NCBI GenBank assembly: GCA_026014725.1
Contig: JAOZHV010000052.1
Location: 1 to 64,000, forward strand
Length of the DNA: 64,000 nucleotides
Reading direction: 5' to 3'
Origin: Candidatus Bathyarchaeota archaeon
GTDB taxonomy: Archaea > Thermoproteota > Bathyarchaeia > Bathyarchaeales > Bathycorpusculaceae
Numbering within the stretch: position 1 is the stretch's first letter; each line of letters opens with the position of its first letter. A model generated the notes under the pieces. That model searched no databases. It worked only from the letters and a program-made list of their open reading frames with translations, and was not told the origin of the DNA. This document shows positions 1 to 64,000 of the stretch, one piece after another. The position numbers and the translations under genes were made by a program.

Positions 1-1
1 C

Positions 2-154
2 GTCAGTCCACAGCCAGAAGCCACTGCCGCGCCCACAGAAACGCCGCCATCAGTAGCTGACATGTACTTTGTGCCCGCAATGGCCGGAGTAATAATCGCA
101 ATCATAGTAGTTGGCGCAATCCTAGCACTACTACTGCTCAAAAAACGACCATAA
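2..154 (+). CDS. C-terminal end of a membrane-anchored surface protein (partial)
   Basis: The reading frame is open from the left edge and ends at TAA. What remains is a Pro/Thr/Ala-rich linker (PQPEATAAPTETPPS), one hydrophobic segment of about 25 residues rich in Ile, Val, Ala and Leu, and a short basic tail (KKRP). This is the usual end of an archaeal secreted protein held by a C-terminal transmembrane anchor. The proteins at 24068-24901 and 28746-30803 end in the same way. The extracellular part lies outside the window, so function cannot be assigned. A T-run at 184-189 may serve as terminator. Confidence 0.75.
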   Translation, partial: VSPQPEATAAPTETPPSVADMYFVPAMAGVIIAIIVVGAILALLLLKKRP

Positions 155-374
155 AAAACACACAACAAAACAACCCTTCCCCTTTTTTAGTCAATTAATG
201 AAGTAAAGTTGGGCTGAATAGGCTCTGGTTAACAATTCGCGATGGAATCATAGTCATCGTGATTTGCATTCAAATCTCCCTAAATTTGGTGCCAGAGCCT
301 CAGCAAACCAAGTGAAAAATTCTATCCTGAAATATGAATTTCTTTAAGAAAGCATTAATATTGGCTCCGCTTAG

Positions 375-710
<336 letters not shown>

Positions 711-781
711 GCAAGCGTTAATTTATTAAAAAAAGTAAAAGCTGATTGATTTTTTGATTAGCAAAGAAAGTGGTGGCTGGC

Positions 782-1396
782 TTACTTTACTAGGTTATAG
801 TTTTTGTTTACTTTGTCCCAGTTGACGACGTTCCAGAAGGCGTCAATGAACTTGGCTCGTTCGTTCTTGTAGTCAACGTAGTAGGCGTGTTCCCAAACAT
901 CCAAAACCATCAGCACTTGAAAGCCTGGGTAGAGGTTTACGTTATGTTTTTCAATCTGCATAATCAGCGGTCTTGCGATGCATGGTTGAGCAACCAGCGC
1001 TGCCCAACCTGAACCTTCAACGGTTGCAGCGGCTTTTGAGAACTCTTGCTTAAACTGCTCAAAACCACCAAATTCATTGTTAATTGCATCGGCTATGGCT
1101 CCGCCTGGTTGACCACCACCGCCCTTGCCTGCTGGCGCCATGTTTTCCCAGAAAGTCGTGTGCAATAGGTGACCACCAATGTTGAATGATAGCTCTTTTA
1201 GAAGCGCTTTCACGTCTAAGTCGGCTTTTTCGCTGTGTGCTTTGTCGAGTTTTTCAAAAATCGCGTTAGCGCCGTTCACGTAGGCTTGGTGGTGCTTGTC
1301 ATGGTGCAGTTTTAGCTGCTCCTCGGACATGTAGGGTGCTAGGGCATTGTAGTCGTAGGGTAGTTTTGGCAGAGTAAACTTTTTTACTTTCTCCAT
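782..1396 (-). CDS. sod: Superoxide dismutase (Fe/Mn family)
   Basis: Converts superoxide to oxygen and hydrogen peroxide. The protein is about 204 residues, normal for the family. Metal ligands are visible: histidine in [11 protein letters not shown], histidine in [11 protein letters not shown], and Asp/His in [11 protein letters not shown]. The ATG at 1396 is preferred over the upstream TTG because a GGTGA ribosome site lies 5 bases before it. The gene is divergent from rubrerythrin and close to a flavodiiron protein, forming an oxygen-defence group. An AAGTATATTAAT stretch upstream could be its TATA box. The choice of Fe or Mn cannot be read from the sequence. Confidence 0.95.
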
Positions 1397-1552
1397 AAAA
1401 TTCACCAAAATCTAACAATTCCATAGAAAAAAACAATTAATATACTTTACTTAAAAGCGCTAACACGCAAGCTTCAATCGCCTATAGAGCGCGATAGTTC
1501 AAACATCAGGCTTATAACCCTGCACGTTTAATTATTTTTACAGTGATTCTTT

Positions 1553-2056
1553 ATGACTAAAACTGATGAAAACCTAAAGGTTGCTTTTGCAGGCGAATCC
1601 CAAGCTAACAGGATGTATTTGGCGTTCGCCAAGAAAGCGGAAGAGGAAGGCTTGCCTCAAATCGCTAAACTTTTCAGAGCCGCGGCTGAAGCGGAAACCG
1701 TCCATGCACTAAACCATCTGAGAGTGATGGGGCAAGTGAAAACGACGGCTGAAAACTTGAGCACTGCTGTTTCAGGCGAAACCTACGAGTTCAAGAAAAT
1801 GTATCCTCAGATGATTGAAGACGCAAAAAGCGAAGGCAACAAGCAAGCCAAAGTAAGCTTTGACTGGGCAAACAAAGTTGAGCAGATTCATGCGAATCTG
1901 TATCAGAAAGCAATCGACACCTTAAAAACCCAAAAAGACATGCCTAAAGCTGATATTTCTGTGTGTCCAGTGTGCGGAAACACGTTTGAGGGGTCAGCCC
2001 CAGACATTTGCCCAATCTGCGGAACACCAAAAGAAAAATTCATCAAAATGGCCTAA
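1553..2056 (+). CDS. rbr: Rubrerythrin
   Basis: Peroxide-reducing protein of the cytoplasm, 167 residues. The N-terminal four-helix diiron domain shows the expected Glu/His pattern (AGESQANRMY near residue 14, AEAETVHALNH near residue 46, KVEQIHANLY near residue 108). The C-terminus carries a rubredoxin-like iron site with CPVCGN and CPICG. It runs divergently from superoxide dismutase, and a CTTATAA stretch near 1511 may be the promoter. Rubrerythrin, SOD and the flavodiiron protein together indicate an anaerobe that detoxifies traces of oxygen. Confidence 0.95.
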   Translation: MTKTDENLKVAFAGESQANRMYLAFAKKAEEEGLPQIAKLFRAAAEAETVHALNHLRVMGQVKTTAENLSTAVSGETYEFKKMYPQMIEDAKSEGNKQAKVSFDWANKVEQIHANLYQKAIDTLKTQKDMPKADISVCPVCGNTFEGSAPDICPICGTPKEKFIKMA

Positions 2057-2109
2057 ACGTAATTTCATTTATTTTTATTTTTGTTGATTGTTGCCAACAA
2101 AGGGAAAAG

Positions 2110-3321
2110 TTAGGCTTTGATTTTTTGGGCGATTTGTTGCCCGAACTCAAAGCATTTCTTGAGCTCTTCACTGGTCGGAACCCACTTCAACTCTAGTCCA
2201 GGCTCGTTTACGTCGAAGCCTGTTTCTTTTGCCATCTTAATCATGCTTCGGACTGCGCCGCCTCCCCAGCCGTAGGAGCCAAAAAAGTACCATAGTTTGC
2301 CTTTGGGTTTGAGTCCACTGATGTATGTTAGGAATGTGCCTAGTGAAGGGAACATGCCATTGTTCAGCGTTGGTGAACCCACAAGAACCGCTTTGGCATC
2401 CACGATTTCAGTGACTACGTCAGTGTTGTCATTGGAGCGAAGTTTTAGCAGTTTAACTTCGACGCCTTCGCTTGCTATGCCGTCTCCGATTGCTCGCGCC
2501 ATTTTGTCCGTGCTACCCCACATAGTGTCGAAAACTATGACTACCTTTTTCTTCACAGTTTTACCTGTGCACCAGTCCATGTAGGCGGTAACGATTTTCA
2601 TCGGGTCCTTGCGCCAGATGATGCCGTGGCTGGGTGCGATAATGTCGATGGGCAGTTTCATGGCGACGACTTCCTGAATCTTCTTAACTATAAGAGGCGA
2701 AAAAGGCGTGAGAATGTTTGCGTAGTATGTGACGGCTTCTTCCATGAGCACATGCTGATCCACTTCGTCATCAAACCGCTCCGAGCTCGCAAAATGTTGC
2801 CCAAACGCGTCGTTAGGCATCAAAATCTTATCCTCCACCAGATAAGTGAACATGCTGTCAGGCCAATGCAACATCGGTGCCTCCAAGAATGAAAGCGTCT
2901 TCTTTCCAAGTTTTAGTTTGTCGCCTGTTTTTACGGCTTCAACTCTTTTGAATTCTGCGCCGTAGTGTTTGATGAGTTCTTCTCTGCCTCGTGCAGTGGC
3001 AAGGATTTTTGCGTTTTTCACCAGTTTAGCGATAGTTGGGAGGCTACTTGAGTGATCCATTTCCACGTGGTTGACTATTATGTAGTCAATTTTGTCTAGG
3101 CTGGTTAACTCTGAGATGTGTTCGATTAGTTCGTTGCAGAACGGCGCTTTTACAGTATCTATTAAGGCGGTTTTCTCGTCCTGTATCAAGTATGCGTTGT
3201 ACGTAGTGCCTCGGCCTGTGGTGTAGCCGTGGAAATCTCGTATGTTCCAGTCAACTACTCCAACCCAGTGTACTCCATCCTTTAAGGCAACTTTAACCAA
3301 TTCATTCATTCTCCAAAACAT
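2110..3321 (-). CDS. fprA: Flavodiiron protein (FprA/ROO-like oxygen reductase)
   Basis: Reduces O2 (or NO) to water (or N2O) at a diiron centre with electrons passed through FMN. The N-terminal metallo-beta-lactamase-like domain contains the diiron motif NHVEMDHSSSLP and a later histidine in APMLHWPDSM. The C-terminal flavodoxin domain starts near residue 265 with VFDTMWGSTDKMA and includes GSPTLNNGMFPS. Length (403) is normal for a two-domain enzyme without a fused rubredoxin. The first ATG (3321) and the fifth codon (3309) are both possible starts. It is convergent with rubrerythrin, which may act in the same stress response. Confidence 0.95.
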   Translation of the reverse strand: MFWRMNELVKVALKDGVHWVGVVDWNIRDFHGYTTGRGTTYNAYLIQDEKTALIDTVKAPFCNELIEHISELTSLDKIDYIIVNHVEMDHSSSLPTIAKLVKNAKILATARGREELIKHYGAEFKRVEAVKTGDKLKLGKKTLSFLEAPMLHWPDSMFTYLVEDKILMPNDAFGQHFASSERFDDEVDQHVLMEEAVTYYANILTPFSPLIVKKIQEVVAMKLPIDIIAPSHGIIWRKDPMKIVTAYMDWCTGKTVKKKVVIVFDTMWGSTDKMARAIGDGIASEGVEVKLLKLRSNDNTDVVTEIVDAKAVLVGSPTLNNGMFPSLGTFLTYISGLKPKGKLWYFFGSYGWGGGAVRSMIKMAKETGFDVNEPGLELKWVPTSEELKKCFEFGQQIAQKIKA

Positions 3322-3475
3322 CTGACGAAGAATAGTTATTACAGAAGTTCCCGCGAAAGCTCTTATAACATTTTCGTTGCGCCAAGCCCAAACAAGCTGT
3401 AGGGTTATATGTTGGAAACACCAAAGTTAACTACAGAAGCCACTTTGCTGGCGACGTGTTTGTGAGGGCGAAAAA

Positions 3476-4123
3476 GTGAGTTTACTTCCTGATGATAAAA
3501 AAGAACTCTTAAAGAATGATTTCAAGGAGAAACTGGTTGACCCAGTAAAAATCGTTATGTTTACTCAAAAGGTTGAGTGCCGATTCTGCTCTGACACCAG
3601 AAAACTAGTTGAAGATATAGCCACTCTAAACGATAAGATAAAAACTGAAATTTACGATTTCGTGGCAGACAGCGCTAAAGCCAAAGAGTATGGAATCGAC
3701 AAAATTCCCGCATTAGCGATAATTGGCAAGAAAGACTATGGTGTGCGAATCTACGGCTTGCCTTATGGTTACGAGCTTCAAACCTTGATTGAGGCAATCG
3801 TCAACGTTTCGAAGGGTACAACTGACTTGTCCGACAAAACCAAGCAGATACTTTCGGATGTGAAATCACCTGTTGATATCAAAGTGTTCGTTACCTTAAC
3901 CTGTCCGCATTGTCCTGTCGCGGCTACTGTGGCGCATAAATTAGCCATCGAAAACGACATGATTAGGGCAGAAGTAATTGATGCCACAGAGTATCCTGAT
4001 TTAGCAATGAAATACAATGTCATCGGCACACCAAAAATTGTTATTAACGAGAAGATAGAATTTGTCGGAGCCTTTAACGAGGACTTATTTGCAGAGCACG
4101 TTGTATTAGGAGCACTTCAGTGA
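3476..4123 (+). CDS. Protein disulfide oxidoreductase (two thioredoxin folds)
   Basis: A 215-residue glutaredoxin-like protein with two thioredoxin-fold units. Each has its own redox pair: C35-R-F-C38 in the first half and C143-P-H-C146 in the second. A cis-proline motif follows in each half (KIPALAII and GTPKIVI). This is the archaeal PDO architecture, which makes, breaks or isomerises disulfide bonds in the cytoplasm. The start is GTG with a GAGGG ribosome site. The stop lies 13 bases before the next gene, whose ribosome site overlaps this stop, so the two are almost certainly co-transcribed. Confidence 0.92.
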   Translation: MSLLPDDKKELLKNDFKEKLVDPVKIVMFTQKVECRFCSDTRKLVEDIATLNDKIKTEIYDFVADSAKAKEYGIDKIPALAIIGKKDYGVRIYGLPYGYELQTLIEAIVNVSKGTTDLSDKTKQILSDVKSPVDIKVFVTLTCPHCPVAATVAHKLAIENDMIRAEVIDATEYPDLAMKYNVIGTPKIVINEKIEFVGAFNEDLFAEHVVLGALQ

Positions 4124-4135
4124 GGGCAACTGCAA

Positions 4136-4957
4136 GTGAGCGATAAAACCAATTTAGAATTAGTTTTCGTTTACAGCAAAGACTTCATGGAACGTGTCAT
4201 ACGCAACCTAATCAACGACCCGTGCTTTTGCCAATCTTGCGGGCTTTACTGTGAATCATGCAAATATAACGTCTACAGCTTCGTCAAAAACGTTCGAGCC
4301 GCCATCCAACTGCCAAGCGCCTCTGACTTGCCAGCGTTCATCGATAACCCAGAAGAGTTTATGCCGAAAAAAATGCCGCCAGCCGACATCTGCCTAGCGT
4401 CAGGGCTTCACAAAGATTTGTTGCTGGAATTGCCAAACCAGATTGTGAAGGCTGGTATTAAGGCGTTGATTGTTCCAATTGAGGATTGGATTGAAGTGCC
4501 TTCAGGCGTGCGAAAACAAGTCGAAGACAAATGCAAAGAGTTGGGGATTGAATGTGCTTTTCCTAAGCCGTTTTGTACGCTTGAGCCTGAAGCGGATAAG
4601 CCCACGATTGCCCGTTTCATCGAGGAAACTAGGGTTGGGCGTCCAGTGCTGGAAATTACGCTTGCAATGGTGGATAAACGAGAGGTTATTGAGTGCGCAG
4701 TGGTTAGGCGGAGCGCGCCGTGTGGTTCAACATGGTACATCGCGCGGAAACTTGCGGGAGTATCAACCAAGAAGGAAGAACTCTATGACGCCATCGCAAA
4801 AGCGCACCACAGCTATCCCTGTACGGCAACCATGAACACTGACCCAGAAACCAAAGAGCCAATTTTACATATTGGCGGTTTTACAATTCGAGAAGAAGTG
4901 GATAAAGCGATAGAGAAAGAAAGAGAACGAATTAAAAAAGAAAAAAGTTCGGTTTAG
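4136..4957 (+). CDS. DUF166 family protein
   Basis: A 273-residue protein of the archaeal DUF166 family, function unknown. It is cysteine-rich at both ends: CFCQSCGLYCESC near residues 30-42, and CGSTWYIARK with HHSYPCTATMN in the second half, which is the family signature. The cysteines suggest metal or cluster binding, but this is inference. It starts at GTG with a GAGGG site that overlaps the stop of the disulfide oxidoreductase gene, so a redox or metal-related role is plausible. Its stop overlaps the convergent YHS gene by 4 bases. Confidence 0.85.
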   Translation: MSDKTNLELVFVYSKDFMERVIRNLINDPCFCQSCGLYCESCKYNVYSFVKNVRAAIQLPSASDLPAFIDNPEEFMPKKMPPADICLASGLHKDLLLELPNQIVKAGIKALIVPIEDWIEVPSGVRKQVEDKCKELGIECAFPKPFCTLEPEADKPTIARFIEETRVGRPVLEITLAMVDKREVIECAVVRRSAPCGSTWYIARKLAGVSTKKEELYDAIAKAHHSYPCTATMNTDPETKEPILHIGGFTIREEVDKAIEKERERIKKEKSSV

Positions 4958-5142
4958 TGTCCTCCACAACAACAGCAACCGTGTCCTGGTTTCCCAGAAC
5001 CACCAGCGTATTTAGCTGGATTCTTATCAAAGGTTGCTTTGCATGAGGCGGCGCAGAAATAAAATTTCTTGCCCTCATAGTCAGAGGTATATTTTGCGTT
5101 TTTCTCATCAACCATCATACCGCAAACTGGGTCTTTAGCCAT
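4954..5142 (-). CDS. Small YHS-domain protein with Cys-rich tail
   Basis: A 62-residue cytoplasmic protein. Residues 1-45 form a YHS/TRASH metal-binding domain (DPVCGM at the start, FYFCAASCK in the middle). A glycine-rich linker leads to a tail ending in GHGCCCCGGH, with four adjacent cysteines flanked by histidines. It begins 3 bases after the copper ATPase stop, so the two form an operon. The ATPase has its own N-terminal YHS domain. A copper-binding or copper-delivering partner is the obvious reading, but metal specificity is inferred from context only. Confidence 0.9.
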   Translation of the reverse strand: MAKDPVCGMMVDEKNAKYTSDYEGKKFYFCAASCKATFDKNPAKYAGGSGKPGHGCCCCGGH

Positions 5143-5144
5143 GC

Positions 5145-7301
5145 TTACTTCACCTCCTTTTCGCTGTCGGTTTTTTTGTCGTTAAACTTTTCGTACTTGA
5201 ACTTGGCTAACCTCAAAGTTGCCGAGTTTCCAACTACTGTTAAGCTGCTGATAGCCATGGCGGCTGCCGCGTACATTGGGCCATTAACTCCTAGTAGTCC
5301 TGCTGCGGCGATTGGTATCATTACTGTGTTGTATGCGAATGCCCAAAACAGGTTGGTGTTGATTTTGCGCATTGTTTTCTTGCTAAGCTCCACGCCTAAC
5401 GCTACATCCCGCAAATCGTCTTTTATGAGCACGATGCCGCCTGTTTCTTTGGCAATGTCTGTTCCGCTTCCTATGGCGATGCCGATGTCTGCTGTTGCCA
5501 GCGCGGGAGCATCATTGATTCCGTCTCCAACCATTGCCACAACTTTGCCTTCGCTTTGCAACTTTTTGATGGCTTCTTCTTTTTGCCACGGCAACACATT
5601 CGCTATGACGCTTTCGATGCCCAGTTGTGACGCTATGGCTTTTGCTGTTCGCTCATTGTCGCCTGTAAGCATTGCAACTTCCAGTTTCAGACTTTTCAAA
5701 TGTTCGATAGCTTCCATCGCGTGCTCTTTTGGTGTATCCATCACTGCAACCATACCTGCTACTGTGCCATCAACTGCCAGTATCATTGCGGTTTTTCCTT
5801 GGCTCTCCAGATTTGCCATGTCCTCTTCGAGTTCTGCTACTGGTATGTTTTGTTCTTGCATGAGCTTTCGATTTCCAAGAAAAACCCTGCGGTTTGCAAC
5901 GATACATCTGACTCCGCGGCCAGGCAAAGCCTCGAAGGCTTCTGCAGCAATAATCTGTACTTGGTTGCTTTGTGCATACTTTACTATTGCTTCTGCTAAG
6001 GGGTGCTCTGAGCCTTTTTCAGCTGAACCTGCAAATGTTAAGACATCTTTTTCTGTGAAGCCGTTGTAAGTTTTAACGTCAGTTACTGAGGGTTCTCCTT
6101 TTGTCAGCGTTCCTGTTTTATCAAAGACAACCGTGCTGAGTTTTCTTGCTTTCTCTACGTACTCTCCGCTTCTTAGCAAGATGCCGTATTCAGCGCCTTT
6201 TCCGACACCAGCTAAAACAGCGGTTGGAGTTGCAATCCCCATGGCGCAGGGGCAAGCTATGAGCAACACTGAGAGAAGCGCAAAGAATGCCGCTTGAACG
6301 CTGACAGTTAAGCTTAGAACAGTGAACGATATTGCGGCAACCGTGAATACGATGGGTACGAATCTTTCAACAACTTTATCGGCGAACTTTTGTATCGGCG
6401 CACTTGAGGCTTGAGCTTCTTCGACAAGACGAATTATCTGAGAGAGGGCTGTGTCCTCGCCGACTTTTGTTGCCTTAAACTTGAGGACGCCTGTTTTGTT
6501 CATGGTTGCTCCTATGACTTCACTGCCGACATTTTTCTCTACAGGGATGCTCTCGCCTGTGAGCAGTTTTTCATCAACTGAAGAATACCCCTCAATCACT
6601 ACGCCGTCAGTGGGAATTTTTTCGCCTGGCTTCACAATTATAACATCGTCAATTTGCAACTCTTCCGCTGTGATTTGCATTTCTTGCCCGTCACGGATGA
6701 CAGTTGCAGTTGTAGGCTGAAGTTCAAGCAGTTTCCTCACCGAGGCGGCTGACCGACGGCGTATCAGTTCCTCTATGTACTTTCCAAGCAGTACAAAGGC
6801 AAGAATTCCGATGGCTACTTCTAGATAGCCAAACTCTGCTATTTCCACTGACCCTGCAATTTGGGGAAAGAAAGTTGTAATTGCACCGTATGACCAACCA
6901 GCAAGAACTCCAACTGTGACTAGTACGTCCATGTTTATTTTGCGGTTTTTAAGCGAGAAGAACGCGCCTTTGTAGATGCTAAAGCCTGCAATCCACACAA
7001 TAGGCGTAGAGACGAGGAATATGGCTAATCCATATACTGAGAGTCCGCCTGCTATTTGTAAATACATTACTGCGGCAACAATGCCAAACAGAGTAATGAC
7101 ACGTAGTCCAAGTGCTGCCATTACGCCTATTAACGTGAGGGAAACTCGGCGTTTCATAGCCTTTAGTTCGCGTTCTGGTTGCTCGTAAATTGCTGCGCAT
7201 GATTCCGAGCAGAAATAGTAGTAGCGGTCGCCGATTTTGCGCTCGATGGCGGTTTCCTTGTCGATGACCATGCCGCATACAGGGTCTCGTACTTTAGTCA
7301 C
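5145..7301 (-). CDS. copA: Copper-translocating P1B-type ATPase with N-terminal YHS domain
   Basis: A 718-residue membrane pump that exports Cu+ using ATP. Order of parts: YHS metal-binding domain (residues 1-45, DPVCGM and YYFCSESC), membrane helices, A-domain TGES near 249, the CPC metal site in a membrane helix near 352, phosphorylation motif DKTGTLT near 394, SEHPLAEA in the nucleotide domain, and GDGINDAP near 593. CPC indicates monovalent copper or silver. The usual N-terminal heavy-metal-associated (HMA) domain is absent and YHS takes its place. The start is GTG with a GGAG site. Downstream is the small YHS gene. Confidence 0.96.
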
Positions 7302-7343
7302 AAGTAGGTCTCCTTACAATTATTAATCTAGACCTTTGCGGCT

Positions 7344-7362
7344 TTAAACATTTAAATGTATC
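7344..7362. promoter_or_regulatory. Palindromic TATA-like site upstream of the copper ATPase
   Basis: A 12-bp perfect palindrome, ACATTTAAATGT, lies 40-60 bases before the copper ATPase start, and its centre, TTTAAA, resembles an archaeal TATA box. A regulator bound here would block the promoter, as expected for a metal-controlled gene. The function is inferred from position and symmetry only. Confidence 0.35.
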
Positions 7363-7434
7363 TGAATAAGACATATCTTTTTTCGATAAAAACAAGCAAA
7401 AATCAACTATCAAACAAGAAAATAAAAAAAGAGG

Positions 7435-7710
7435 TCACTCTAACCGTTTAATTATATGGTACCCGAACTGAGTTTTAACAGGATCAGAAACCTGCCCTTT
7501 TTCAAGCGAGAAAGCAGCTTTCTCAAACTCCTTAACCATCTTGCCCCTTGTGAAAGTTCCAAGGTCTCCGCCTTTCTTTCCTGAGGGGCAAAGAGAAACG
7601 GCTTGGGCTATGGCGCCGAATTTTTCGCCCTTGTCTAATCGGGCTTTTATGTTCTTGGCTTCTGTTTCTGTCTTGACTAAGATGTGGGCACAGCGTACTT
7701 TATCTAGCAT
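7435..7710 (-). CDS. Parvulin-type peptidyl-prolyl isomerase
   Basis: A single-domain PpiC/parvulin of about 91 residues, which speeds cis-trans isomerisation of prolyl bonds during folding. Family motifs are complete: CAHILVKTE at the start, GDLGTF in the middle, and FGYHIIKR at the end. There is no signal peptide or membrane segment, so it is cytoplasmic, as for other short archaeal parvulins. The ATG at 7710 fits the family better than the upstream in-frame ATG, and an AGAAG sequence precedes it. It is a stand-alone gene. Confidence 0.92.
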   Translation of the reverse strand: MLDKVRCAHILVKTETEAKNIKARLDKGEKFGAIAQAVSLCPSGKKGGDLGTFTRGKMVKEFEKAAFSLEKGQVSDPVKTQFGYHIIKRLE

Positions 7711-7868
7711 ACTAATCCATTCTTCTTTTAATGATATAACTCTTCTTGCACTACGCCTCAAAATTAGCTTTTATTATTCAATCTCTTCAAAAATCATGCT
7801 TGGACCAAAGGCATGTGCTTCTTTTTTTACATAAAAAAGTTAAAATGTTTTTCAGGCTTTTTCTTGCT

Positions 7869-7890
7869 ACTTCGAACTTCGAAGTACTTC
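7869..7890. promoter_or_regulatory. Overlapping palindromes, candidate operator
   Basis: ACTTCGAA and TTCGAAGT form a perfect 8-bp inverted repeat around one C. The right arm is shared with a second 10-bp palindrome, GAAGTACTTC. Such nested symmetry is typical of a dimeric DNA-binding protein site. No certain target gene is adjacent. Confidence 0.4.
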
Positions 7891-7931
7891 TCACAGATAT
7901 TGTTATAACAACTGTAGCTAATAGGTTCGCT

Positions 7932-8042
7932 ATGGAATCTGATAAAATGCTCAAGAATATTGAGGAAAAACATAGCTTAGATCGAGCGACAGTCGAGCAA
8001 CTGGCTAGAATTATGGCGTCTTTATTTAATATAGAAGACTAG
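7932..8042 (+). CDS. Possible 36-residue protein
   Basis: ATG to TAG ORF whose product is charged and predicted helical (begins MESDKMLKNIEEKH, then DRATVEQLARIMASLF). The composition looks protein-like, and a candidate operator lies about 45 bases upstream. There is no clear ribosome site and I recognise no family. The open frame extends further upstream, so the start is uncertain and the ORF may be spurious. Confidence 0.25.
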   Translation: MESDKMLKNIEEKHSLDRATVEQLARIMASLFNIED

Positions 8043-8157
8043 AAAGTAAAGTAATCCTTTATCTTTTTGATAGGGCATATTTCAAAAAATTGAATTTAAT
8101 AATAAATAAGGGAAGAATCTCTCCGTTGAGAGATAGCGGTTTTAAAGAAACTTGAGT

Positions 8158-8340
8158 TTACTCTTCGATTACCTGAATTGCACCTTCAGGGCATTGTGCT
8201 TCACATGCTCTGCAAACCAAACATTCACTTACTTTGGTTGGTACAGATTTGCCGTCTTTAATCTCGTATACGCCTACAGGGCAAGTGTTGACACAAGTTT
8301 CGCATCCAGTGCATTTAGGATCGACAACAATTTTAACCAT
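8158..8340 (-). CDS. 2[4Fe-4S] ferredoxin
   Basis: A 60-residue cytoplasmic electron carrier. Two complete cluster motifs are present: CTGCETCVNTCP near residue 10 and CLVCRACEAQCP near residue 40. These give two low-potential [4Fe-4S] centres. The length and symmetry match clostridial-type ferredoxins. It is a separate transcription unit. A partner oxidoreductase cannot be named from context. Confidence 0.93.
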   Translation of the reverse strand: MVKIVVDPKCTGCETCVNTCPVGVYEIKDGKSVPTKVSECLVCRACEAQCPEGAIQVIEE

Positions 8341-8408
8341 TTTTGTCTAACCTCTCTGCATTATTTTTATTGCAAAGGTGTTACGCAAAATAAAAGGTTT
8401 TAGGTGTT

Positions 8409-10232
8409 TTAGCGTATTTTTTCACGTAAACGGAGCATAATTCCGTTGATTCCTGATTCCGCTTTGTCTCGGCGCTTTTGGTATTCCTCAATGTTTTTCT
8501 TGTAGTATTCGAGTGAAATTTCACCTTTTCTTTGACGTAGCTCAAGGTTTTTGATGTTTTCTTCAGCTTCAGCCAAGTCTGCTTCGGCAGCGTCTAATTG
8601 TTTAGCTAAATCAGAGTAAGCACTGCTGGAGCCTCGTAGTATCGCTTTTGTTCTTTCAATGTTTCTGGTTAAGCCTTCTAAGCGGATTTCTATAGCTCTC
8701 TTTTGAACCTTGTACTGGCGTCTTGGAATCTTGCCCTTCTGAGCTCTTGTATGCAGTAATTTTAGCTCATCTTTTAATTCCTTTCTTGTTTCATAAGCGT
8801 CAATGAGATCGCTGAGGTTGTCCACAGTTACATGCTGACCAGGTTTAACTTCAACCGTTTCTTGTTGTGAAGGCGTTACACGTGTCGGTTTTGGTGTAGG
8901 CAATTCTTCGCTTCCAAGGGCGTATGGTTTTTCCTCTTTTGGTCTGCGTTTTCTATAGACTACTGCGCCTATGCACCCGATCATTGCCAACAGTAAAGCC
9001 CAAAATGTAGGCCTAAAGGAAGCCCATACTGGACTGTAACTGTAAGAAAACTCGACAAAGTTGTCTTTTGGTGCACTGTAATCCACAAAGCTCAGGCCAT
9101 CTCTTTTGACTGTAAGTTTGTCTTGGAATGCTTCTCTTGTTAGAGTGGAGGATGAGTCAAGGGTTGCTAATTGGGGTGTTATGATTGTTGCGCCTTCGGG
9201 AGGGGTAAACTGTATGGTTGAATGGTCAACGTAATAGAAGAAGCTTGGGAATAGAGCGAATTTTCCTAAATTATAGTTTGAGCCTTCAAGCTTTGCGCTT
9301 GGTAAATTATACTGTACTGTTATTGTTGAAGATTGACCAACAGTTAAGAATGTTACCAATGTGGCGTTAGCCAGTAACATGTCGCCTTTTGCTGTGGTTC
9401 CAATTGCGGTTTGTAGCGTTCTACCCACGTCATCTTTTACATCAATGTTGGTGGCATCAAGAGGTAATCCGATTACGAAGGAGTTCATGTTTGTAGAGTT
9501 ATTGATAAGACGATAACTATCTACACCAGTCACAAGCCCAGACGGGTCAATGGTTATTTGTCTGTCTAAATTAGTAATTGTAAGTAACTGTAGTGTTCCA
9601 ACGGACACTTGAAAGCTTGCAGTACCCTGTGAATACGTGTATGCTGGTAAGTCATTTTTAACATAAACTGAGTCTTTGATTTCTCCGTCATCCTTTGTAA
9701 TGGTTATCTTTGTCGGTGTGCTCGGAAAAGTAACGGTTACATTGCATGTGCCGACATTTTGCGTTAAGCTTGGATAAGCTGGGAAATCAAGTTTGCCAGC
9801 ACCTGCATCTAGCTCGGTAATAAGGCGATTTGACAATACGAATGCTACAGTGAAAACACTTGGTGAATTGCCGTTAAAATTGATTTCTGCTCCGTAAAAG
9901 CCGCTTCGGTCGCCTAATTGGACACCCATATTCATCTGGTAGAGGTGGTTTTGGTCGTAGGCTAAGCCCTTGAGAACATAATTGCTGTAAATGCGCGGTA
10001 GCCCAATCATGAAACCGTCGGATATTTGCCCAGAAACGTAAATTGTGTCCAAGATAACTACGTGCCCCGAGTACATGATAATAACCTCGTGGTCTACCTT
10101 GTTAATGGTATAGCCGCTTGTTTGGGCAGAGACAGTGCCAAGTGGCATAACAACCGAAAGAACGACTATTAATGAGAGAGCCGCGGTCAAGAGGGTTACA
10201 CTAATGCGCTTCACTGAATTCACCAAGCTCAA
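8409..10232 (-). CDS. Surface protein with one membrane anchor and cytoplasmic coiled-coil tail
   Basis: A 607-residue protein I do not recognise. Residues 1-36 are a signal peptide (hydrophobic core, then TVSAQTSG). Residues 37-400 are rich in beta-strand and Thr/Ser/Asn, as in archaeal extracellular domains. One transmembrane helix lies near 402-424 and is followed by YRKRRP. The last 180 residues are highly charged with heptad-like Leu/Ile spacing (near 480-600), so a coiled coil is likely. This topology could link an outside ligand or wall contact to a cytoplasmic partner; that is inference. A monocistronic unit. Confidence 0.75.
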   Translation of the reverse strand: MSLVNSVKRISVTLLTAALSLIVVLSVVMPLGTVSAQTSGYTINKVDHEVIIMYSGHVVILDTIYVSGQISDGFMIGLPRIYSNYVLKGLAYDQNHLYQMNMGVQLGDRSGFYGAEINFNGNSPSVFTVAFVLSNRLITELDAGAGKLDFPAYPSLTQNVGTCNVTVTFPSTPTKITITKDDGEIKDSVYVKNDLPAYTYSQGTASFQVSVGTLQLLTITNLDRQITIDPSGLVTGVDSYRLINNSTNMNSFVIGLPLDATNIDVKDDVGRTLQTAIGTTAKGDMLLANATLVTFLTVGQSSTITVQYNLPSAKLEGSNYNLGKFALFPSFFYYVDHSTIQFTPPEGATIITPQLATLDSSSTLTREAFQDKLTVKRDGLSFVDYSAPKDNFVEFSYSYSPVWASFRPTFWALLLAMIGCIGAVVYRKRRPKEEKPYALGSEELPTPKPTRVTPSQQETVEVKPGQHVTVDNLSDLIDAYETRKELKDELKLLHTRAQKGKIPRRQYKVQKRAIEIRLEGLTRNIERTKAILRGSSSAYSDLAKQLDAAEADLAEAEENIKNLELRQRKGEISLEYYKKNIEEYQKRRDKAESGINGIMLRLREKIR

Positions 10233-10313
10233 GTTTCTCTAATCTAACGTCAACTCATTTATTTACCTTTAGAATTGATAACGTCATATTTAGGGCTTAA
10301 GCTCAAACGTACA

Positions 10314-11765
10314 TTACGCGTCTTCCTTGAGGTGTTGATATAACTCATTAATGTATTCGTTGACACTTTTCTGCTGTTTTTTCGCTAAACGTTTTATGGC
10401 ATTGTTTATTCCCGTTGAATACTGCACCGCTTTCTTGGGCTTCTTCGCAACAGCGGCAGGCACCCCAACGTTTAGCGCCATTTTTCGCAACACAAGCTTC
10501 CGTAACGTCTCAGGGTTCTGTTCAATTTTGCATTCTATCGGCAGACTGAGGGCAAATTTTGCAAGGTCAAAAGATGCAAAAGGCAAACGCAACTCCACAT
10601 CATGAAAACCAGTGATTTTTAAGTCGCGCTCCAAATTGCTCGTATGAATGTTAACCACGTCGTCGAAGATGGTTTTCAACGTTTTCTCGCTTCCATCTTG
10701 ACAGTACAGGTTGACATAGCGTTGGTAGCCACCGAACAATTCATCCGCACCCTGCCCAGCCAACAACACCTTGAACCCTGCATCAGCAGCTTTTTCCGCT
10801 GCCCAATAAAACGGCACGCCGATGCTTGCTTTGATTGGGTCAGGTTCCTCAATTAGCTCCACAACTTTAGGCAAGGTTGCTTCCACATCGGAGTCCTTGA
10901 ACAAGTGAATATGGAGAGGTAAATCCAAGGCTTCTGCTGCCTCAATTGCCTCTTCTGTTTCCTCTTGGTTTTCTAAACTAACATGAAGCAAGCTGACTTT
11001 GATGCCCAGTTTGTTTGCCAAAAAAGCCACAACACTGCTGTCTAAACCGCCTGAAAACGCAACCGCCACTTTTTTTAAGCCATGAACTCTTCGCCGAATC
11101 GATTCTTCAAGAAGAGCTTGGAGCGTTTTGGCGGCATCCCCGATTCCAACTTGTGCGGGCTCGGTATAGGTTAGTTTTTTTACTGGTTTGAACTGGAAGC
11201 CGTCTCGGTTTGTAAATGCTAGATTGCCGGGTGGGAAAGAGGTGGGGTTTTCGATGCCGAGTTTCCAGAGGGCTTTTTTGTTAGTGGCTACGGCGGCGAC
11301 TTCTTTGTTTTCGCCAAAATAGAGCGGTTGAACTCCGATGGGGTCTCTTGCCGTTGCCATCCACCCGTCTTTGATTAGTAGGAATTGGTAGTCTCCGTCT
11401 GCCTGTTGAATCAGTGTTTGCAGGGTTGCTTCGCAGTGACGCGGTTCTTTGGCGGCTTGATGCGCAATTGCGGGTTTTGGGATGGGTTCATATATTTTGC
11501 CTTCAAAGAGAAGCGCGGCATCTTCTAACTGTAAGAATTCATAGCTACTAGCCGTCGCAGGTTGTGAGGCTGCATAACCGATAACGGTTGACGATTCCAC
11601 GCTTTGTTTGCCAATAAGGTTGAGGTTCTTTTGGAAAAGACATTTCTTAGGTGAAATTAATCCGTAATGCGTTGACTGCCCAACATCGAACGCTCGTAAA
11701 ACGTCAAGGACACGGTTAACCACGCTGTTACCTTGTTTGTCTAATGCTGCAACCGTTACTCTCAT
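10314..11765 (-). CDS. Asparagine synthase-like protein lacking the glutaminase cysteine
   Basis: About 483 residues. The C-terminal synthetase domain is convincing: PP-loop FSGGLDSSVV near residue 237 and GQGADELFGGYQRY further on, which bind ATP for acyl-adenylate formation. The N-terminal half resembles the Ntn glutaminase domain but begins Met-Arg, so the catalytic Cys2 of glutamine-dependent enzymes is absent. The protein would need free ammonia or another amine, or makes a different amide. ATG at 11765 is chosen for its GGGTG ribosome site. It is divergent from purB with only 95 bases between. Confidence 0.85.
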   Translation of the reverse strand: MRVTVAALDKQGNSVVNRVLDVLRAFDVGQSTHYGLISPKKCLFQKNLNLIGKQSVESSTVIGYAASQPATASSYEFLQLEDAALLFEGKIYEPIPKPAIAHQAAKEPRHCEATLQTLIQQADGDYQFLLIKDGWMATARDPIGVQPLYFGENKEVAAVATNKKALWKLGIENPTSFPPGNLAFTNRDGFQFKPVKKLTYTEPAQVGIGDAAKTLQALLEESIRRRVHGLKKVAVAFSGGLDSSVVAFLANKLGIKVSLLHVSLENQEETEEAIEAAEALDLPLHIHLFKDSDVEATLPKVVELIEEPDPIKASIGVPFYWAAEKAADAGFKVLLAGQGADELFGGYQRYVNLYCQDGSEKTLKTIFDDVVNIHTSNLERDLKITGFHDVELRLPFASFDLAKFALSLPIECKIEQNPETLRKLVLRKMALNVGVPAAVAKKPKKAVQYSTGINNAIKRLAKKQQKSVNEYINELYQHLKEDA

Positions 11766-11859
11766 AACAACACCCAGTGCACGATGTACACTTGTGCTAA
11801 TGCTTTGGTAAAACATTAATCTTTAATCCGCATAACTTTAGAGCTTGAGGAAAACTAAC
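11766..11859. promoter_or_regulatory. Divergent promoter region between asparagine synthase-like gene and purB
   Basis: A 94-base gap serves both genes. It contains an imperfect inverted repeat, GTGCAC-GAT-GTACAC, and A/T-rich stretches (AAACATTAATCTTTAA) suitable as a TATA box. A shared regulator is possible but unproven. Confidence 0.35.
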
Positions 11860-13194
11860 TTGCCCATCACACCCATAGACACTGGCCGCTACGGCACGCC
11901 AGAAATGCTCAAAATCTTCGAAGAAGAAGCTCGCATCCAAAAACTGCTCGATGTGGAAGCCGCTTTGGCTTTGGCTCATGCTGAAGTCGGCAACATCCCA
12001 AAGAAGGATGCTGAAAAAATCGCTTCCATGGCGTCCACAAAATACGTTAAAGTTGAACGCGTCAAAGCTATTGAGAAGGAGATTAAGCATGACCTTGCCT
12101 CGCTGGTTCGTGCCCTCTCAGAGGTCTGCGGATCAAGTGGTGCTTATGTGCATCTGGGGGCAACAAGCTATGACATAGTAGATACAGCTAACGCATTGCA
12201 ACTAAAAGATGCCCTAGATGTTGTTGAAAAGAAGCTAACCAGTTTCAAGATAGTCTTGCAAAAACAAGCGCTCAAATACAAAGACACAGTTATGATTGGG
12301 CGAACCCACGGGCAACACGCCCTGCCCATTACGCTTGGTTTCAAGTTTGCGGTTTGGGGCTACGAAATCAACAGGCACCTTGAACGCATAAACGAATGCA
12401 AAAAACGAGTCTTAGCAGGAAAGGTCAGCGGCGCGGTGGGCACTCAAGCAAGTTTAGGCGAGCACGCCGAGCGGATTCAGGAGCTTGTTATGAAACAGCT
12501 CGGTCTTGGCACGGCTGAGATTTCCACGCAGATTGTTCAGCGCGACCGCTATGCCGAACTCGTTTGCATTTATGGTATGGTTGCTTCTTCGCTTGAGAAT
12601 TTTGCAACGGAAATCCGAGAACTCCAACGCCCAGAAATCGGCGAAGTCTTCGAGTCTTTTGAGGTTAAAAAGCAGGTGGGCAGTTCCACGATGCCTCACA
12701 AGCAGAACCCTGAAACATGCGAACGCGTCTGCGGTTTAGCTCGTATCGTTCGAAGCCTCAGCATGCCAGCGCTTGAGGATATGGTTACGTGGCATGAACG
12801 TGACCTAACGCAGTCATCAGCGGAACGTTTTATTTTGCCAGAATCAAACATACTGCTAGACTACATTCTAACGCTCATGTGCGATATCGTGGCTAACTTA
12901 CGAGTTGATAGCGAACGAATGCTACAGAACTTATCTTTAACGCGGGGTCGAGCAATGTCGGAAGCCGTCATGATGGCGCTGACAAAGAAGGGCGTGAACA
13001 GGCAAGACGCCCACGAGTTGCTTCGGAAACTGACAATTCAAAGCGCAGTTGAGAACAAGGATTTCAAGCAGGTTCTCCTAAAAGACAAGTTTGTAAGCGG
13101 TAAGCTTAGCGAAAAGGAAATTGACCAAGCCCTAAACCCCAAAAACTACTTGGGAACAGCAATCAAACAAGCAGAAAAATTCGCCAAGGCTTAG
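11860..13194 (+). CDS. purB: Adenylosuccinate lyase
   Basis: Splits adenylosuccinate to AMP and fumarate, and SAICAR to AICAR, in purine synthesis. About 444 residues, normal length. The fumarase/aspartase superfamily signature GSSTMPHKQNPE lies near residue 275. GRTHGQHALPITLG near 145 carries a catalytic histidine, and the N-terminus DTGRYGTPEM is typical of PurB. I place the start at TTG 11860 with GAGG 9 bases before; the in-frame TTG at 11845 is an alternative. The stop overlaps the convergent helicase gene by 4 bases. Confidence 0.95.
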   Translation: MPITPIDTGRYGTPEMLKIFEEEARIQKLLDVEAALALAHAEVGNIPKKDAEKIASMASTKYVKVERVKAIEKEIKHDLASLVRALSEVCGSSGAYVHLGATSYDIVDTANALQLKDALDVVEKKLTSFKIVLQKQALKYKDTVMIGRTHGQHALPITLGFKFAVWGYEINRHLERINECKKRVLAGKVSGAVGTQASLGEHAERIQELVMKQLGLGTAEISTQIVQRDRYAELVCIYGMVASSLENFATEIRELQRPEIGEVFESFEVKKQVGSSTMPHKQNPETCERVCGLARIVRSLSMPALEDMVTWHERDLTQSSAERFILPESNILLDYILTLMCDIVANLRVDSERMLQNLSLTRGRAMSEAVMMALTKKGVNRQDAHELLRKLTIQSAVENKDFKQVLLKDKFVSGKLSEKEIDQALNPKNYLGTAIKQAEKFAKA

Positions 13195-15422
13195 AAATCT
13201 GAAAGCGCCTTCTGCTTAAACTCCTGCACCCTATCCAGGCTTTCCCATGTGTCTTTTTTCACGAAGCCGCCGACTTGCTCTTTGATTTTCTTTGCCAGCC
13301 TTGGACCTATAAGAGGCAGGTTCGTCAAGTCCTCAATCGGTGCCTGTTTTATGTCTTCGATGGTTTGGAATCCTGCGTTATACATTATGCGTCCGCGAAC
13401 CCGTCCGATGCCCTCCAGTTTGACGATGGGCAAGAGCTCTTTCTTTATGCCTTTGGAAACTCTCTCTACCAGCTCGCTTGACAGCGGCAAAATAGCTTTT
13501 TCTCCAAAAAGTCTCGCCAATTCCTCAGTCGCATGAAGTAGCCACTTGGCGTTTTCGATGGTGCGGTACAAGTCGCCGGGTTGCACGTTGAATCGTTCAA
13601 TGAGTTTTTCTTCGCTGACTTCTTCAATCCAGTTCTTCATAACTATGGCGGTTTTGATTTCTCCAAGAAACTCTTCATATGCGAAATGGTCAGCGTATTC
13701 GTTTGGGGGTTCAGTGAAGAGTTCTTGTTTGTGCTCTTCTAGCTGCAGGGACAAGGTGTCGAATTCGCGAGAGTACGGTCGCATCACGGGGCCCATGTCG
13801 GTGGTGTGAGAAATCAGATGCAGTAAACTAAAATCTGTTAGGAGTGCTGGTTTGTTGTGGAGTGCGTCGCGGATGACTACGGCTGAGAGCGGGTCAATGT
13901 AGAGTTCACTAACACGCTTGCCAAACTTGGTTGCGTAAATGTCGCTTTTGCTGAAATCCAGCATCTGCTCTTCGTAGAGGTATTTTAGAATCTTGGCGAT
14001 GATGCTCTTGATGGCTTTAATGTCATACTGGTATGCGTAGAAGGTTCTGCCAAAGAACTCAAAAATCCCCTCTTCAGTGTGAGCGAAATCTGAGGCTACT
14101 GTTGCCAAAACGTGCCCACGCATGATTTTTTCAACCGCCAGCCGTGACCAGATGCGTTCAGGTTTGGCAAGTATGTAGTTTTCCATTAAGAAATCAGCTT
14201 CATCGCTGGTTTTCGCAATTAGGACGGATTCGCCGAATTTGTCGTATTTTGGTCTGCCTGCCCTGCCTGCCATCTGCTTGTATTCCAACACGCTGATGGG
14301 GTAGTTTCCGTAGCCTGGCTCAAATCGCCTGTAGTCTTGGATGATGACTGTTCGCGCTGGCAAGTTAACGCCGAAAGCCAACGTTGGCGTAGCTGTTAAA
14401 ACTTTGATTTTGCCTTCCTTAAACGAGTCTTCAACCAGCTTGCGGTGTGCTCCGCCTAAGCCCGCGTGATGAAATGCGGTTCCACACTTTACAAGTTGGG
14501 CAAGGGTTTCGCTGATTTGAGTGCGCTCTGCCGCGTTAAGGATTATTTCTGCTTCGTGCTCCAGCGAACGCTTCAGAGGCTTAGAGAGAACATCGCCCGT
14601 GTGCTGGGCGACAGCCTTTGCCGCGGAGACCGAGTTTTTTCTTGTTGAAGCAAAAACTAGTGCTTGTCCACCATTTTTGAGAGTGTTTAAGACCATGTTG
14701 ATGTAGGGATAGCGTGTTTTCTTTTCGATTTTTCTTGCGTCGCCATCCTTGTACTGGACTTCCTCATTTAAAACGACACCTTCCTTGAGCGAAACAGGGC
14801 GCCACTCAGTAACAATATATTGGGCTTTAAGCCATGAAGCGATTTCATCCACGTTGCCTATAGTGGCGCTTAATGCCAGAATTTGGATGTCGGGGTTAAC
14901 CTGCATCAGCCTTGCCAGCACGATTTCAAGGGTTGGTCCACGTTCTGCCTCGTTTAAGAGGTGAACTTCATCAGCTATAACCAGCGATATGCTGTCCATC
15001 CATTTGGCACGGTGCCTCAGAAGCGAGTCTGCCTTCTCATTGGTTGTGACAATGATGTCGTAGCGTTCAAGCCAAGTGTCTGCCGTGTCAAAATCTCCTG
15101 TACTGATGCCTACACTGACCTTTCTGCCGTCTGGCTTTCTGATGCTTGAGTACTTTCTGAAGTCATCAAACTTTTCGCTTGCCAAGGCTCGAAGAGGCGA
15201 AAGATAGATAACTTTACCGCCCTGTTCGAGCACATGTTTTAAACTGCAGAGTTCCGCAATCAAGGTCTTGCCCGACGCGGTTGGGCTGGCAAGCACAATA
15301 TTTTTGCCATCTAGCACTCCTGCCCGTATGGTTTCTTCTTGAGGCGGAAACAACTCCACAATCCCCAAGCCGAGTAGTACTTCTTTAACTGAATCTGGGA
15401 TGGGTAGCTCTGCGATTTTCAA
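13191..15422 (-). CDS. hel308: Hel308-type DNA helicase
   Basis: Archaeal superfamily 2, Ski2-like helicase that unwinds lagging strands at stalled replication forks. 743 residues, typical length. Motifs in order: Q-motif region FPPQEE near 26, Walker A SPTASGKT at 46-53, DEVH box, SATIGN, and motif VI MAGRAGRPKYD. A winged-helix and ratchet region follows. The C-terminal helix-hairpin-helix (LEGIGRVRGR, LPLIGPRLAKKI) matches Hel308 domain 5. No partner gene is linked. Confidence 0.95.
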   Translation of the reverse strand: MKIAELPIPDSVKEVLLGLGIVELFPPQEETIRAGVLDGKNIVLASPTASGKTLIAELCSLKHVLEQGGKVIYLSPLRALASEKFDDFRKYSSIRKPDGRKVSVGISTGDFDTADTWLERYDIIVTTNEKADSLLRHRAKWMDSISLVIADEVHLLNEAERGPTLEIVLARLMQVNPDIQILALSATIGNVDEIASWLKAQYIVTEWRPVSLKEGVVLNEEVQYKDGDARKIEKKTRYPYINMVLNTLKNGGQALVFASTRKNSVSAAKAVAQHTGDVLSKPLKRSLEHEAEIILNAAERTQISETLAQLVKCGTAFHHAGLGGAHRKLVEDSFKEGKIKVLTATPTLAFGVNLPARTVIIQDYRRFEPGYGNYPISVLEYKQMAGRAGRPKYDKFGESVLIAKTSDEADFLMENYILAKPERIWSRLAVEKIMRGHVLATVASDFAHTEEGIFEFFGRTFYAYQYDIKAIKSIIAKILKYLYEEQMLDFSKSDIYATKFGKRVSELYIDPLSAVVIRDALHNKPALLTDFSLLHLISHTTDMGPVMRPYSREFDTLSLQLEEHKQELFTEPPNEYADHFAYEEFLGEIKTAIVMKNWIEEVSEEKLIERFNVQPGDLYRTIENAKWLLHATEELARLFGEKAILPLSSELVERVSKGIKKELLPIVKLEGIGRVRGRIMYNAGFQTIEDIKQAPIEDLTNLPLIGPRLAKKIKEQVGGFVKKDTWESLDRVQEFKQKALSDF

Positions 15423-15561
15423 AGTGTTCGCCAGTAATTTTGATTGTTACTTGTATGGGTTTGGGTGGGTTATTAGAGTTTTAGTAGCTTGATAGGCTTT
15501 TTCGCCTGTAACAAGTAAATCTGCAAGAAATAAAGAAAATAAAAAGTTGAAGATAAGTTGT

Positions 15562-16494
15562 TTACTTAGCTGCTGCTTTTGCTAGTTTCTTTAGGATTTG
15601 GTCTTTAGCGATTGTGTAAGCGATTGAATAGTCAAATAGTCCTTGTGCTTCAGCGGTGGCGCGTTTAATCATTTCTGTTTCCGTTTTGATTTTGAGTTTG
15701 CCGATGGCTAATGCGCCGATGCCGAAAACGCCTGCTTTGAGTTCTACCCCGTCATCGTTTGGACCTAAACCTTCGACGCCGAGGGGTTTGATGGCGTTTA
15801 TGTCTGCGACGATTTTGCATTTGGGTGCTTGATTGAGGTCTGCTTTTGAGAGAAGTTGAATTCCTCCTGCGCCTGCGGCAAGGATGATTTCTGCGTCTTT
15901 GACCGCGGTTGCTGTTTGCTCAGGTTTTGAGACTTCAACAACTTTCACCCGTGTTGCACCGCATTCAGCATTGATTTTGTCAGCGACAGCTTGACCCTTT
16001 GCCATTGAGCGGCTGCTGATGGTTACGTTTGCTTTTTCTGCTGCGTAGATTCTTGCGGCTGTCTGCCCGACTGGTCCTGTGCCTGCTAGAACGGTGACGT
16101 TTTTGCCTTCTAAGCTACCTAAACCTTTCTCCATGGATGCTCCGAAAGTTTTTGCTACTGCGGCAGCAGCTGTTGAGTATCCTCCTCGTGGGTCAACGAT
16201 TATGCTGTTGCCCCATGGAGCGGATTTCATGGCTTTCTGTGTTGCTTGAACGACTTTTTCGACTTCTTCAAAGTTGCTTCCGTTGATGAAGACTTTTGTG
16301 TGTGCTGCACCCATCGGTCCGCGTGGGAAGAGCAGGTCATAGACGATTTTTGGGGCGTCTTCGCCTGTGACGTTTTCATACTTGAATATCATTGAATCTG
16401 GGAATGCGTCTATGGCGACGAGCATGTCGAATGGACTGCAATATTTGTCTGTGTCTAAGAAAACGAAAACTGTTTTGTAGGTTGGTTGTGCCAA
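15562..16494 (-). CDS. mtdB: NAD(P)-dependent methylene-tetrahydromethanopterin dehydrogenase (MtdB-like)
   Basis: 310 residues, matching the MtdB family that oxidises methylene- to methenyl-tetrahydromethanopterin with NAD(P)+. The N-terminal substrate domain begins with FVFLDTDKYCSPFDML. A Rossmann dinucleotide site, GTGPVGQTAARIYA, starts near residue 138, and conserved ADINAIKPLGVEG and GVFGIGALAIG follow. Methanogens use F420-dependent Mtd instead, so this enzyme suggests NAD(P)-coupled C1 metabolism, for example a tetrahydromethanopterin branch of the Wood-Ljungdahl pathway. No other C1 gene lies in the window. Confidence 0.92.
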   Translation of the reverse strand: MAQPTYKTVFVFLDTDKYCSPFDMLVAIDAFPDSMIFKYENVTGEDAPKIVYDLLFPRGPMGAAHTKVFINGSNFEEVEKVVQATQKAMKSAPWGNSIIVDPRGGYSTAAAAVAKTFGASMEKGLGSLEGKNVTVLAGTGPVGQTAARIYAAEKANVTISSRSMAKGQAVADKINAECGATRVKVVEVSKPEQTATAVKDAEIILAAGAGGIQLLSKADLNQAPKCKIVADINAIKPLGVEGLGPNDDGVELKAGVFGIGALAIGKLKIKTETEMIKRATAEAQGLFDYSIAYTIAKDQILKKLAKAAAK

Positions 16495-16634
16495 TTTTTT
16501 ACACCTTTACTTGTGTGTGATACAGTTTAACGATTTAAGAATTGTCCAGACCAAACACGCTAATCAAGTTCTATATGGGAAGCGGCAGGTTGCCAGAGCA
16601 AAAAGGCTTTTTCTTGATTGATTAGCTGCCGAGG

Positions 16635-16688
16635 GCATATTTGTATCCTAATAGTGGTTCTATGCAGAAACCTATAGGGGGTAGGTGT
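16635..16688 (+). repeat. Repeat block 2, copy 1
   Basis: The 54-base block reads GCATATTTG, then CTATGCAGAAACCTATAG, then GGGGGTAGGTG. Two further copies, inverted, lie at 50175-50228 and 50259-50332. The copy at 50175 matches at about 46 of 54 positions. In this orientation a TATA-like CTATAG precedes the G-tract. Confidence 0.8.
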
Positions 16689-16724
16689 TATTGACGCTTT
16701 TTCAAGCCAAAGCGTGTTGGTTTT

Positions 16725-16828
16725 TTCACTGCGACCATACGCTACTACGACCATTAGTGCACATTTGCCCCTTAGGGATGGTCGCGGTAAAACTGCCGTG
16801 TCAGATAATACTTGATGGTCGCAGTAAA
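16725..16828 (-). repeat. Quartet of 14-bp inverted boxes (locus 1)
   Basis: Boxes at 16725-16738 and 16741-16754 read TTCACTGCGACCAT and GCTACTACGACCAT. Boxes at 16778-16791 and 16815-16828 read ATGGTCGCGGTAAA and ATGGTCGCAGTAAA, the reverse complement. The outer pair is complementary at all 14 positions if one G-U pair is allowed, so a cruciform or RNA hairpin is possible. The same architecture occurs twice at 49863-50137. Confidence 0.8.
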
Positions 16829-16862
16829 CCCGCCCACAACCACCCAGCGTCCTAAACTCGCG

Positions 16863-16900
16863 TTATATAAGGGGATAGGGGTAGGTGCAGAGCAACAAAA
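16863..16900 (+). repeat. Repeat block 1, copy A
   Basis: TTATATAAGGGGATAGGGG followed by TAGGTGCAGAGCAACAA. It shares the TATA-like box, the G-tract and the GCAGAGCAACAA end with copies at 19603, 28574, 32111, 49581 and 49975. It points toward the 3' end of the next gene, so it is not that gene's promoter. Confidence 0.8.
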
Positions 16901-16957
16901 CTTCAATATTACGCCAATTTACAGCATAAACAGGGTTGCTATAAAAAAGCGCTATAG

Positions 16958-18424
16958 TTAACTCTGTTTTTTCATTTTGCTTCTTTTAAGAAGTATCTGC
17001 GCCGTTTTGCGCGGGTTTTTAATTGCCCTCATAACCTTGTAACGTGTGAACGTTGGATTAGCCAGATTGGCTCTTGCACACAACTCTTGCAGGTCTTTTG
17101 CTGAAAACTCTGGTGTCTCAACCAGCGGTTCAGTTGCCGCCAGCGCGAAATCGCAAAAGCCTTCTTTGAGGAAACCGCCATCTCTTGCTTGCTCATAGAA
17201 TGTTGTGCCGTAGAGTGGCATGGCGATGCTGAAGATGAAGCTGTCAGCACCCAACCGCTTAAGCTTATACGCAAACTTTATGGTTTCTTCGATGTCCGCT
17301 TTGGTTTCGCCGATTAACCCCATGACAAAGAAAACACCCACTTTAATCCCCGCCTTCTTGCAGGCAACCACAGCGTGCTCAACGCTTTTTAGGTCTAACT
17401 CTTTTTTGATGACATCGTTAACTATACGTTGCACGCCTGATTCTGGAGCAACACGGATTTTTTTGCAGCCTGCCTTCTTCATTTTTCTAAGGAGCGCTTC
17501 ATCTAGTGTGTCTGCTCTGATGCCGTTGGGTGTGAACCATTCAATGCGCAATTTTCGTTCGACAATTAAATCGCAAATCTCTGCCATGCGCTTCTTGTCT
17601 AGCGTCATGTTTTCGTCGTAAAAATCAATCTGCTTAATCCCGTAAGTCTTAACTAAAAATTCCAATTCATCAACCACGTTTTTTGGGCTTCTTGCACGCC
17701 ATTGCCGACCCCAAACGATAGCATTAGAGCAAAACACGCAGTTGTATGGGCAGCCTCTGCTTGTTGTAACTATTGTCCATGGTTTGCTTATTTCGCCACG
17801 TAGCGGAATCTCTTTTACGGCTTCGTTGTAGATATTCATCGGAAGCAGGTGCCTTGCAGGAAAAGGCAGAGAATCCATATCGGTAATAATTGGACGCTTG
17901 CCCGTGAGAACAGTTTTACCGCTCTTCTTAAAACCTAAACCAGCAATTTTTTCGAATTCGTGTTTGCCTGAGTTTAGCATGTCAACGAGTTCGGAAACTG
18001 TGTTTTCAGGTTCGCCGATGACCACAAAATCAACATCAGGCTCTGAGAGGCAGGTTTCTGGGCGCGCTGAAGGATGCTGACCAATCAACACAACTGTAAC
18101 TTGAGGTTTAACTTTTTTTATGGCAGTAACTACTTCAAAGGCAGTTTTTGACCAGCCAGAAAACGGAATCTCAACAACAACCACGTCAGGATTCCACTGC
18201 TTCACGCGTTGTGCAATGGTTTCTGCGCTTAATCCGACACGGTACTTTGTTTCGTCTAAGTCAGCAAGGTTCTTCCAGCCCTCGGTTGGAGCATCAATAA
18301 TGCATGCCTTATGCTTTTTTTCCAGAACCGCAGCCACAGTTGCTAAAACTATGGGTGGAAAAACGTTCGGTCTTCCCCATGCTTTGGGCTGAATCCTTGG
18401 TGGATTAATCAAGCAGACACGCAT
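16958..18424 (-). CDS. B12-binding-domain radical SAM protein
   Basis: About 488 residues. The N-terminal 150 residues resemble the cobalamin-binding fold seen in many radical SAM enzymes (CLINPPRIQPK at the start, then VVLIGQHPSARPETC and DFVVIGEPE). The radical SAM core follows with TTSRGCPYNCVFCSN, where the three cysteines bind the [4Fe-4S] cluster that cleaves S-adenosylmethionine. Such enzymes often methylate or rearrange unreactive carbons; the substrate is unknown. ATG at 18424 is preferred, with GAGTG upstream. The neighbouring cbiB gene makes a cobalamin link reasonable. Confidence 0.88.
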   Translation of the reverse strand: MRVCLINPPRIQPKAWGRPNVFPPIVLATVAAVLEKKHKACIIDAPTEGWKNLADLDETKYRVGLSAETIAQRVKQWNPDVVVVEIPFSGWSKTAFEVVTAIKKVKPQVTVVLIGQHPSARPETCLSEPDVDFVVIGEPENTVSELVDMLNSGKHEFEKIAGLGFKKSGKTVLTGKRPIITDMDSLPFPARHLLPMNIYNEAVKEIPLRGEISKPWTIVTTSRGCPYNCVFCSNAIVWGRQWRARSPKNVVDELEFLVKTYGIKQIDFYDENMTLDKKRMAEICDLIVERKLRIEWFTPNGIRADTLDEALLRKMKKAGCKKIRVAPESGVQRIVNDVIKKELDLKSVEHAVVACKKAGIKVGVFFVMGLIGETKADIEETIKFAYKLKRLGADSFIFSIAMPLYGTTFYEQARDGGFLKEGFCDFALAATEPLVETPEFSAKDLQELCARANLANPTFTRYKVMRAIKNPRKTAQILLKRSKMKKQS

Positions 18425-18476
18425 ATGGTGCACTCTAAGTCAGAAATACCCAAAAGCTTCGATTAATAGCTTTGCA

Positions 18477-19478
18477 CTAAATGGGCAAAAACCAAAAACG
18501 CACAACCACAAGCACGACAACGCATAGCAGAACCCACAAAACAATCGTAACATCCCTAATACGCAAGGCATCCAAGATTTTCTCGCCTGTCAGTGGCTCC
18601 AATGGTTCGCCGAGAATGTACTGCCCAGGCTTTTCCAGTTGCACCCGGAGTGCACCTGCGACCGCGGCCATTGGCCAACCGTGATTTCGGCTGGGTGTTT
18701 TTCTGTGGTCGCGATAGGCGATTCTCCAAGCGTTCTTGGCATCCATGCGTAGGATTGCAGCGGCGCCAATCATGAGCAGTGCGGTGAGTCGTGTTGGGAT
18801 GTAGTTTACGATTGTGTCTAGATTTGCGCTAAACCAGCCTATGTTGATGTGTTCTTTTGTTTTGAAGCCAACCATGCCGTCAAGTGTGTTTATGGCTCGG
18901 AAAGCGATAGCTCCTGTTACACCGAACAGTGCAAAAGACATCATTGGTGAGAGTTTAAAGTCGATTAGGTTTTCTGCCATGGATTCGATGACTGCGCTGC
19001 TGATCTGTGCTCCGTTTAGGTCTTTTGAGTCGCGCCTTGAGAAGTGGTGGTACTTTTTTGCTTCGTTCAAATTGTTTTGTTGGATGGCTTTGGCTGCGGC
19101 TTTTGCCCAGTCAGTCTCAAGCTTGATGCATATGGTCATTTTGAGCAGGATGATGCCGATGAAGCCGTAGATGATGATGTTGATGTAGAAGGGTACGAAG
19201 GTGTAGATTGCCCACAAACCGAAGAACACTGGAAGCGCAAAAACAGAAATCACCGTTAACCCCAAGAGAACACCCAGAAACTTTTCCGTGTTCGCGTTTT
19301 TGCTCTTAAAGAAGGGTTCAATTTTCTTTGTGAACTTGCCCATCAAAACGGTTGGGTGCACTTTGAAAACCCATTTGTCAGGGTAATTAGGCGATGGGTC
19401 ACCGATAGCCAAATCTAACAGTATAGCAAAAACCAACATTTCCAAGGCAGTCAGGATGTTTAGTAGGTTTAGCTCCAA
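18477..19478 (-). CDS. cbiB: Adenosylcobinamide-phosphate synthase
   Basis: Integral membrane enzyme that joins the aminopropanol side chain to adenosylcobyric acid in cobalamin assembly. 333 residues with several hydrophobic segments. Family motifs are visible: ILLDLAIGDPSPNYPD, then HPTVLMGKF, and AINTLDGMVGFK in the centre. The start is TTG. In the same direction upstream lies CbiZ, which feeds salvaged corrinoids to this step, so the two make a cobinamide salvage set. The gap between them is 403 bases and holds a repeat block. Confidence 0.95.
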   Translation of the reverse strand: MELNLLNILTALEMLVFAILLDLAIGDPSPNYPDKWVFKVHPTVLMGKFTKKIEPFFKSKNANTEKFLGVLLGLTVISVFALPVFFGLWAIYTFVPFYINIIIYGFIGIILLKMTICIKLETDWAKAAAKAIQQNNLNEAKKYHHFSRRDSKDLNGAQISSAVIESMAENLIDFKLSPMMSFALFGVTGAIAFRAINTLDGMVGFKTKEHINIGWFSANLDTIVNYIPTRLTALLMIGAAAILRMDAKNAWRIAYRDHRKTPSRNHGWPMAAVAGALRVQLEKPGQYILGEPLEPLTGEKILDALRIRDVTIVLWVLLCVVVLVVVRFWFLPI

Positions 19479-19881
19479 GGGTACCCAAGCATTCCGTTTT
19501 GAGATACATCCAACAAACAGTTAATATCAATTACGGTAAACACCACAACAGAAATAGTTGCAATTTTTTTATTATAACCTATGATGCTATGTTACCAAAG
19601 ACTTGTTGCTCTGCCATAGACCCTATCCCCATATTTTTCAGTAGATCAAGATTTTTGTTTGGTTTTGTTTTTCTATTAAAAGAAGAAGAAACACTTGCCC
19701 TTGTTCTTCATCTTCTTTTGGGTTTGGCAGTGCAGTTTGTTGTTGTTTTTGCGTCTGTTACGGGCTACTGGCTGGTTGTCGCGGATTGCACTAAAGCAGA
19801 ATAAGTATTTTTTTGATCTACTGTTAAAGGCGGAATTTTTCAACATGTTTTGGAGCGGAAAACTTTCAATGACACTTACCA
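19479..19881. other. Gene gap between cbiZ and cbiB
   Basis: About 400 bases, A/T-rich. It contains repeat block 1 copy D at 19603-19640, which points toward cbiB and ends about 125 bases before the cbiB start. I see no coding region. Confidence 0.6.
19603..19640 (-). repeat. Repeat block 1, copy D
   Basis: On the minus strand: AAATATGGGGATAGGGTCTA, then TGGCAGAGCAACAAGT. It matches the other block 1 copies across the TATA-like box, the G-tract and the GCAGAGCAAC end. Confidence 0.8.
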
Positions 19882-20904
19882 CTACACTTTGCTGTGGGCA
19901 GTCTTTACAACTTTGGCTAATATGGTCTTTATGAAAGGCGGCAGGTCAACTGCGCCGTAGTTTGGCAGTTTAGAGTAATCCATATCTGTTAAGCTTCTGC
20001 TTGCTGTTTCCCAGTCTGGCAAGTCGGTTGGGAGCAGGTTTTTCTTGTAGTCGTCATCCATTTTTGCAGCCGCCAACAGGGAAGCCAACGCGGAGGGGTT
20101 ACTATTTAGAATTTTCGCCAATTCTTCGGCAGTTACAGCTAAGCCTTCAATCTTTGAAACTTCAGCCGCCAGCTTTTCCAGCGGCAAATGCCTCTCCTTT
20201 AGCCTGTCAAGTACCGTGCGGTTTGCCCATTCAGGCTCTTGCCGAAGCAACGCCTGTGTAACCGCATGTCTGACGCAGTAAGCGATAAGTTTTCCTAGCT
20301 TGGAGGCTGGACCTGAAAGCTTGATTTCTTTGCCAGTGCCCGTACAAGCAACCGTGACGCTGTCCGTTATTGACCCCGTGGCTGAGTCGCCAGTGTAGCG
20401 GCTTCGCACGTCAAAGTCTCTAAGCGCCGCCGATTTAGCTTCAGTTGCAGTAATTATCGCCGCCACCATGCAACTCTGCGTTGGGTTACCGTCAATTAGG
20501 ACTATGACATTTATTGTTCCGAACATTTCTTGAACATTCATCTGTTCGCCAGAGGATTCTCCATGAGAGCACCCCGCAGTTGCGGCAACACTAACTGAGA
20601 AAGCGTCTGTTTTCTTGGTGACTAGGCTGTAGTTTTGTATGTTGGCGGCTGTAACCATGGCAAGATAATCCTTGGTTATGCCAAGTTTTTCCGCAGAAGA
20701 AGTAATGAGCACCATGGGGTCCATGTGAAGAGCTTGGTCACTGTAGCCGGGGGGTACGCCAACGTTTACGATGGCTTTTACGTGTGAGAAGCCGCCGTTA
20801 AAAATTGCTGAACTAACTGTTGCTAAACCCTTTTCTGATACGACTGCCAGCACGTTTTCTTTTATGATTAGTTTTGCGTCTTCCGCTAGATTGTACTGCT
20901 CCAA
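19882..20904 (-). CDS. cbiZ: Adenosylcobinamide amidohydrolase
   Basis: Removes the side chain of salvaged cobinamides to give adenosylcobyric acid, the substrate of CbiB. The catalytic domain (about residues 15-215) shows AAITATEAKSAALRD and SRYTGDSATGSITDSV, typical of CbiZ. The protein is 340 residues, longer than a bare CbiZ domain. The last 110 residues (ending near DLPPFIKTILAK) are a helical extension I cannot assign. It lies upstream of cbiB on the same strand. Confidence 0.9.
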   Translation of the reverse strand: MEQYNLAEDAKLIIKENVLAVVSEKGLATVSSAIFNGGFSHVKAIVNVGVPPGYSDQALHMDPMVLITSSAEKLGITKDYLAMVTAANIQNYSLVTKKTDAFSVSVAATAGCSHGESSGEQMNVQEMFGTINVIVLIDGNPTQSCMVAAIITATEAKSAALRDFDVRSRYTGDSATGSITDSVTVACTGTGKEIKLSGPASKLGKLIAYCVRHAVTQALLRQEPEWANRTVLDRLKERHLPLEKLAAEVSKIEGLAVTAEELAKILNSNPSALASLLAAAKMDDDYKKNLLPTDLPDWETASRSLTDMDYSKLPNYGAVDLPPFIKTILAKVVKTAHSKV

Positions 20905-20927
20905 AGTGGTCAGGTCCCTTGTTGTGG

Positions 20928-21146
20928 CTATTTTTGGGGTTTACTTGGATTTATAGTGATAGCTTTAGCTGGGCACAAATTTAGGCAGACACCGCACCGC
21001 GTGCATTGTACCACATCGATAACTTGTGGTTTTTTGTTTTTGCCCTCTTCGAGCGCGCCTTGTGGACAAACCCCGATGCAGATTAAGCCTGCGCACGGAG
21101 TACATTTCGAGAGGTCGATTGTGATTGGTGAGGTCTGCTTGCCCAT
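20928..21146 (-). CDS. Ferredoxin with two [4Fe-4S] motifs
   Basis: 72 residues. The second motif is regular (CTRCGVCLNLCP). The first is CTPCAGLICIGVCP, with four residues instead of two between the second and third cysteines, a spacing found in some enzyme-linked ferredoxins. It lies 23 bases upstream of cbiZ on the same strand, so the two are likely co-transcribed. An electron-transfer role in corrinoid reduction is conceivable but unsupported. It is divergent from the next gene. Confidence 0.88.
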   Translation of the reverse strand: MGKQTSPITIDLSKCTPCAGLICIGVCPQGALEEGKNKKPQVIDVVQCTRCGVCLNLCPAKAITINPSKPQK

Positions 21147-21206
21147 GGCGAATCAACAAGTAAATAAGCGCCAAGAATATATTTGTTGCGCGCACAGGGT
21201 ATTGGC

Positions 21207-22091
21207 ATGCAGATTGGGCTAGTGACGTATAAACCTGAGAGAGTTGAGGGGTTTGACCCGCATGTTTACTATTCGAAATGGGCGGATGGTCAAGTTTTTC
21301 CAGCGGCAAAAGGCATGCAAAATGACGTTACTGTTTTCTGTGATGCTAAAGCCATCCGCGAAGCCCCAAGCATAGTAGCGGTTTCAAGTAGTGGTCCAGC
21401 GTTGCGCAGGAACAGGCGCGCCAACTTGGCTTTTGATTTCGTGTGCCCCACGCATCCGCAGTACCGAGCTAACGTCTTTGATTACCTCGACAACCTAAGC
21501 AAAGAAGACATCTCTGGCGTAACGTTGAACCTCTACCATTTTCCAGACCAAGAATTCTGCACATGCCCAAGATGCCAAGAGCTTTTACGTAAAAGCGGTT
21601 TAAACTGGACCGATTGGAGAGCGCAAACCGTCACGGAATTCCTCAAAGAAGCCAAGACTTACACAAAAGGAACTTTTGCGGTTGAGATTTACCCTGACCC
21701 AGTGCTCGCGAAAGAGAGGTTCGGCTTGGATCTAAATGCGATATCAGAGCTTGTTGACTACTTCCATGTGCCGCTCTCGTCACGCGATTACCTAACCAAC
21801 TATTGGGTAGACATGATTACAAGAGACTTTGTAGCTATCCTCAAAAAACCCGTTGTGGTAGAGTTGAGTGCTGAAATGCCCAGCGACGAAAAAATAGATG
21901 CACTCCTAAAAACGGTGGCTTACTTGTCCCGTCACAAACTGGACGCGGTGTTGCTTTTGGTGCATGACTCCGAGAATGCACGACAAGTTGCAAGGTTTGC
22001 TGTTCAAAACACTGACTTCCGCGATTGGCTCGAGACTTATGAGTTTAAAGAAATGATTCGTATAGTTAATTCTTGGGCTAAGCTTTACTGA
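21207..22091 (+). CDS. TIM-barrel-like protein with FCTCPRC motif (paralog A)
   Basis: About 294 residues. I cannot name the family. It shares clear homology over its full length with the gene at 31004-31906. Shared features are the start (IGLVTYKPERVEG), SSxGPALRRN, the motif QEFCTCPRC near residue 115, and KSGLNWTDWRAQTVTEFL after it. The alternating strand-helix pattern suggests a TIM barrel of the glycoside-hydrolase type. The CxCxxC could bind a metal. ATG at 21207 has AGGGT upstream. It overlaps the convergent nitrilase gene by 14 bases. Confidence 0.7.
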   Translation: MQIGLVTYKPERVEGFDPHVYYSKWADGQVFPAAKGMQNDVTVFCDAKAIREAPSIVAVSSSGPALRRNRRANLAFDFVCPTHPQYRANVFDYLDNLSKEDISGVTLNLYHFPDQEFCTCPRCQELLRKSGLNWTDWRAQTVTEFLKEAKTYTKGTFAVEIYPDPVLAKERFGLDLNAISELVDYFHVPLSSRDYLTNYWVDMITRDFVAILKKPVVVELSAEMPSDEKIDALLKTVAYLSRHKLDAVLLLVHDSENARQVARFAVQNTDFRDWLETYEFKEMIRIVNSWAKLY

Positions 22092-22830
22092 GTTTTCTTC
22101 TATAATCCCTTAGTTTTTCCATATCGAGCTCACCAGTCAGTATCGAGTCTTCAGGAGAATCCGAGACCTCGCCGAGGATTCCCCATGGAGCAATGATGGC
22201 GCTTCTGCCGCCTCGCATGCTTGAGCAGACGTTTCCAACTTTAAGCACAAACAAACCGTAGTCTCGGGCAATCTGCTCGGTTAACGGGTGACCTTTAACC
22301 GTTGGGTGAGTGCCCATGGCTGCTACGGGTAAAGTAATGATTTCTGCTCCCAAATTGACGGTTCGTTTTACAAGGTCAGGGTCAAACGTGTCAGCACACA
22401 CTAACATTCCAATCTTGCCGATTTCCGTATCAACCACAAGGGGCTCTTTGCCTTTGGAGACGCCCGCCTTGATTTCCGCGCTTATGGGATTGATTTTTTT
22501 GTATTTAGCAAGCACTTTGCCATTTCTCCACAGAGTGCTTGTGTTGTAGTATTTACCGTTGTCTTCTTCAAGCACTGAGCCTCCGAGAAGGTAGATGTCA
22601 CCTATCGCTTTGGAGACTTCTTGCAGGAACTTGAGTGTTTTTGCGCATGTTTCTTTGCTGATTTTTTGGGCGTCAGTGAAGTCCCCCATGCAATTGGGCA
22701 CAGAGAAGTATTCGGGGAGAGCGATTAAGGCTGATTTCTGTTTGGTGGCTTTGAAAATCACGTTTTCTGCAGCCTTTAGATTATCTTTCAGCGTGGTTCG
22801 TATTTCCATGTGTAAGAGGCTTACTTTCAA
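22078..22830 (-). CDS. Carbon-nitrogen hydrolase (nitrilase superfamily)
   Basis: 250 residues, single domain. The Glu-Lys-Cys triad is visible: E in ALPEYFSV near residue 40, K in AKYKKINP near 110, and C in VCADTFDP near 146. These enzymes hydrolyse amides, nitriles or carbamoyl compounds; the exact substrate cannot be inferred. The start is TTG with a GAGGT ribosome site 9 bases upstream; an ATG seven codons later is an alternative. It is convergent with the TIM-barrel-like gene. Confidence 0.9.
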   Translation of the reverse strand: MKVSLLHMEIRTTLKDNLKAAENVIFKATKQKSALIALPEYFSVPNCMGDFTDAQKISKETCAKTLKFLQEVSKAIGDIYLLGGSVLEEDNGKYYNTSTLWRNGKVLAKYKKINPISAEIKAGVSKGKEPLVVDTEIGKIGMLVCADTFDPDLVKRTVNLGAEIITLPVAAMGTHPTVKGHPLTEQIARDYGLFVLKVGNVCSSMRGGRSAIIAPWGILGEVSDSPEDSILTGELDMEKLRDYRRKLSKA

Positions 22831-23001
22831 AGGATTTGAACCTCAGGTGTATCGTTATTGAGTTTTGTTTTTGAACATTTAAACATAGTTGCTTAACCCG
22901 TTACATATTATTGCACTCTTTTGGTAGCCGATTGTTCAGCATTAGCTATGGTTTTAGCACAGTTGTTTATTATTTACCTGCTTTTATATGCATACAGTTA
23001 A

Positions 23002-23010
23002 CTTTATATG
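23002..23010 (+). promoter_or_regulatory. TATA box of the PP-loop gene
   Basis: CTTTATATG lies 41 bases before the TTG start at 23051. A start of transcription about 25 bases downstream of it would give a short leader containing the GAGGGAT ribosome site. A second T-rich box, CTTTTATATG, sits at 22981. Confidence 0.5.
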
Positions 23011-23050
23011 TCCCGCGGATGACAAACACTGTAATATCGAGGGATAAATA

Positions 23051-24034
23051 TTGAGCCTTAATGAGTCTGAAGTTAGCAAACTTTTGCCAGAAGTTAGAAC
23101 GTTAATCAACAAGTGTGTAAAACGAAACCTCGCTGATGGCTTTCTCTTTTCCGCTGGAACCGACACCCAAATCATCGTTTATGAAGCAGTAAAGTACAAA
23201 CCTGACATTCCATGCCTCACATTGGCTTTCAAGCATGGAAAACCAAAAGACACCGAATACGTCAAGAGAATGGTTGAACTCTTACATCTGAAACACGAAA
23301 CATACGAGTTCGGTCGCGAAGATGTTCTAAAGTTTTACCCGAAAGTTGTGGAAGCACTCAAAAAATTCGACCCTATGGAAATCCGAAACAGCCTCCCAGT
23401 ATACATAGGCTTGACATTATTCAAACCGAGAGGAATAAAGAGCGTATTCACTGGCGACGCCTTAGACGAACTTTTTGGTTACCCATGGCAATTCCACCTC
23501 ACTGAAGAACAGTTCGCAGTGAAACAGCAGGAGATGTGGGCTGAAATGGGTTTCTCATCAATCCCCATGGCCGCCTCTCTTGGGATGACCATAAAAGCAC
23601 CCTACCTTGACCCAGAGTTCATGGATTGGGCAAAGAAACTCCCCATCAAATACAAAATCAACATGTACAATGGCATAAAGTACGGAAAGTGGATTCTGCG
23701 CAAAGCCTACGAAGACGTCATACCGAAAGACATTATCTGGAGACCCAAAGCACCACTTGAAGCAGGCACGGGAACTGAGACATTAAGAACGCACTTTGAG
23801 GATTATGTCACTGACAAAGAGTTTGCGGAGAAAAAGCAAGCCATCAAAGAACAAGACGACGTTGAAATCCAAGACAAAGAACAACTCCTTTACTACGAGC
23901 ATTTCCGCAAGGTATTCGGGAAACCCAAAGACGTCTACCCAAAAACCGAAGGCGCCATACAATGCCCCAAATGCAAGAGCTATCTTAAAACAAAGATTCA
24001 GTTCTGCAAAATCTGCGGAGCTTACCCAATTTAA
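23051..24034 (+). CDS. Asparagine synthase C-terminal-like PP-loop protein with zinc ribbon
   Basis: 327 residues. The fold resembles the synthetase half of asparagine synthase: a PP-loop at residues 32-40 reads FSAGTDTQI, a degenerate form of SGGxDS, and VFTGDALDELFGYPW follows near 135. There is no glutaminase domain. The last 26 residues form a zinc ribbon (CPKC...CKIC). The combination suggests an adenylating enzyme acting on a carried or macromolecular substrate, possibly RNA or protein. This is inference. TTG start with GAGGGAT upstream and a good TATA box. Confidence 0.75.
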   Translation: MSLNESEVSKLLPEVRTLINKCVKRNLADGFLFSAGTDTQIIVYEAVKYKPDIPCLTLAFKHGKPKDTEYVKRMVELLHLKHETYEFGREDVLKFYPKVVEALKKFDPMEIRNSLPVYIGLTLFKPRGIKSVFTGDALDELFGYPWQFHLTEEQFAVKQQEMWAEMGFSSIPMAASLGMTIKAPYLDPEFMDWAKKLPIKYKINMYNGIKYGKWILRKAYEDVIPKDIIWRPKAPLEAGTGTETLRTHFEDYVTDKEFAEKKQAIKEQDDVEIQDKEQLLYYEHFRKVFGKPKDVYPKTEGAIQCPKCKSYLKTKIQFCKICGAYPI

Positions 24035-24067
24035 TCCTTTTCCTCTTTTTGTTAATTAAAAAAAAGT

Positions 24068-24901
24068 TTAAGGTGCTGAAGGCACTGGTTTTGAGCTTTT
24101 TTTCAGCGTTAGAATGATTACTACGCCAACGACGGCTATTGCAGCAACAACTGCGCCAAGCATAACCACTATCCATGTTGAATTATCAGTTGCTGTTGAG
24201 GTGGGGGAAGCTGTTGGTTGAGCAGTGGGGGTTGTTGTCGGCGGGGCAGTGTAGGTAGGCGTAGGAGTGGCTGTAGCCACCGTGGTTAAGTCTGGAATTT
24301 TTGCGTTGAAACTATTTGTTGCAATGTTGCCTGCTAAGTCCTGCACTGATAAGGTTACCGTGTAGTTTCCCATTTCTTCATAGGTATGTATTACGATGAC
24401 ACCGGTTGTGGTGTTGCCGTCTCCAAAGTTCCATGTATAGTTCGCTATTCCATAGTTATCTGTGCAGTAGGATGCATCGAAATACACGGTTCGGTAGTCA
24501 GTGGAATACCATGCAGCGTATGAGTATACTTCAGGCGGAGTAGTATCGAGAATGATAGATGAATTGGCGGTTGAGGTTTGGTTGTCACTGTTTTTGAATT
24601 CAACGTAGACAGTATAGCTAACGTTGTCCTCTGCTAAAGTGTAGTTTTTTGAAGTGCTATAGGTCTCCCACTCTGACCATGAAGAGTTGTCGGTTGAGAA
24701 ACGCATTTGCGTGGCGTTGGTTGATGAAAGAGTAAGCGTTATGGAAGTTGAATTAGTGTAGGTTGCTCCATTGTTTATTGTTACCGACGTTGTTGTTTGG
24801 GCAGTGACTTGCGCTGAGAAAACGCTCACTGAAAGGGTGGCAATTAGCATTAACGTAATAGTTAGAAAGACACTACACTTCTTTGTTTGGTTAAGCTTCA
24901 T
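24068..24901 (-). CDS. Secreted PKD-domain surface protein with C-terminal anchor
   Basis: 277 residues. Signal peptide at 1-34 (ends SAQVTAQT). Next comes a Thr/Ser-rich beta domain, then a PKD domain near 130-205 (NYTWNFGDGNTTTGV and GNYTVTLSVQD). A Thr/Pro/Ser linker near 210-240 is a likely glycosylation zone. One transmembrane helix and a basic tail end the protein. Probable role: cell-surface adhesion or wall component. It is convergent with the PP-loop gene. Confidence 0.82.
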   Translation of the reverse strand: MKLNQTKKCSVFLTITLMLIATLSVSVFSAQVTAQTTTSVTINNGATYTNSTSITLTLSSTNATQMRFSTDNSSWSEWETYSTSKNYTLAEDNVSYTVYVEFKNSDNQTSTANSSIILDTTPPEVYSYAAWYSTDYRTVYFDASYCTDNYGIANYTWNFGDGNTTTGVIVIHTYEEMGNYTVTLSVQDLAGNIATNSFNAKIPDLTTVATATPTPTYTAPPTTTPTAQPTASPTSTATDNSTWIVVMLGAVVAAIAVVGVVIILTLKKSSKPVPSAP

Positions 24902-25041
24902 AGTGATCCAGCTCTCAAGGTGAACTCATTATTTTTCAATATAAGAGTTTACCAGAATTCAACCCGTAATCTGACCTTTTTGGGAAAAGACTTAATTCCT
25001 TAATGGTTATTTTTGAGAGTCACTAAGAAGGGGGCAAAAGC

Positions 25042-26097
25042 TTGGCTAATCTGTCGCAACTCAAGTTCGCAATGGCTACATCCATATTCCTATCTGCCTT
25101 CATATTCAGCGTTCTTGTGTTTGCTGTAGTCTTTTTCTTAGAATTGGACCTTTTCACAGGCTTACTCATTGCCATAGGCGGGTCAGCGCTATTCATACTG
25201 TTCCAGTACGCGATAGGGCCAGCCATCGTTGCAGCCACCACAAAGCTGCATTACCTCAAGCCAGGTGAGAATCCTTGGCTTGAATCAATGGTGAAAGAGT
25301 TGGCAGACAAAAGCGGAATCCCCATGCCCAAGTTAGCAACTGTGCCTAATAATACGCCTAACGCGTTTACGTTTGGCAGAACCACCAGAAGCGCCACATT
25401 GGCTGTGCATGATGGACTCTTGAGGTCGCTAAATAAGGGAGAAATTGAGGCTGTAATAGCCCATGAACTGGGGCACATAAAACACAAAGATTACGTTGTA
25501 ATGACTATCCTTTCAGCGTTGCCCCTAATTGCGTACCTAATTGCCCAGTTCGCATTGCGAGCAGGCATGATTAGCTCAATGGGTAGCAGGCGCAGAAATC
25601 AAAAAGAAGGAAACGTTGGCGCCGCCCTAGTGATAATCGGCGTGATTTCTTTCGTAATTTACATCCTAACTTTTCTAGTAGTTATGAGACTTAGCCGACT
25701 GCGCGAACATTATGCAGATGCGTTTTCTGCTTATTTAACAGGCTCACCCCACGGCTTACAAAGTGCACTGGCAAAAATAACCTATGGCTTATCAATCTCA
25801 CCTAAAGCTCCAGAAGGCGCCAGAGCCTTTTACATCGGAGACCCAGCAACAGCAAAACGGGAAATCCAGAAAGTGATGAGCAAAAAAGACGAGTATGACT
25901 TAGATAATGATGGCGTTTTAAACGAGCGCGAACTCAACCAAGCCATGGAAAGAGAAGCCAGCAGCACATGGGTTCAAATGAACAGCCTATTTGCCACGCA
26001 TCCGCCTACGTTCAAGCGCATACAGCTCTTGCGGGAAATCGAAAAAGAAATGGCTACTGGAACCTACGCAAGCGACAAAATGTACGCTCACGTCTAA
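25042..26097 (+). CDS. htpX: HtpX-like M48 zinc metalloprotease with EF-hand loop
   Basis: 351 residues. Two transmembrane helices near 10-58, then the zinc motif AHELGHIKHKDY near residue 140, two more helices near 165-220, and the third ligand region RLREHYADAF. HtpX proteases degrade misfolded membrane proteins. Near residue 285 an insert reads DLDNDGVLNERE, which has every key position of an EF-hand calcium loop (D1, D3, D5, G6, L8, E12). This suggests calcium control, unusual for HtpX. TTG start with AAGGGGG upstream. Confidence 0.9.
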   Translation: MANLSQLKFAMATSIFLSAFIFSVLVFAVVFFLELDLFTGLLIAIGGSALFILFQYAIGPAIVAATTKLHYLKPGENPWLESMVKELADKSGIPMPKLATVPNNTPNAFTFGRTTRSATLAVHDGLLRSLNKGEIEAVIAHELGHIKHKDYVVMTILSALPLIAYLIAQFALRAGMISSMGSRRRNQKEGNVGAALVIIGVISFVIYILTFLVVMRLSRLREHYADAFSAYLTGSPHGLQSALAKITYGLSISPKAPEGARAFYIGDPATAKREIQKVMSKKDEYDLDNDGVLNERELNQAMEREASSTWVQMNSLFATHPPTFKRIQLLREIEKEMATGTYASDKMYAHV

Positions 26098-26192
26098 ACG
26101 CGCTCTTTTTTAGGTTAAATTTCTTGGATTCTATGCGAAGACTAATATCTCTCCAAAAATGATTTACTATAAAAATCAAAGAGAGCATAGAA

Positions 26193-26399
26193 ATGGTGAA
26201 TTATTGTCCTGAATGCGGCGGAGAAATGCACTACATCGCAATGACTAAGCAGTATGTCTGCAAAAGCTGCGGGTTATCCTGCACGGGGCAGGAACTAAAC
26301 GACATGCACGACAAGAACCGACCAGACTACGAAACCGAGGACGAAATCAGGCAGAACCGCAAAAAAGAATACCTCAAGTGGTATCTGAGCAAAAAATGA
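26193..26399 (+). CDS. Small zinc-ribbon protein
   Basis: 68 residues. CPECGG near the start and CKSCGLSC at residues 29-36 form one zinc ribbon. The rest is a charged helix ending RKKEYLKWYLSKK. Proteins of this size and kind are common in archaea and may bind nucleic acid or act as adaptors; no function can be given. It lies 95 bases after htpX on the same strand and may be read with it. Confidence 0.8.
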   Translation: MVNYCPECGGEMHYIAMTKQYVCKSCGLSCTGQELNDMHDKNRPDYETEDEIRQNRKKEYLKWYLSKK

Positions 26400-26406
26400 G
26401 ACCACC

Positions 26407-26419
26407 GACCTAATAGGTC
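26407..26419. promoter_or_regulatory. Short perfect palindrome upstream of the CinA-like gene
   Basis: GACCTA-A-TAGGTC is a 6-bp inverted repeat with one spacer base. It lies directly after a stop codon and about 70 bases before the next start. It may be an operator or part of a terminator hairpin. Confidence 0.25.
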
Positions 26420-26487
26420 ACATACGATTTGTTAGAAAACACTATAAACAAATTTTGCTCATTTAATCTAAACTTGCTGTGACTGCT

Positions 26488-27306
26488 ATGGCTATTGACA
26501 TGGAAGTTATCTGTGTTGGAAACGAGTTGCTCATCGGGAAAATCCCCAACACAAACGCGCATTGGCTAGCAAAACAAGCCACCCAGCTAGGCGTGAATGT
26601 AAAGCGAGTAACCGTAGTGCAAGACCTCATTGACGAAATAGCCAACTCTATTTGTGAAGCCATAGCACGCAAGCCGCGCTTCATAATCACTACAGGCGGT
26701 TTAGGACCAACCTTTGACGACAAAACACTCCAAGGCATCGCAAGAGCACTTAACCGCAAATTAGAAGTAAACCCAGCAGCCCTCGAAATGGTCAAACAAA
26801 GGATTATAGAATACGCGAAAAAACGGCAGATGCCAACAGAAACCGAGCTGACGCCGCCCAGAGTGAAGATGGCAACTTTTCCTGAAAAAACAGAACCAAT
26901 AATCAATCCAATTGGAACTGCACCCGTAGCCAAAGCGAACGTAGACGACACAGTTCTGTTTGCTCTTCCAGGCGTGCCATCTGAAATGGAAGCAATTTTT
27001 ACACAAACGATTAAACCATTACTTAAGGAAGCCGTCGGTTGCAACATGTTTTGTGAACAGAGCATTTTTGTAGAGGATATAATGGAGTCCCGTTTAGCCC
27101 CCTTAATCGATCAAGTAATGAGCGAAAATGAAGGAGTTTACATAAAATCTCACCCCATGTTAACCGAAATCAAACCCCGCATTGAGGCGCATCTAACAAC
27201 CATTGCGTCACCAGAAGAAGAACCCGCTCGAAAAATCTTTAAGGCTGCAACTGAGCTTTGCCGTTTAATCGAACAGAACAATGGAAAAGCCCAATTTCAG
27301 CAGTGA
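26488..27306 (+). CDS. CinA-like molybdopterin-binding-domain protein
   Basis: About 272 residues. The N-terminal MoCF-biosynthesis/CinA domain has the standard landmarks: GNELLIGK near residue 12, TTGGLGPTFDDKT near 70, and FALPGVPSEM near 160. Bacterial CinA has pyrophosphatase and nicotinamide-mononucleotide deamidase domains; here only the first type is present, as in many archaeal members. Its substrate is uncertain. GTG at 26479 is an alternative start. Confidence 0.87.
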   Translation: MAIDMEVICVGNELLIGKIPNTNAHWLAKQATQLGVNVKRVTVVQDLIDEIANSICEAIARKPRFIITTGGLGPTFDDKTLQGIARALNRKLEVNPAALEMVKQRIIEYAKKRQMPTETELTPPRVKMATFPEKTEPIINPIGTAPVAKANVDDTVLFALPGVPSEMEAIFTQTIKPLLKEAVGCNMFCEQSIFVEDIMESRLAPLIDQVMSENEGVYIKSHPMLTEIKPRIEAHLTTIASPEEEPARKIFKAATELCRLIEQNNGKAQFQQ

Positions 27307-27358
27307 ACTGGATTTGGGAATAAGGATTTTAAGCATTAAATCTATCAGTGAGTAAAAA

Positions 27359-28522
27359 ATGCTAAAGAAGATGAGAATTTCCAACCTTAAGGTAATAACA
27401 GCAATTACAATCGTCATCGTAGCTTTTTCCTTGTTGCCGCTGGGCAAAACGCAAGATGAAACGCCAACATACACATCTTCATTTCTGTTGCTGAATCGAC
27501 CAGACGGCAACGTAACTTACGAGCTTAATGTGACAATCTCCCAGACGCTTTACCAGTACTACAGGAGTAAGAGCCATGTCTTGTTCTCACTTGAGCAGTT
27601 TGGCAAGTTCGTGACGCCTTACACACTAAAACCCATAGCTGATAGTCTATGGCAGATTTATGATAACCAAGAAGACTTCACCAACGGCGTCCTTATGCTC
27701 GTCCATCAAATCAAGTACGAAGAAACACTCCCAGGTAAGTATCCAGTTGAAACACTAGTCGAAGGTAAAGGCGACTGTGACCTGTTCGCACTTATCGCGG
27801 CTTCAATACTTAAGGCAGGAGGAATCAACACTGTGCTACTCTATTATGAAGATGAGTTGCATATGCAGATTGGAGTGGAACTTGCCAGTGCACCCAATGA
27901 TGCAAGAAATAGTGTCTATTTTGTCAACCACCAAAATGTCAAGTATTACATTGGTGAATGTACTGGTACAAACTGGCGCAATGGCTGGCGAATCGGTGAA
28001 TGCCCAACCCCATACCAGAACGCTTCAGCCAAAGTCATAACATTAAACAACGTAGAACAAACCTCTATCGGGCAAGTTGCCGCAAACCTCAAAGAACTAG
28101 ACCCAAGCAACGTAACACTGCAGGTCTCATCATCACTTATGATATCAATCAACAAGTTAACAATCAGCGGCCAAATCCTCCCCGAAGTCGCAAACGAAAA
28201 TGTTACGATACAAGCAAAAATTAACCATTCAAACTGGATAACCATCGGTACTGTGCAAACACAACAGAATGGTCAGTTTCAGTACGACTGGGTTCCCCCA
28301 ACAGTCGGCGACATCGCAATTCAAGCTAGCTGGGCAGGTAACAAACAGTACAATGGCGCAACCAGCGCTCAAGTTAGCATCTTTATCGTGCCCTGGTACA
28401 TGGTTGCAGTTGTAGCATCTTCAGCGTTAGCTATAATTGTAGTCTTTGTTGCGTTTGTCAAACTTAGATCTAAAAAAGAAGTGGCGCCAAGTACTTTACA
28501 GGGTGATACAGGCATCTTATAG
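27359..28522 (+). CDS. Membrane-anchored transglutaminase-like surface protein
   Basis: 387 residues. Signal peptide or anchor at 8-28. A transglutaminase-like domain near 110-200 has the nucleophile in GKGDCDLFALIAASIL and a histidine in DELHMQIGVEL, the Cys-His pair of such peptidases. An Ig-like domain near 260-345 and one C-terminal transmembrane helix follow. A role in cleaving or crosslinking surface proteins is likely. It may be co-transcribed with the gene upstream (52-base gap). Confidence 0.8.
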   Translation: MLKKMRISNLKVITAITIVIVAFSLLPLGKTQDETPTYTSSFLLLNRPDGNVTYELNVTISQTLYQYYRSKSHVLFSLEQFGKFVTPYTLKPIADSLWQIYDNQEDFTNGVLMLVHQIKYEETLPGKYPVETLVEGKGDCDLFALIAASILKAGGINTVLLYYEDELHMQIGVELASAPNDARNSVYFVNHQNVKYYIGECTGTNWRNGWRIGECPTPYQNASAKVITLNNVEQTSIGQVAANLKELDPSNVTLQVSSSLMISINKLTISGQILPEVANENVTIQAKINHSNWITIGTVQTQQNGQFQYDWVPPTVGDIAIQASWAGNKQYNGATSAQVSIFIVPWYMVAVVASSALAIIVVFVAFVKLRSKKEVAPSTLQGDTGIL

Positions 28523-28745
28523 GGACTATCGTATTGGCGCAAAACAGTTCAATAATATGCTGAAATTTAGCCCTTTAAATAGGGGGATAGGGTCTATCGA
28601 CAGAGCAACAAATTTTTGCAACACGGCATCAAACTCGATGGGCTCTACTTTGTTTTGCCCTCAAATATTGCCTTAAAAAGGTAGATTATAATCGGCGCGT
28701 TGATGGTGCCTCTTGGTAAGCATCGCACAATCAGTAAAAAATAAA
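28523..28745. other. Gene gap between convergent surface-protein genes
   Basis: A 223-base gap between two stops. It holds repeat block 1 copy B at 28574-28612 and little else. Because both genes end here, the repeat cannot be a promoter for either. Confidence 0.6.
28574..28612 (+). repeat. Repeat block 1, copy B
   Basis: TTTAAATAGGGGGATAGGGT, then CTATCGACAGAGCAACAAA. It has the best TATA-like box of the family, with the G-tract starting immediately after it. Transcription from it would begin near CAGAGC and run into the 3' end of the convergent gene. Confidence 0.82.
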
Positions 28746-30803
28746 CTAAGACTTGAAGTATTTCGAATAATCCTTAAGACTATTGTCAGATTTTCTGCGT
28801 TTAATCAAAACTATACTAACGACTACAATAACGACAACTATTACAACCGCCACTATAATTAGCAACATTGTGTTGTCGCCTTGAGCGTTACCAAAGAGTA
28901 CCAACGTTAACGGTGATGAGGTGCCTTTGAAATTAATTGTCTGATTCATTGCCTCGTAACCCTCTTTGGTTATCAGAAAAGTGTAAGATCCAATTGTCGC
29001 GTTTCTGAACGTAACACAACCTGTTTCATTCGTAATTCCCGAGAGCGCTTTCATCCCTTGAGGCTGAGCAGTAGAAGTGACCATTGCATCACTCAAGAAG
29101 TTGCCATTGCTGTCTTGGACGCGCAACTGCAAAGTGCCTGTACTGTTACTAGTTGTTGAATTAGTAGCTAACGTTGGACCCACAGCTATCTGCACCGTAG
29201 CCTGAGAACCAATAAAACCTGATTTTGACGCAGTCGCAGTTATGGTACAGGTGGTTATTTTAGAAAAGCTGGGCGCCGTAAACGTTGTTTTATAAACGCC
29301 TGGTTCATCCTCTTGCGTCGTAGTGAATTTTCCACCGTTATTTGATGTAAATTTGACGGTTGCTCCTGTAACAGGGTTGCCTTCAGCGGTTATGTAGGCG
29401 GTTATTTCTGTTTTGTTTCCGTTGAGAACACTTTCTGGCGCTGTTAGCGTAACATCTAAAGTTGAAAAGTCAAGAGTATAAGTTGTTATTGTAGCTTGCC
29501 CGGTTGTATAGCTGGAAGCTTGAGCAGTAACCGAGCTGGAACCAGGAGCATTTGTGACCGTAAATGTTCCTGTTGCATGAGTTTTACCAAACGGTATTGT
29601 TAGTGTCGAGCTGACCTCCCCGACTTCTGGCTTTGAAGAAAATAAACTAACAGTCACACCTCCCACAGGGTCCTTTGCTGGGTGACCTTGCGAATCTTGA
29701 AGTTGAACCTGAATAATTTCGTATGCTCGATTATCTGATGGTAAGGCTGATGGGACACAGTAGACGGCTAATTTTGATGGAGTAAAACCGATTGTACTTA
29801 TTGCTTGTTGCGCTGCGGCAAGGTTGGTTGCCGCTGCAGTAATTGTAGTGGTGCCCGCTTTGTAGGTTGTAGTTAACGTCGCCAACGCATAAGTTTTTGA
29901 TTGCTGAATTGTTATTTGTGCTTCTGTGGTACCTATTGTCTGGTCAGAGGACGATAAGGTTACTATAACGTCAGAAGGAGCAACTGCCACGTTGCCTTTA
30001 GAATCCTGTATTTGAATTGCGATATGATGGTATGAATTTTTATCCGCTAATACTTTTGGTGAGCCTGTGAAAATTTTGAGTTGCAGAGGTTCCATAATGG
30101 GTTTTGTTGTTATTGTTGTCTGTTTTGATACATAACCTGAAGATACAGGAGTAATAACCGTTTGTCCCACTGAAGTAGCGTTGAAGGTTGCTATCGTGTA
30201 AGTTTGCCCTTCAGGAATTGTAACCAATGGGGTAACATCACCCACCGTTGCGTTTGAACTGGAGAGTGTGACTTGTATGCCGCCCTTAGGGGCTTTGGCG
30301 GGAGAACCGCTGGAATCTTGCAATTGAACTAACAAAGATTCATGGGAGAGGCCATCTGCTGGTAAGGTTGATGGGAAGCCGTACACTGCTATTTGTGTGG
30401 GGTTTGGTCCAACGGTTGTAACTGATGCCTGTACGGTTGCGTAGCCTGTTGCTGTGGCAGCTATGGTTGTTGTTCCAGGCGTGAATGTGGAATGGAAATT
30501 TGCTGCCCCATATGTAGATCCCCGTGGAATTGTTATTGAGGGGTCAACTGTTCCTATGTTTGTGGCAGAGGATGAGAGGCTAATGGTTGTGTCTTGTACG
30601 GCTCTCGCAGGTTTTCCACTAGAGTCCTGTAATTGTACAAAAATGCAGTTGTACGTGCTATCGTCAGCAGGGACGCTTGTTGGGCCAACATAAATTTTTA
30701 GTTTACTTGGTTGAGCTATGGCTTCTGAAGAAACTTGCTCAAAGAACATAGCTGAACATATGATTATTGAAATGGCTATGCCTGCTAACAGTTTATTGTT
30801 CAT
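28746..30803 (-). CDS. Large surface protein with tandem Ig-like domains
   Basis: 685 residues. Signal peptide at 1-30. Four repeats of about 103 residues (near 35-135, 138-238, 240-340, 345-445) each start with a KLxIY/AVY strand, then PADxxxY, QLQDSSGxPA, SLSSS, TIP.G and GTTTI. They resemble bacterial invasin/Big_1 Ig domains. A fifth Ig-like unit, a carboxypeptidase-regulatory-like unit (ETGCVTFRNATIGSYTF near 600), one transmembrane helix and a basic tail follow. Probably an extended stalk or adhesin. Confidence 0.85.
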   Translation of the reverse strand: MNNKLLAGIAISIIICSAMFFEQVSSEAIAQPSKLKIYVGPTSVPADDSTYNCIFVQLQDSSGKPARAVQDTTISLSSSATNIGTVDPSITIPRGSTYGAANFHSTFTPGTTTIAATATGYATVQASVTTVGPNPTQIAVYGFPSTLPADGLSHESLLVQLQDSSGSPAKAPKGGIQVTLSSSNATVGDVTPLVTIPEGQTYTIATFNATSVGQTVITPVSSGYVSKQTTITTKPIMEPLQLKIFTGSPKVLADKNSYHHIAIQIQDSKGNVAVAPSDVIVTLSSSDQTIGTTEAQITIQQSKTYALATLTTTYKAGTTTITAAATNLAAAQQAISTIGFTPSKLAVYCVPSALPSDNRAYEIIQVQLQDSQGHPAKDPVGGVTVSLFSSKPEVGEVSSTLTIPFGKTHATGTFTVTNAPGSSSVTAQASSYTTGQATITTYTLDFSTLDVTLTAPESVLNGNKTEITAYITAEGNPVTGATVKFTSNNGGKFTTTQEDEPGVYKTTFTAPSFSKITTCTITATASKSGFIGSQATVQIAVGPTLATNSTTSNSTGTLQLRVQDSNGNFLSDAMVTSTAQPQGMKALSGITNETGCVTFRNATIGSYTFLITKEGYEAMNQTINFKGTSSPLTLVLFGNAQGDNTMLLIIVAVVIVVVIVVVSIVLIKRRKSDNSLKDYSKYFKS

Positions 30804-31003
30804 TGTTATCCGTCGATTTTTAATTCTGTATCTTACGGTTTAGAGAGATTAGCAAGTAATAAGACTTACGATTAAGATAACTGTGTAGGTCAAACGTTCA
30901 ACAGGTAAACAATTCGCTATTGTTAATGGTGAGGGCTAAGAAAAAATCTAAAGGCTTGCCGCTTTCAAGGGTTTTTCTTAAATGAATTAAGAGAGAGTGG
31001 GAT

Positions 31004-31906
31004 TTATTTGTAGAGTTTTTCCCATCGGTTGAAGAGTTCGAGGACTTCGTCGCCGTTGTGGTCTTTGAGGAATTCTCGTGTTTCTTTGTCGGCAACGGCG
31101 TTCTTTTGGAACTCTCGGATGTAATCAGCTTTCTCAGCTAGGAAGATTATGCCGTCTACACCTTGCCTTGCAACCCTTGTGGCAACGGTCATAACTTGTT
31201 TTGTGGGTGCCACTGTGTCCCATGTTTCGTTTGGTCCACGGACATAAAAGTTCACGAAGAAGGGCTTCTTTAGTTGGCTTTTGAAGCCGCGTGCGATGGT
31301 TTCCCAGTACCATGGTGTTGGGTAGGCTTTGCTGAACATGGGCACTACAAAGTAGTCAGCGTATTGTGCTAAAGCGTCAAAGTCGTATCCGAAGCGCAGT
31401 TTGCCCAGTAGGGGATCAGGCAAAAGGTTGACGAAAAGTGGTTTGCCGCTGACGATTTCTTTAACTTCGGCAAGGAAGTCTGTTACTGTTTTTGCTCTCC
31501 ATTCAACCCAGCTTAAGCCGCTTTTGGCTTGTTCTTTTATGCATCTGGGGCATGTGCAGAAGTGCTGGTCAGCGAAGTGTTGGCTACTGATGCTGATGCC
31601 GGGGGTGACTTTGGCGCTTTCAGCGATGATTTTTAGGTTGTATTCTCTGGCTTCTGGGTTAGTCATGCAGACGACATCCCAGCGCAGATTATAGCGCTTG
31701 TTTGTGCGCAGTGCTGGGCCCCATGAGCTGACAGATACCCAGTCTGGGCGTTTTGCTGCCATGAAGTTGTCGCCGAAGCATGCGATGTTTGTGTACATTT
31801 CTGGGTTGGGTTTTCCAACGATTCCTGATTCTGATTTTAAACGGTAGAAGTTGTAATCGACGCCTTCAACAGGCTCTGGTTGATAAAGAAATACGCCGAA
31901 TTTCAA
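31004..31906 (-). CDS. TIM-barrel-like protein with FCTCPRC motif (paralog B)
   Basis: 300 residues, paralog of 21207-22091. Shared landmarks: start FGVFLYQPEPVEG, SSWGPALRTNKRYNL, QHFCTCPRC, then KSGLSWVEWRAKTVTDFL, and an aligned C-terminal end (FNRWEKLY against VNSWAKLY). A conserved aspartate-histidine region (HFADQHFC) sits before the cysteines. Function is unknown; a glycoside-hydrolase-like TIM barrel is the best structural guess. It is a stand-alone unit whose upstream gap holds repeat block 1 copy C. Confidence 0.7.
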   Translation of the reverse strand: MKFGVFLYQPEPVEGVDYNFYRLKSESGIVGKPNPEMYTNIACFGDNFMAAKRPDWVSVSSWGPALRTNKRYNLRWDVVCMTNPEAREYNLKIIAESAKVTPGISISSQHFADQHFCTCPRCIKEQAKSGLSWVEWRAKTVTDFLAEVKEIVSGKPLFVNLLPDPLLGKLRFGYDFDALAQYADYFVVPMFSKAYPTPWYWETIARGFKSQLKKPFFVNFYVRGPNETWDTVAPTKQVMTVATRVARQGVDGIIFLAEKADYIREFQKNAVADKETREFLKDHNGDEVLELFNRWEKLYK

Positions 31907-32221
31907 GGTTTCAATTCACCATAGTTTGTGTCTTTTTGTATGGAATTGGCTTAGCAAGTTATAAGTCTTTGCAGTTGATGGGCTATGTTTCTGATTTTTG
32001 GATTATGAGGATGTTTGCTTTGTAGTATAATCATAAGCTTGCTGACCTGTGCGCTTGTGGAAATGGGATTTAGGTCTTTTTTAGACTAATTTAGGCTCTT
32101 TTTGAGGTTTTATTGCTTTGCCAGTAGACCCTATCCCCTATAAAAGAGGAAGTTTCATCTTTGTTAGCAACTGCTCTATTTCGGCTGGCTATGCCATAGA
32201 AAAGTGGGCTGTCTTGGATGC
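31907..32221. other. Gene gap upstream of paralog B
   Basis: A 315-base gap between minus-strand genes. It holds repeat block 1 copy C at 32111-32146, about 200 bases before the paralog B start and pointing toward it. No coding region is evident. Confidence 0.6.
32111..32146 (-). repeat. Repeat block 1, copy C
   Basis: On the minus strand: CTTTTATAGGGGATAGGGTC, then TACTGGCAAAGCAATA. Same arrangement of TATA-like box, G-tract and GCARAGCAA end as the other copies. Confidence 0.78.
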
Positions 32222-32956
32222 TTAAGTGGATAGTATTTGGTCTAATTTTTCTGTAATCAGTTTTAGGTTTTTGGCGGTGTAGTTTGGTTGTTGTTTGCTT
32301 TCTGCGAGGTTTTTTAGGGTATTGAATTGTGAGGCTACAAAAATTGTTTTTAGTCCTGCGTCTTTGGCGCCTTTGATGTCTTCGATTGGGCTGTCGCCGA
32401 TGAATGCTGCTTCGTGTGCTTGCACTTGGAGCTTGTTTAGGGCATCTTGGAAAATGTGTGGGCTTGGTTTTCTCCATCCATGCTCCTCTGAAACTACGAC
32501 CGCGTGGAAGTAATCGTTTAGGTGTAGGTGTCTAAGGCTCTTGTATATGACTGGCGCATAGGTGAAGTTTGAGATTAAGCCTACTTTGTATTGCTGGTGA
32601 GCTTGTTTGATTAGTTTGTTTGCGCCTGCACGAATTTCAAGTGTGTCGATAAAGTCTTGGAAGAAAACATTCAAAGCGGCTTGCACTCGGTAATCATCTG
32701 CCGACACCTGAAAGCCTATATTGCATAGTGCTTCTGCCACCCAGACAGCATTAGTTACTTCCCTGAACTGTTCATAGCGCACTTTGCGGTACTTCTCATG
32801 AGCAACAGTATAAGCCTTCAAAAAAGCGTCCTTGGCAACGTCAAAGCCTTCTGCCACCAGTGCTGAATGCAAATTATCGCGTGAAGCATCCATGCTGTAG
32901 TTTCTGCAGTTAACCAATGTGCCTATGTAATCGAAAATTACAGCTTTACAAACCAT
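32222..32956 (-). CDS. HAD-superfamily hydrolase
   Basis: About 244 residues. Motif I is FDYIGTL near residue 8: the nucleophile aspartate is present, but the second aspartate of typical phosphatases is replaced by Ile, as in dehalogenase-like members. A serine/threonine motif (LISNFTY) and the acidic motif GDSPIEDIKGAKDAG near 190 follow. Substrate unknown. The start ATG follows the stop of the HypB-like gene by one base, so it is translated from the same message as the nickel-maturation pair, but a functional link is not shown. Confidence 0.85.
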   Translation of the reverse strand: MVCKAVIFDYIGTLVNCRNYSMDASRDNLHSALVAEGFDVAKDAFLKAYTVAHEKYRKVRYEQFREVTNAVWVAEALCNIGFQVSADDYRVQAALNVFFQDFIDTLEIRAGANKLIKQAHQQYKVGLISNFTYAPVIYKSLRHLHLNDYFHAVVVSEEHGWRKPSPHIFQDALNKLQVQAHEAAFIGDSPIEDIKGAKDAGLKTIFVASQFNTLKNLAESKQQPNYTAKNLKLITEKLDQILST

Positions 32957-32957
32957 G

Positions 32958-33704
32958 CTACGTTTTCTCTCTTTCAATTAAGATATTGGTTTGGACTATT
33001 TGAAACATTTTTTTGCCGATAGCTGTGCCAAGCAACTTTTGCTCATTGCCTATTGATGCTTCAACTTGCGGGTCGAAAACAATTTCGCCAAGATACTTTA
33101 ACCCCAGCTTTTCGGTTTGTATTTTGACGGCTCCTGCTTGGTCCATCTTCATGTTCTCTACGATGCCGAGAACATGCATCTTGAGCTCAAGTAATAATGC
33201 GACTTGTTTCTTAACAGTTTCAAAAGCTAACAGCGAAGGTGTGGTTACAATTAAAAATTCTATTCTTTTAACCAGCCTTACTAAGTCAAGTACGGCATCG
33301 CCGATTCCAGGAGGCATATCGATTACCAAAAAGTCAAGCTTGCCCCACTGGGTTATGGTTAACAGTTCAATGAGCGCATTAGATGTGTCTACTCCACGCA
33401 AAGGTGCTGGCTTATCGCCCACAAAATAGATTATTGACATAAATTTTAAACCACGAACAATTGGAGGAATGAGACCATTTTCCTCTTTGGGCTGCACGCT
33501 CTCAGCGCCGAGGATAATGTGAGTTGACGGGCTGGTGAAGTCTAAATCAAACAAGCCAACACTGCAACCTTGCTTAGCGAGCGTTAATGCCAACGTGGTT
33601 GCAACCATGCTTTTGCCGACGCCGCCCTTGCCGCTTGAAACAGCAACAATTCTGCCGATTTTTGACAAACGCTCGTCAATTACGCTTGTCCGCGGATCAA
33701 TCAC
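32958..33704 (-). CDS. hypB: Mrp/MinD-family ATPase, archaeal HypB
   Basis: 248 residues, SIMIBI-class ATPase with the deviant Walker A SSGKGGVGKS near residue 23 and VIDMPPGIGD in the centre. The N-terminus MIDPR and the pattern PLRGxxxSxALIELLTIT agree with the Mrp-type HypB described in Thermococcus kodakarensis, which works with HypA to insert nickel into [NiFe]-hydrogenase. It overlaps hypA by 4 bases, which strongly supports this assignment over a general Fe-S scaffold Mrp. Confidence 0.88.
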   Translation of the reverse strand: MIDPRTSVIDERLSKIGRIVAVSSGKGGVGKSMVATTLALTLAKQGCSVGLFDLDFTSPSTHIILGAESVQPKEENGLIPPIVRGLKFMSIIYFVGDKPAPLRGVDTSNALIELLTITQWGKLDFLVIDMPPGIGDAVLDLVRLVKRIEFLIVTTPSLLAFETVKKQVALLLELKMHVLGIVENMKMDQAGAVKIQTEKLGLKYLGEIVFDPQVEASIGNEQKLLGTAIGKKMFQIVQTNILIEREKT

Positions 33705-34105
33705 TCTGCTTTAACTCCTTTTATGTCCTCAAGCCATAAGCCTCGCCCGCTGACGATTTCAAAGTCAGGGCTGCCACATTTAGGGCACTTAATGTAAGTA
33801 TGCGCAACTTCAGGAACGAAGTGGATGGCTTCGGCGATGGCCTTGTCGAATTTTTTGAGGCTAACCTGCCATTGTGTTCCGCAAACTCTGCACTTGAGCG
33901 TTGACTTAGCTTTTAGAATTCGAAATTTTGCGTTTTTAAAAACACCACCTTTCATCTGTGAGAGTACAAACCGCAAAATCGGAGGCTCAACTTGCTGAAG
34001 CTCACCAACTCTTATGGTGACAACTGTAACTTCTTTTAATTTTTCTTTGTCTGCAACCTGTCTCGCAGATGCAAGGATTGCTTCAGCTAACGCCCATTCA
34101 TGCAT
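33701..34105 (-). CDS. hypA: Nickel-metallochaperone HypA
   Basis: 134 residues. The N-terminus MHEWALAEAIL has the conserved Met-His-Glu nickel site. The zinc domain uses CRVC near residue 72 and CPKCGS near 110, separated by a longer insert than in bacteria, as in Thermococcus HypA. It delivers nickel to hydrogenase large subunit. The gene overlaps hypB. No hydrogenase structural gene is in the window, so targets lie elsewhere. Confidence 0.92.
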   Translation of the reverse strand: MHEWALAEAILASARQVADKEKLKEVTVVTIRVGELQQVEPPILRFVLSQMKGGVFKNAKFRILKAKSTLKCRVCGTQWQVSLKKFDKAIAEAIHFVPEVAHTYIKCPKCGSPDFEIVSGRGLWLEDIKGVKAE

Positions 34106-34264
34106 GAACTAACCATGCTTAACGGAGCAATAAAAGAATATTGCACCAAATCTAACAATCTACCACTCAAAGCCTCAATAGCAACAGTGCCCTTGCCTTG
34201 TGTGATTTCCAGCGGTTTAGCATTAACTTAAAATGCTTATGAGCGCACGTAAAGATGAGAAGGC

Positions 34265-35560
34265 ATGAATTTGAGAGTTATCGCTGACCTGCATATTCAC
34301 GGCAAATACAGCCGAGCGACAAGCCAACAAATGAGCATACCTGAAATTGCAAGGTACGCAAAAACCAAAGGTTTAAACCTCGTCGGCACAGGCGATTTCA
34401 CTCACCCACAGTGGCTAAAGGAAATCAAACAAGACCTCACGCCAGAGCAGGATTCAGGCTTACTAAAACTCGTAAACGCAGACTCACCAGTCCGCTTTAT
34501 GCTCCAAACCGAAGTCTGCACAATCTTTGATTACAAGGGTGAATCAAAAAAAGTCCACCATGTCATACTTACCCCAAGCTTTGAAATTGTAGACCAAATA
34601 AACGAGCGGCTCGCGCGTTTTGGCGATTTAGCCTCTGACGGCAGACCAATCCTTGATGCAACCGCGCCCCAACTCGTCGAAGAGGTCATGACAACTTCAG
34701 CCGACAACATGGTTTTCCCTGCGCATGCTTGGACACCGTGGTTTAGCCTCTTCGGCGCATTCAGCGGCTTTGACGCCATCGAGGACTGTTACCAAGACAT
34801 GACCAAACACATCCACGCCCTAGAAACAGGACTCTCCTCTGACCCGCCTATGAACTGGCGCCTCAGCAAACTCGACAAATACACACTGCTATCCAACAGT
34901 GACTGCCACAGTTTCTGGCCATGGCGAATCGGCAGAGAAGCCAACGCCTTTGAGCTGGAAAAATTCACTTACAAAGAAGTCACAGGTGCCATAATCCAAA
35001 ATAACCCTGAGCATTTCAAGTTTACAATCGAAACTGACCCCGCATACGGCAAGTACCACTGGACAGGACACCGCAACTGCAAAATCAGTCTCCCACCTCA
35101 AGAAGCCATCAAATTCGGCAACATCTGCCCAGTCTGCCGCAGAAAACTCACCAAAGGAGTAGAACAACGAGTAGAAGAACTATCTGATAGACCAGCCAAC
35201 TACAAACGCGAAGGCATACCCGGTTTTTTCCATCTGCTTCCACTTTCCGAGATAATCGCGGCAGTGCTCGGCACCGATTCGCCTTCAACGCAAGCCGTTT
35301 GGAAAATTTACAGTTCACTTGTGCAGAAATTTGGCGACGAATATACCGTACTACTAGACGCGCCTCAAGAAGTCTTGGCACAGGTGGTTGATGCGCCAAT
35401 TGCCCAAGCCATCGTCAAAGTCAGAGAGGGCACCGCGAAAGTTACTCCTGGATACGATGGCGTGTATGGACAGCTTGTTTTGGGTGTTGATGCACCAGCG
35501 GTGAAGCTTAAGCCCCCTCAGATTAGAGTGCAGCAGAGGAGCATGAGTGATTTCTGGTAA
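34265..35560 (+). CDS. endoQ: Endonuclease Q
   Basis: 431 residues, close to Pyrococcus EndoQ, which cuts DNA 5' of deaminated bases (uracil, hypoxanthine) and of abasic sites. The PHP domain begins with ADLHIHGKYSRATS (metal ligands) and includes GTGDFTHPQW and a DCHSFWPWRIG site near 218. A zinc finger near 280-310 starts CPVCRRKL, and a C-terminal helical domain contains a helix-hairpin-helix-like stretch (near 365-400). It is a single gene. Confidence 0.92.
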   Translation: MNLRVIADLHIHGKYSRATSQQMSIPEIARYAKTKGLNLVGTGDFTHPQWLKEIKQDLTPEQDSGLLKLVNADSPVRFMLQTEVCTIFDYKGESKKVHHVILTPSFEIVDQINERLARFGDLASDGRPILDATAPQLVEEVMTTSADNMVFPAHAWTPWFSLFGAFSGFDAIEDCYQDMTKHIHALETGLSSDPPMNWRLSKLDKYTLLSNSDCHSFWPWRIGREANAFELEKFTYKEVTGAIIQNNPEHFKFTIETDPAYGKYHWTGHRNCKISLPPQEAIKFGNICPVCRRKLTKGVEQRVEELSDRPANYKREGIPGFFHLLPLSEIIAAVLGTDSPSTQAVWKIYSSLVQKFGDEYTVLLDAPQEVLAQVVDAPIAQAIVKVREGTAKVTPGYDGVYGQLVLGVDAPAVKLKPPQIRVQQRSMSDFW

Positions 35561-35635
35561 GTTCTGAGTATTTTTCAAACAAATTGTTTAATTGTTCCAA
35601 ACAGTTCTAGCTTCTGAAAAAGGGACAGGTTACTC

Positions 35636-37021
35636 TTGAAAGACCTTCTGATAAAACTCAGCAACATAGCAACCCAAAAATTCGGAGCCCAATACGCTGA
35701 AGCCCGAGCCCAAAAACTCTACAAAACCATGCTCACTCTCAAAGAGGAGCGTGTTGAAGCCGCCAAACAGGGCACTGAAAACGGCGTAGCCATCCGCGTG
35801 CTAGTGAACGGTGCGTGGGGGTTTGCTTCAGTCGGCTCTTTGGATACTGCTATCTTGGAAAACGCTGTTTCTGACGCTTGCAGAATGGCAAAAATGGCGA
35901 GCGCACGGCTGAAAACGCCCATCAAGCTTGCCTCAGCAAAAGTTGTAGAAGACAATGTTTTGTCTAAGCCCAAGAAGAACCCAGCGGAAATCAGTGTTGA
36001 AGAGAAGATTAAGACTGCTTTAGCGGTTACTAAGACGAGTTTGGGCTTTAACAGTCAAGTGAAGAGTTGCGCGATGGATTATTTGGATTTAACTGGGACA
36101 AGCCACTTTGTTAACAGCGAAGGAACAAGCATCGAGCAAGACAAGCTATATGTTTGGGCGAGAATAACTGCCTCAGCGCAGAGTAATGGAGTCTTCACTT
36201 ATAGCCGCGAAGAAATCGGTTCCACCGCAGGATACGAAATCTTTGACGAACAACCACCTGAAGCGTTGGGCGAGAAGGTTGCTAAACGCGCGATTGAACA
36301 GTTAAACGCCAAGCCTCCAAAGGGCGGAAAGTTCCCTGTGGTTTTGGGTCCAAACGTGGTGGGTGTGTTTGTGCATGAAGCGTTTGGGCATTTAGCTGAA
36401 GCTGACTTGGCTCTTTCAGGAGGCGTTTTGGCGAGTAATTTTGGGAAAAAGATTGGTTCAAAATACGTCACGTTTTATGATGATGGGACCATCGAGGGTT
36501 CGTTTGGAGCTTTCAAGTACGACGACGAAGGCGTTCAAAGCCACAAGACATTGCTGATAAAAGACGGCGTGGTTGTTGGTTTGATGCATAATCGCGAAAC
36601 CGCACAGAAATTCAATACTGAGCCAACTGGAAACGCGAGGGCAGAAGATTTTCGTGTTGAACCCATAATTCGGATGCGTTGCACTTACATGGCGCCCAGA
36701 GACCAATCCTTTGAGGAACTAATTGAGAGCGTTAAGTCAGGTTATTACTTCAAGAGTTTTAGAGGCGGACAAGCTAATTTGGACGGCACTTTCCAAGTTG
36801 GCATACAAGAAGGCTACGAAATAATTAACGGCGAAATAGGCGCACCCGTACGCAATGCATCCATTAGTGGCAACACTTTAGAGACTCTACATAAGGTGGA
36901 TGCTGTGGGTAAAGATTTCAAGCTGGACCCTGGCAGATGCGGCAAGGGTCAGACGGCGTTTATTTGTGATGGTGGACCACACATTAGAGTTAACGGGGTG
37001 GTTGTCGGTGGCTGTGCTTGA
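35636..37021 (+). CDS. tldD: TldD-family metalloprotease
   Basis: 461 residues. The zinc motif [11 protein letters not shown] (HExxxH) lies near residue 245, and the glycine-rich [14 protein letters not shown] precedes it. TldD pairs with TldE to form a heterodimeric protease that degrades unfolded peptides or removes leader peptides from modified peptides. The start is TTG with GGGACAGG upstream. It overlaps tldE, so the pair is one operon. No precursor-peptide gene is seen nearby. Confidence 0.93.
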
Positions 37022-38369
37022 AAAAAACGTAATGCTGAGTTTAGCTGAGAAGGCTGTTGCGTCAGCCCTAAAGCAGGGTGCTCAAGAAGCGGAAGTTTAT
37101 GTTTACGAGGGGCAAGCAACCAGCGTCGGCATTGAACTGGGGCAAATCAGCAAGACCAACAGGATAATTGACCGCGGCTTAGGCATCAGAGTAATCGCTA
37201 ACAAGGCAATGGGGTTTGCCTACACAAACGTCAACGACCAGAAAGCCATCGAAAGTACAGTTTTGAGGGCACTGAGCGCTGCAAAGGCAAGTAAACCTGA
37301 CCCAGACTGGCGCGGGCTCCCACAAAAGAAGCCTTACGCTTCCACCGAAGGAACTTTTGACCAAAAAATCGTTGACCTAAAGGGAGAGGAACTGGTAGAT
37401 GTTGCCCAAACCATGCTTGATGCCGCTGTCGCAGTTGATAAGCGGGTTTTTCCAATCGAGGGCGGCGTAGGTAGCGGTTACATTTCTAATGCAGTCGCCA
37501 ACTCAAACGGTGTGGCAGGCTTCGATAAAGGAACCATTGTAGAATGCAGTGTAGCAACATTGGCTAAGAAAGGCAGTGCCGTCACGCCCGTGTGCTTTGA
37601 GTTTAACACTTCAAGAAACTACAAAATTGACCCAGCATGGGTCGGCAAGGAAGCCGCGAAGCTGGCGGTGTCAGCATTAAAAACCAAATCAGTTGAAACA
37701 AAATCCGCCAAGGTGATTTTTACACAGTTCGCGCTGCAAGACCTTTTAGCAAATACGCTTATCAACGCGATAAAAGCTGATAGCGTGCAGAGAAACCAAT
37801 CAGCCTTTAAAGATAAAATTGGGGAAGCAGTCGCTTCAGAAAACCTAACCATCTACGATGACGGTTTGCTACCTGGCGGTATCCGCACCAGTGTTTTTGA
37901 CGGCGAAGGTGTGCCACGCCAAAGAACGCCAATTATTGAGAAGGGCATTCTGAAGAATTTCTTATACGATAATTATTCCGCTAACAAGGATGGCAAGGAA
38001 AGCACAGGTAACGCTTCAAGAGCTGCCTACTTGTCGACTCCAAGCATAGACGCTACAAATTTCCACATCATGCCAAGAAACAAAACAGCCGAAGAAATGA
38101 TAAGCGAAGTGGACGATGGGTTGATAGTTTATTACCTGCAGGGAGCACACAGCAGCAACCCAGTGAGCGGCGACTTCTCTGTGGTTGCAACCCCCGCTTG
38201 GAAAATACAAAACGGCAAAATCACTCACTCTTCACGTGGAGTCATGCTTGCGGGCAATATATTTGAAGTGCTCAAAAACGTTAGCGTGGTTGGCAGTAAT
38301 GAGCGGCAGATGGGGCAGTTGATTTCGCCTTGGATACAAGTTGAGAACGTGCGGATAATCGGGAAATAG
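37014..38369 (+). CDS. tldE: TldE/PmbA-family protein
   Basis: About 451 residues, partner of TldD. The HExxxH zinc motif is absent, as normal for TldE. Family regions are visible: [34 protein letters not shown] near 280, and the C-terminal [16 protein letters not shown] chose GTG 37014, overlapping the end of tldD; ATG 37032 and GTG 37008 are alternatives. A longer open frame starting at 36900 is not supported because its extra residues do not look like protein of this family. Confidence 0.9.
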
Positions 38370-39575
38370 TTAAGCCCAAAAGCTCTTGGAGTACTCGCCA
38401 AGCACGCCCTCGTATATCCGAATGGTTTGTTGCGCAATCTTGCCCCAATCGTATTTTTCTAAAACCCGTTTGTAAGCGTTATCACGGATGTATTTTGCAT
38501 AGCCATCATCAAGCAGAACCTTAGTTATACCCCAAGCCAACGAATCTGGATTGTTAGGGTAAACCTTAACCCCAGTCACGTCATGCTCGATAATTTCTGA
38601 TAAGCCGCCAGTGTCAGATGCAACCACTGGACTCTCAGCTGCCATGGCTTCGAGCGCAACAATTCCGAACGGCTCAAAAAGCGAGGGCACAACTGACACG
38701 TCAGCGCACTTCTGCAACCTAAGCAGTGTTGGCTCATCTAAGAAACCCTGAAACAGCACTTTATGCTCTAAACCCATACTGCGGACAATGTTTAGCAGTT
38801 GTTCTTTCATGTAGCCGCTACCGACAATTATGAATTTAGCGTTAACTTTGCTCAGTATTTTTGGCACAGCATTAATCAGCACGTGGATGCCTTTCTCGTA
38901 AACCAAGCGCCCCACGTACAAAACGATTTTCTCTTCTGGCAGGGCAAACTTGTTCCGAAACTCCTTCATTTCTCCATCAAGCCCATCGTAGTTTTTGGGG
39001 TTGACACCGTTTGGGACCATAGTCAACTTGTCGCTGGGTAAGCCGAACACGTACTTAACATGTGAAACCATGTAGTCGCTACAGCATATAACCTTCCAAG
39101 CCTCATACGTGAGCCACGCCTCAGTTTCATGAATCATCTTCTCTGCAGTAGTATTCAACCCATTCCTTCTACCCATCTCGGTTGAATGCATCGTCACCAG
39201 CAAGGGCTTTCGAAAAACATGTTTGAGTCCTATGCCTGCGTTTGCAACCAGCCAATCGTGGGCATGGAAGACATCGATTTTATCAGAAATCTTGCGGGTT
39301 AGAATTGCTGTTTCTTTTTGCATGTTCATGTTCATTAAGTAAACCCATGTTGCGAAATCTGGCGATGGGTTCTTGTATGAGTCTATACGGTAGACTTCTA
39401 CGCCGTCAATTACTTCGTGTGCTGGTGCGTCTGGAAAGTCGCAGGTTATAACGTAAACTTTGACTCCTTGTTTGGCTAAGTGTTTAGATAAGAAATAAAT
39501 GTGCGGTGATATTCCCCCGATTACTCTTGGAGGGTATTCCCAACTCAGCATCATGACGCTTAACTTATCTTTCAA
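38370..39575 (-). CDS. GT4-family glycosyltransferase (glycogen-synthase-like)
   Basis: 401 residues, GT-B fold. The N-terminus MLSWEYPPRVIGGISPH resembles starch/glycogen synthases. The nucleotide-sugar binding half has VLYVGRLVYEKGIHVL near 215 and the ExxxxxxxE motif in EPFGIVALEAMA near 305. It lies in an operon with a half-length homolog, a small protein and a GH57 amylase, so it most likely makes or extends an alpha-glucan. It overlaps the upstream gene by 11 bases. Confidence 0.9.
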   Translation of the reverse strand: MKDKLSVMMLSWEYPPRVIGGISPHIYFLSKHLAKQGVKVYVITCDFPDAPAHEVIDGVEVYRIDSYKNPSPDFATWVYLMNMNMQKETAILTRKISDKIDVFHAHDWLVANAGIGLKHVFRKPLLVTMHSTEMGRRNGLNTTAEKMIHETEAWLTYEAWKVICCSDYMVSHVKYVFGLPSDKLTMVPNGVNPKNYDGLDGEMKEFRNKFALPEEKIVLYVGRLVYEKGIHVLINAVPKILSKVNAKFIIVGSGYMKEQLLNIVRSMGLEHKVLFQGFLDEPTLLRLQKCADVSVVPSLFEPFGIVALEAMAAESPVVASDTGGLSEIIEHDVTGVKVYPNNPDSLAWGITKVLLDDGYAKYIRDNAYKRVLEKYDWGKIAQQTIRIYEGVLGEYSKSFWA

Positions 39576-40194
39576 GCTTTTTTTCCTCCGTCACGCTGTT
39601 GTAGAGTTTGAGTATTTCCTTTATCCAAGAATCTGTTTCTGAGGGAATGAAGGTGATTTTTTCTTTGGGAACCTTGTAAATCCGCATAACTTCGTCTTTC
39701 ATCCATTCAGATTTCACGGCTACTTTGTTGGTTTCATAAAAGCCGAGCCACTCGATGCTTTTGATTGCCATGTTGTAAGGTGAGTTTGAGGTGGGTGAAC
39801 GATGGTCCTCTAGGCTTTCAACTGAGTAGATGAAGGGTATGCCCAGACCGTTTTTTAGGGTAACTGCTGCAGGGATGAAGTGCCAGTCAAAAACGTCTAT
39901 GAAGTCAATTCGTTTGTTGGCTTGGTAGTAAATGTTTGCGGCGGCTCTTTCGATTTCTTGGTTTAAGGTTAGAACCCAAGTTAAGACTCCGATGTGGGTT
40001 TGAACAGGATTCTTTACTCTTGTTGTCGTAACTCCTGTCGGTTCTTGCACTGTACCGCTTACGGAGTCATCATAGGTTACAACGTCAACGTTTACTTTGC
40101 TTTTGGCTAGTTGTGCCGACAGGGCGCTGACATATCCTGCCAGTTGGCCTACAACTCTAGGCGGGTACTCCCAAGAAAAAATAATAACGTGCAT
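39565..40194 (-). CDS. Half-length glycosyltransferase (N-terminal domain only)
   Basis: 209 residues that align with the N-terminal domain of the next gene: FSWEYPPRVVGQLAGYV at the start and FDWHFIPAAVTL near 105. The C-terminal nucleotide-sugar domain is missing, and the reading frame ends normally, with only 11 bases of overlap with the full-length paralog. Either it is a non-catalytic partner subunit or an acceptor-binding protein, or it is a decayed duplicate. The intact reading frame favours function. Confidence 0.8.
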   Translation of the reverse strand: MHVIIFSWEYPPRVVGQLAGYVSALSAQLAKSKVNVDVVTYDDSVSGTVQEPTGVTTTRVKNPVQTHIGVLTWVLTLNQEIERAAANIYYQANKRIDFIDVFDWHFIPAAVTLKNGLGIPFIYSVESLEDHRSPTSNSPYNMAIKSIEWLGFYETNKVAVKSEWMKDEVMRIYKVPKEKITFIPSETDSWIKEILKLYNSVTEEKKLER

Positions 40195-40201
40195 GGTTCC
40201 A

Positions 40202-40453
40202 CTATGTGAAGAGCGAGCAGACCTTAATTATTCCTCGACCATTGAGATAGTATCTTTTTTTTCCTTCATTATCGACAAAGCTTTCAGCGAAACCCTCAGA
40301 CCTGTACTTGTCTAGTATGCCTTCAATCTCATTAGGGTCTTTCTCCAAAAGCCTAGCCACTTCATCGCCGCGCCTTGCCAAATCAGCGGCTGTAGCGCAC
40401 AGGTTATGGAGCGTCTGTAAAACTTTATCTGGAAACGGCAGCTCTTCTCTCAT
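40202..40453 (-). CDS. Small helical protein in the alpha-glucan operon
   Basis: About 83 residues from ATG 40453; an upstream ATG at 40489 adds 12 residues. It begins MREELPFPDKVLQTLHNLC and is mainly helical, with RYYLNGRGIIKV near the end. The layout (helices, then KKRYYLNGRGI) resembles a winged-helix DNA-binding domain, so a local regulator is possible. I recognise no family with confidence. It lies between the GH57 gene and the glycosyltransferases on the same strand. Confidence 0.65.
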   Translation of the reverse strand: MREELPFPDKVLQTLHNLCATAADLARRGDEVARLLEKDPNEIEGILDKYRSEGFAESFVDNEGKKRYYLNGRGIIKVCSLFT

Positions 40454-40517
40454 CTTCAAATAGCACCTTTCTGAAAAATAGTACGTCAACTTATCTTATA
40501 AAGACATGTGCGAAGTT

Positions 40518-42065
40518 TTAGAAAAGCATGGTTGCATCCTGTGTTTGCTTACTCGATATTTTATATCGTTTTTTAGCAACGGCAATCAGTGTTTTTCTTA
40601 GTTTTTCACCCTTGAGCCCTAAAGTTTTGGTTTCCTTAATCTTAGCAGAAAGGTCTTGATCTCTGAGCGAGTTTTTTGCCCACTTTTCAAAATCTCCATT
40701 GGCGACATGAAATTCTATGGATTTCGCGTTAACTTCTTTGAGTGAGGTTATGAAACCTTTAAGGCTCCAAGCCATAACACCCGTGTAACATTCCTTTCCA
40801 ACGCCTGTATAGAACAAGAAAGGCTCGTTAGCGGTTAAGATTGAAATTCTCAACCTTGCCTCAAAATCGTTGAGCAGTGTCTGTGCCGCTACAAAAGCAT
40901 CCATCGGCGACTCATAAGGGCTAAAGTAAGAGTGAACTTCTCCAGGTCCACCGCCTGCTGTGAACATGTAGTATAGGTGGTCGCTTGTTTGGAAGTCACG
41001 CCATAACCTAAGGAACTCGTTGTCTCCTGCCTCTTTGATGAGCGGCTCTAACCTGCGCAACGTGGTGTAATATGCCCATTGCATGACGTTGCCAAGCCAT
41101 CCTGACTGGTCTCTTTGAATGTCAGCCCAAGAAACAGTGCTCGCACCTTCAGGGACATCAATTTCTCCTGCTGAAGCATGTTTAGCCACAACTTGAGAAG
41201 GCGTTACCATCTGTAAATGGTCATACTTTAAAATTTCATCAGGCAGATGCTGTAGGAAACTGTGGATGCCTGTTTCTGGCCAATGGTGTTCACCGAAGGT
41301 TTCGTAATCTGGGAAAATGTTGATGCATTCACCTTTTGTGGTTGCTAGCCACCTTGCGTATTTGTCAGCGGTCAGGGGCCACTCAGGCCACCACCGTGCT
41401 GAAAACCTAAAGCCAATATCATCGGTAAGCTTATAATTGCGGAGTAGAACGCGGATTTTTTTTGCGCCTTTTGGGGTGTAGATAAAGTTTGGTGATTTGT
41501 CGCCGAGAATTTTTTCTACGCCTTCGGTGTAGATGCCTTTGTAGCCCATGCTCTCAACTATTTTAGCGATTGCGTTGTTGTAGAGGAGTTCAGTGTTCTC
41601 AAAAACTTGTGGTGTGTACCCCAGCAAATCCTTGACGGCTTGCTTGTGCATGTGTACTTGCTCGATGAATTCTTCTTTTTCAGGGTAGAGACTAGCGATT
41701 GAGTGATAGTAGGTTTGATTTAAAAATTCAGCGTCCCCCGAAGCAGCAAGTTGCTTGAATGTTTCAAGCAGGTCTTTATTGAACATTTCACATTGCTCCA
41801 AAAAGACACCTGAAACGCTGAAGGAAAACTTGACTTTCTTTTGGGCGTGTTTGTGTCGGTCTATGAGGTCAAGGATTATCTGGTTTGAGGGAAAATAGCA
41901 TTTTTTGGCTGCGCGATTGAAAATCTCCTTGTCATTCTCATTATCGAAATAGTAATCAAACAATTCATTCTTAGTTAAGCGCTTGAAAACTTTACCTTCC
42001 CAAAACAGTTTTCGCCTCAGCCTATGTGGCTGGTGAACCTCGAAGACAAACACAACATCCGTCAT
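40518..42065 (-). CDS. GH57 alpha-amylase-type glycoside hydrolase
   Basis: 515 residues, retaining glycoside hydrolase of family 57 acting on alpha-1,4-glucans. Conserved regions: EVHQPHRLRR near residue 8, SGVFLEQC near 84, nucleophile glutamate in YTEGVEKILG near 180, and acid/base aspartate in FPDYETFGEHHWPETG near 252. These motifs fit the archaeal alpha-amylase subgroup. There is no signal peptide, so it acts on internal glucan. First gene of an operon with two synthase-like glycosyltransferases, indicating storage-glucan turnover. Confidence 0.93.
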   Translation of the reverse strand: MTDVVFVFEVHQPHRLRRKLFWEGKVFKRLTKNELFDYYFDNENDKEIFNRAAKKCYFPSNQIILDLIDRHKHAQKKVKFSFSVSGVFLEQCEMFNKDLLETFKQLAASGDAEFLNQTYYHSIASLYPEKEEFIEQVHMHKQAVKDLLGYTPQVFENTELLYNNAIAKIVESMGYKGIYTEGVEKILGDKSPNFIYTPKGAKKIRVLLRNYKLTDDIGFRFSARWWPEWPLTADKYARWLATTKGECINIFPDYETFGEHHWPETGIHSFLQHLPDEILKYDHLQMVTPSQVVAKHASAGEIDVPEGASTVSWADIQRDQSGWLGNVMQWAYYTTLRRLEPLIKEAGDNEFLRLWRDFQTSDHLYYMFTAGGGPGEVHSYFSPYESPMDAFVAAQTLLNDFEARLRISILTANEPFLFYTGVGKECYTGVMAWSLKGFITSLKEVNAKSIEFHVANGDFEKWAKNSLRDQDLSAKIKETKTLGLKGEKLRKTLIAVAKKRYKISSKQTQDATMLF

Positions 42066-42255
42066 AACACTTCGACCTTAACACACAATATCTGAAGGTG
42101 CCTTATTTCTAATTTGCCTTAATCAAAGCACGCAAGGATTATTTTCTCACAGATACCAACGCAACTTTTGCTGTTAAGTCAGCTTTATTGCCAAAACTGA
42201 GTACAAATTGGTTGACAAAGCAAAGTTTTAATCGTTTCCATGTAACCATCTATAG

Positions 42256-43548
42256 TTGGCGGTTGAAAAAGTGGGAGACGCCAAAGAAGAGATTTACTCA
42301 ACTATGTTTAGTTCGCTCAAGCATCCGGCACGCCGCAAAATTCTCCGAATCCTCGCCGACAAACCGTTGACTTTCTCCGAGATGCTTGATATACTGGGTG
42401 TCTCCAGCTCTAATTTGACGTATCATCTGGAAAACTTGGGTGAACTGGTTGCAAAAGATGACAACGGCGTTTACAAGCTCTCCACTTTTGGGCAAGCAGC
42501 CGTTGGCACGATGAAAATTGTTGAAGAAGCACCTGAAGTTCCGCCCAGAAGACGTACAGGGTTATCATTAAAGTGGAAGACAACGCTGGCAATTCTTCTT
42601 ATTGGCATGATTGTGTTCGCAAGCGCGACTGCCATACAGTTTGGCGCCTTAAACCAAGCCACCAGCGAACGTGACAGCTTGCAGTCAAAGTATAATCAAC
42701 TGCTAGCTTGGAGCACCAGCACAAACGATGTAATTCGTTTTCTACAAGATGTTGTTCAAATTGATACTTCCAAGTATGAAGCAACTCTTTTGAGCCGAAC
42801 AGTCCAGCAGCGAGAGGACTTAGGCGGAACAGTAGAGGAGATTATGAGGTATGCGCTCACCAGCAGTACAAGCAAGATGGATTTGGTGTTAAGGTTCCGA
42901 AACAATCAGCTATCACGTTACCAAATCATCATGTTCGAGGGCTCACCAATTTATGCCAAAGCACAACCGCACAGCGTTCTAGATGCCGCAAAGAACTTAC
43001 TGGGAAGGCTCATCGAATTCGAAGACACCGCGTACCTTGAAGACATGAGCGAGATACTATCACTGGTTAAGAACGAGCAGAATATCGAAATAAAAGAAGG
43101 CAACATCAAGCTCACCGCAACTTTCTCAGGAAGCAACGCAAGGATACTTTTGATGTACACAGAAAACAACGTTGACTACTCCCCTAAAAGTCTAAACTTG
43201 GTTTTTGAAAACCGCAATTTGATTGAGTTAACTGACGGCTGGTTCCTGTTCAAAGTCGGAAGCACAACCGTGAACATCTCAAGCGATAGAGCACTTGAAC
43301 TGGCAACAAACGCCCTGAAAGGCTACAGCTGGACTGACGACGGCCAAACAGTATCAAACTTCAACGTACTCTCTGAGCAGACCTCAGTCGTATTTCACCC
43401 TAACACTAAAAACGCACTCGAACTCTATCCCCAGTGGACAGTTACCTTCTATCTAGACAAGGTTTACCCAGGCAACGTGAACAGCATAAAAGTCCAGTTG
43501 TGGGCAGACACAGGAGACATAGCACAGATAAAAACACAGAACAGCTGA
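42256..43548 (+). CDS. Membrane-bound winged-helix regulator with extracellular domain
   Basis: 430 residues. An ArsR-like winged helix at about 10-85 (HPARRKILRILADKP and SSSNLTYHLENLGEL), one transmembrane helix near 108-130, then a coiled region and an extracellular domain of about 280 residues without a family I recognise. The layout fits a one-component membrane sensor that regulates DNA directly. It is divergent from the glucan operon and convergent with another membrane winged-helix protein. The start TTG 42256 is uncertain. Confidence 0.8.
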   Translation: MAVEKVGDAKEEIYSTMFSSLKHPARRKILRILADKPLTFSEMLDILGVSSSNLTYHLENLGELVAKDDNGVYKLSTFGQAAVGTMKIVEEAPEVPPRRRTGLSLKWKTTLAILLIGMIVFASATAIQFGALNQATSERDSLQSKYNQLLAWSTSTNDVIRFLQDVVQIDTSKYEATLLSRTVQQREDLGGTVEEIMRYALTSSTSKMDLVLRFRNNQLSRYQIIMFEGSPIYAKAQPHSVLDAAKNLLGRLIEFEDTAYLEDMSEILSLVKNEQNIEIKEGNIKLTATFSGSNARILLMYTENNVDYSPKSLNLVFENRNLIELTDGWFLFKVGSTTVNISSDRALELATNALKGYSWTDDGQTVSNFNVLSEQTSVVFHPNTKNALELYPQWTVTFYLDKVYPGNVNSIKVQLWADTGDIAQIKTQNS

Positions 43549-43575
43549 CTTTATTGTTCAACTTTTAACTGCTTG

Positions 43576-44304
43576 TCACGCTTCAAACGGATTATAGTAG
43601 CTAATTTTTGAGTATCGGCTTCTTTTGTATATCAAATACCCTACTAAACCGCCAATAAGTGGACCGACAGTAACACTGCCGATAATCCACGCTGGAAAAG
43701 TTAGCAAAGGGTTCCTAATCCCCACTTGCCCCAGCGCTACAATAAGTAATCCGCCTGCAAAGAACCAGACAGCTAAGCCTCCCATGGCTCCAGCAAAAAT
43801 GATTGAGATTTTTGCCCCCAGCATTTGACGGTTAGCTGACCACATTGACCTTTTAACGCGTGCCCTCTCAGCTGCAACCAAAAAAACAAAACCTAAAACT
43901 GCCATCACAGTGTAGAGCACAAATCTGTCAAACGTAACAAGCCCAAGAAGATATAACGCAAAATTCAAACCCACCATTGCAGACGAAAACAGACTAACAA
44001 CAATGAAGTAGCCTCGTGAAAACGGCGCCTCAATTTGCGACTGGCTTTTTCTTTCTCCAAACTCTTGCAACAAGTGAACAGCAAGTTTTCCCTTATCAGT
44101 TAAAACATAGAGGCCGTCTTCTTTCTTGATTATCAACTCGTTTAGGATCTTTAGATGATAATTCAGTTTTCCAGTACTGCTGATTTCAAGCCTGTTCATC
44201 AGTTCTGTGTAACTTAGGCTTTCTTTCTCATTTAGGAGCGTGATGATCTTTCTTCTTTTTTCGTCCTTCAGTACTTTATGTAGCGATTCAAGTCCCGATG
44301 ACAT
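43576..44304 (-). CDS. Winged-helix regulator with four transmembrane helices
   Basis: 242 residues. An N-terminal winged helix (1-95) contains EKRRKIITLLNEKESLSY and TGKLNYHLKILNEL, close to the ArsR-like domain of the convergent neighbour. Four hydrophobic segments follow near 98-120, 125-143, 160-188 and 200-230. A basic tail ends the protein. Such proteins are thought to sense membrane state, but the signal and targets here are unknown. Confidence 0.82.
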   Translation of the reverse strand: MSSGLESLHKVLKDEKRRKIITLLNEKESLSYTELMNRLEISSTGKLNYHLKILNELIIKKEDGLYVLTDKGKLAVHLLQEFGERKSQSQIEAPFSRGYFIVVSLFSSAMVGLNFALYLLGLVTFDRFVLYTVMAVLGFVFLVAAERARVKRSMWSANRQMLGAKISIIFAGAMGGLAVWFFAGGLLIVALGQVGIRNPLLTFPAWIIGSVTVGPLIGGLVGYLIYKRSRYSKISYYNPFEA

Positions 44305-44374
44305 GAGATAATGTGGGTGAGTTAGAAATTTAGGCTTTTTTGACTAAAAAATTTGTCACCTTTCGCGGCGTAGC

Positions 44375-45250
44375 TTAACTCGTTTTCTGTTTGGCTACTA
44401 AAACCTCATTTAGGGTTTCCTTCATTTTTCTCGCATCAATATCTAAAATGGGCGATTCACAAATCATGGTTGGATGCAACCCAAAATCTGCAATAACTTC
44501 GGCAAGCATGCGGAAGTCTGGTCCGTAACGTTTCTCATCTAAAGTGTGATGGCGTTTTTCTCCTTGACTAGTGAACTCAATGGCTGAGAAGTGACAGTGC
44601 ATACCCCTGAGCGCTTCTGTTCCAAGCTGTTGTTCGACTTTCTCTGCTATTGCACGCATGTCCGCAGGGCTTTTGAATGCACCTTGATGCCGCGCGTGGA
44701 GGTGCCCCCAGTCGATTACAAGTTGTGTACCTTCCACTTCTTGGTTTATTGCGATGATCTCATCTATGCTGCCCACTTGAAACTTTCGCCCCATCGTCTC
44801 AGGACCAAGCTTGACTCTCAAACCAAGACTCCGCATTTCAGCACTGACCTCCTTTAGGGCATTAACACAAGTTTTGAAAGCGAACTCTTTTTCAAAACGC
44901 CCATAAAAGCCAGTGTGAAAAACCATAACGTACGCGCCCATCCAATCAGCAGCTGTGGCACCAGCAATTAAGCGCCGTTTACTTGCCTCCACAACATCCT
45001 TTTTTCCTGACAAGTTCACAAAATATGACCCATGCAAGCTGAGCCTAACATCGTTTTTACGTGCCTCTTCCCCCAGCTTTTCTGCGTCGTGCTGTTTAAT
45101 TTGCGGTTTTGGACCCCACCGGACAGCTTGGTACTCAAAAGCGTCCAGCCCTTCCGCGCGCAGCAGTTTCGGCACGTCTGCCATTGTCGCGCCCATAAGC
45201 CTAAACATCGGAGGAACCCCTGCTGGACCAAAACGAGTATGCTCAGCCAT
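44375..45250 (-). CDS. Endonuclease IV-like TIM-barrel metalloenzyme
   Basis: About 291 residues of the AP endonuclease 2/xylose isomerase-like family. Likely metal ligands occur in order: SLHGSYFV, VFHTGFYG, GPETMGRK, VIDWGHLHAR, MHCHFSAI and ICESPILD, the endonuclease IV pattern. It may repair abasic DNA, but sugar isomerase-like roles are possible. ATG 45250 is chosen for a strong GAGGAGGG ribosome site. Single gene. Confidence 0.85.
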   Translation of the reverse strand: MAEHTRFGPAGVPPMFRLMGATMADVPKLLRAEGLDAFEYQAVRWGPKPQIKQHDAEKLGEEARKNDVRLSLHGSYFVNLSGKKDVVEASKRRLIAGATAADWMGAYVMVFHTGFYGRFEKEFAFKTCVNALKEVSAEMRSLGLRVKLGPETMGRKFQVGSIDEIIAINQEVEGTQLVIDWGHLHARHQGAFKSPADMRAIAEKVEQQLGTEALRGMHCHFSAIEFTSQGEKRHHTLDEKRYGPDFRMLAEVIADFGLHPTMICESPILDIDARKMKETLNEVLVAKQKTS

Positions 45251-45308
45251 GTAATCCCTCCTCATTACTGTGATGTTCTCTTTTAAAAAGATACACTAGT
45301 CCACATAG

Positions 45309-46097
45309 CTATGGCCAAAAGAAACCGGATATGCTTGGAATAGGCACAAAGAAGCGCACATAAACAGCCACAGCAATAATCCCAATCGTGATTGCTAACA
45401 ATACGAAATCTCCGCGGTGCAACTGCAACAAGTACAGGTTGGTGCGTTTCTTCGCTGCGCCCCACGCGCGGGATTCCATGGCTTCTGCCAACTCAAGGCT
45501 TCGACGGATAGCACTAACAATCAGGGGTATTAAGACTGGTATATAGTTCCTTATTCTCTTGAGTAAGTTACCTTTTTCCAGTTCAAGACCTCGGGCTTTC
45601 TGTGCATCCATTATTGTTTGGGCTTCTTCTGCCAGAACGGGAACAAACCGCACTGCGGTTGTGAAGGCGAAAGCAAATTCGTAGGGCACACGCGACTCTT
45701 CCAGTGCTAAGCCTAAATGGTCTGGAGAGGTTGTTAGAAAGAAAACTGAGAAGGACTCAACAAGCACAACAAACCGTAAAGTCAGTGCAGACGCGTTTTC
45801 TATGTCAAAGGGAGTTAATTTGTATCCTGAAATGAAAAATGTGCTTGCAACGTTAATGATAAAGATGAATGCCGCAAGGAAAGTTGCTCCACGCAATGAG
45901 CGTAACCATTGCCTTTGAACCCGCGCTAAAAGGACAAAGGGTAATTGCATGAAGAAGAGCAACAGCAGAGGGATAACTTGGTAGAAGAGAATTGCAGCAA
46001 TGAAAATTGCTATGACATAGATGAATTTCACACGTGGGTCCAAGTTGTGAATTGGGGAGTAGACTTTTCTGAACTTTAAGCCTTCAAAAACACTCAT
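45309..46097 (-). CDS. ecfT: ECF transporter transmembrane subunit
   Basis: 262 residues with about five hydrophobic segments. EcfT carries two Ala-Arg-x type coupling helices: ALEESRVPYEFAFAFTTAVR and the MDAQKARGLELEKG/MESRAWGA regions are in place. It couples the two ATPases to a vitamin- or metal-binding S component. It overlaps the second ATPase by 4 bases. No S-component gene is adjacent, so this is a shared (group II) energizing module. Confidence 0.92.
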   Translation of the reverse strand: MSVFEGLKFRKVYSPIHNLDPRVKFIYVIAIFIAAILFYQVIPLLLLFFMQLPFVLLARVQRQWLRSLRGATFLAAFIFIINVASTFFISGYKLTPFDIENASALTLRFVVLVESFSVFFLTTSPDHLGLALEESRVPYEFAFAFTTAVRFVPVLAEEAQTIMDAQKARGLELEKGNLLKRIRNYIPVLIPLIVSAIRRSLELAEAMESRAWGAAKKRTNLYLLQLHRGDFVLLAITIGIIAVAVYVRFFVPIPSISGFFWP

Positions 46098-46921
46098 TGA
46101 CGTTGCACCCCTCCCTTGGCTTTCAGAATTGTCTCTTTAGCCTCGTATATGTCGATGATGTCCTTGGGGAAACCCAGCGGTGACAGCTTTGTAAAGATTT
46201 GCGCTATCTGGGGCAGAACAACCGAAGACATTTCCAACAAGGCAGGGTCGGTGAGAATGTCTTTGCCAGCTCCGTCTGCGACGATTTTGCCTTCCTTCAT
46301 GAGCACCACGCGGGGGTTGCATTCAGCTACAAACTCCACGTCATGAGTGACGATGACAACCGTTTTCTTTTGCGTTTGCATCTGCAGGATAAACTGGCGC
46401 AGTTTCTCTTTCTGCTCATGGTCTTGCCCAATCGTGGGTTCATCCAAAATCAGCATTTGCGGGTCCCAAGCCAGAACAGACGCCAATGCCACACGTTTCC
46501 GCTCGCCACCGCTAAGCAGAAAGGGTGAAGTCTTTCGGTACTGTTCTAGCGATAGAAGCTTTAGAGCCCAAGTAACCCGTTTCTCTATGACCTCTGGGTC
46601 CATGCCAAAATTTTTTAGAGCAAAGGCAATCTCCTCCTCCACTGTTTCGCTGAATAGTTGATTGTCTGGATTCTGGAAAACAAAGCCAACGTTTCTGGAT
46701 AAGGCTGCAACGCTTGACTTAGTAGTTTCAACGCCGTCTACGCGAACGCTTCCAGATGTAGGCTTTAGTAAGCCGTTGAAGTGTTTGACAAGGGTTGATT
46801 TTCCAGCGCCGTTCTGCCCCATTATAGCAGCAAAGTCGCCGTCATTAATAGTCAGTGAGACTCCTTTGAGGGCTTCAACCTTACTAGGATAAGAAAAATG
46901 AACATCCTCAACCACTATCAT
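46094..46921 (-). CDS. ecfA: ECF transporter ATP-binding subunit 1
   Basis: 275 residues. Walker A GQNGAGKST near residue 35, Q-loop FVFQNPDNQLF near 80, ABC signature LLSGGERKRVALA near 136, Walker B LILDEPTIGQDHE near 155, and a switch histidine in VIVTHDVEF. ATP hydrolysis drives substrate uptake through EcfT. Lies between the partner ATPase and EcfT with 4-base overlaps on both sides, so the three are translationally coupled. Confidence 0.94.
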   Translation of the reverse strand: MIVVEDVHFSYPSKVEALKGVSLTINDGDFAAIMGQNGAGKSTLVKHFNGLLKPTSGSVRVDGVETTKSSVAALSRNVGFVFQNPDNQLFSETVEEEIAFALKNFGMDPEVIEKRVTWALKLLSLEQYRKTSPFLLSGGERKRVALASVLAWDPQMLILDEPTIGQDHEQKEKLRQFILQMQTQKKTVVIVTHDVEFVAECNPRVVLMKEGKIVADGAGKDILTDPALLEMSSVVLPQIAQIFTKLSPLGFPKDIIDIYEAKETILKAKGGVQRQ

Positions 46922-47769
46922 TTAGGCGATAACGCCTCCAGCAATTGGTCAGCCAATTCTTCAGAAGACAGTGGCGTTGTGTTGCCTAGATTTAATCCAT
47001 CCTTCTTTAGCATCTGGTAGAGCAAGGTTGCTTTGGGGATTCCAACGCCTATTAGGCGGGTTTCGTCTGTGCTCAGAATGTCGCGTGGGTTACCTTCAAG
47101 GCGCACTTTTCCTTCATCCATAACTAGGAGGTGATTAGTGTATTTTGCTGTTAAATCCAAGCGGTGCTCTACAAGGATAACAGTTATTCCCTGTTCCCTG
47201 TTGAGATTATAGATTACCTCAAAGATTTTCTCCGCACTGAGCGGGTCAAGAAACGAAGTCGGTTCATCTAAAACTATGATTTCAGGTTGCATGGCTAAAA
47301 CCGCGGCAATCGCCACTCGTTGCTGCTGACCGCCTGAGATTTCGTGGGGTGAGCGTTCGCGGATGTCGTAGATGCCTGTTTGGTTTAGTGCCCAATCGAC
47401 TCTTCTGCGCATCTCATCTCTTGGAACGCCGTTGTTTTCTAAGCCGAAAGCGACATCTTTCTCGATGGATAACGCGAAAAGCTGATTTTCAGGGTTCTGG
47501 AATACTAAGCCAACATGCCTTGCCATTTCATAAGTATGATGTTCAAGTGGATTGATTCCTGCAACAGAAATTTCACCCTTTAGTTCTCCCTGATAGAAGT
47601 GTGGAATTAAGCTGTTGAAGCATCGGCACAAACTTGTCTTTCCACAGCCGCTTGGGCCTGTAATTAGGACAAACTCGCCCTTCTCCACCGTGATAGAAAC
47701 ATCTTTGATGGATGGTTTAGTTGCGCCCGGGTAAGTGTAGGTGAGGTTTTTGGTTTGGATTATTGCCAT
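46918..47769 (-). CDS. ecfA2: ECF transporter ATP-binding subunit 2
   Basis: 283 residues, paralog of the neighbouring ATPase. Walker A GPSGCGKTSL near 38, Q-loop FQNPENQLFAL near 90, signature ISGGQQQRVAIA near 145, Walker B IVLDEPTSFLDPLS near 165, and switch histidine in ILVEHRLDL. A C-terminal extension after residue 225 is typical of EcfA. First gene of the three-gene operon. Confidence 0.94.
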   Translation of the reverse strand: MAIIQTKNLTYTYPGATKPSIKDVSITVEKGEFVLITGPSGCGKTSLCRCFNSLIPHFYQGELKGEISVAGINPLEHHTYEMARHVGLVFQNPENQLFALSIEKDVAFGLENNGVPRDEMRRRVDWALNQTGIYDIRERSPHEISGGQQQRVAIAAVLAMQPEIIVLDEPTSFLDPLSAEKIFEVIYNLNREQGITVILVEHRLDLTAKYTNHLLVMDEGKVRLEGNPRDILSTDETRLIGVGIPKATLLYQMLKKDGLNLGNTTPLSSEELADQLLEALSPK

Positions 47770-47820
47770 GGTTTTTGTGCCTGTTCACCTTAACGTGAGA
47801 GTTTGCTCATTTAAGCGTAG

Positions 47821-48816
47821 CTACGCATTTTTGGTTATTTTCTGCTTTAAAAGAGAAAGACATTGTTTGAGTGCATCGTCGATTTTTCCTTTCCCGCTGA
47901 CGCCTGCCGCCATAGCGTGCCCGCCGCCTATGCCCTGCAAATATTCGCCAAGCGGTGTGGCGATGTCGGTTCCCAGATGTACTCCTGTTTGTTCATGAAA
48001 TTGGCGGATGGAACGTAGGCTCACTTCGATTTTGCCGTTTTTTTTGCCTGCGACAGCTGCCATGTGTGCGCCTAAGTCAACGAGGGCTTTTGCTGATGGG
48101 GCTTGGTAAGCGCTAACGTGTGAGAGGGCGATTATCCAGCCGTTGATTCTTATGATTTTGGCTCGTTTGCAGGCTTTGAGTTTGGCTAAGCGTTCTGAGG
48201 GGTCTATGGGCAGGGCGAACTGTGCTAGTGTTTGTTGTGCGTCTATGCCTTGTGCTACTAGTTTGGCTATGATTTCGAATGTTGGTGAGTTGGCTAAGGC
48301 GAAGTGTCTTGTGTCGAAGGCTATGCCTATGAATAGTGCTTTTGCTTCGTTGAGGGTTGGTGTGGTTTGTGCTTGGCTGAAGAGGTGGTAGATTAGTTCG
48401 CAGTTGGCTGCTGCTGTTTCGTTTATTATGCAGAGTTTGCAGATTTGTGTGGTTTCGGCGCTTGGGGCGTGGTGGTCGATGATTATTTTTGGTGAGGGTG
48501 AGTTTTTTATGGTGTCGGCGACTTCGTCTAGTTGTTCGATGGTGTTCATGTCTAGGAGTATTATGGTGTCGGCGGATTCGATGTTTGGTTTGAGGTTTAC
48601 GGTTATGGGCATTTGTTCTAGGAGTTGTTTAGATGGTTTGTTGATTCCTTGTGGGCATCCGATTTCGGTGATGACGTGGGGTAAAAATCGTTTTAGTAGT
48701 CCCTGTAAGCCGTATGCTGAGCAGATGGCGTCGGCGTCTGCGCTTCGGTGGCATAGTAAGAGTATAAAGTTGGCTTTTTGTTCTTTTAGGAGTGTGATTA
48801 GTTCTGTGAAGCTCAT
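47821..48816 (-). CDS. DHH-family phosphoesterase
   Basis: 331 residues, DHH/DHHA1 architecture of the RecJ/NrnA group, Mn-dependent. Motifs: CHRSADADAICSA near residue 25, LDMN near 90, IIDHHAPS (the DHH motif) near 115, and C-terminal GGGHAMAAGVSGKGK, the DHHA1 substrate site. Likely a nuclease or oligonucleotide/cyclic dinucleotide phosphodiesterase; the exact substrate is uncertain. It overlaps the DUF3194 gene by 4 bases. Confidence 0.9.
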   Translation of the reverse strand: MSFTELITLLKEQKANFILLLCHRSADADAICSAYGLQGLLKRFLPHVITEIGCPQGINKPSKQLLEQMPITVNLKPNIESADTIILLDMNTIEQLDEVADTIKNSPSPKIIIDHHAPSAETTQICKLCIINETAAANCELIYHLFSQAQTTPTLNEAKALFIGIAFDTRHFALANSPTFEIIAKLVAQGIDAQQTLAQFALPIDPSERLAKLKACKRAKIIRINGWIIALSHVSAYQAPSAKALVDLGAHMAAVAGKKNGKIEVSLRSIRQFHEQTGVHLGTDIATPLGEYLQGIGGGHAMAAGVSGKGKIDDALKQCLSLLKQKITKNA

Positions 48817-49100
48817 TTTAGTTTTCTCAAAAAGTTTTCAATTGCCTTGTGGGCTTCGTTTGTGGCTTGTTTGACTAAGGTTTGTGGGTTTATGTTTTTT
48901 GTTTGTGGTGATAGTTCAAGGTTGATTTCGACTGTTATGTTGATTGGTTTTGTTCCGTTTGCTTCTACGCTGATGTCTAGGCGTTCGATGTTTTTGTTTG
49001 GGACTTTGGAGAGGATGTGTTTTCTGGCTGCGTTTTCTGCTGTTTGGCATAAAGTTTCGATTTGCTCGGTGGTTAGTTCTGGGATGTCCAGTTCTACCAT
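48813..49100 (-). CDS. DUF3194 family protein
   Basis: About 95 residues, the archaeal DUF3194 family, which typically sits next to prefoldin beta. It is an alpha/beta protein (begins MVELDIPELTTEQIETL, ends with helices AHKAIENFLRKLK). No function is established; conserved linkage suggests a role in protein or ribosome quality control. It lies between prefoldin beta and the DHH gene, one operon. Confidence 0.82.
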   Translation of the reverse strand: MVELDIPELTTEQIETLCQTAENAARKHILSKVPNKNIERLDISVEANGTKPINITVEINLELSPQTKNINPQTLVKQATNEAHKAIENFLRKLK

Positions 49101-49116
49101 CAAGCGTTCGCCTTTT

Positions 49117-49491
49117 TTAGGAGGAGGGTTGACCTGCGACTGGGCTTAGGTCTTCTTGTAGTTTGGTTTGGGCTTCTTTGACTTGGCTGCGTACGCGTTC
49201 TTCTTGTCTTGCTAAAACGGTGCTTCTTGTTTCTAGGAGTTCTTTGCGGTCGATTAGGTCTTGGTTTACTTTTGGTTTTTCTGCTTTTACTAGTAGTGAG
49301 CCGACTGCTTTGTAGATGGTTGCGTTGTCGGCTGTTTTTTGTAACTCCGCTAGTGTTTGTTCTACTTCGGTTTTTTCCATTTCGACTTGTTGTTTTTGTG
49401 CGATGATTGTTTGTAGGGTTTGTTGGAGTTGTTGGAGTCTTAGGAGTCTTTCTTGGACGTTAGGTGGTAATTTTGAAAGTTCGTCGCTCAA
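49117..49491 (-). CDS. pfdB: Prefoldin beta subunit
   Basis: 124 residues. Two long coiled-coil arms (near 5-50 and 70-115) flank a beta hairpin (NATIYKAVGSLLVKA near 55-69), the classic prefoldin shape. It holds unfolded proteins for the thermosome. The alpha subunit is not in the window. The gene starts the operon with DUF3194 and the DHH phosphoesterase. Repeat block 1 copy E lies about 90 bases upstream. Confidence 0.93.
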   Translation of the reverse strand: MSDELSKLPPNVQERLLRLQQLQQTLQTIIAQKQQVEMEKTEVEQTLAELQKTADNATIYKAVGSLLVKAEKPKVNQDLIDRKELLETRSTVLARQEERVRSQVKEAQTKLQEDLSPVAGQPSS

Positions 49492-49580
49492 ATCTTTATC
49501 CTTCCGTATCCAGCATTACGGGGAGCTCTTAATTAAGTATTTCCGACTCTTTTTTTCTGTGGTTGTTGTTTGTGTGGTGG

Positions 49581-49618
49581 TTTGTTGCTTTGCGGTTGAC
49601 CCTATCCCCCTATTTAAA
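49581..49618 (-). repeat. Repeat block 1, copy E
   Basis: On the minus strand: TTTAAATAGGGGGATAGGGT, then CAACCGCAAAGCAACAAA. Nearly identical to copy B in its first 20 bases. It lies upstream of pfdB and points toward it. Confidence 0.82.
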
Positions 49619-49862
49619 GGGGTTTTTTTCTTGGTGTGAGTGTGGATGCAAAAGACCGCCGAAGAAATCGCAAGAACAGCAATTGGTTAGGACAATGTGT
49701 TTTGGGCGCTAGCATGGCCCATAGGGTTTTTTCTTTCGCCCGTCAGCTAAACCAAGCCTGAACGCGTCCTATAAACAATTTTGCGACTTAAAATAACGAT
49801 TAAAAATGGCTGATTATTGAAAGGAGCTTTCAACCGCTACGATAACAGTGTTGGGTTTGGCG

Positions 49863-49971
49863 TTTACTACGTACATGACGGTTGCGACCAAAAATTTACC
49901 ACGTACATTCCAACAGCCCTCCCTTGTACGTAGTAAACAAAGCCTGGAGCCCTTGCAATGTACGTAGTAAA
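49863..49971 (+). repeat. Quartet of 14-bp boxes, TACAT variant (locus 2a)
   Basis: TTTACTACGTACAT at 49863 and TTTACCACGTACAT at 49895, then the reverse complements TTGTACGTAGTAAA at 49924 and ATGTACGTAGTAAA at 49958. The forward-forward-reverse-reverse plan equals the other quartets, but the right half of each box is TACAT rather than ACCAT. Confidence 0.8.
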
Positions 49972-49974
49972 CAG

Positions 49975-50013
49975 GCTTTGCTCTGCCGCGAGCCCCCCTC
50001 CCCCTATAAAAAG
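49975..50013 (-). repeat. Repeat block 1, copy F
   Basis: On the minus strand: TTTTTATAGGGGGAGGGGGG, then CTCGCGGCAGAGCAAAGC. The most divergent copy, in which the ATAGGG part became AGGGGGG. It sits between two box quartets. Confidence 0.7.
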
Positions 50014-50026
50014 CAATTTGGACGGT

Positions 50027-50137
50027 TTTACTACGACCATCAAAGAGCCAACTGGGGCTGCCTTGGAGAATTTCACCACGACCATCCACGCGGGGCAATA
50101 TGCCGTAATGGTCGTAGTAGCGTACGGTCGCAGTAAA
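50027..50137 (+). repeat. Quartet of 14-bp boxes, ACCAT variant (locus 2b)
   Basis: TTTACTACGACCAT at 50027, TTCACCACGACCAT at 50072, then ATGGTCGTAGTAGC at 50108 and ACGGTCGCAGTAAA at 50124. The last two boxes are separated by 2 bases, exactly as in locus 1, where the same GCGTA junction occurs. Confidence 0.82.
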
Positions 50138-50174
50138 AAGTCAACATGCTAATGGCTTAAAAAACCGCCAATAG

Positions 50175-50228
50175 CACCTACCCCTCTATAGGTTTGTACA
50201 TAGAACCTCTAATAGGCTCCAAATATGC
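50175..50228 (-). repeat. Repeat block 2, copy 2
   Basis: CACCTACCCCTCTATAGG on the plus strand, then CATAGAACC and CTAATAGG, ending CAAATATGC. Inverted homolog of 16635-16688, at the same position relative to the box quartet. Confidence 0.8.
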
Positions 50229-50258
50229 TTGCTCCATAACGGTGCAGGGCGCAGATTT

Positions 50259-50332
50259 CACCTACCCCTCTATAGTTTCTGCATAGAATTCCTAATAGCA
50301 TCCAAATAGGATACTAATAGACGCCAAATAGG
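50259..50332 (-). repeat. Repeat block 2, copy 3 with tandem sub-repeats
   Basis: Starts CACCTACCCCTCTATAG, contains GCATAGAA, then two direct sub-repeats of about 22 bases (CTAATAGCATCCAAATAGG and CTAATAGACGCCAAATAGG). Copies 1 and 2 each have one such unit. Confidence 0.75.
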
Positions 50333-50341
50333 TTGGTGAGC

Positions 50342-50357
50342 TACGCAAAATTGCGTA
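50342..50357. promoter_or_regulatory. 16-bp palindrome upstream of the restriction-modification remnant
   Basis: TACGCAA-AA-TTGCGTA is a perfect 7-bp inverted repeat. It lies about 65 bases before the remnant start and may have been its operator. Confidence 0.4.
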
Positions 50358-50422
50358 CAACCTTCGCCCTTATACGGTTTAGAGGCAAAGTTTTATCTTT
50401 CAACACTTCGTATGGCTTTGAC

Positions 50423-50648
50423 ATGGATCGCAAGTTAGCATTAGAGCAAGTATCCGCTTTAGTGAATAAATACCAAGAAAATCAAAAATGGAAGGATTGC
50501 AAAGTATAATGAAGAAATGACAAAGAAGGACTTTATCCTTCCACTGTTTGAGGCTCTTGGCTGGAATACTTCAGATTCAGCTGAAGTCTCAGCAGAAGAG
50601 GGCGTCTCTGGCAAATTGTGCTGTACAAGATTTTTTGAGGGGCTTTGA
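50423..50648 (+). pseudogene. Broken N-terminal fragment of a restriction-modification enzyme
   Basis: The first frame reads MDRKLALEQVSALVNKYQEN and stops at TAA near 50507. One frame over, reading continues as YNEEMTKKDFILPLFEALGW, then SAEVSAEEGVSGK, and soon stops. The second part matches the N-terminal nuclease-domain start of type IIG/type I-like restriction enzymes, which normally read on to the catalytic aspartate region and a methyltransferase. Here there is a frameshift and everything beyond about 75 codons is lost. It is flanked by repeats and toxin-antitoxin genes, as expected of a decayed defence island. Confidence 0.75.
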
Positions 50649-50692
50649 ATAATTGTTAAATATACGTGAAAAGAATAGTGGAAGTGACTACT

Positions 50693-50905
50693 ATGACCTC
50701 TGAAGCTGAGCTTAAAGAAATTCGGAGTCTACTTTTAGAATTAAACAGGAAAGTGCAAGGGCTAAATGAATTAGTCGAAGAAAGACTAATCGGTTATGAA
50801 AAACCCACTAAAGACGACATTGCAGCTATAGAGGAATACGAAGCGGCAAAGCGAAACAAAAAGTTGTCCCTTGAACCTTTGAGTGAATTAACCAAAGGGA
50901 ACTAA
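50693..50905 (+). CDS. Antitoxin of a RelBE-type module
   Basis: 70 residues, mostly helical and charged. N-terminal helix TSEAELKEIRSLLLELNRK, then a longer linker and a C-terminal tail likely to wrap the toxin. It stops 3 bases before the RelE-like gene, the typical antitoxin-first order. ATG 50693 is preferred; an in-frame GTG at 50666 is possible. A TTAAATATA stretch at about 50655 may be the promoter. The DNA-binding fold is not obvious. Confidence 0.75.
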   Translation: MTSEAELKEIRSLLLELNRKVQGLNELVEERLIGYEKPTKDDIAAIEEYEAAKRNKKLSLEPLSELTKGN

Positions 50906-50908
50906 ACT

Positions 50909-51175
50909 TTGCCCAGATACAACGTTTTCATTGAAAGCAAAGCTAAAAAACAATTCAAAAAGATACCAAAAGACCAGCAAACACGCATCCTCACAGCGCT
51001 CAATACCCTAGAGACTGAGGGATTGTCAAACAAATTAGACATCAAGAAACTGCAGGGCTACAGGTACCACTACCGAATCAGAATTGGGAAACTTGTCAGA
51101 ATACGTTTTGAGCTTTCTGCAGACCGAACAATAATCGTTTACTCAATCTCTACACGCGAAAAAGCATACAAGTAG
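50909..51175 (+). CDS. relE: RelE-family toxin
   Basis: 88 residues. The RelE fold is readable: FIESKAKKQFKKIPKD at the start, LQGYRYHYRIRIGKLVRIRF in the centre and IIVYSISTREKAYK at the end. These basic and aromatic residues match mRNA-cleaving toxins. It follows its antitoxin by 3 bases. Likely an active module for stress or plasmid-like maintenance. Confidence 0.88.
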   Translation: MPRYNVFIESKAKKQFKKIPKDQQTRILTALNTLETEGLSNKLDIKKLQGYRYHYRIRIGKLVRIRFELSADRTIIVYSISTREKAYK

Positions 51176-51231
51176 CTAACTGTGAGTTAAACAGAAAGAA
51201 TTCTCTAAGCCGGCTGAACCGCAACAGAAGG

Positions 51232-51669
51232 TTACGTTTTATTTAGTGGGTCTTTTATTGTTAGGGTTGTGTTTTTGTAGGTTATTTTTTGGTGTTTTAG
51301 GAGTGTTTTGTCGTGGGTGTAGAGGGTTGGGGTTTTGTTTGATAAGCAGTTGGCGATTATGAGGGCGTCTCTTCCGCCGAGGTTATACTGGATGGATAAA
51401 TCAAGGGCTATTGTGCTGGTCTTTCTTGTTTGATTATAGAACTCAATGTAAGGGTTTCTTAGTAGCAGTTTTATTGCGTGTGCCGCCTCTTCCCGATGCC
51501 ATTTTTCAGCAAAAACCAAAACGTGATAGGCTTCGTGGATAACGGTTGGGTTTATTGCTGCCTTATTGTCTGGGGATAGGTTGAGCAGTAAATCATTTAG
51601 CAGTTTGTTCTCGGGATAATCCTCATCCAAGGCATAGCAGATGATGTTGGTGTCTAAGCCAACAATCAT
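51232..51669 (-). CDS. vapC: VapC toxin (PIN-domain ribonuclease)
   Basis: About 145 residues. PIN acidic residues: D in GLDTNIICYAL near 6, E in VIHEAYHVL near 50, D in GGRDALIIA near 105, and D in YTHDKTLLKH near 125. These coordinate Mg and cut RNA. The start ATG overlaps the antitoxin stop (ATGA), so the pair is translationally coupled. Confidence 0.9.
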   Translation of the reverse strand: MIVGLDTNIICYALDEDYPENKLLNDLLLNLSPDNKAAINPTVIHEAYHVLVFAEKWHREEAAHAIKLLLRNPYIEFYNQTRKTSTIALDLSIQYNLGGRDALIIANCLSNKTPTLYTHDKTLLKHQKITYKNTTLTIKDPLNKT

Positions 51670-51920
51670 TCTTCGCCCTTCCAAATGGACTTCATCTGCT
51701 CAGGTGTCCAATGCTCTGGTTTTCCTGTTCGCTTATGCTTGGATTTTATGACTTTACGCAGTTCTTCAACGGGGTCTTCTTTTTTGCCAGGCAACAGCAA
51801 AAAGCCTTCAGGGGTTCTTTTTATGGTTGCAATGTCACCTATTTCTTCTCGGATTTCTGCTGGTATGCAGATTCTGCCTTTGGAATCTACTTTTACATTG
51901 ACCTGCTCAACTAACTCCAC
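51666..51920 (-). CDS. vapB: VapB antitoxin (AbrB-type)
   Basis: About 84 residues from GTG 51920; a longer frame exists but its first residues are not family-like. The swapped-hairpin AbrB/MazE DNA-binding domain is VNVKVDSKGRICIPAEIRE, followed by a toxin-binding tail ending PEQMKSIWKGEE. It represses its own promoter with VapC. Direction is opposite to the RelBE module, with which it shares the 3' boundary region. Confidence 0.88.
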   Translation of the reverse strand: MELVEQVNVKVDSKGRICIPAEIREEIGDIATIKRTPEGFLLLPGKKEDPVEELRKVIKSKHKRTGKPEHWTPEQMKSIWKGEE

Positions 51921-52060
51921 ATTTATCCCACACCTATAGTGGGAAACGGATAGATTTAAAACTTCCCAAACCCCAGCCAACACCCCGAAAGAAGAACCGG
52001 GCAGGTTTGGTTCGATATGTTTTTTACGTTAAATCGTCATGCTATCTGTGTGAGCCCCGT

Positions 52061-53299
52061 TTGGTCAAACTCAAAGGATTCCAAAAATTAACACTAACAG
52101 ACAAAGCCCTGCAAAACTGGCTGGGTGCACTGCAACTTGGCAAACCCAAAACCACCCTTGTGCCGTTGCAAGAAGCACTTGGACGCGTTTTAGCCCAAGA
52201 CCTAATTGCCCAAGAAGATTTGCCCAGATTTGACAAGTCTGCAATGGATGGGTACGCGGTGAAGTCTGCTGATTTGGTTGGTGCCACACAGTTCAAGCCT
52301 GCAGTGCTCAAGCTTACAGACGCAGAAGAAGTCGGGGCTGGACAGGCTAAGCAGATTTGGACAGGCAACCCGATTCCGAAAGGCGCAGACGCCGTAGTCA
52401 TGCTGGAAAAAACCACCCAAAAAAACGGCGAACTCAAAGTTACCACACAACTTGCGCCACAAGACAACGTTTCCAAACACGGCGAAGACATCAAAAAAGG
52501 CGAAACCGCCATCAAAGCAGGCACACGACTAAACCCATACCACATTGGCTTAGCCGCAGCTTTAGGCTACACCCAACTCCCAGTAGCTGAGAAACCAAAA
52601 ATCGCCATACTCGCAACAGGAAACGAAATCGCCGAAACAGGAACCAAACGTGCACCAAACCAAATTTACGACTCAAACAAACCCATGCTCGTTGCCATGT
52701 GCCAAGAACTCGGCGCACAAACAACCGACCTAGGCATCGCCAAAGACAACACTGACGAAATCGCCCAAAAAATCCAACAAGCACTAAAAACCAGCGACGC
52801 CATCATCACAACAGGCGGAACCAGCGTCGGCGGATTAGACCTAGTGCCAGACGCAGTCAACAAACTGGGCAAACCAGGCGTAATCGCACACGGCATGGCG
52901 CTTCGACCAGCAATGCCCACGGCACTGGCTGTTTTGGAAGGAAAACCAGTGTTGATATTGTCAGGCAACCCAGTGGCTTCTGTTATCGGGTTTGAAGTGT
53001 TCGGCAGACCGCTAATTTGCAGGATGCTGGGGATGCCTAAAGAAGAACCACGACCAATCGTTAAGGCAAAAATGGCAAGAAGAGTTGCAAGCGCCTTGGG
53101 AAGAAAAACTTACGTGCGCGTCCATGTTGCGCTGAAGGATGGCGAGTTGGTCGCTGAGCCTGTGAGTGCGAAGGGTTCAGGAGCCATATCCACCATGACA
53201 ACAAGCAACGGCTACCTCATCGTCCCAGAGAACCGTGAAGGCGTAAGCGCAGGCGAAACCGTAATCATCCACATGTTCGGCAACTTGGAGGCTGCATAA
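52061..53299 (+). CDS. moeA: Molybdopterin molybdotransferase MoeA (first copy)
   Basis: About 412 residues. Inserts molybdate or tungstate into adenylylated molybdopterin. Motifs: FDKSAMDGYAV near 50, NPIPKGADAVVMLE near 100, the MoCF region ATGNEIAETG then TTGGTSVGGLDLVPDAV near 250, and LSGNPVASVIGFEV near 305. TTG 52061 is the likely start; an upstream TTG at 52007 would add 18 residues that do not fit the family. The stop overlaps the next gene start (TAATG). Confidence 0.92.
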   Translation: MVKLKGFQKLTLTDKALQNWLGALQLGKPKTTLVPLQEALGRVLAQDLIAQEDLPRFDKSAMDGYAVKSADLVGATQFKPAVLKLTDAEEVGAGQAKQIWTGNPIPKGADAVVMLEKTTQKNGELKVTTQLAPQDNVSKHGEDIKKGETAIKAGTRLNPYHIGLAAALGYTQLPVAEKPKIAILATGNEIAETGTKRAPNQIYDSNKPMLVAMCQELGAQTTDLGIAKDNTDEIAQKIQQALKTSDAIITTGGTSVGGLDLVPDAVNKLGKPGVIAHGMALRPAMPTALAVLEGKPVLILSGNPVASVIGFEVFGRPLICRMLGMPKEEPRPIVKAKMARRVASALGRKTYVRVHVALKDGELVAEPVSAKGSGAISTMTTSNGYLIVPENREGVSAGETVIIHMFGNLEAA

Positions 53300-54549
53300 T
53301 GTTTAGAAAACTCATGACATACGAAGAAGCAAAACAAACCATCGAAAAACACTTCGCACCCGCATTTTTAGGCGAAGAAGAAACCGTCCTCATCGAAGCA
53401 TACAACCGCGTCCTAAACGAAGACATAGTTTCTACCCTTGATATTCCGCCGTTTAACCGCTCAACAGTTGACGGCTACGCAGTAAGAGCCCAAGACACCT
53501 ACGGAGCAGACGAAAACGAACCCGCAACACTCAAAGTCACTGGAGTAGTGAACATCGGCGAGGAACCCACCGTTAAAGTCGGCAAAGGCGAAACAGTGGA
53601 AATCGTCACGGGCGCAGTGATTCCCCAAGGCGCAGACGCAGTAGTCATGGTAGAAGACACCGAACGCGAAGACGACCAACTAAACGTTTACGGCGCCGTC
53701 ACGGCAAACGAGAACGTCATGAAAAAAGGCTCAGACATAAAAAAAGGACAAACCGTGCTGCGCAAAGGGCAAGTTCTAGGCGCCAGCGAAATAGGCATCC
53801 TAGCCGCTTTAGGCAAAACAAAAGTCAAAGTCCTAAAAATCCCAATGGTTGCAGTTCTGTCCACAGGCGGAGAAGTCACCGAGCCAGGCAAAGAATTGCC
53901 AGCGGGAAAAATCTACGACATCAACGCCTACAGCATAAGCGCAGCCGTAATTGAAAGCGGCGGAAAACCCGTCTACTTCGGCGTAATCCCAGACGACAAA
54001 GAGGCACTGACAAAGGCACTGCAGACGGCTTTGGCCTCCGCAGACATGGTCATAACCTCAGGCGGCGTCTCCGTTGGCCCACGCGACTACACACCACAAA
54101 TTGTTGATTCACTGGGCAAGCCTGGACTTGTCGTCTACGGAATCGCAGTGAAACCCGGCAAACCCACGACGGTTGCGTTTGCAGGCGAAAAACCCGTGTT
54201 TGCCTTGCCAGGGCATCCAGCGTCAGCATTGCTGATTTTTATTCTGTTCGCTAGACCTTTGATTCAGCGTTTAGCAGGCAGACCAGTGAGCAACATGAAA
54301 ACTGTTCGGGCGTTCGCGGGCTCCAGAATGTTTAGCGCAAAGGGCAGACGAACCTTTGTTATGGTGCGGTTAGAGTTTGATAGAGACTGCCGTTTGATTG
54401 CTTCACCTGTGGAGTCAGGTGCTTCCGGCGCAATTACCACGCTAGCTGGCGCTGACGGGTTTGTTGAAATCGGCGAGAACGAGCAGTTTGTGGATGCGGA
54501 CCAAGAGGTTGAGGTTGTCCTCTTTCGCGGTTCCGCCGCAAAACCGTAA
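53299..54549 (+). CDS. moeA2: Molybdopterin molybdotransferase MoeA (second copy)
   Basis: 416 residues, paralog of the preceding gene. FNRSTVDGYAV near 52, GAVIPQGADAVVMVED near 108, STGGEVTEPGKE and TSGGVSVGPRDYTPQ near 250, and ALPGHPASALLIF near 300. Two moeA genes in tandem are common in archaea; one may favour tungsten and the other molybdenum. It shares TAATG with the first copy, so they are co-translated. Confidence 0.93.
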   Translation: MFRKLMTYEEAKQTIEKHFAPAFLGEEETVLIEAYNRVLNEDIVSTLDIPPFNRSTVDGYAVRAQDTYGADENEPATLKVTGVVNIGEEPTVKVGKGETVEIVTGAVIPQGADAVVMVEDTEREDDQLNVYGAVTANENVMKKGSDIKKGQTVLRKGQVLGASEIGILAALGKTKVKVLKIPMVAVLSTGGEVTEPGKELPAGKIYDINAYSISAAVIESGGKPVYFGVIPDDKEALTKALQTALASADMVITSGGVSVGPRDYTPQIVDSLGKPGLVVYGIAVKPGKPTTVAFAGEKPVFALPGHPASALLIFILFARPLIQRLAGRPVSNMKTVRAFAGSRMFSAKGRRTFVMVRLEFDRDCRLIASPVESGASGAITTLAGADGFVEIGENEQFVDADQEVEVVLFRGSAAKP

Positions 54550-54551
54550 GG

Positions 54552-54899
54552 TCAGACTCTTCTCTTGAGCAGGAGGTATATCGTAAATAGCCATGTGAGC
54601 GCGACATAGGCAATCATGCTTAACGCTACAAGTGCGTTGCTGAAACCTACAGAGTAGAGCGTGAAGAGGGCAAACGCTGAGGCTGTGAAGAATAGAATGG
54701 CGATTAAACATGGTGCCCAACCCCTCTTGGTGAACATGCTGTAGGCGGCGATTAGGCTGATGATGCCTATTGCGCCTATGTGTGGTGGGAAACCTGTCAG
54801 GGGTAGAGAAGCCAGCAGGAGAATTCCTGTGATAGCATAGAAGGCTATTGAGGCTAACTCTATGCGGTTGAATCTTTGCAGTTTGGTTGCTATGGACAC
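54552..54899 (-). CDS. Small four-helix membrane protein
   Basis: 115 residues, no family recognised. Four hydrophobic segments near 15-33, 38-55, 62-82 and 88-108 with short loops, and a basic C-terminus LLLKRRV. It is convergent with moeA2, separated by 2 bases, so it is not part of that operon. Composition suits an integral membrane protein; no active-site residues are apparent. Confidence 0.7.
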   Translation of the reverse strand: MSIATKLQRFNRIELASIAFYAITGILLLASLPLTGFPPHIGAIGIISLIAAYSMFTKRGWAPCLIAILFFTASAFALFTLYSVGFSNALVALSMIAYVALTWLFTIYLLLKRRV

Positions 54900-55020
54900 T
54901 TTTGCTTCGCCTTTACTTTATGCTTTGAGGGTTCAATTAATAAATATACTGCCTTTGGCTTTAGCGAAAGAGTTTAGAGCAACCCAACTGAATACCTCAT
55001 AAGAGGATTGAAAATCTGCA

Positions 55021-55920
55021 ATGAGCAACCTTGAATTGTTCACTTCGCAAACGAACGTTTTTAGTGGTTTCCAAGCGCCTTTTGAAAAAGCAAAGTATGT
55101 CATATTCGGTGTGCCGTTTGATGCCACTAGCACTTACCGTGTCGGCGCAAGGTTTGGTCCAAACGCTATTCGTCAAGCATCCTTAAACATTGAAACCTAC
55201 AGTTTCCGTAGCGGCATAGATGTTGAGGATTTAGCGTTGTACGATGCGGGTGATTTGCATGTTTCTACTGATGCCCAGAAAACTGTTGACATGACTAAGC
55301 TTGTGGTTGAGGACATTTTGGCTGCTGGCAAGATGCCTGTGGCGTTGGCTGGGGAACACACGGTTACGCTTGGGATTGCTAAAGGTTTAGGCGCCAAAGC
55401 CTCCAAAACAGCGATTGTGAGTTTTGATGCACATTTGGATTTACGCTCTGAGTTCATGGGTTTAACTTTATCTCATACCACGTTCATGCAGTTGATTAGT
55501 AAAACTGTGAAACCTGCAAAAATAGTTGAAGTTGGAACTCGCTCAGTGTGCAAAGAAGAGTTATCTTACGCTAAGAAGACGGGCGTGGACTTTTTCACTT
55601 CCCAACAAATCATCAAGCAAGGCACTGAGCCAATTATTGAAGAAGTGAAAAGGATACTAGAGCCGTACGAAAACGTTTACTTGACAGTAGATATGGACGT
55701 GCTTGACCCCGCCTTTGCGCCAGCAGTGCAGAACCCGGAACCTGAAGGAATCAGCCCCACAGCGCTCTTAGATATTGCCTGCGCATTATGCGATAAACGA
55801 GTAATCGGCTTTGATGTTCTTGAGATTGTGCCAGTCTATGACCAAGGGGTTTCAGCGGTGGTTGCAGCAAAAGTAGTTTTTGAGATGCTGTGCCAGCTGG
55901 AAAAATCGCGCAAAAAATAA
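55021..55920 (+). CDS. speB: Agmatinase-family ureohydrolase
   Basis: 299 residues. Mn2-binding motifs of the arginase/agmatinase family: GEHTVTLG near 110, SFDAHLDLRSE near 138, and TVDMDVLDPAFAPA near 222. Agmatinase gives putrescine and urea and supports polyamine synthesis in archaea; arginase or formimidoylglutamase cannot be excluded. Start ATG 55021. Followed 12 bases later by the acyltransferase gene on the same strand. Confidence 0.9.
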   Translation: MSNLELFTSQTNVFSGFQAPFEKAKYVIFGVPFDATSTYRVGARFGPNAIRQASLNIETYSFRSGIDVEDLALYDAGDLHVSTDAQKTVDMTKLVVEDILAAGKMPVALAGEHTVTLGIAKGLGAKASKTAIVSFDAHLDLRSEFMGLTLSHTTFMQLISKTVKPAKIVEVGTRSVCKEELSYAKKTGVDFFTSQQIIKQGTEPIIEEVKRILEPYENVYLTVDMDVLDPAFAPAVQNPEPEGISPTALLDIACALCDKRVIGFDVLEIVPVYDQGVSAVVAAKVVFEMLCQLEKSRKK

Positions 55921-55932
55921 ATTTGTGCTCAT

Positions 55933-57156
55933 ATGGCGAAAGCATTGAATTTCAACAGCAAGCCCCTGTCGCAAGAATCATCCGTATTTCTCAATATTGT
56001 TCGCGTGACTGCCTGTGAGCTTGTTGTTTTATGCCATTTCCTAACACGGTATCAACCAGTTCCTTGGGATGCACTGTTTCGCTTGGGAAGCACGATGGGC
56101 GGAGTGGCTGTGCTTTTGTTTTTTGTTCTCTCAGGCTTGTTGGTTTCCTATTCCTTGTTTAACAAGTTAGGCAATAGTGAGTATCGGTTTAGGCATTTTT
56201 TTGTTGACAGGTTTAGCAGAATTTATTCTGGTTTGGTGCCTGCTCTGCTGTTTGCAGCTGTCTTGGCTGTGATGATGTACGTCACGAATTACGGTTACTT
56301 TATGGAGTTGTGCACTATGCAGTCGATGCCTTCACCATTAAACTTTGCCATGACACTTGGAATGTTGGAGCAAAGATTTCCATCGGATTTTTTCAACTCG
56401 CTCCTCTCTCCCATTGGTTTTTCACCAGCTATCCCTGATGTTACAGCTTTTGGTTTCAACGGCATCCTCTGGACTCTGGTTGTTGAATGGTGGATTTATA
56501 TGATATTTGGCTGGGTTGTTATCGGTTCGCTTGCGTTGGCTGGAAAGCGAAAAAGAGGCAATGGTTACAAGGCTACTTTTTTGGTTGTTGCGGCTTTGTT
56601 GAGCTTGCCTCTCGTGGGAATGTTTGAGCAGAGCAGCAGTTTGATAATCGTCTGGTTTGTGGGAGTTGTCATGATGCTTGCAATCAGTAGTAAAACAGTA
56701 CGGACAAAACTATCGAATCCTCTCGTCATCAGAGCGTTAGGAGTGCTTTTTGGTTTGTCTCTGATAAGCGCTTTTTTGGCGGCATATGTAGCGTTTGCTT
56801 GGACAAACCAGTTCTATGACCTTTCATTGGGAGTAGCACTATCAATGAGCGTGTTTCTTGGTGTTCTCCTCTTTAACGCTGGCGGCTTTAAGAAAACCCT
56901 AAATCTGTTGGCAAGTAGCCGCATTGCCAAGTGGTCAGCAACAGGAGCAAGTTTCTCCTACACGCTTTTCCTAACACACTATCCGATAATCATTTTTCTC
57001 GCAGGGTTACACCTGCCTTTTAACCGATTCTTAATGTTAATCCCCATACTGCTCATTACAAACGTTACTGCCTTCTGTTTGGCACGTTTCACAGAGCAAA
57101 AGCACAAGGCAGTTGCAAGAACAATCAAAAGATGGCTAAATATATCCGAGTGCTAA
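55933..57156 (+). CDS. Acyltransferase 3 family membrane protein
   Basis: 407 residues, about ten transmembrane helices. The N-terminus has NIVRVTACELVVLCHFLTRY, where histidine is the conserved catalytic or acyl-binding residue, and FFVLSGLLVSYSLF and RFRHFFVDRFSRIY, family hallmarks. These enzymes O-acylate surface sugars. Short distance to the ureohydrolase suggests one message. Glycosyltransferases follow downstream, so it likely modifies surface glycans. Confidence 0.88.
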   Translation: MAKALNFNSKPLSQESSVFLNIVRVTACELVVLCHFLTRYQPVPWDALFRLGSTMGGVAVLLFFVLSGLLVSYSLFNKLGNSEYRFRHFFVDRFSRIYSGLVPALLFAAVLAVMMYVTNYGYFMELCTMQSMPSPLNFAMTLGMLEQRFPSDFFNSLLSPIGFSPAIPDVTAFGFNGILWTLVVEWWIYMIFGWVVIGSLALAGKRKRGNGYKATFLVVAALLSLPLVGMFEQSSSLIIVWFVGVVMMLAISSKTVRTKLSNPLVIRALGVLFGLSLISAFLAAYVAFAWTNQFYDLSLGVALSMSVFLGVLLFNAGGFKKTLNLLASSRIAKWSATGASFSYTLFLTHYPIIIFLAGLHLPFNRFLMLIPILLITNVTAFCLARFTEQKHKAVARTIKRWLNISEC

Positions 57157-57251
57157 AACTGAATCCAGATAATCATAGTGCAGGCAGGATAGTTGGCAAT
57201 CCTTGTCCTCTTAGAGACATATTTGACACTCTCACGCATCCAATTAACCAT

Positions 57252-57408
57252 CAAGACCGCTTGGAGAAAGCCATAAACGAACATCTTTAGGCACGACACA
57301 TTCTGGAATGCGGTGATAACCCTGAACAAGTTTGCGGACAGCTTGAAGTTTGCAGCATGGATTTTTTCAGAGGTTTTGGTTTATCCAAACAAACATCTAT
57401 GCTGTTAA
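57252..57408 (+). pseudogene. Degenerate copy of the 5' end of a radical SAM gene
   Basis: Positions 57252-57325 align without gaps to 58538-58611 at about 55 of 74 positions, covering the leader AAGACCGCTTGGAGAAA and the first codons. The start ATG is ACG here. The frame still reads RHDTFWNAVITL (intact gene: SHDTFWNAVVTM), then diverges and stops at 57406. It is a remnant of a second copy. Confidence 0.65.
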
Positions 57409-58436
57409 AGCTTGTTTTTCAAGTAAAGTTTCAAGCAGTAGTATAGTAGTGCATAGGTCGTTGGGACTCCCACGATGATGCTCCTCGCTGCCGCATTAAA
57501 CCCTTGCATAAAGCCCCTTTTTCTAAATTGAATGACTGCGTAGAATAGAAAGTACGCTGGGAAAATCAAGCTTACCCAAAGGTTTAGGATGAAAACACCG
57601 ATAACTGTTAAAAATATTGCTGGCATATAACCAACATAGAAAATATATCGCTTGTTTGTTAGCAAAAACTTTCCAACAGATGAGTAGTCGCCACTGATTT
57701 CCTGGGCTTGGACGAGCGCTTTTTTTCTGATGCCTCGCAACGCTTTTTTGAGGGGCATGTCGAAGGCATAGATGTCGCTTTGTGGTCTGTTTGTGTTAAC
57801 GTCGAAGCCGATAATGTTTCGGGTTTCAAGAATTTTGAAGCCCAGCTTGTTTGCTTTTGCGGAAAAGTCTCTGTCCTCATAGAAAGTGTAGTCAGGGTCA
57901 AACGCCACGTATGACAGCACTTTCTTTGAGATTAAAGTGTTGCCTAATACGCCCGCTTGCGGCATCTTAGATTTGTCTTGATGTAGATTATTTTTCCATT
58001 CTTGCCATTTGGTATTGACTTCCTCCGCTGAGGAGACTGTGACTTCTTTAACAAATGAATAGACGATGTCGACGTTCTCTTTTTTTAGAATCTCTAATGT
58101 GCGGGTTACTGCGGTTGGTTCCATGATGACATCGCTATCCCAGAAGAGTAAATAGTCGCCTTTCATGTTCTGGATGCATAGATTTCTTGCTTCAGGTATG
58201 TTCGTGTCTTTTACGATTACTTGGTAGCCGTTAAAGTCAGATTCGGATAGTAATTCTCTGGCTATTTCTGCCGTTTGGTCTTTGCTCTTTCCATCAACCA
58301 CGACCACAAATAACCTGTCATGTGGATAGGTTTGGCTTTGCAGCGCCTGTAGCATCCGCTTAATTATCCATTCTCTGTTTAGAACAATAATACCGACTGT
58401 TATCAGAGGCAGATCTTGCTGGTTGGGTGGAAGCAT
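57405..58436 (-). CDS. GT2-family glycosyltransferase with C-terminal membrane helices
   Basis: 343 residues. GT-A fold: TVGIIVLNREWIIKRML at the start, VVVDGKSKDQT near 48, and FWDSDVIMEPT near 96, where the DxD-like motif binds metal and sugar nucleotide. A putative acceptor region (YEDRDFSAKANKLGF near 190) follows, then two or three transmembrane helices near 265-330. It acts at the cytoplasmic face on lipid-linked or surface glycans. The stop overlaps the pseudogene remnant. Confidence 0.9.
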   Translation of the reverse strand: MLPPNQQDLPLITVGIIVLNREWIIKRMLQALQSQTYPHDRLFVVVVDGKSKDQTAEIARELLSESDFNGYQVIVKDTNIPEARNLCIQNMKGDYLLFWDSDVIMEPTAVTRTLEILKKENVDIVYSFVKEVTVSSAEEVNTKWQEWKNNLHQDKSKMPQAGVLGNTLISKKVLSYVAFDPDYTFYEDRDFSAKANKLGFKILETRNIIGFDVNTNRPQSDIYAFDMPLKKALRGIRKKALVQAQEISGDYSSVGKFLLTNKRYIFYVGYMPAIFLTVIGVFILNLWVSLIFPAYFLFYAVIQFRKRGFMQGFNAAARSIIVGVPTTYALLYYCLKLYLKNKL

Positions 58437-58562
58437 GCTTCTGGCTATATCTTTTTAGAATTATAAAAGCATTAAGTTGCCAAATCTGGGCCAGTCGTGG
58501 AGAAATCTTTAACATGTCCAAACGTTCAATAAAGTATTAAGACCGCTTGGAGAAAAACCTGC

Positions 58563-59990
58563 ATGAGTATCATTAGCCACGACACTTTCTGGAACGCCGT
58601 AGTCACAATGCCCATGACTAAGAAAATGCTCCAGCTGTCCCTCAAAAAATGCGGTGCATGCGGCAGAACTGTTCTGGAAGCGGCACTAGACGACTACGCA
58701 GGCAAAACTGACCGAAAATGCGACAAGTGTAGCGGACTCTATTCTCAGATTATTGGTTTCTGGGTTGAATTTTTGCGCAGAGGTCTCGGCTTTAAGCGAG
58801 CTAAAGTTGAGAAACTCTTAACTGACCGCTATGCGCGAAGGGCTGTTTTGAATCTGGTTCGTTCATTTGCTTATTTTGGCATAAAAAAACCCATGTCGCT
58901 TTGCGCGCCGTTTTTGGTGGTTTGGGATTTCACTCACAAATGCAACCTTCAATGCAAACACTGCTACTCCAACAGCGGTGCAGTTCAAGAAGAAGAATTA
59001 ACGACGCAACAAGCGTTGGCAGTTGTTGACCAATTAGCTGACGCAGGTGTTACCGCATTAGCATTTTCAGGCGGCGAACCCCTCACAAGAAAAGACTTTT
59101 TCCAAATTGCAAGGCACGCCGCTGACCGCGGACTCTACGTGTCGGTTGCAACAAATGGCACCCTGTTAACCAAGGAAAACGTGCGAAATCTCAAGCAAGC
59201 CAAAGTTAACTATCTAGACATCAGCATCGACGGAGCCTCAGCAAAAACTCACGACGAGTTCCGAGGAGTAGAAGGTGCATTCGATAAAGCAGTAGCAGGA
59301 CTAAAAAACTGTGTAGAAGCCGATTTATGCGTCTGCATAGCCACAACCGTCGGCAAGAATAACATGGAAGAGTTGCCTGCCATCATCGATTTAGCAGAAC
59401 AAATGCAGGCGGAACGCTTCACCTACTTCAACTTTATCCCGACTGGGCGCGGCAAAGCACACTACGACCAAGACCTCTCCGCTGAAGAACGCGAAAAAAT
59501 CATGCGCTACTTGCTCAACCGCATGTCAGCAGGTTGCAAAACCACCATCCTAACCACGGCGCCCCAACTTGCTCGTGTGGCACAGCAATGTCAAGGTCCA
59601 AGCGGAACAGGCGAAGTAGTGATGTCTATGGCGCACATGCAAACCGTCAAAGTCACCAAAAAGGCTGTGCCGCTGGCAGATTTCATCGGGGGATGCGGAG
59701 CAGGCAGACTCTACTGTTCCCTTTCACCACAAGGCGACGTGCACCCGTGCGTGTTTCTGCCCGTGAAAGTGGGCAACCTAAAAACCGAGAAGTTCCAAGA
59801 TGTATGGCTGAACGCTCCGCTCTTTAACGCTTTCCGAAACAGAGCAAACCTCAAAGGCTCATGCGGAAGATGCGATTACAAGTTCATCTGTGGCGGTTGC
59901 CGAGCGCGTTCAGCAGCATACCATAACGGCGACATGCTTAACGGTGACCCAGGCTGCATAATGGGAGTGAAAGGTGCCAAAAGTGCCTGA
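58563..59990 (+). CDS. Radical SAM/SPASM maturase-like protein
   Basis: 475 residues. An N-terminal zinc-ribbon-like part (CGACGRTV...CDKCSGLY, residues 31-60) is followed by the radical SAM core with CNLQCKHCYS near 128 and GGEPLTRKD near 180. The SPASM domain near 390-460 holds auxiliary cluster cysteines (CGRCDYKFICGGCRARS). SPASM enzymes modify peptides or act on heme-like substrates. No peptide gene is visible. It overlaps the DUF362 gene by 17 bases, a tight functional link. Confidence 0.9.
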   Translation: MSIISHDTFWNAVVTMPMTKKMLQLSLKKCGACGRTVLEAALDDYAGKTDRKCDKCSGLYSQIIGFWVEFLRRGLGFKRAKVEKLLTDRYARRAVLNLVRSFAYFGIKKPMSLCAPFLVVWDFTHKCNLQCKHCYSNSGAVQEEELTTQQALAVVDQLADAGVTALAFSGGEPLTRKDFFQIARHAADRGLYVSVATNGTLLTKENVRNLKQAKVNYLDISIDGASAKTHDEFRGVEGAFDKAVAGLKNCVEADLCVCIATTVGKNNMEELPAIIDLAEQMQAERFTYFNFIPTGRGKAHYDQDLSAEEREKIMRYLLNRMSAGCKTTILTTAPQLARVAQQCQGPSGTGEVVMSMAHMQTVKVTKKAVPLADFIGGCGAGRLYCSLSPQGDVHPCVFLPVKVGNLKTEKFQDVWLNAPLFNAFRNRANLKGSCGRCDYKFICGGCRARSAAYHNGDMLNGDPGCIMGVKGAKSA

Positions 59991-60945
59991 CGCCAAGCAG
60001 AAAACCGTTAAAATTTTTCGAGCAAAAGAGGACATAAGCGATATTCTAAAAGAAGCCGTTGCTAACGCAGGTTTGCAGGGCAAACGCAAGATTTTCATCA
60101 AACCCAACTTGAGCCACCCAGAATACTTGCCTGGGGTCGTGACCTGCCCAGAATTGATGCGGGACTTGGTGGGTTTGCTTCGAGACGGCAACAGCAAAGT
60201 CATAGTGGGCGAATCCAACGGATTCAACTACCCATGCTGGACAGCCTTTGACAAAACAGGCGTGCAAACCGCAGTCAACGAAGCAGGCGGAGAAGTCATC
60301 AACCTCTCCGAAGACAAAGTCGTCGAAGTAAAATTCCAAACCAACACACCCCTCAAACGGCTGTTTCTGCCCAAAACCGTCCTTGACGCGGACGCGGTTG
60401 TTGATTTGCCGCTTATGAAAACTCATGAGTTCACAGCCTACAGCGGAGCCATCAAAAACCTCTTCGGCTGCGTCCCAAGCAACAAGCGCATCTATTTGCA
60501 CCCGTACTTGCCAGAGGTTTTCTATCGCCTCTACACCGTGTTTAAACCGCAGTTAACCATCATGGACGCCAGAATCGGCATTGAGGGCAACGGTCCAACC
60601 AAAGGCAAACCCGTCAAAATGAACCTGATGCTCACCAGCAATGACGCATTAGCCATCGACATTGTATCTGCCAAAGTTATGATGCTAAATTGGAAGGACA
60701 CTTATCTTGGGTACATCGCCAAAAAAACAGGCTTGCAAGAGCAAGACATCCAAATCAACGGTTTGCAAGTAGCACAAGTAGCGCATAAATTTGAGCCACC
60801 CAGAATCGACTTACCCGTGAAAGCACAAATGATGATTTACCAGCATGAATACCTAACCAAACTGCTCTTCTGCTCACTGGACGTGGTTAAGCTTTTCCAG
60901 AAGGTGACCGTGGCTTACCGTGGCGAAAGCGCGCAAATCGGTTAA
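59974..60945 (+). CDS. DUF362 family protein
   Basis: 323 residues. DUF362 features: IFIKPNLSHPE near 48, VVDLPLMKTHEFTAYSGAIKNLFG near 150-175 (split over conserved K, H and N residues), and DALAIDIVSAKVM near 230. No [4Fe-4S] motif is fused, unlike some members. Biochemical function is unknown. GTG start with 17-base overlap of the SPASM gene shows co-expression and suggests a role in the same pathway. Confidence 0.87.
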   Translation: MPKVPDAKQKTVKIFRAKEDISDILKEAVANAGLQGKRKIFIKPNLSHPEYLPGVVTCPELMRDLVGLLRDGNSKVIVGESNGFNYPCWTAFDKTGVQTAVNEAGGEVINLSEDKVVEVKFQTNTPLKRLFLPKTVLDADAVVDLPLMKTHEFTAYSGAIKNLFGCVPSNKRIYLHPYLPEVFYRLYTVFKPQLTIMDARIGIEGNGPTKGKPVKMNLMLTSNDALAIDIVSAKVMMLNWKDTYLGYIAKKTGLQEQDIQINGLQVAQVAHKFEPPRIDLPVKAQMMIYQHEYLTKLLFCSLDVVKLFQKVTVAYRGESAQIG

Positions 60946-62141
60946 CTTAACACTTCATTATAGACTGCTATCGCGTCTTTGACGACTATTCGCCAGTCAA
61001 ACCGCTCCAAGATTGTTTTCCGCGCCTGCACGCCCATCTCTGCTGCCTCTGCTGGGTGCTCAAGCAAATACAAAAGTGCGTTTGAGAATTGTTTGGAGTT
61101 GAATGGTTCAACTAAGAGCCCGTTTTTGCCGCTCTGGATTGTTTCTGGTATGCCTCCCACAGTGGTTGTGACTACAGGCAAGCCAGTTGACAGCGCCTCC
61201 AACACCGCGAAGGGATGATGCTCATAGAAAGTAGAGAAGGCGAAAACGTCTGCGGCTTGGTAGAGCTTGGGCAATTTCTTGTCAGGGTAGTAGCCAGTGA
61301 AGATGATGTTGTTTTTTACGCCGAGTTTTTCCGCGTGGGTGACGAGTCTGCGCATCTCGTCGCTTTGCCCCTTGCCTGAAATGATGAACTTGACTTTTGG
61401 GAAGCGTTTGATTACGGCAGGCATGCTTTCGATTAGGGTGAACAAGCCTTTGCGTGCATAGAGCCTGCCCACTGACACGATTGCTATATCGTCTGGGTTA
61501 AAGCCTAATTCCGCTTTGATTTTGCGCTTATCTTGGGCTGGCTTGAACTTGTTAGTGTCTACGCCGTTGTGGATGACGCGTATCTTGCTTTGAGGTATCT
61601 TGTAGTAGTTTGTGAGTTCCCACTTTGTAAAGTGGCTAACTGCAATGATTTTTCTTGCCCTAGACAACATGCCTTCTTCGAAAAACCTCAAAAACCCGTT
61701 GAAACTCACCATGAACTTCTCGTTCGCATTCAAACGCAGGTAAGGTTCGCCGCGGATGGCTTGTGCTTCACCCTTCCACGTTGAATGAACCGTGCAAACA
61801 AGGGTTTTTCCAAAGTTTGATGGCACTGCAAAGCTAGGAGTCAGCGGCAGTTGGGGATGCATTATGTCCACGTTTGCGGTGTCGCGGACGCTTTGGAGTT
61901 TTCGGTAACTGCTACCGGCAAGCATGAAAGATTTTACTATGGGCATTTTTGGAATCTTCAAAAAAGAAACATCTATCTGCGGGTTGACTTTGACGTCTTG
62001 GGTTTTGTTTGAACCCGTGACAACGTAGATGCGGTAGCCATTTTTGAGGAGCTCATTAGATAAGTAGTACACGTAGGAGCCTGTTCCGCCTGTAAGAGGC
62101 CAATACTCAGGTGAGATAAAGCAGACTTTAGGCGGCATCAC
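60942..62141 (-). CDS. GT4-family glycosyltransferase
   Basis: 399 residues, GT-B fold. SPEYWPLTGGTGSYVYYL at the start, VSVGRLYARKGLFTLIES near 215, and the C-terminal EHHPFAVLEALSTGLPVV near 315 with the ExxxxxxxE motif. It transfers a sugar from a nucleotide donor to a growing surface glycan. The start overlaps the upstream GT2 gene by 4 bases, so three glycosyltransferases form one operon. Confidence 0.92.
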   Translation of the reverse strand: MMPPKVCFISPEYWPLTGGTGSYVYYLSNELLKNGYRIYVVTGSNKTQDVKVNPQIDVSFLKIPKMPIVKSFMLAGSSYRKLQSVRDTANVDIMHPQLPLTPSFAVPSNFGKTLVCTVHSTWKGEAQAIRGEPYLRLNANEKFMVSFNGFLRFFEEGMLSRARKIIAVSHFTKWELTNYYKIPQSKIRVIHNGVDTNKFKPAQDKRKIKAELGFNPDDIAIVSVGRLYARKGLFTLIESMPAVIKRFPKVKFIISGKGQSDEMRRLVTHAEKLGVKNNIIFTGYYPDKKLPKLYQAADVFAFSTFYEHHPFAVLEALSTGLPVVTTTVGGIPETIQSGKNGLLVEPFNSKQFSNALLYLLEHPAEAAEMGVQARKTILERFDWRIVVKDAIAVYNEVLS

Positions 62142-63127
62142 TTATTCCTCCCAGCTAGGTACCGAGCCGATGTTATGACTGCGCCGACAAACCACGCTGC
62201 AGACCGCACAAAATAAAGCACAACAAGCCGCATAGCCGACCAGTCATGAAACTTGAGAGAGATTTTGACCGCTGAGTAAACGAAGTAAACAAGCATCGCC
62301 AGCAGAACCAGTCCTGAGCCAACCCAGAGTGACCTAAACAGTGGAACAATTCCCAACAGAAACAGCGCCAAAGCCGCCAAAAGCAGTACAGGCTGAATAT
62401 TCATGCCCACATCCGTGATTTCATCGCCCCGTGCTAAGCGCCCGTGTTTGAAGTAGAGTTTTAGCGTGTTCTTGCCGTACTGCAGTTGCTGCCGATAGTA
62501 CGCCTTAAGCGTTGGACGATTAAAATGATAGCAAACCACGCTGGGCTCGTAAGCGATTTTGTAGCCTTTGGCGCTTAGGCGAAAACCCAAGTCCGTGTCA
62601 TACTGGCTCGGCAAGTTTTCGTCCCATCCGCCTGCCTCCTCAATAACCGAGCGTTTCAAAAGCAGGTTCATGGTGGCTATGCGTCCAGTGTACTTGCCGA
62701 TGCGCTGGTAGCGGGTTTTGATGTCGTAGCCGATGGCTCTTGCCCACGGATTGCTAGTGTTCCATGTCTCGATGGTACCGCTAACCCCTGCCACCTGCTC
62801 TTCGCCAAGATGGGGCACGAGTTTTCGGAGCCACTGCGGCTCGACTTTTGCGTCAGAATCAACGAAACCCAGAATAGGATGCTGGGCAATTTTGAGGGCG
62901 TAGTTGTATGCGGCGGGGCAGTTTAGGCGAATCGAGATTACTTTGACTGGATATTGCTCTGCGATTTTGACGGTGTTGTCTTTGCTTTCGCCGTCCATAA
63001 CAATGATTTCAAAGTTTTCTTGAGGGTATTCCTGCGATAGGAGGGATTTTAGGCACTCCGCTATGGTTTCTTGGTTGTTGTAGCTGGCGACGATGATTGA
63101 AACCTTGGGCAGTGCTTGCTCAGCCAT
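62138..63127 (-). CDS. GT2-family glycosyltransferase with membrane helices
   Basis: About 329 residues from ATG 63127, the first Met that fits the family; a longer frame upstream overlaps the preceding gene and is not convincing. GT-A motifs: VSIIVASYNNQETIAECL near residue 8, VMDGESKDNT near 45, and GFVDSDAKVEP near 92. Three transmembrane helices end the protein (near 230-300). Likely assembles lipid-linked or extracellular sugar chains. Middle gene of the operon. Confidence 0.9.
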   Translation of the reverse strand: MAEQALPKVSIIVASYNNQETIAECLKSLLSQEYPQENFEIIVMDGESKDNTVKIAEQYPVKVISIRLNCPAAYNYALKIAQHPILGFVDSDAKVEPQWLRKLVPHLGEEQVAGVSGTIETWNTSNPWARAIGYDIKTRYQRIGKYTGRIATMNLLLKRSVIEEAGGWDENLPSQYDTDLGFRLSAKGYKIAYEPSVVCYHFNRPTLKAYYRQQLQYGKNTLKLYFKHGRLARGDEITDVGMNIQPVLLLAALALFLLGIVPLFRSLWVGSGLVLLAMLVYFVYSAVKISLKFHDWSAMRLVVLYFVRSAAWFVGAVITSARYLAGRNK

Positions 63128-63131
63128 TTTG

Positions 63132-63848
63132 CTACCCCCTAAAACGTGCAAGCATAATTGAGTAGAGAATTTTTGAGCCATCCCACATTGGGTCAACGCC
63201 CGAGTGCCCGTACGTGCGCTGCTCAAAACTAATCGGCACCTCTGATACGCGGAAACCAGCTCTGACGGTTTTGACAAGCATTTCTGATTCTATTTCGTAT
63301 TCTCGCGCGTACAGTTTTTGTTTTTCTATGACTTCCCGTTTCATAGCTCGGTAGCCCGACTGGGAATCAGTGATGGCTACGCCCGTGAACGCTTCGATTA
63401 GGCGGTTGAAGATTTTGACACCGAAAGCGTTGATTCTGCGCGTCGCCACATGTTTGTGATTGAGGTAGCGGGAGCCGATAGTTAAATCCGCCTCGCCATG
63501 TAGAATAGGCGCTAAAATTTCAGGCAATTCTTCGGGGAGGTGGGAGCCGTCTGAGTCGATGGTGACTACAATGTCGCCTTTGGCTTTGGCGAATCCAGCA
63601 CGGAGCGCATAACCTTTGCCTAAATGCTGAGTTAAAGTAAAAACTCTTGCGCCGCGTTTTTTGGCTGCTTCGAGCGAGTTGTCGTATGAGCAGTCATCGA
63701 TAACAATTATTTCAAAGTTCAAGCCTGTCTGCTGCGCGGCGACTTTTACGCGGTCAATTATGTTGCCTATGGTTAATTCCTCGTTGTAAACAGGAATTAT
63801 TATGGAAAGCAGCATTTGCTGGTGGCTCATTTGTTTATGAAGCTTCAT
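63132..63848 (-). CDS. Dolichyl-phosphate mannosyltransferase-like GT2
   Basis: 238 residues. SIIIPVYNEELTIGNI near residue 16, VIDDCSYDNS near 50, and VTIDSDGSHLPEEL near 95 are GT2/DPM1 landmarks; SQSGYRAMKREVIE near 160 is typical of the polyprenol-phosphate group. It transfers a sugar to dolichyl phosphate on the cytoplasmic side of the membrane. First gene of the three-gene operon; the next starts 4 bases after its stop. Confidence 0.92.
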   Translation of the reverse strand: MKLHKQMSHQQMLLSIIIPVYNEELTIGNIIDRVKVAAQQTGLNFEIIVIDDCSYDNSLEAAKKRGARVFTLTQHLGKGYALRAGFAKAKGDIVVTIDSDGSHLPEELPEILAPILHGEADLTIGSRYLNHKHVATRRINAFGVKIFNRLIEAFTGVAITDSQSGYRAMKREVIEKQKLYAREYEIESEMLVKTVRAGFRVSEVPISFEQRTYGHSGVDPMWDGSKILYSIMLARFRG

Positions 63849-63914
63849 GGAAGACCTTATAAAGTTTGGCTACTCCAACTTTGTAACCAATTGAACGGCA
63901 GAAAGAGGTTAGAA

Positions 63915-64000
63915 ATGCAAAGCACCCTTAACAATCAAGCCTATGCTGACAGAAAATTGTGGTTTTCCATGTGGTTTCTTGGGGCAATTGTTACTTTTGG
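63915..64000 (+). CDS. Start of a membrane protein gene (cut by the window edge)
   Basis: ATG with a GAGGTT ribosome site 6 bases upstream. The readable 28 residues begin MQSTLNNQAYADRKLWFSM, and a hydrophobic stretch (WFLGAIVTFG) has begun, suggesting an N-terminal transmembrane helix. It is divergent from the glycosyltransferase operon. No family can be assigned. Confidence 0.6.
   Translation, partial: MQSTLNNQAYADRKLWFSMWFLGAIVTF

Follow-up and report, generated by a model that had tools for sequence, protein, structure and literature searches.

A modular intergenic repeat with a TATA-like core and its coincidence with gene-order breaks in Candidatus Bathyarchaeota

Elements in the window and in its genome

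The window, as we call the whole 64-kb stretch of DNA analysed here, belongs to a genome of 2.56 Mb in 63 contigs (G000). It carries six copies of a motif that the initial annotation had described as a dispersed 38-base repeat, together with the neighbouring modules collected in Table 1. The motif, hereafter the C module, is ~45 bp long and comprises a TATA-like box, a G-run and GCAGAGCAACAA (blocks C1 and C2). All six copies were recovered by pattern and model searches. The layout is less uniform than claimed: at 19603 the box is degenerate (GAAAAATATGGGG), the copy at 49975 carries GGGGGAGGGGGG and GCAGAGCAAAGCC, and the exact GCAGAGCAACAA occurs only at 16887 and 19614 among the six. Nor was the idea of a 38-base unit borne out, as the 38-mer is a module within composite elements of up to ~480 nt. 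Two such composites lie in the window, A-B-C at 16635-16903 and A-A-B-C-B at 49860-50335. The A module of copy A has an inverted copy near 50175-50331, and the G module of copy B was also found at two other copies of the same genome (C44:314710 and C59:126183).

Table 1. Repeat modules in the 64-kb window
Feature	Position	Strand	Description
A module, same composite element as copy A	16637..16687	+	ATATTTGTATCCTAATAG ... GCAGAAACCTATAGGGGGTAGGTG
B array, copy A element	16725..16828	+	four half-sites, CGACC/GGTCG subtype
B half-sites	16725-16738, 16741-16754, 16778-16791, 16815-16828	+	
C module, copy A	16858..16903	+	TTATATAAGGGGATAGGGGTAGGTGCAGAGCAACAAAAC; pattern and model matches
C module, copy B	19599..19636	-	degenerate TATA box
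G module upstream of copy B	19656..19781	-	CGACAACCAGCC...CTTCTTCTTTTAATAGAAAAACAAAACCAAACA
F module upstream of the C module at 28570..28615	28518..28540	+	TATAGGGACTATCGTATTGGCGC
C module, reported copy (28574)	28570..28615	+	TTTAAATAGGGGGATAGGGTCTATCGACAGAGCAACAAA
C module	32106..32145	-	pattern and model matches
C module	49579..49622	-	~118 nt upstream of a same-strand gene start (ORF 49117-49491)
B array, GTAC subtype	49863..49971	-	downstream of C at 49978-50016; nested hairpin of ~15 and 13 bp
C module, diverged 3' end	49978..50016	-	pattern and model matches
B array, GGTC subtype	50027..50137	-	upstream of C at 49978-50016
Tandem A modules	50175..50331	-	A2 at 50175-50199 and 50259-50282; A0/A1 at 50199-50227 and 50292-50331

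Two further features of the window were recorded. A 491-aa protein encoded at 16958-18433 has 12 matches in G000 and many paralogues in congeners (~35-38% identity), an expanded family in the genus. Positions 57209-57314 and 58495-58600 form a 106-nt direct repeat of 72% identity, apparently unrelated to the element modules.

Scanning the whole genome showed the family to be far larger than six. The strict pattern GGGGATAGGG-N4..9-GCARAGCAA gave 31 matches in G000, and a weight matrix derived from 30 of these 31 copies detected ~52 copies in 1.1 Mb; the reversed pattern and the reversed sequence each yielded 0, and chance is therefore excluded. A sequence-only model found ~99 C copies across the whole genome, with E-values that are not independent since the model was partly trained on G000 copies. 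The commonest 12-mers of the sampled G000 sequence derived largely from the element and its neighbours.

Analysis of gene positions, predicted with a simple hexamer-based caller, indicated that 51 of 52 sampled G000 copies are intergenic, the single exception lying inside a weak, doubtful ORF. All six window copies fall in gene gaps under these calls, as had been reported. Copies A (16863) and B (19603) had both been said to point into convergent 3' ends; this is true of A, while B faces gene 18477-19478 from its 5' side, in the same direction, and of the six only 16863 and 28574 run towards the 3' end of the gene that follows. Orientation relative to the next gene was random in G000 (27 same, 25 opposite) and likewise in the genome of a sister species, G011, where none of 66 copies of a second subtype (see below) lay inside a gene and 31 were directed with and 35 against the next gene. 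A class of gene promoters was rejected for this reason, and the earlier statement that the copies do not drive the genes beside them is correct for the class as a whole. A motif can be the commonest one between the genes of a genome, and include a TATA-like box, without being a gene promoter.

Modular architecture, subtypes and distribution

Comparison of the copies revealed mosaic elements, of which C is one module and in which the modules keep a fixed order and orientation. The block order is A0-12-A1-16-A2-38-E-33-C1-21/22-C2-31-D, with F and B arrays optional; the upstream side may carry A, F, hairpin-forming E or B arrays, or G, and the downstream side D and others. A TATA-plus-G-run core is common to A, F, C and D. 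The C module is not palindromic and does not fold back on itself. The B arrays are nested inverted repeats of the form TTTACTACGTACAT ... ATGTACGTAGTAAA, or of the subtype TTTACTACGACCAT ... ATGGTCGTAGTAAA, and the two whole arrays tested gave strong single-strand folds (z = -3.8 for the array at 49863..49971 and -4.1 for the other). With its combinatorial modules in fixed order, its intergenic position and its high copy number, the family is of the BOX-like kind; BOX is modular.

Further modules were noted on the downstream side. Short GTATATAC or GTACATAC arrays replace D after several G000 copies (C49:54008, C49:116115, L001 and L005) and form a further downstream module family. In G011, many subtype-II copies, for example C7:39550 and C3:119291, are followed by a conserved hairpin (GGATACGGAAACGTATGC), after which some of them have another TATA-like box (TTTAAATAAGGGG); this is the counterpart of module D in that genome.

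Pairwise comparison of 64 G000 copies showed that in all 16 pairs with matching upstream sides the downstream sides were unrelated, and that in four of the five pairs with matching downstream sides the upstream sides were unrelated. Conservation over all G000 copies has a sharp 5' boundary at the TATA box, and the same boundary was evident on inspection of the G011 copies. On the strength of the pair comparison and of this sharp start, C is the common joint of freely assorting sides. The suggestion that the copies might be ends of a mobile element came close; C is a hinge shared by many different modules on both sides, rather than the terminus of a single unit. Facing C modules across one shared box were found in G018 (L230) and in G011 (C15:66211).

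The distribution of the repeat was determined with two queries. The subtype I model gave 99 copies in G000, 67 in G018, 60 in G029, 42 in G009, 14 in G006 and 13 in G011, a few in G015, G013, G022 and G004, and none in 22 other congeners or in 39 genomes of other genera. In G011 the repeat takes a form of its own, subtype II (CTTTATATAAGGGAGGGGAGGTAGACGCTGAGACGTCGCGTGG), with the same geometry; 66 copies of it were counted in 1.19 Mb (reversed control, 3). A subtype-II-like pattern matched 104 times in G011, 66 in G018, 47 in G009 and 35 in G013, at most nine times in each of seven other congeners and not at all in the remaining 21; genomes that scored zero could carry subtypes invisible to both queries. 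Among the genomes searched the family is patchy and confined to one genus, a restriction of the BOX-like type, and in a one-gene tree the element-rich genomes are scattered among poor ones. All named relatives sharing the TATA-like context are Candidatus Bathyarchaeota, and the host is assigned to this group on that basis. Strict-pattern matches in unrelated bacteria lacked this context where they were inspected and look like chance. Exact matching of three module patterns to viral contigs gave 0 matches, and a viral origin was set aside on that result.

Coincidence with gene-order breaks

Many archaea lose their gene order quickly, and the responsible agent has, to our knowledge, rarely been identified. 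Adjacency was scored gene by gene from the best tblastn or blastn matches against half-genomes. When G000 was compared with G011, 16 element-bearing gaps were broken and one kept, against 107 broken and 240 kept (31% broken) among element-free gaps (p 2e-7); the broken gaps include 16494-16957, 19478-19881 and 31906-32221 of the window. The reverse comparison gave 24 broken and none kept, against 101 and 242 (29% broken; p 1e-12). Between G018 and its sister G011 the counts were 10 broken and one kept, against 2 and 17 (11% broken; p 2e-5) for the control, here the other gaps within the same loci. In the G018 alignments the flanks were mostly 81-90% identical to G011, and homology on both flanks ended near the element; where both flanks could be mapped, they lay mostly in different places or contigs. 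Because element gaps coincide almost always with broken and rejoined gene order, the elements look like recombination hinges and not like ordinary gene switches.

Since the tendency of long non-operon gaps to break is only partly removed by gap-length controls, the following figures are to be read with that in mind: for G000 against G011, gaps of >=200 nt with identity >=55% gave 14 broken and one kept (element-free 26/40; p 1.3e-4), tandem gaps of >=150 nt gave 13/0 (element-free 21/26), and at >=300 nt p is 0.008-0.02; for G011 against G000, gaps of >=200 nt gave 18/0 (element-free 39/35; p 7e-5). Among the partner gaps in G011, 9 of 22 carry a strict element, compared with 10.5% of gene ends (p 2e-4). 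As only these nine do so, either the breaks are not all clean copy-by-copy exchanges or elements have since been lost. The single collinear site (L232 ~1505-1550; G011:C3:55448) has an element in both sisters, ~90 nt before a gene start and of different subtypes: the TATA box is identical and the part after the box differs.

Across several species of an uncultured group, almost all gaps that hold this short defined sequence are junctions, which allows direct questions about the crossover site and about a putative enzyme.

Interpretation and known repeats

We regard the family, with a probability of about 60%, as a genus-specific, BOX-like modular intergenic repeat in which C acts as a recombination hinge. 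Amplification would have taken place independently in several species and produced the species-specific subtypes, which keep the same core geometry. Dispersed copies would recombine at or beside C, so that what lies upstream in one copy is joined to what lies downstream in another, and the flanking operons would be swapped together with their upstream and downstream modules. That copies recombine with one another and that the elements cause the breaks is what we infer from the patterns above; association with breaks is not causation. Exact matches among copies (median 28-29 nt) offer little for ordinary homologous recombination. Candidate routes are plain microhomology repair and the action of either a site-specific recombinase or an integrase of low specificity. 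A site-specific recombination site would confine the crossover to a short core served by a dedicated recombinase; what bears on this here is the hinge at C and the breakpoints, and the recombinase is putative. It seems rather improbable that C is the target of a dedicated putative recombinase, with chromosome-wide shuffling, element-flanked operons serving as movable cassettes and subtypes co-evolving with the enzyme.

Other readings of the breaks were weighed. The elements could be passive markers, with rearrangements of other cause falling between transcription units and repeats persisting where nothing is disrupted. Gaps with an element have a median length of 463 nt and those without one of only 84 nt, and long element-free gaps (>=200-300 nt) are themselves often broken (39-57%). 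The excess nevertheless survives the length and orientation controls (the tandem gaps above), the G011 partner gaps are also element-enriched and sequence is exchanged at C itself; we consider passive marking unlikely. Very improbable are mis-joins at repeats. All the assemblies consist of many contigs and the named relatives are metagenome-assembled genomes, in which repeats are the classic points of short-read mis-joining; against this, the longest exact match to another copy has a median of 28.5 nt in G000 and is at most 53 nt in G011, a length that would be small beside the k-mers in common assembly use, 13 gaps are broken and one kept in G000 when gaps with matches of >=40 nt are left out, and two independent genomes, G000 and G011, gave the same outcome. 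MITE-like, non-autonomous elements inserted as units by a transposase, with the breakpoints secondary or due to chance in permissive gaps, would account for the high copy number, the patchiness, the species-specific amplification and the strictly intergenic position, and C44:314710 and C59:126183 do share a whole upstream unit to the end of GCAGAGCAACA. Yet the same C occurs in opposite kinds of unit (upstream plus C, and C plus downstream), which two fixed ends would not give, flanking genes are separated where simple insertion would leave them together, and the sides assort independently at C instead of moving as one unit. The element ends are variable, and no empty site was seen among the comparisons. 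A search for Y1 (IS200-like) transposases gave 0 in five genomes that all carry the element (G000, G018, G011, G013 and G006), which excludes this enzyme as the general mover and rules out a REP/RAYT system. An origin as MITE-like units is accordingly judged improbable.

The remaining readings concern a role for the motif itself. In an archaeal core promoter the TATA box lies ~25 nt before the start, and in both subtypes the TATA-to-GAG distance is 28-29 nt, a geometry that fits an archaeal start site; judged from sequence, a promoter role for the box is plausible. A box that drives a small RNA from GCAGAGC / CTGAGA would be compatible with the hinge; in its favour are the resemblance to the boxes upstream of tRNA genes and the retention of the box at the orthologous site despite the change of the rest. 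That the copies are small-RNA promoters is nonetheless quite doubtful: the conserved downstream sequence ends by ~30 nt, the spacer is G-rich, the region needing to melt is not A/T-rich, and a structured RNA found no support, RNAalifold on 14 aligned A-E-C copies giving -1.2 kcal/mol with no meaningful pairs and Rfam at the gathering threshold giving no match. Sites that are short, numerous, strictly intergenic and randomly oriented to the genes could also suit a chromosome-organising protein, but most of the motif differs between sister species and it is missing from many congeners, which makes such binding sites highly unlikely.

Comparison with described systems places the hinge-bearing repeat nearest to small interspersed families. 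BOX, RUP and SPRITE of Streptococcus pneumoniae are likewise small and interspersed, with high copy in one species and reduced or absent in relatives, and were judged parasitic and not functional for the host (PMC3049150). The archaeal element shares the small size, the dispersal, the copy number and the patchiness, but has an archaeal host, no known sequence relation, a shared TATA-like core and a link to synteny breakpoints; secondary structure is extensive in the pneumococcal repeats, whereas no conserved RNA structure was found in the A-E-C part. Archaeal MITEs (SM1-SM4 of Sulfolobus, and those of haloarchaea) resemble it in being non-coding, dispersed, present in tens of copies and connected with genome plasticity (PMC10969869); here, in contrast, modules are exchanged at an internal hinge, terminal inverted repeats and target duplications were not established and a parent transposon was not found. 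The core, the internal hinge and the breakpoint link set the family apart from both groups. REP/BIME sequences with RAYT (Y1) are also high-copy intergenic repeats (PMC3733652 for REP families), and the B and E modules are palindromic as well; unlike them, C is no palindrome, and the Y1_Tnp domain is absent as described. In Thermococcales the IntpTN3 integrase drives inversions, using segments down to 104 bp with low specificity (PMC5495485). There, too, archaeal chromosomes are rearranged by recombination that is not ascribed to the native homologous machinery; the enzyme is known in that case, while here it is putative and the junctions are marked by a defined repeat. The literature searched, a scope outside which most subscription journals and preprints lay, held no description of the repeat and nothing relevant on repeats in Bathyarchaeota.

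Single copies were also followed between species. For copy 16863, comparison of the orthologous gap in 15 congeners showed that the downstream neighbours differ, and no clean empty site was seen; near the 3' end of the same gene G029 has an A module and G009 a C-like module. At G000:C49:103917-103959 and L100 (G029:C35:9813-9849) an element occurs at seemingly the same position beside the same gene, in two genomes that are 76% identical at one marker protein; given this shared position, at least some copies appear to be old and vertically kept.

Follow-up and report, generated by a model that had tools for sequence, protein, structure and literature searches.

The window studied here, 64,000 nucleotides of contig 52 in the 2.56-Mb assembly of a Bathyarchaeia MAG (labelled G000 in the comparisons), carries quartets of short boxes in two spellings. 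Almost no chromosome-maintenance sites are known from uncultured archaea. A short motif that changes its spelling in concert over the chromosome, and inside a nuclease gene near replication genes, makes two questions testable, namely what reads the boxes and how specificity can switch over an entire set of sites.

Boxes in the window

The original prediction listed twelve boxes, each consisting of TTTACYRCG followed by ACCAT or TACAT, in three quartets ordered forward-forward-reverse-reverse (F-F-R-R). All twelve were found in place, but only six are exact, the other six having one or two mismatches, as follows.

16725-16738, + strand: ACCAT-type box, R2 of the inverted copy, TTCACTGCGACCAT, one mismatch
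16741-16754, + strand: ACCAT-type box, R1 of the inverted copy, GCTACTACGACCAT, two mismatches
16778-16791, - strand: ACCAT-type box, F2 of the inverted copy, TTTACCGCGACCAT, exact
16815-16828, - strand: ACCAT-type box, F1 of the inverted copy, TTTACTGCGACCAT, exact
49863-49876, + strand: TACAT-type box F1, TTTACTACGTACAT, exact
49895-49908, + strand: TACAT-type box F2, TTTACCACGTACAT, exact
49924-49937, - strand: TACAT-type box R1, TTTACTACGTACAA, one mismatch
49958-49971, - strand: TACAT-type box R2, TTTACTACGTACAT, exact
50027-50040, + strand: ACCAT-type box F1, TTTACTACGACCAT, exact
50072-50085, + strand: ACCAT-type box F2, TTCACCACGACCAT, one mismatch
50108-50121, - strand: ACCAT-type box R1, GCTACTACGACCAT, two mismatches; the usual R1 form among ACCAT quartets
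50124-50137, - strand: ACCAT-type box R2, TTTACTGCGACCGT, one mismatch

The single mismatches give TTCACTGCGACCAT at 16725, a ..TACAA end at 49924, TTCACCACG.. at 50072 and an ..ACCGT end at 50124, and both two-mismatch boxes (16741 and 50108) read GCTACTACGACCAT. The F-F-R-R order is present in each quartet, and the quartet at 16725 is the 50027 element in inverted orientation. The left half, claimed to be constant, is not strictly so; in ACCAT quartets, the inner of the two inverted boxes nearly always deviates at base 1 or 2. With up to two mismatches allowed, the window holds 17 matches against 4.3 expected, a number reached in none of 100 shuffles.

Quartets across the genome and their repeat surroundings

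Pattern searches of the G000 genome identified 66 exact TTTACYRCG(AC/TA)CAT boxes, and the reversed control pattern gave none. Most of the 66 sit in quartets or pairs, hence they are not scattered singly at random. The quartets number approximately 17 of the ACCAT type, with spacers of about 31, 25 and 2 bp, and 11 of the TACAT type, with spacers of about 13, 12 and 13 bp. When only the left half was specified (TTTACYRCG N74-104 CGYRGTAAA), about 20 quartets were recovered, and their right halves were ACCAT or TACAT bar point variants. The quartets are intergenic, the sole overlaps being with short and probably spurious frames.

Multiple alignment and blastn placed the quartets in mosaic repeats that share left and right modules and include recent duplicates. 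The modules found in the window are as follows.

16641-16692, - strand: right flanking module of the inverted ACCAT element (multiple alignment)
16846-16899, - strand: left flanking module of the inverted ACCAT element (multiple alignment)
49679-49832, + strand: further dispersed intergenic module, with 86% identity to locus L030; L014 and L035 have it close to their ACCAT quartets as well
49974-50026, + strand: left flanking repeat module (GCTCTGCC..CCCTATAAAAAGC), common to most ACCAT quartets (multiple alignment)
50176-50230, + strand: right flanking repeat module (CACCTACCCCTCTATAGG..CATAGAACCTCTAATAGGCTCCAAATATGC) (multiple alignment, blastn)
50255-50362, + strand: tandem copy 2 of the right module with an extension, repeated elsewhere in the genome (blastn)

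Thus embedded in larger mosaic repeats, the intergenic quartets of G000 look like the product of repeat amplification. A mosaic of four or more dispersed modules makes up whole intergenic regions (49679-50362 of the window, 2676-3274 of L030 and 2657-3277 of L035), and these three loci are ~74% identical over 600 bp, a BIME-like landscape. At L042 (3018-3130), R1 and R2 of an ACCAT quartet are merged into one box, as if the direct copies had recombined. A small gene pair on the + strand (50695-51176) adjoins the quartets of the window, and its second gene resembles a RelE-type toxin by eye.

A signal of target-site duplication was absent, as direct repeats averaged 3.9 bp in an element's own flank pair and 4.1 bp in mismatched pairs. 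A scan of the window for tRNA and tmRNA genes and a scan of a viral collection for the quartet gave no match, and among GTDB contigs the quartet matched the record of G005 alone. Among the papers searched, none dealt with intergenic repeats or SegB in Bathyarchaeia.

Pairing of the boxes as RNA

The possibility that the boxes are conserved stems in folded transcripts of the quartets, also raised by the original prediction, is now very improbable. F1 can pair with R2 and F2 with R1, RNAalifold finds both stems in each quartet family, and the switch from AC to TA preserves complementarity. The outer boxes of locus 1 had been said to pair fully if one G-U is allowed; those of the TACAT quartet (49863/49958) pair perfectly with no G-U, and those of the 16725 quartet need one, on the minus strand only. 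However, folding of both families revealed conservation of sequence without covariation. No compensatory double change was found in the box-box stems; such changes were confined to spacers, in 1 of 24 pairs of one alignment and 2 of 26 of the other, and RNA stems are therefore not supported. Box variants C6 and G7 produce A.C mismatches on one strand, and the inner inverted box keeps its mismatches with its partner through nearly all ACCAT quartets. The four boxes of a quartet switch in unison, a behaviour that pairing by itself would not require. An Rfam search of the window gave no match.

Dialects across related genomes

Exact boxes are all ACCAT in G006 and all TACAT in G005, both congeners of G000, and other genera use TACAT or AGYAT/AGGAT right halves. 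A search of the family with TTTACTACGNNYAT, which is unbiased at the NN positions, gave a single dominant NN class in each genome with boxes and mixed singletons in other genomes. The dominant class is TA in G005, G034, G035, G074 and G070, AG in G032, G033 and G063, AC in G006, and AC plus TA in G000. The genomes compared are incomplete, and as they are related, shared dialects are not independent events.

Spacers and flanks in G005 and G006 are unrelated to those of G000, and only the box and the inverted layout are retained from one species to another. Several ACCAT boxes of G006 form F-7-F-acgt-R-13-R palindromes, a family of its own. The spacers of convergent pairs cluster at 4, ~13 and ~24 bp, approximately one helical turn apart, many of the pairs being homologous copies. 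Judged by eye, proximity of the boxes to the origin is clear in some genomes only, those of G000 and G105 being spread out.

Boxes within a nurA-like gene

Box palindromes also lie inside the coding sequence of a gene for a protein of ~340 residues. The protein had no Pfam or NCBIfam match by sequence. In a Foldseek search its model (pLDDT 71, moderate confidence) matched NurA of S. solfataricus best (2ygk, E 6e-8), and HerA-NurA complexes were among the top matches, with the NurA-HerA-like TdpAB complex second. The gene belongs to a conserved block that encodes HerA (an adjacent DUF87/HerA gene), NurA, a 145-aa wHTH protein, Cdc6/Orc1 and the small subunit of polymerase D. The boxes are located mid-gene, with the wHTH gene upstream of them and co-oriented; the region ahead of that gene holds none except in G063.

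Every dialect genome with a readable nurA copy has 2-5 boxes of its own dialect in this gene at the same codons, and matching boxes occupy homologous codons in ~14 genomes from two families. The encoded peptides are YGRSNYLKD and YYDH..YGRS for ACCAT, HVRRSYLQD and YHVHGDVRS for TACAT, and HTRSNFLTD and YYEHEDPRS for AG; the spelling in nurA follows that of the dispersed boxes even at the cost of amino-acid changes. When codons were shuffled with the protein preserved, the observed box count was reached in 0-3 of 400 shuffles for 14 of 15 typed nurA genes and in 17 of 400 for G006, which shows selection at the level of DNA. Untyped nurA homologues, from genomes without boxes, contained no box. 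One box pair was inserted in frame as a short segment, at a loop modelled with low confidence (residues 142-153); the other boxes arose by substitution, switch dialect in concert and change amino acids.

Given that the spelling is concerted between the chromosome and the nurA coding sequence, nurA codons predict the box type of the genome. Dispersed AG-type boxes were correctly predicted in this way for G063 (35 versus 1 control), G033 (13 versus 2), G032, G050 and G056. AG-type counts may be inflated because TACTACGAG codes for a plausible peptide (YYE), and boxes of this type overlap in part with frequent strings of codons. Outside the family, boxes were found in the nurA genes of G105 (AGGAT) and G115 (ACCAT). 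Dispersed AGGAT boxes were correctly predicted in G105, but the prediction failed in G115, where no dispersed ACCAT boxes were found.

Within the genus, nurA was found in 3 of 32 genomes, G000, G005 and G006, which are also the genomes with dispersed boxes. In the remaining 29 it was not found, though it is present in the conserved orc1 block of other genera. NurA is 79% identical between G005 and G035 and 62% between G006 and G005, the corresponding values for the wHTH protein being 70% and 83%. The divergence of NurA between dialects thus exceeds that of its neighbours, and it remains after box codons are masked.

In three genomes the nurA frame is interrupted by stop codons with the boxes intact (G070:C23:27137-28137, G033:C123:15193-16191 and G032:C160:15591-16577, with one stop, TAG, in G032). 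Such frames could reflect a fault in the assembly, recoding, or a decaying gene whose DNA keeps a function.

Boxes in other coding genes

A methyltransferase gene, presumably PrmC-like as judged by its motif, carries a TACAT box in 6 of 8 TACAT genomes (G000, G005, G034, G035, G070 and G074) and in 0 of 19 others, and lies 20-35 kb from nurA where one contig holds both. This shows where a conserved TACAT site is kept in G000, with its ACCAT-type nurA. In G000 and G005 alone, a gene of the APH family is spelled with box codons; G006, G013 and G034 have synonymous codons that form no box. Most box matches in G063 are intragenic.

Several of the single boxes in coding genes are coincidences, among them those in the OPRT and DP1 genes, where the box is not conserved across species. 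A tyrosine recombinase with an embedded box pair was also considered as a general explanation and rejected, because only two genomes, G035 and G067, have it (G005 has a degenerate form) and G067 lacks exact boxes elsewhere. In tyrosine recombinases with an N-terminal zinc ribbon, an inverted box pair lies just upstream of the ribbon (L152 1501-1536, L140 1451-1486 and L099 478-540). In both G000 and G006, the gene for a protein of ~690 aa (L027 3012 and L118 3853) has an ACCAT box over matching codons, KFYYDH/KFYHDH.

What reads the boxes

Box DNA under selection on both strands, at sites that all switch together, calls for a sequence-specific reader of DNA. The coordinated switch that had been taken to point to a DNA-binding partner is well supported, since it spans whole genomes, at least three spellings, and boxes within the nurA-like and methyltransferase genes. 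The boxes could accordingly be seen as double-stranded recognition sites of a putative specificity-switching protein, probably a chromosome-organising one of the parS/SegB kind; this reading is given a little less than an even chance. Real dispersed boxes, with spellings that are specific to species and recur inside nurA, are probably read by a DNA-binding protein that aids chromosome organisation or maintenance.

In such a system, a constant core (ACTACG) and a specificity segment of 2-3 bp (AC-CAT, TA-CAT or AG-YAT/AG-GAT) would define the dialect of a species. The putative binder would probably occupy inverted, helically phased pairs as a dimer or higher oligomer, and the F-F-R-R quartet may be a site for two dimers. 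Conservation is strongest for the cluster of sites inside nurA, in the orc1-wHTH-nurA-herA block by the replication genes, and other sites are scattered over the chromosome in genes and intergenic repeats. In G000, the network may have been amplified as two intergenic quartet families in mosaic repeats, each dialect having one family. As dialect-specific binders, the wHTH proteins encoded in the nurA/herA block were considered and rejected, as the recognition helix of the two HTH proteins is identical in all dialects.

The boxes might instead serve the HerA-NurA machine as a Chi-like or self-recognition sequence, the copies in nurA being autoregulatory or self-marking. The restriction of dispersed boxes within the genus to genomes with nurA, the unusual divergence of NurA with dialect and the fold matches to NurA and TdpAB would fit this, but some nurA genes lack boxes, the interrupted frames of G070, G033 and G032 keep theirs, and ~70 sites per genome are few for a Chi-like signal. 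NurA is not known to read sequence, and a role of this kind appears unlikely, with NurA-HerA nonetheless kept as a candidate reader. It is judged rather improbable that the nuclease gene itself carries the species-specific dialect of the HerA-NurA system, with its boxes as self-marks or control sites that change in concert with specificity.

It is quite unlikely that the boxes are operators for a common type of transcription regulator whose DNA-binding domain drifted and so gave rise to the dialects. The boxes do form intergenic pairs and quartets, some with TATA-like elements 20-50 bp away, and 12-13 of the 17 ACCAT elements are directed at a co-oriented downstream gene. However, other elements lie between convergent genes, the most conserved sites are mid-nurA rather than upstream of the wHTH gene (G063 excepted), and the HTH proteins of the block are invariant with dialect. 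Little probability is likewise given to selfish palindromic repeats of the REP/BIME, MITE or Rickettsia-palindrome kind with no role in the host. The mosaic repeats with their recent duplicates, the nurA box pair inserted in frame in a low-confidence loop and the separate palindrome family of G006 favour such repeats, but the other nurA boxes arose by substitution with a concerted switch and amino-acid changes, and boxes persist where spacers and flanks differ between species. The negative target-site duplication test counts against a MITE origin. A selfish origin of the G000 quartets is nevertheless compatible with a host role of single boxes.

Comparison with known systems

The preferred reading, a specificity-switching protein bound to chromosomal sites, finds its closest parallel in chromosome-organising or partition sites (parS/NBS and SegB), because of the number of boxes, the location of part of them inside genes and of some near origins, and the 2-bp switches between dialects. 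parS can sit inside coding genes near the origin. The parS and NBS sites differ by two bases and are read by the specificity-switched paralogues ParB and Noc (PMC7383237). The box dialects are likewise 2 bp apart in spelling, but the sequence is another one, and each box is a 14-bp half-site rather than one 16-bp palindrome. SegB sites are 13-bp palindromes with the core AGA(G/C)TCT, present at 46-49 per genome, 84% intragenic and near oriC (PMC12284271). The boxes resemble them in part, as tens of short palindromic sites per genome, some intragenic and some seemingly near origins and chromosome-maintenance genes. They are intragenic in nurA, the methyltransferase and APH genes and most G063 matches, whereas the G000 quartets are intergenic, and origin clustering, by eye, is seen in some genomes only. 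The boxes, TTTACYRCG(AC/TA/AG)YAT, differ from SegB sites in forming pairs and quartets with 4/13/24-bp spacers and in their strong dialect switching, and since the SegB core is absent from them, no membership of that family is claimed.

DNA uptake sequences form intergenic inverted pairs. Those of Neisseriaceae are described as genome-wide dialects of a short motif (PMC3630211), as also seen for the boxes, but they number hundreds to thousands of copies against the 66 exact boxes here. The boxes would add an archaeal case beside the parS/NBS and uptake-sequence dialects. With REP/BIME, MITE and Rickettsia palindromic elements the boxes share the form of dispersed inverted repeats in mosaic intergenic elements and insertion in a coding loop; they differ in the lack of target-site duplications, the concerted change of dialect and selection on box codons. 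As to Chi and HerA-NurA, the boxes co-occur with the NurA-HerA gene pair, but are of low copy number and sited inside the nuclease gene. Adjoining herA, L185 (7604-8353) and its orthologues encode a conserved protein that might tether DNA to the membrane, with an N-terminal hydrophobic segment, a coiled coil and, at its C terminus, a MarR-like winged helix.
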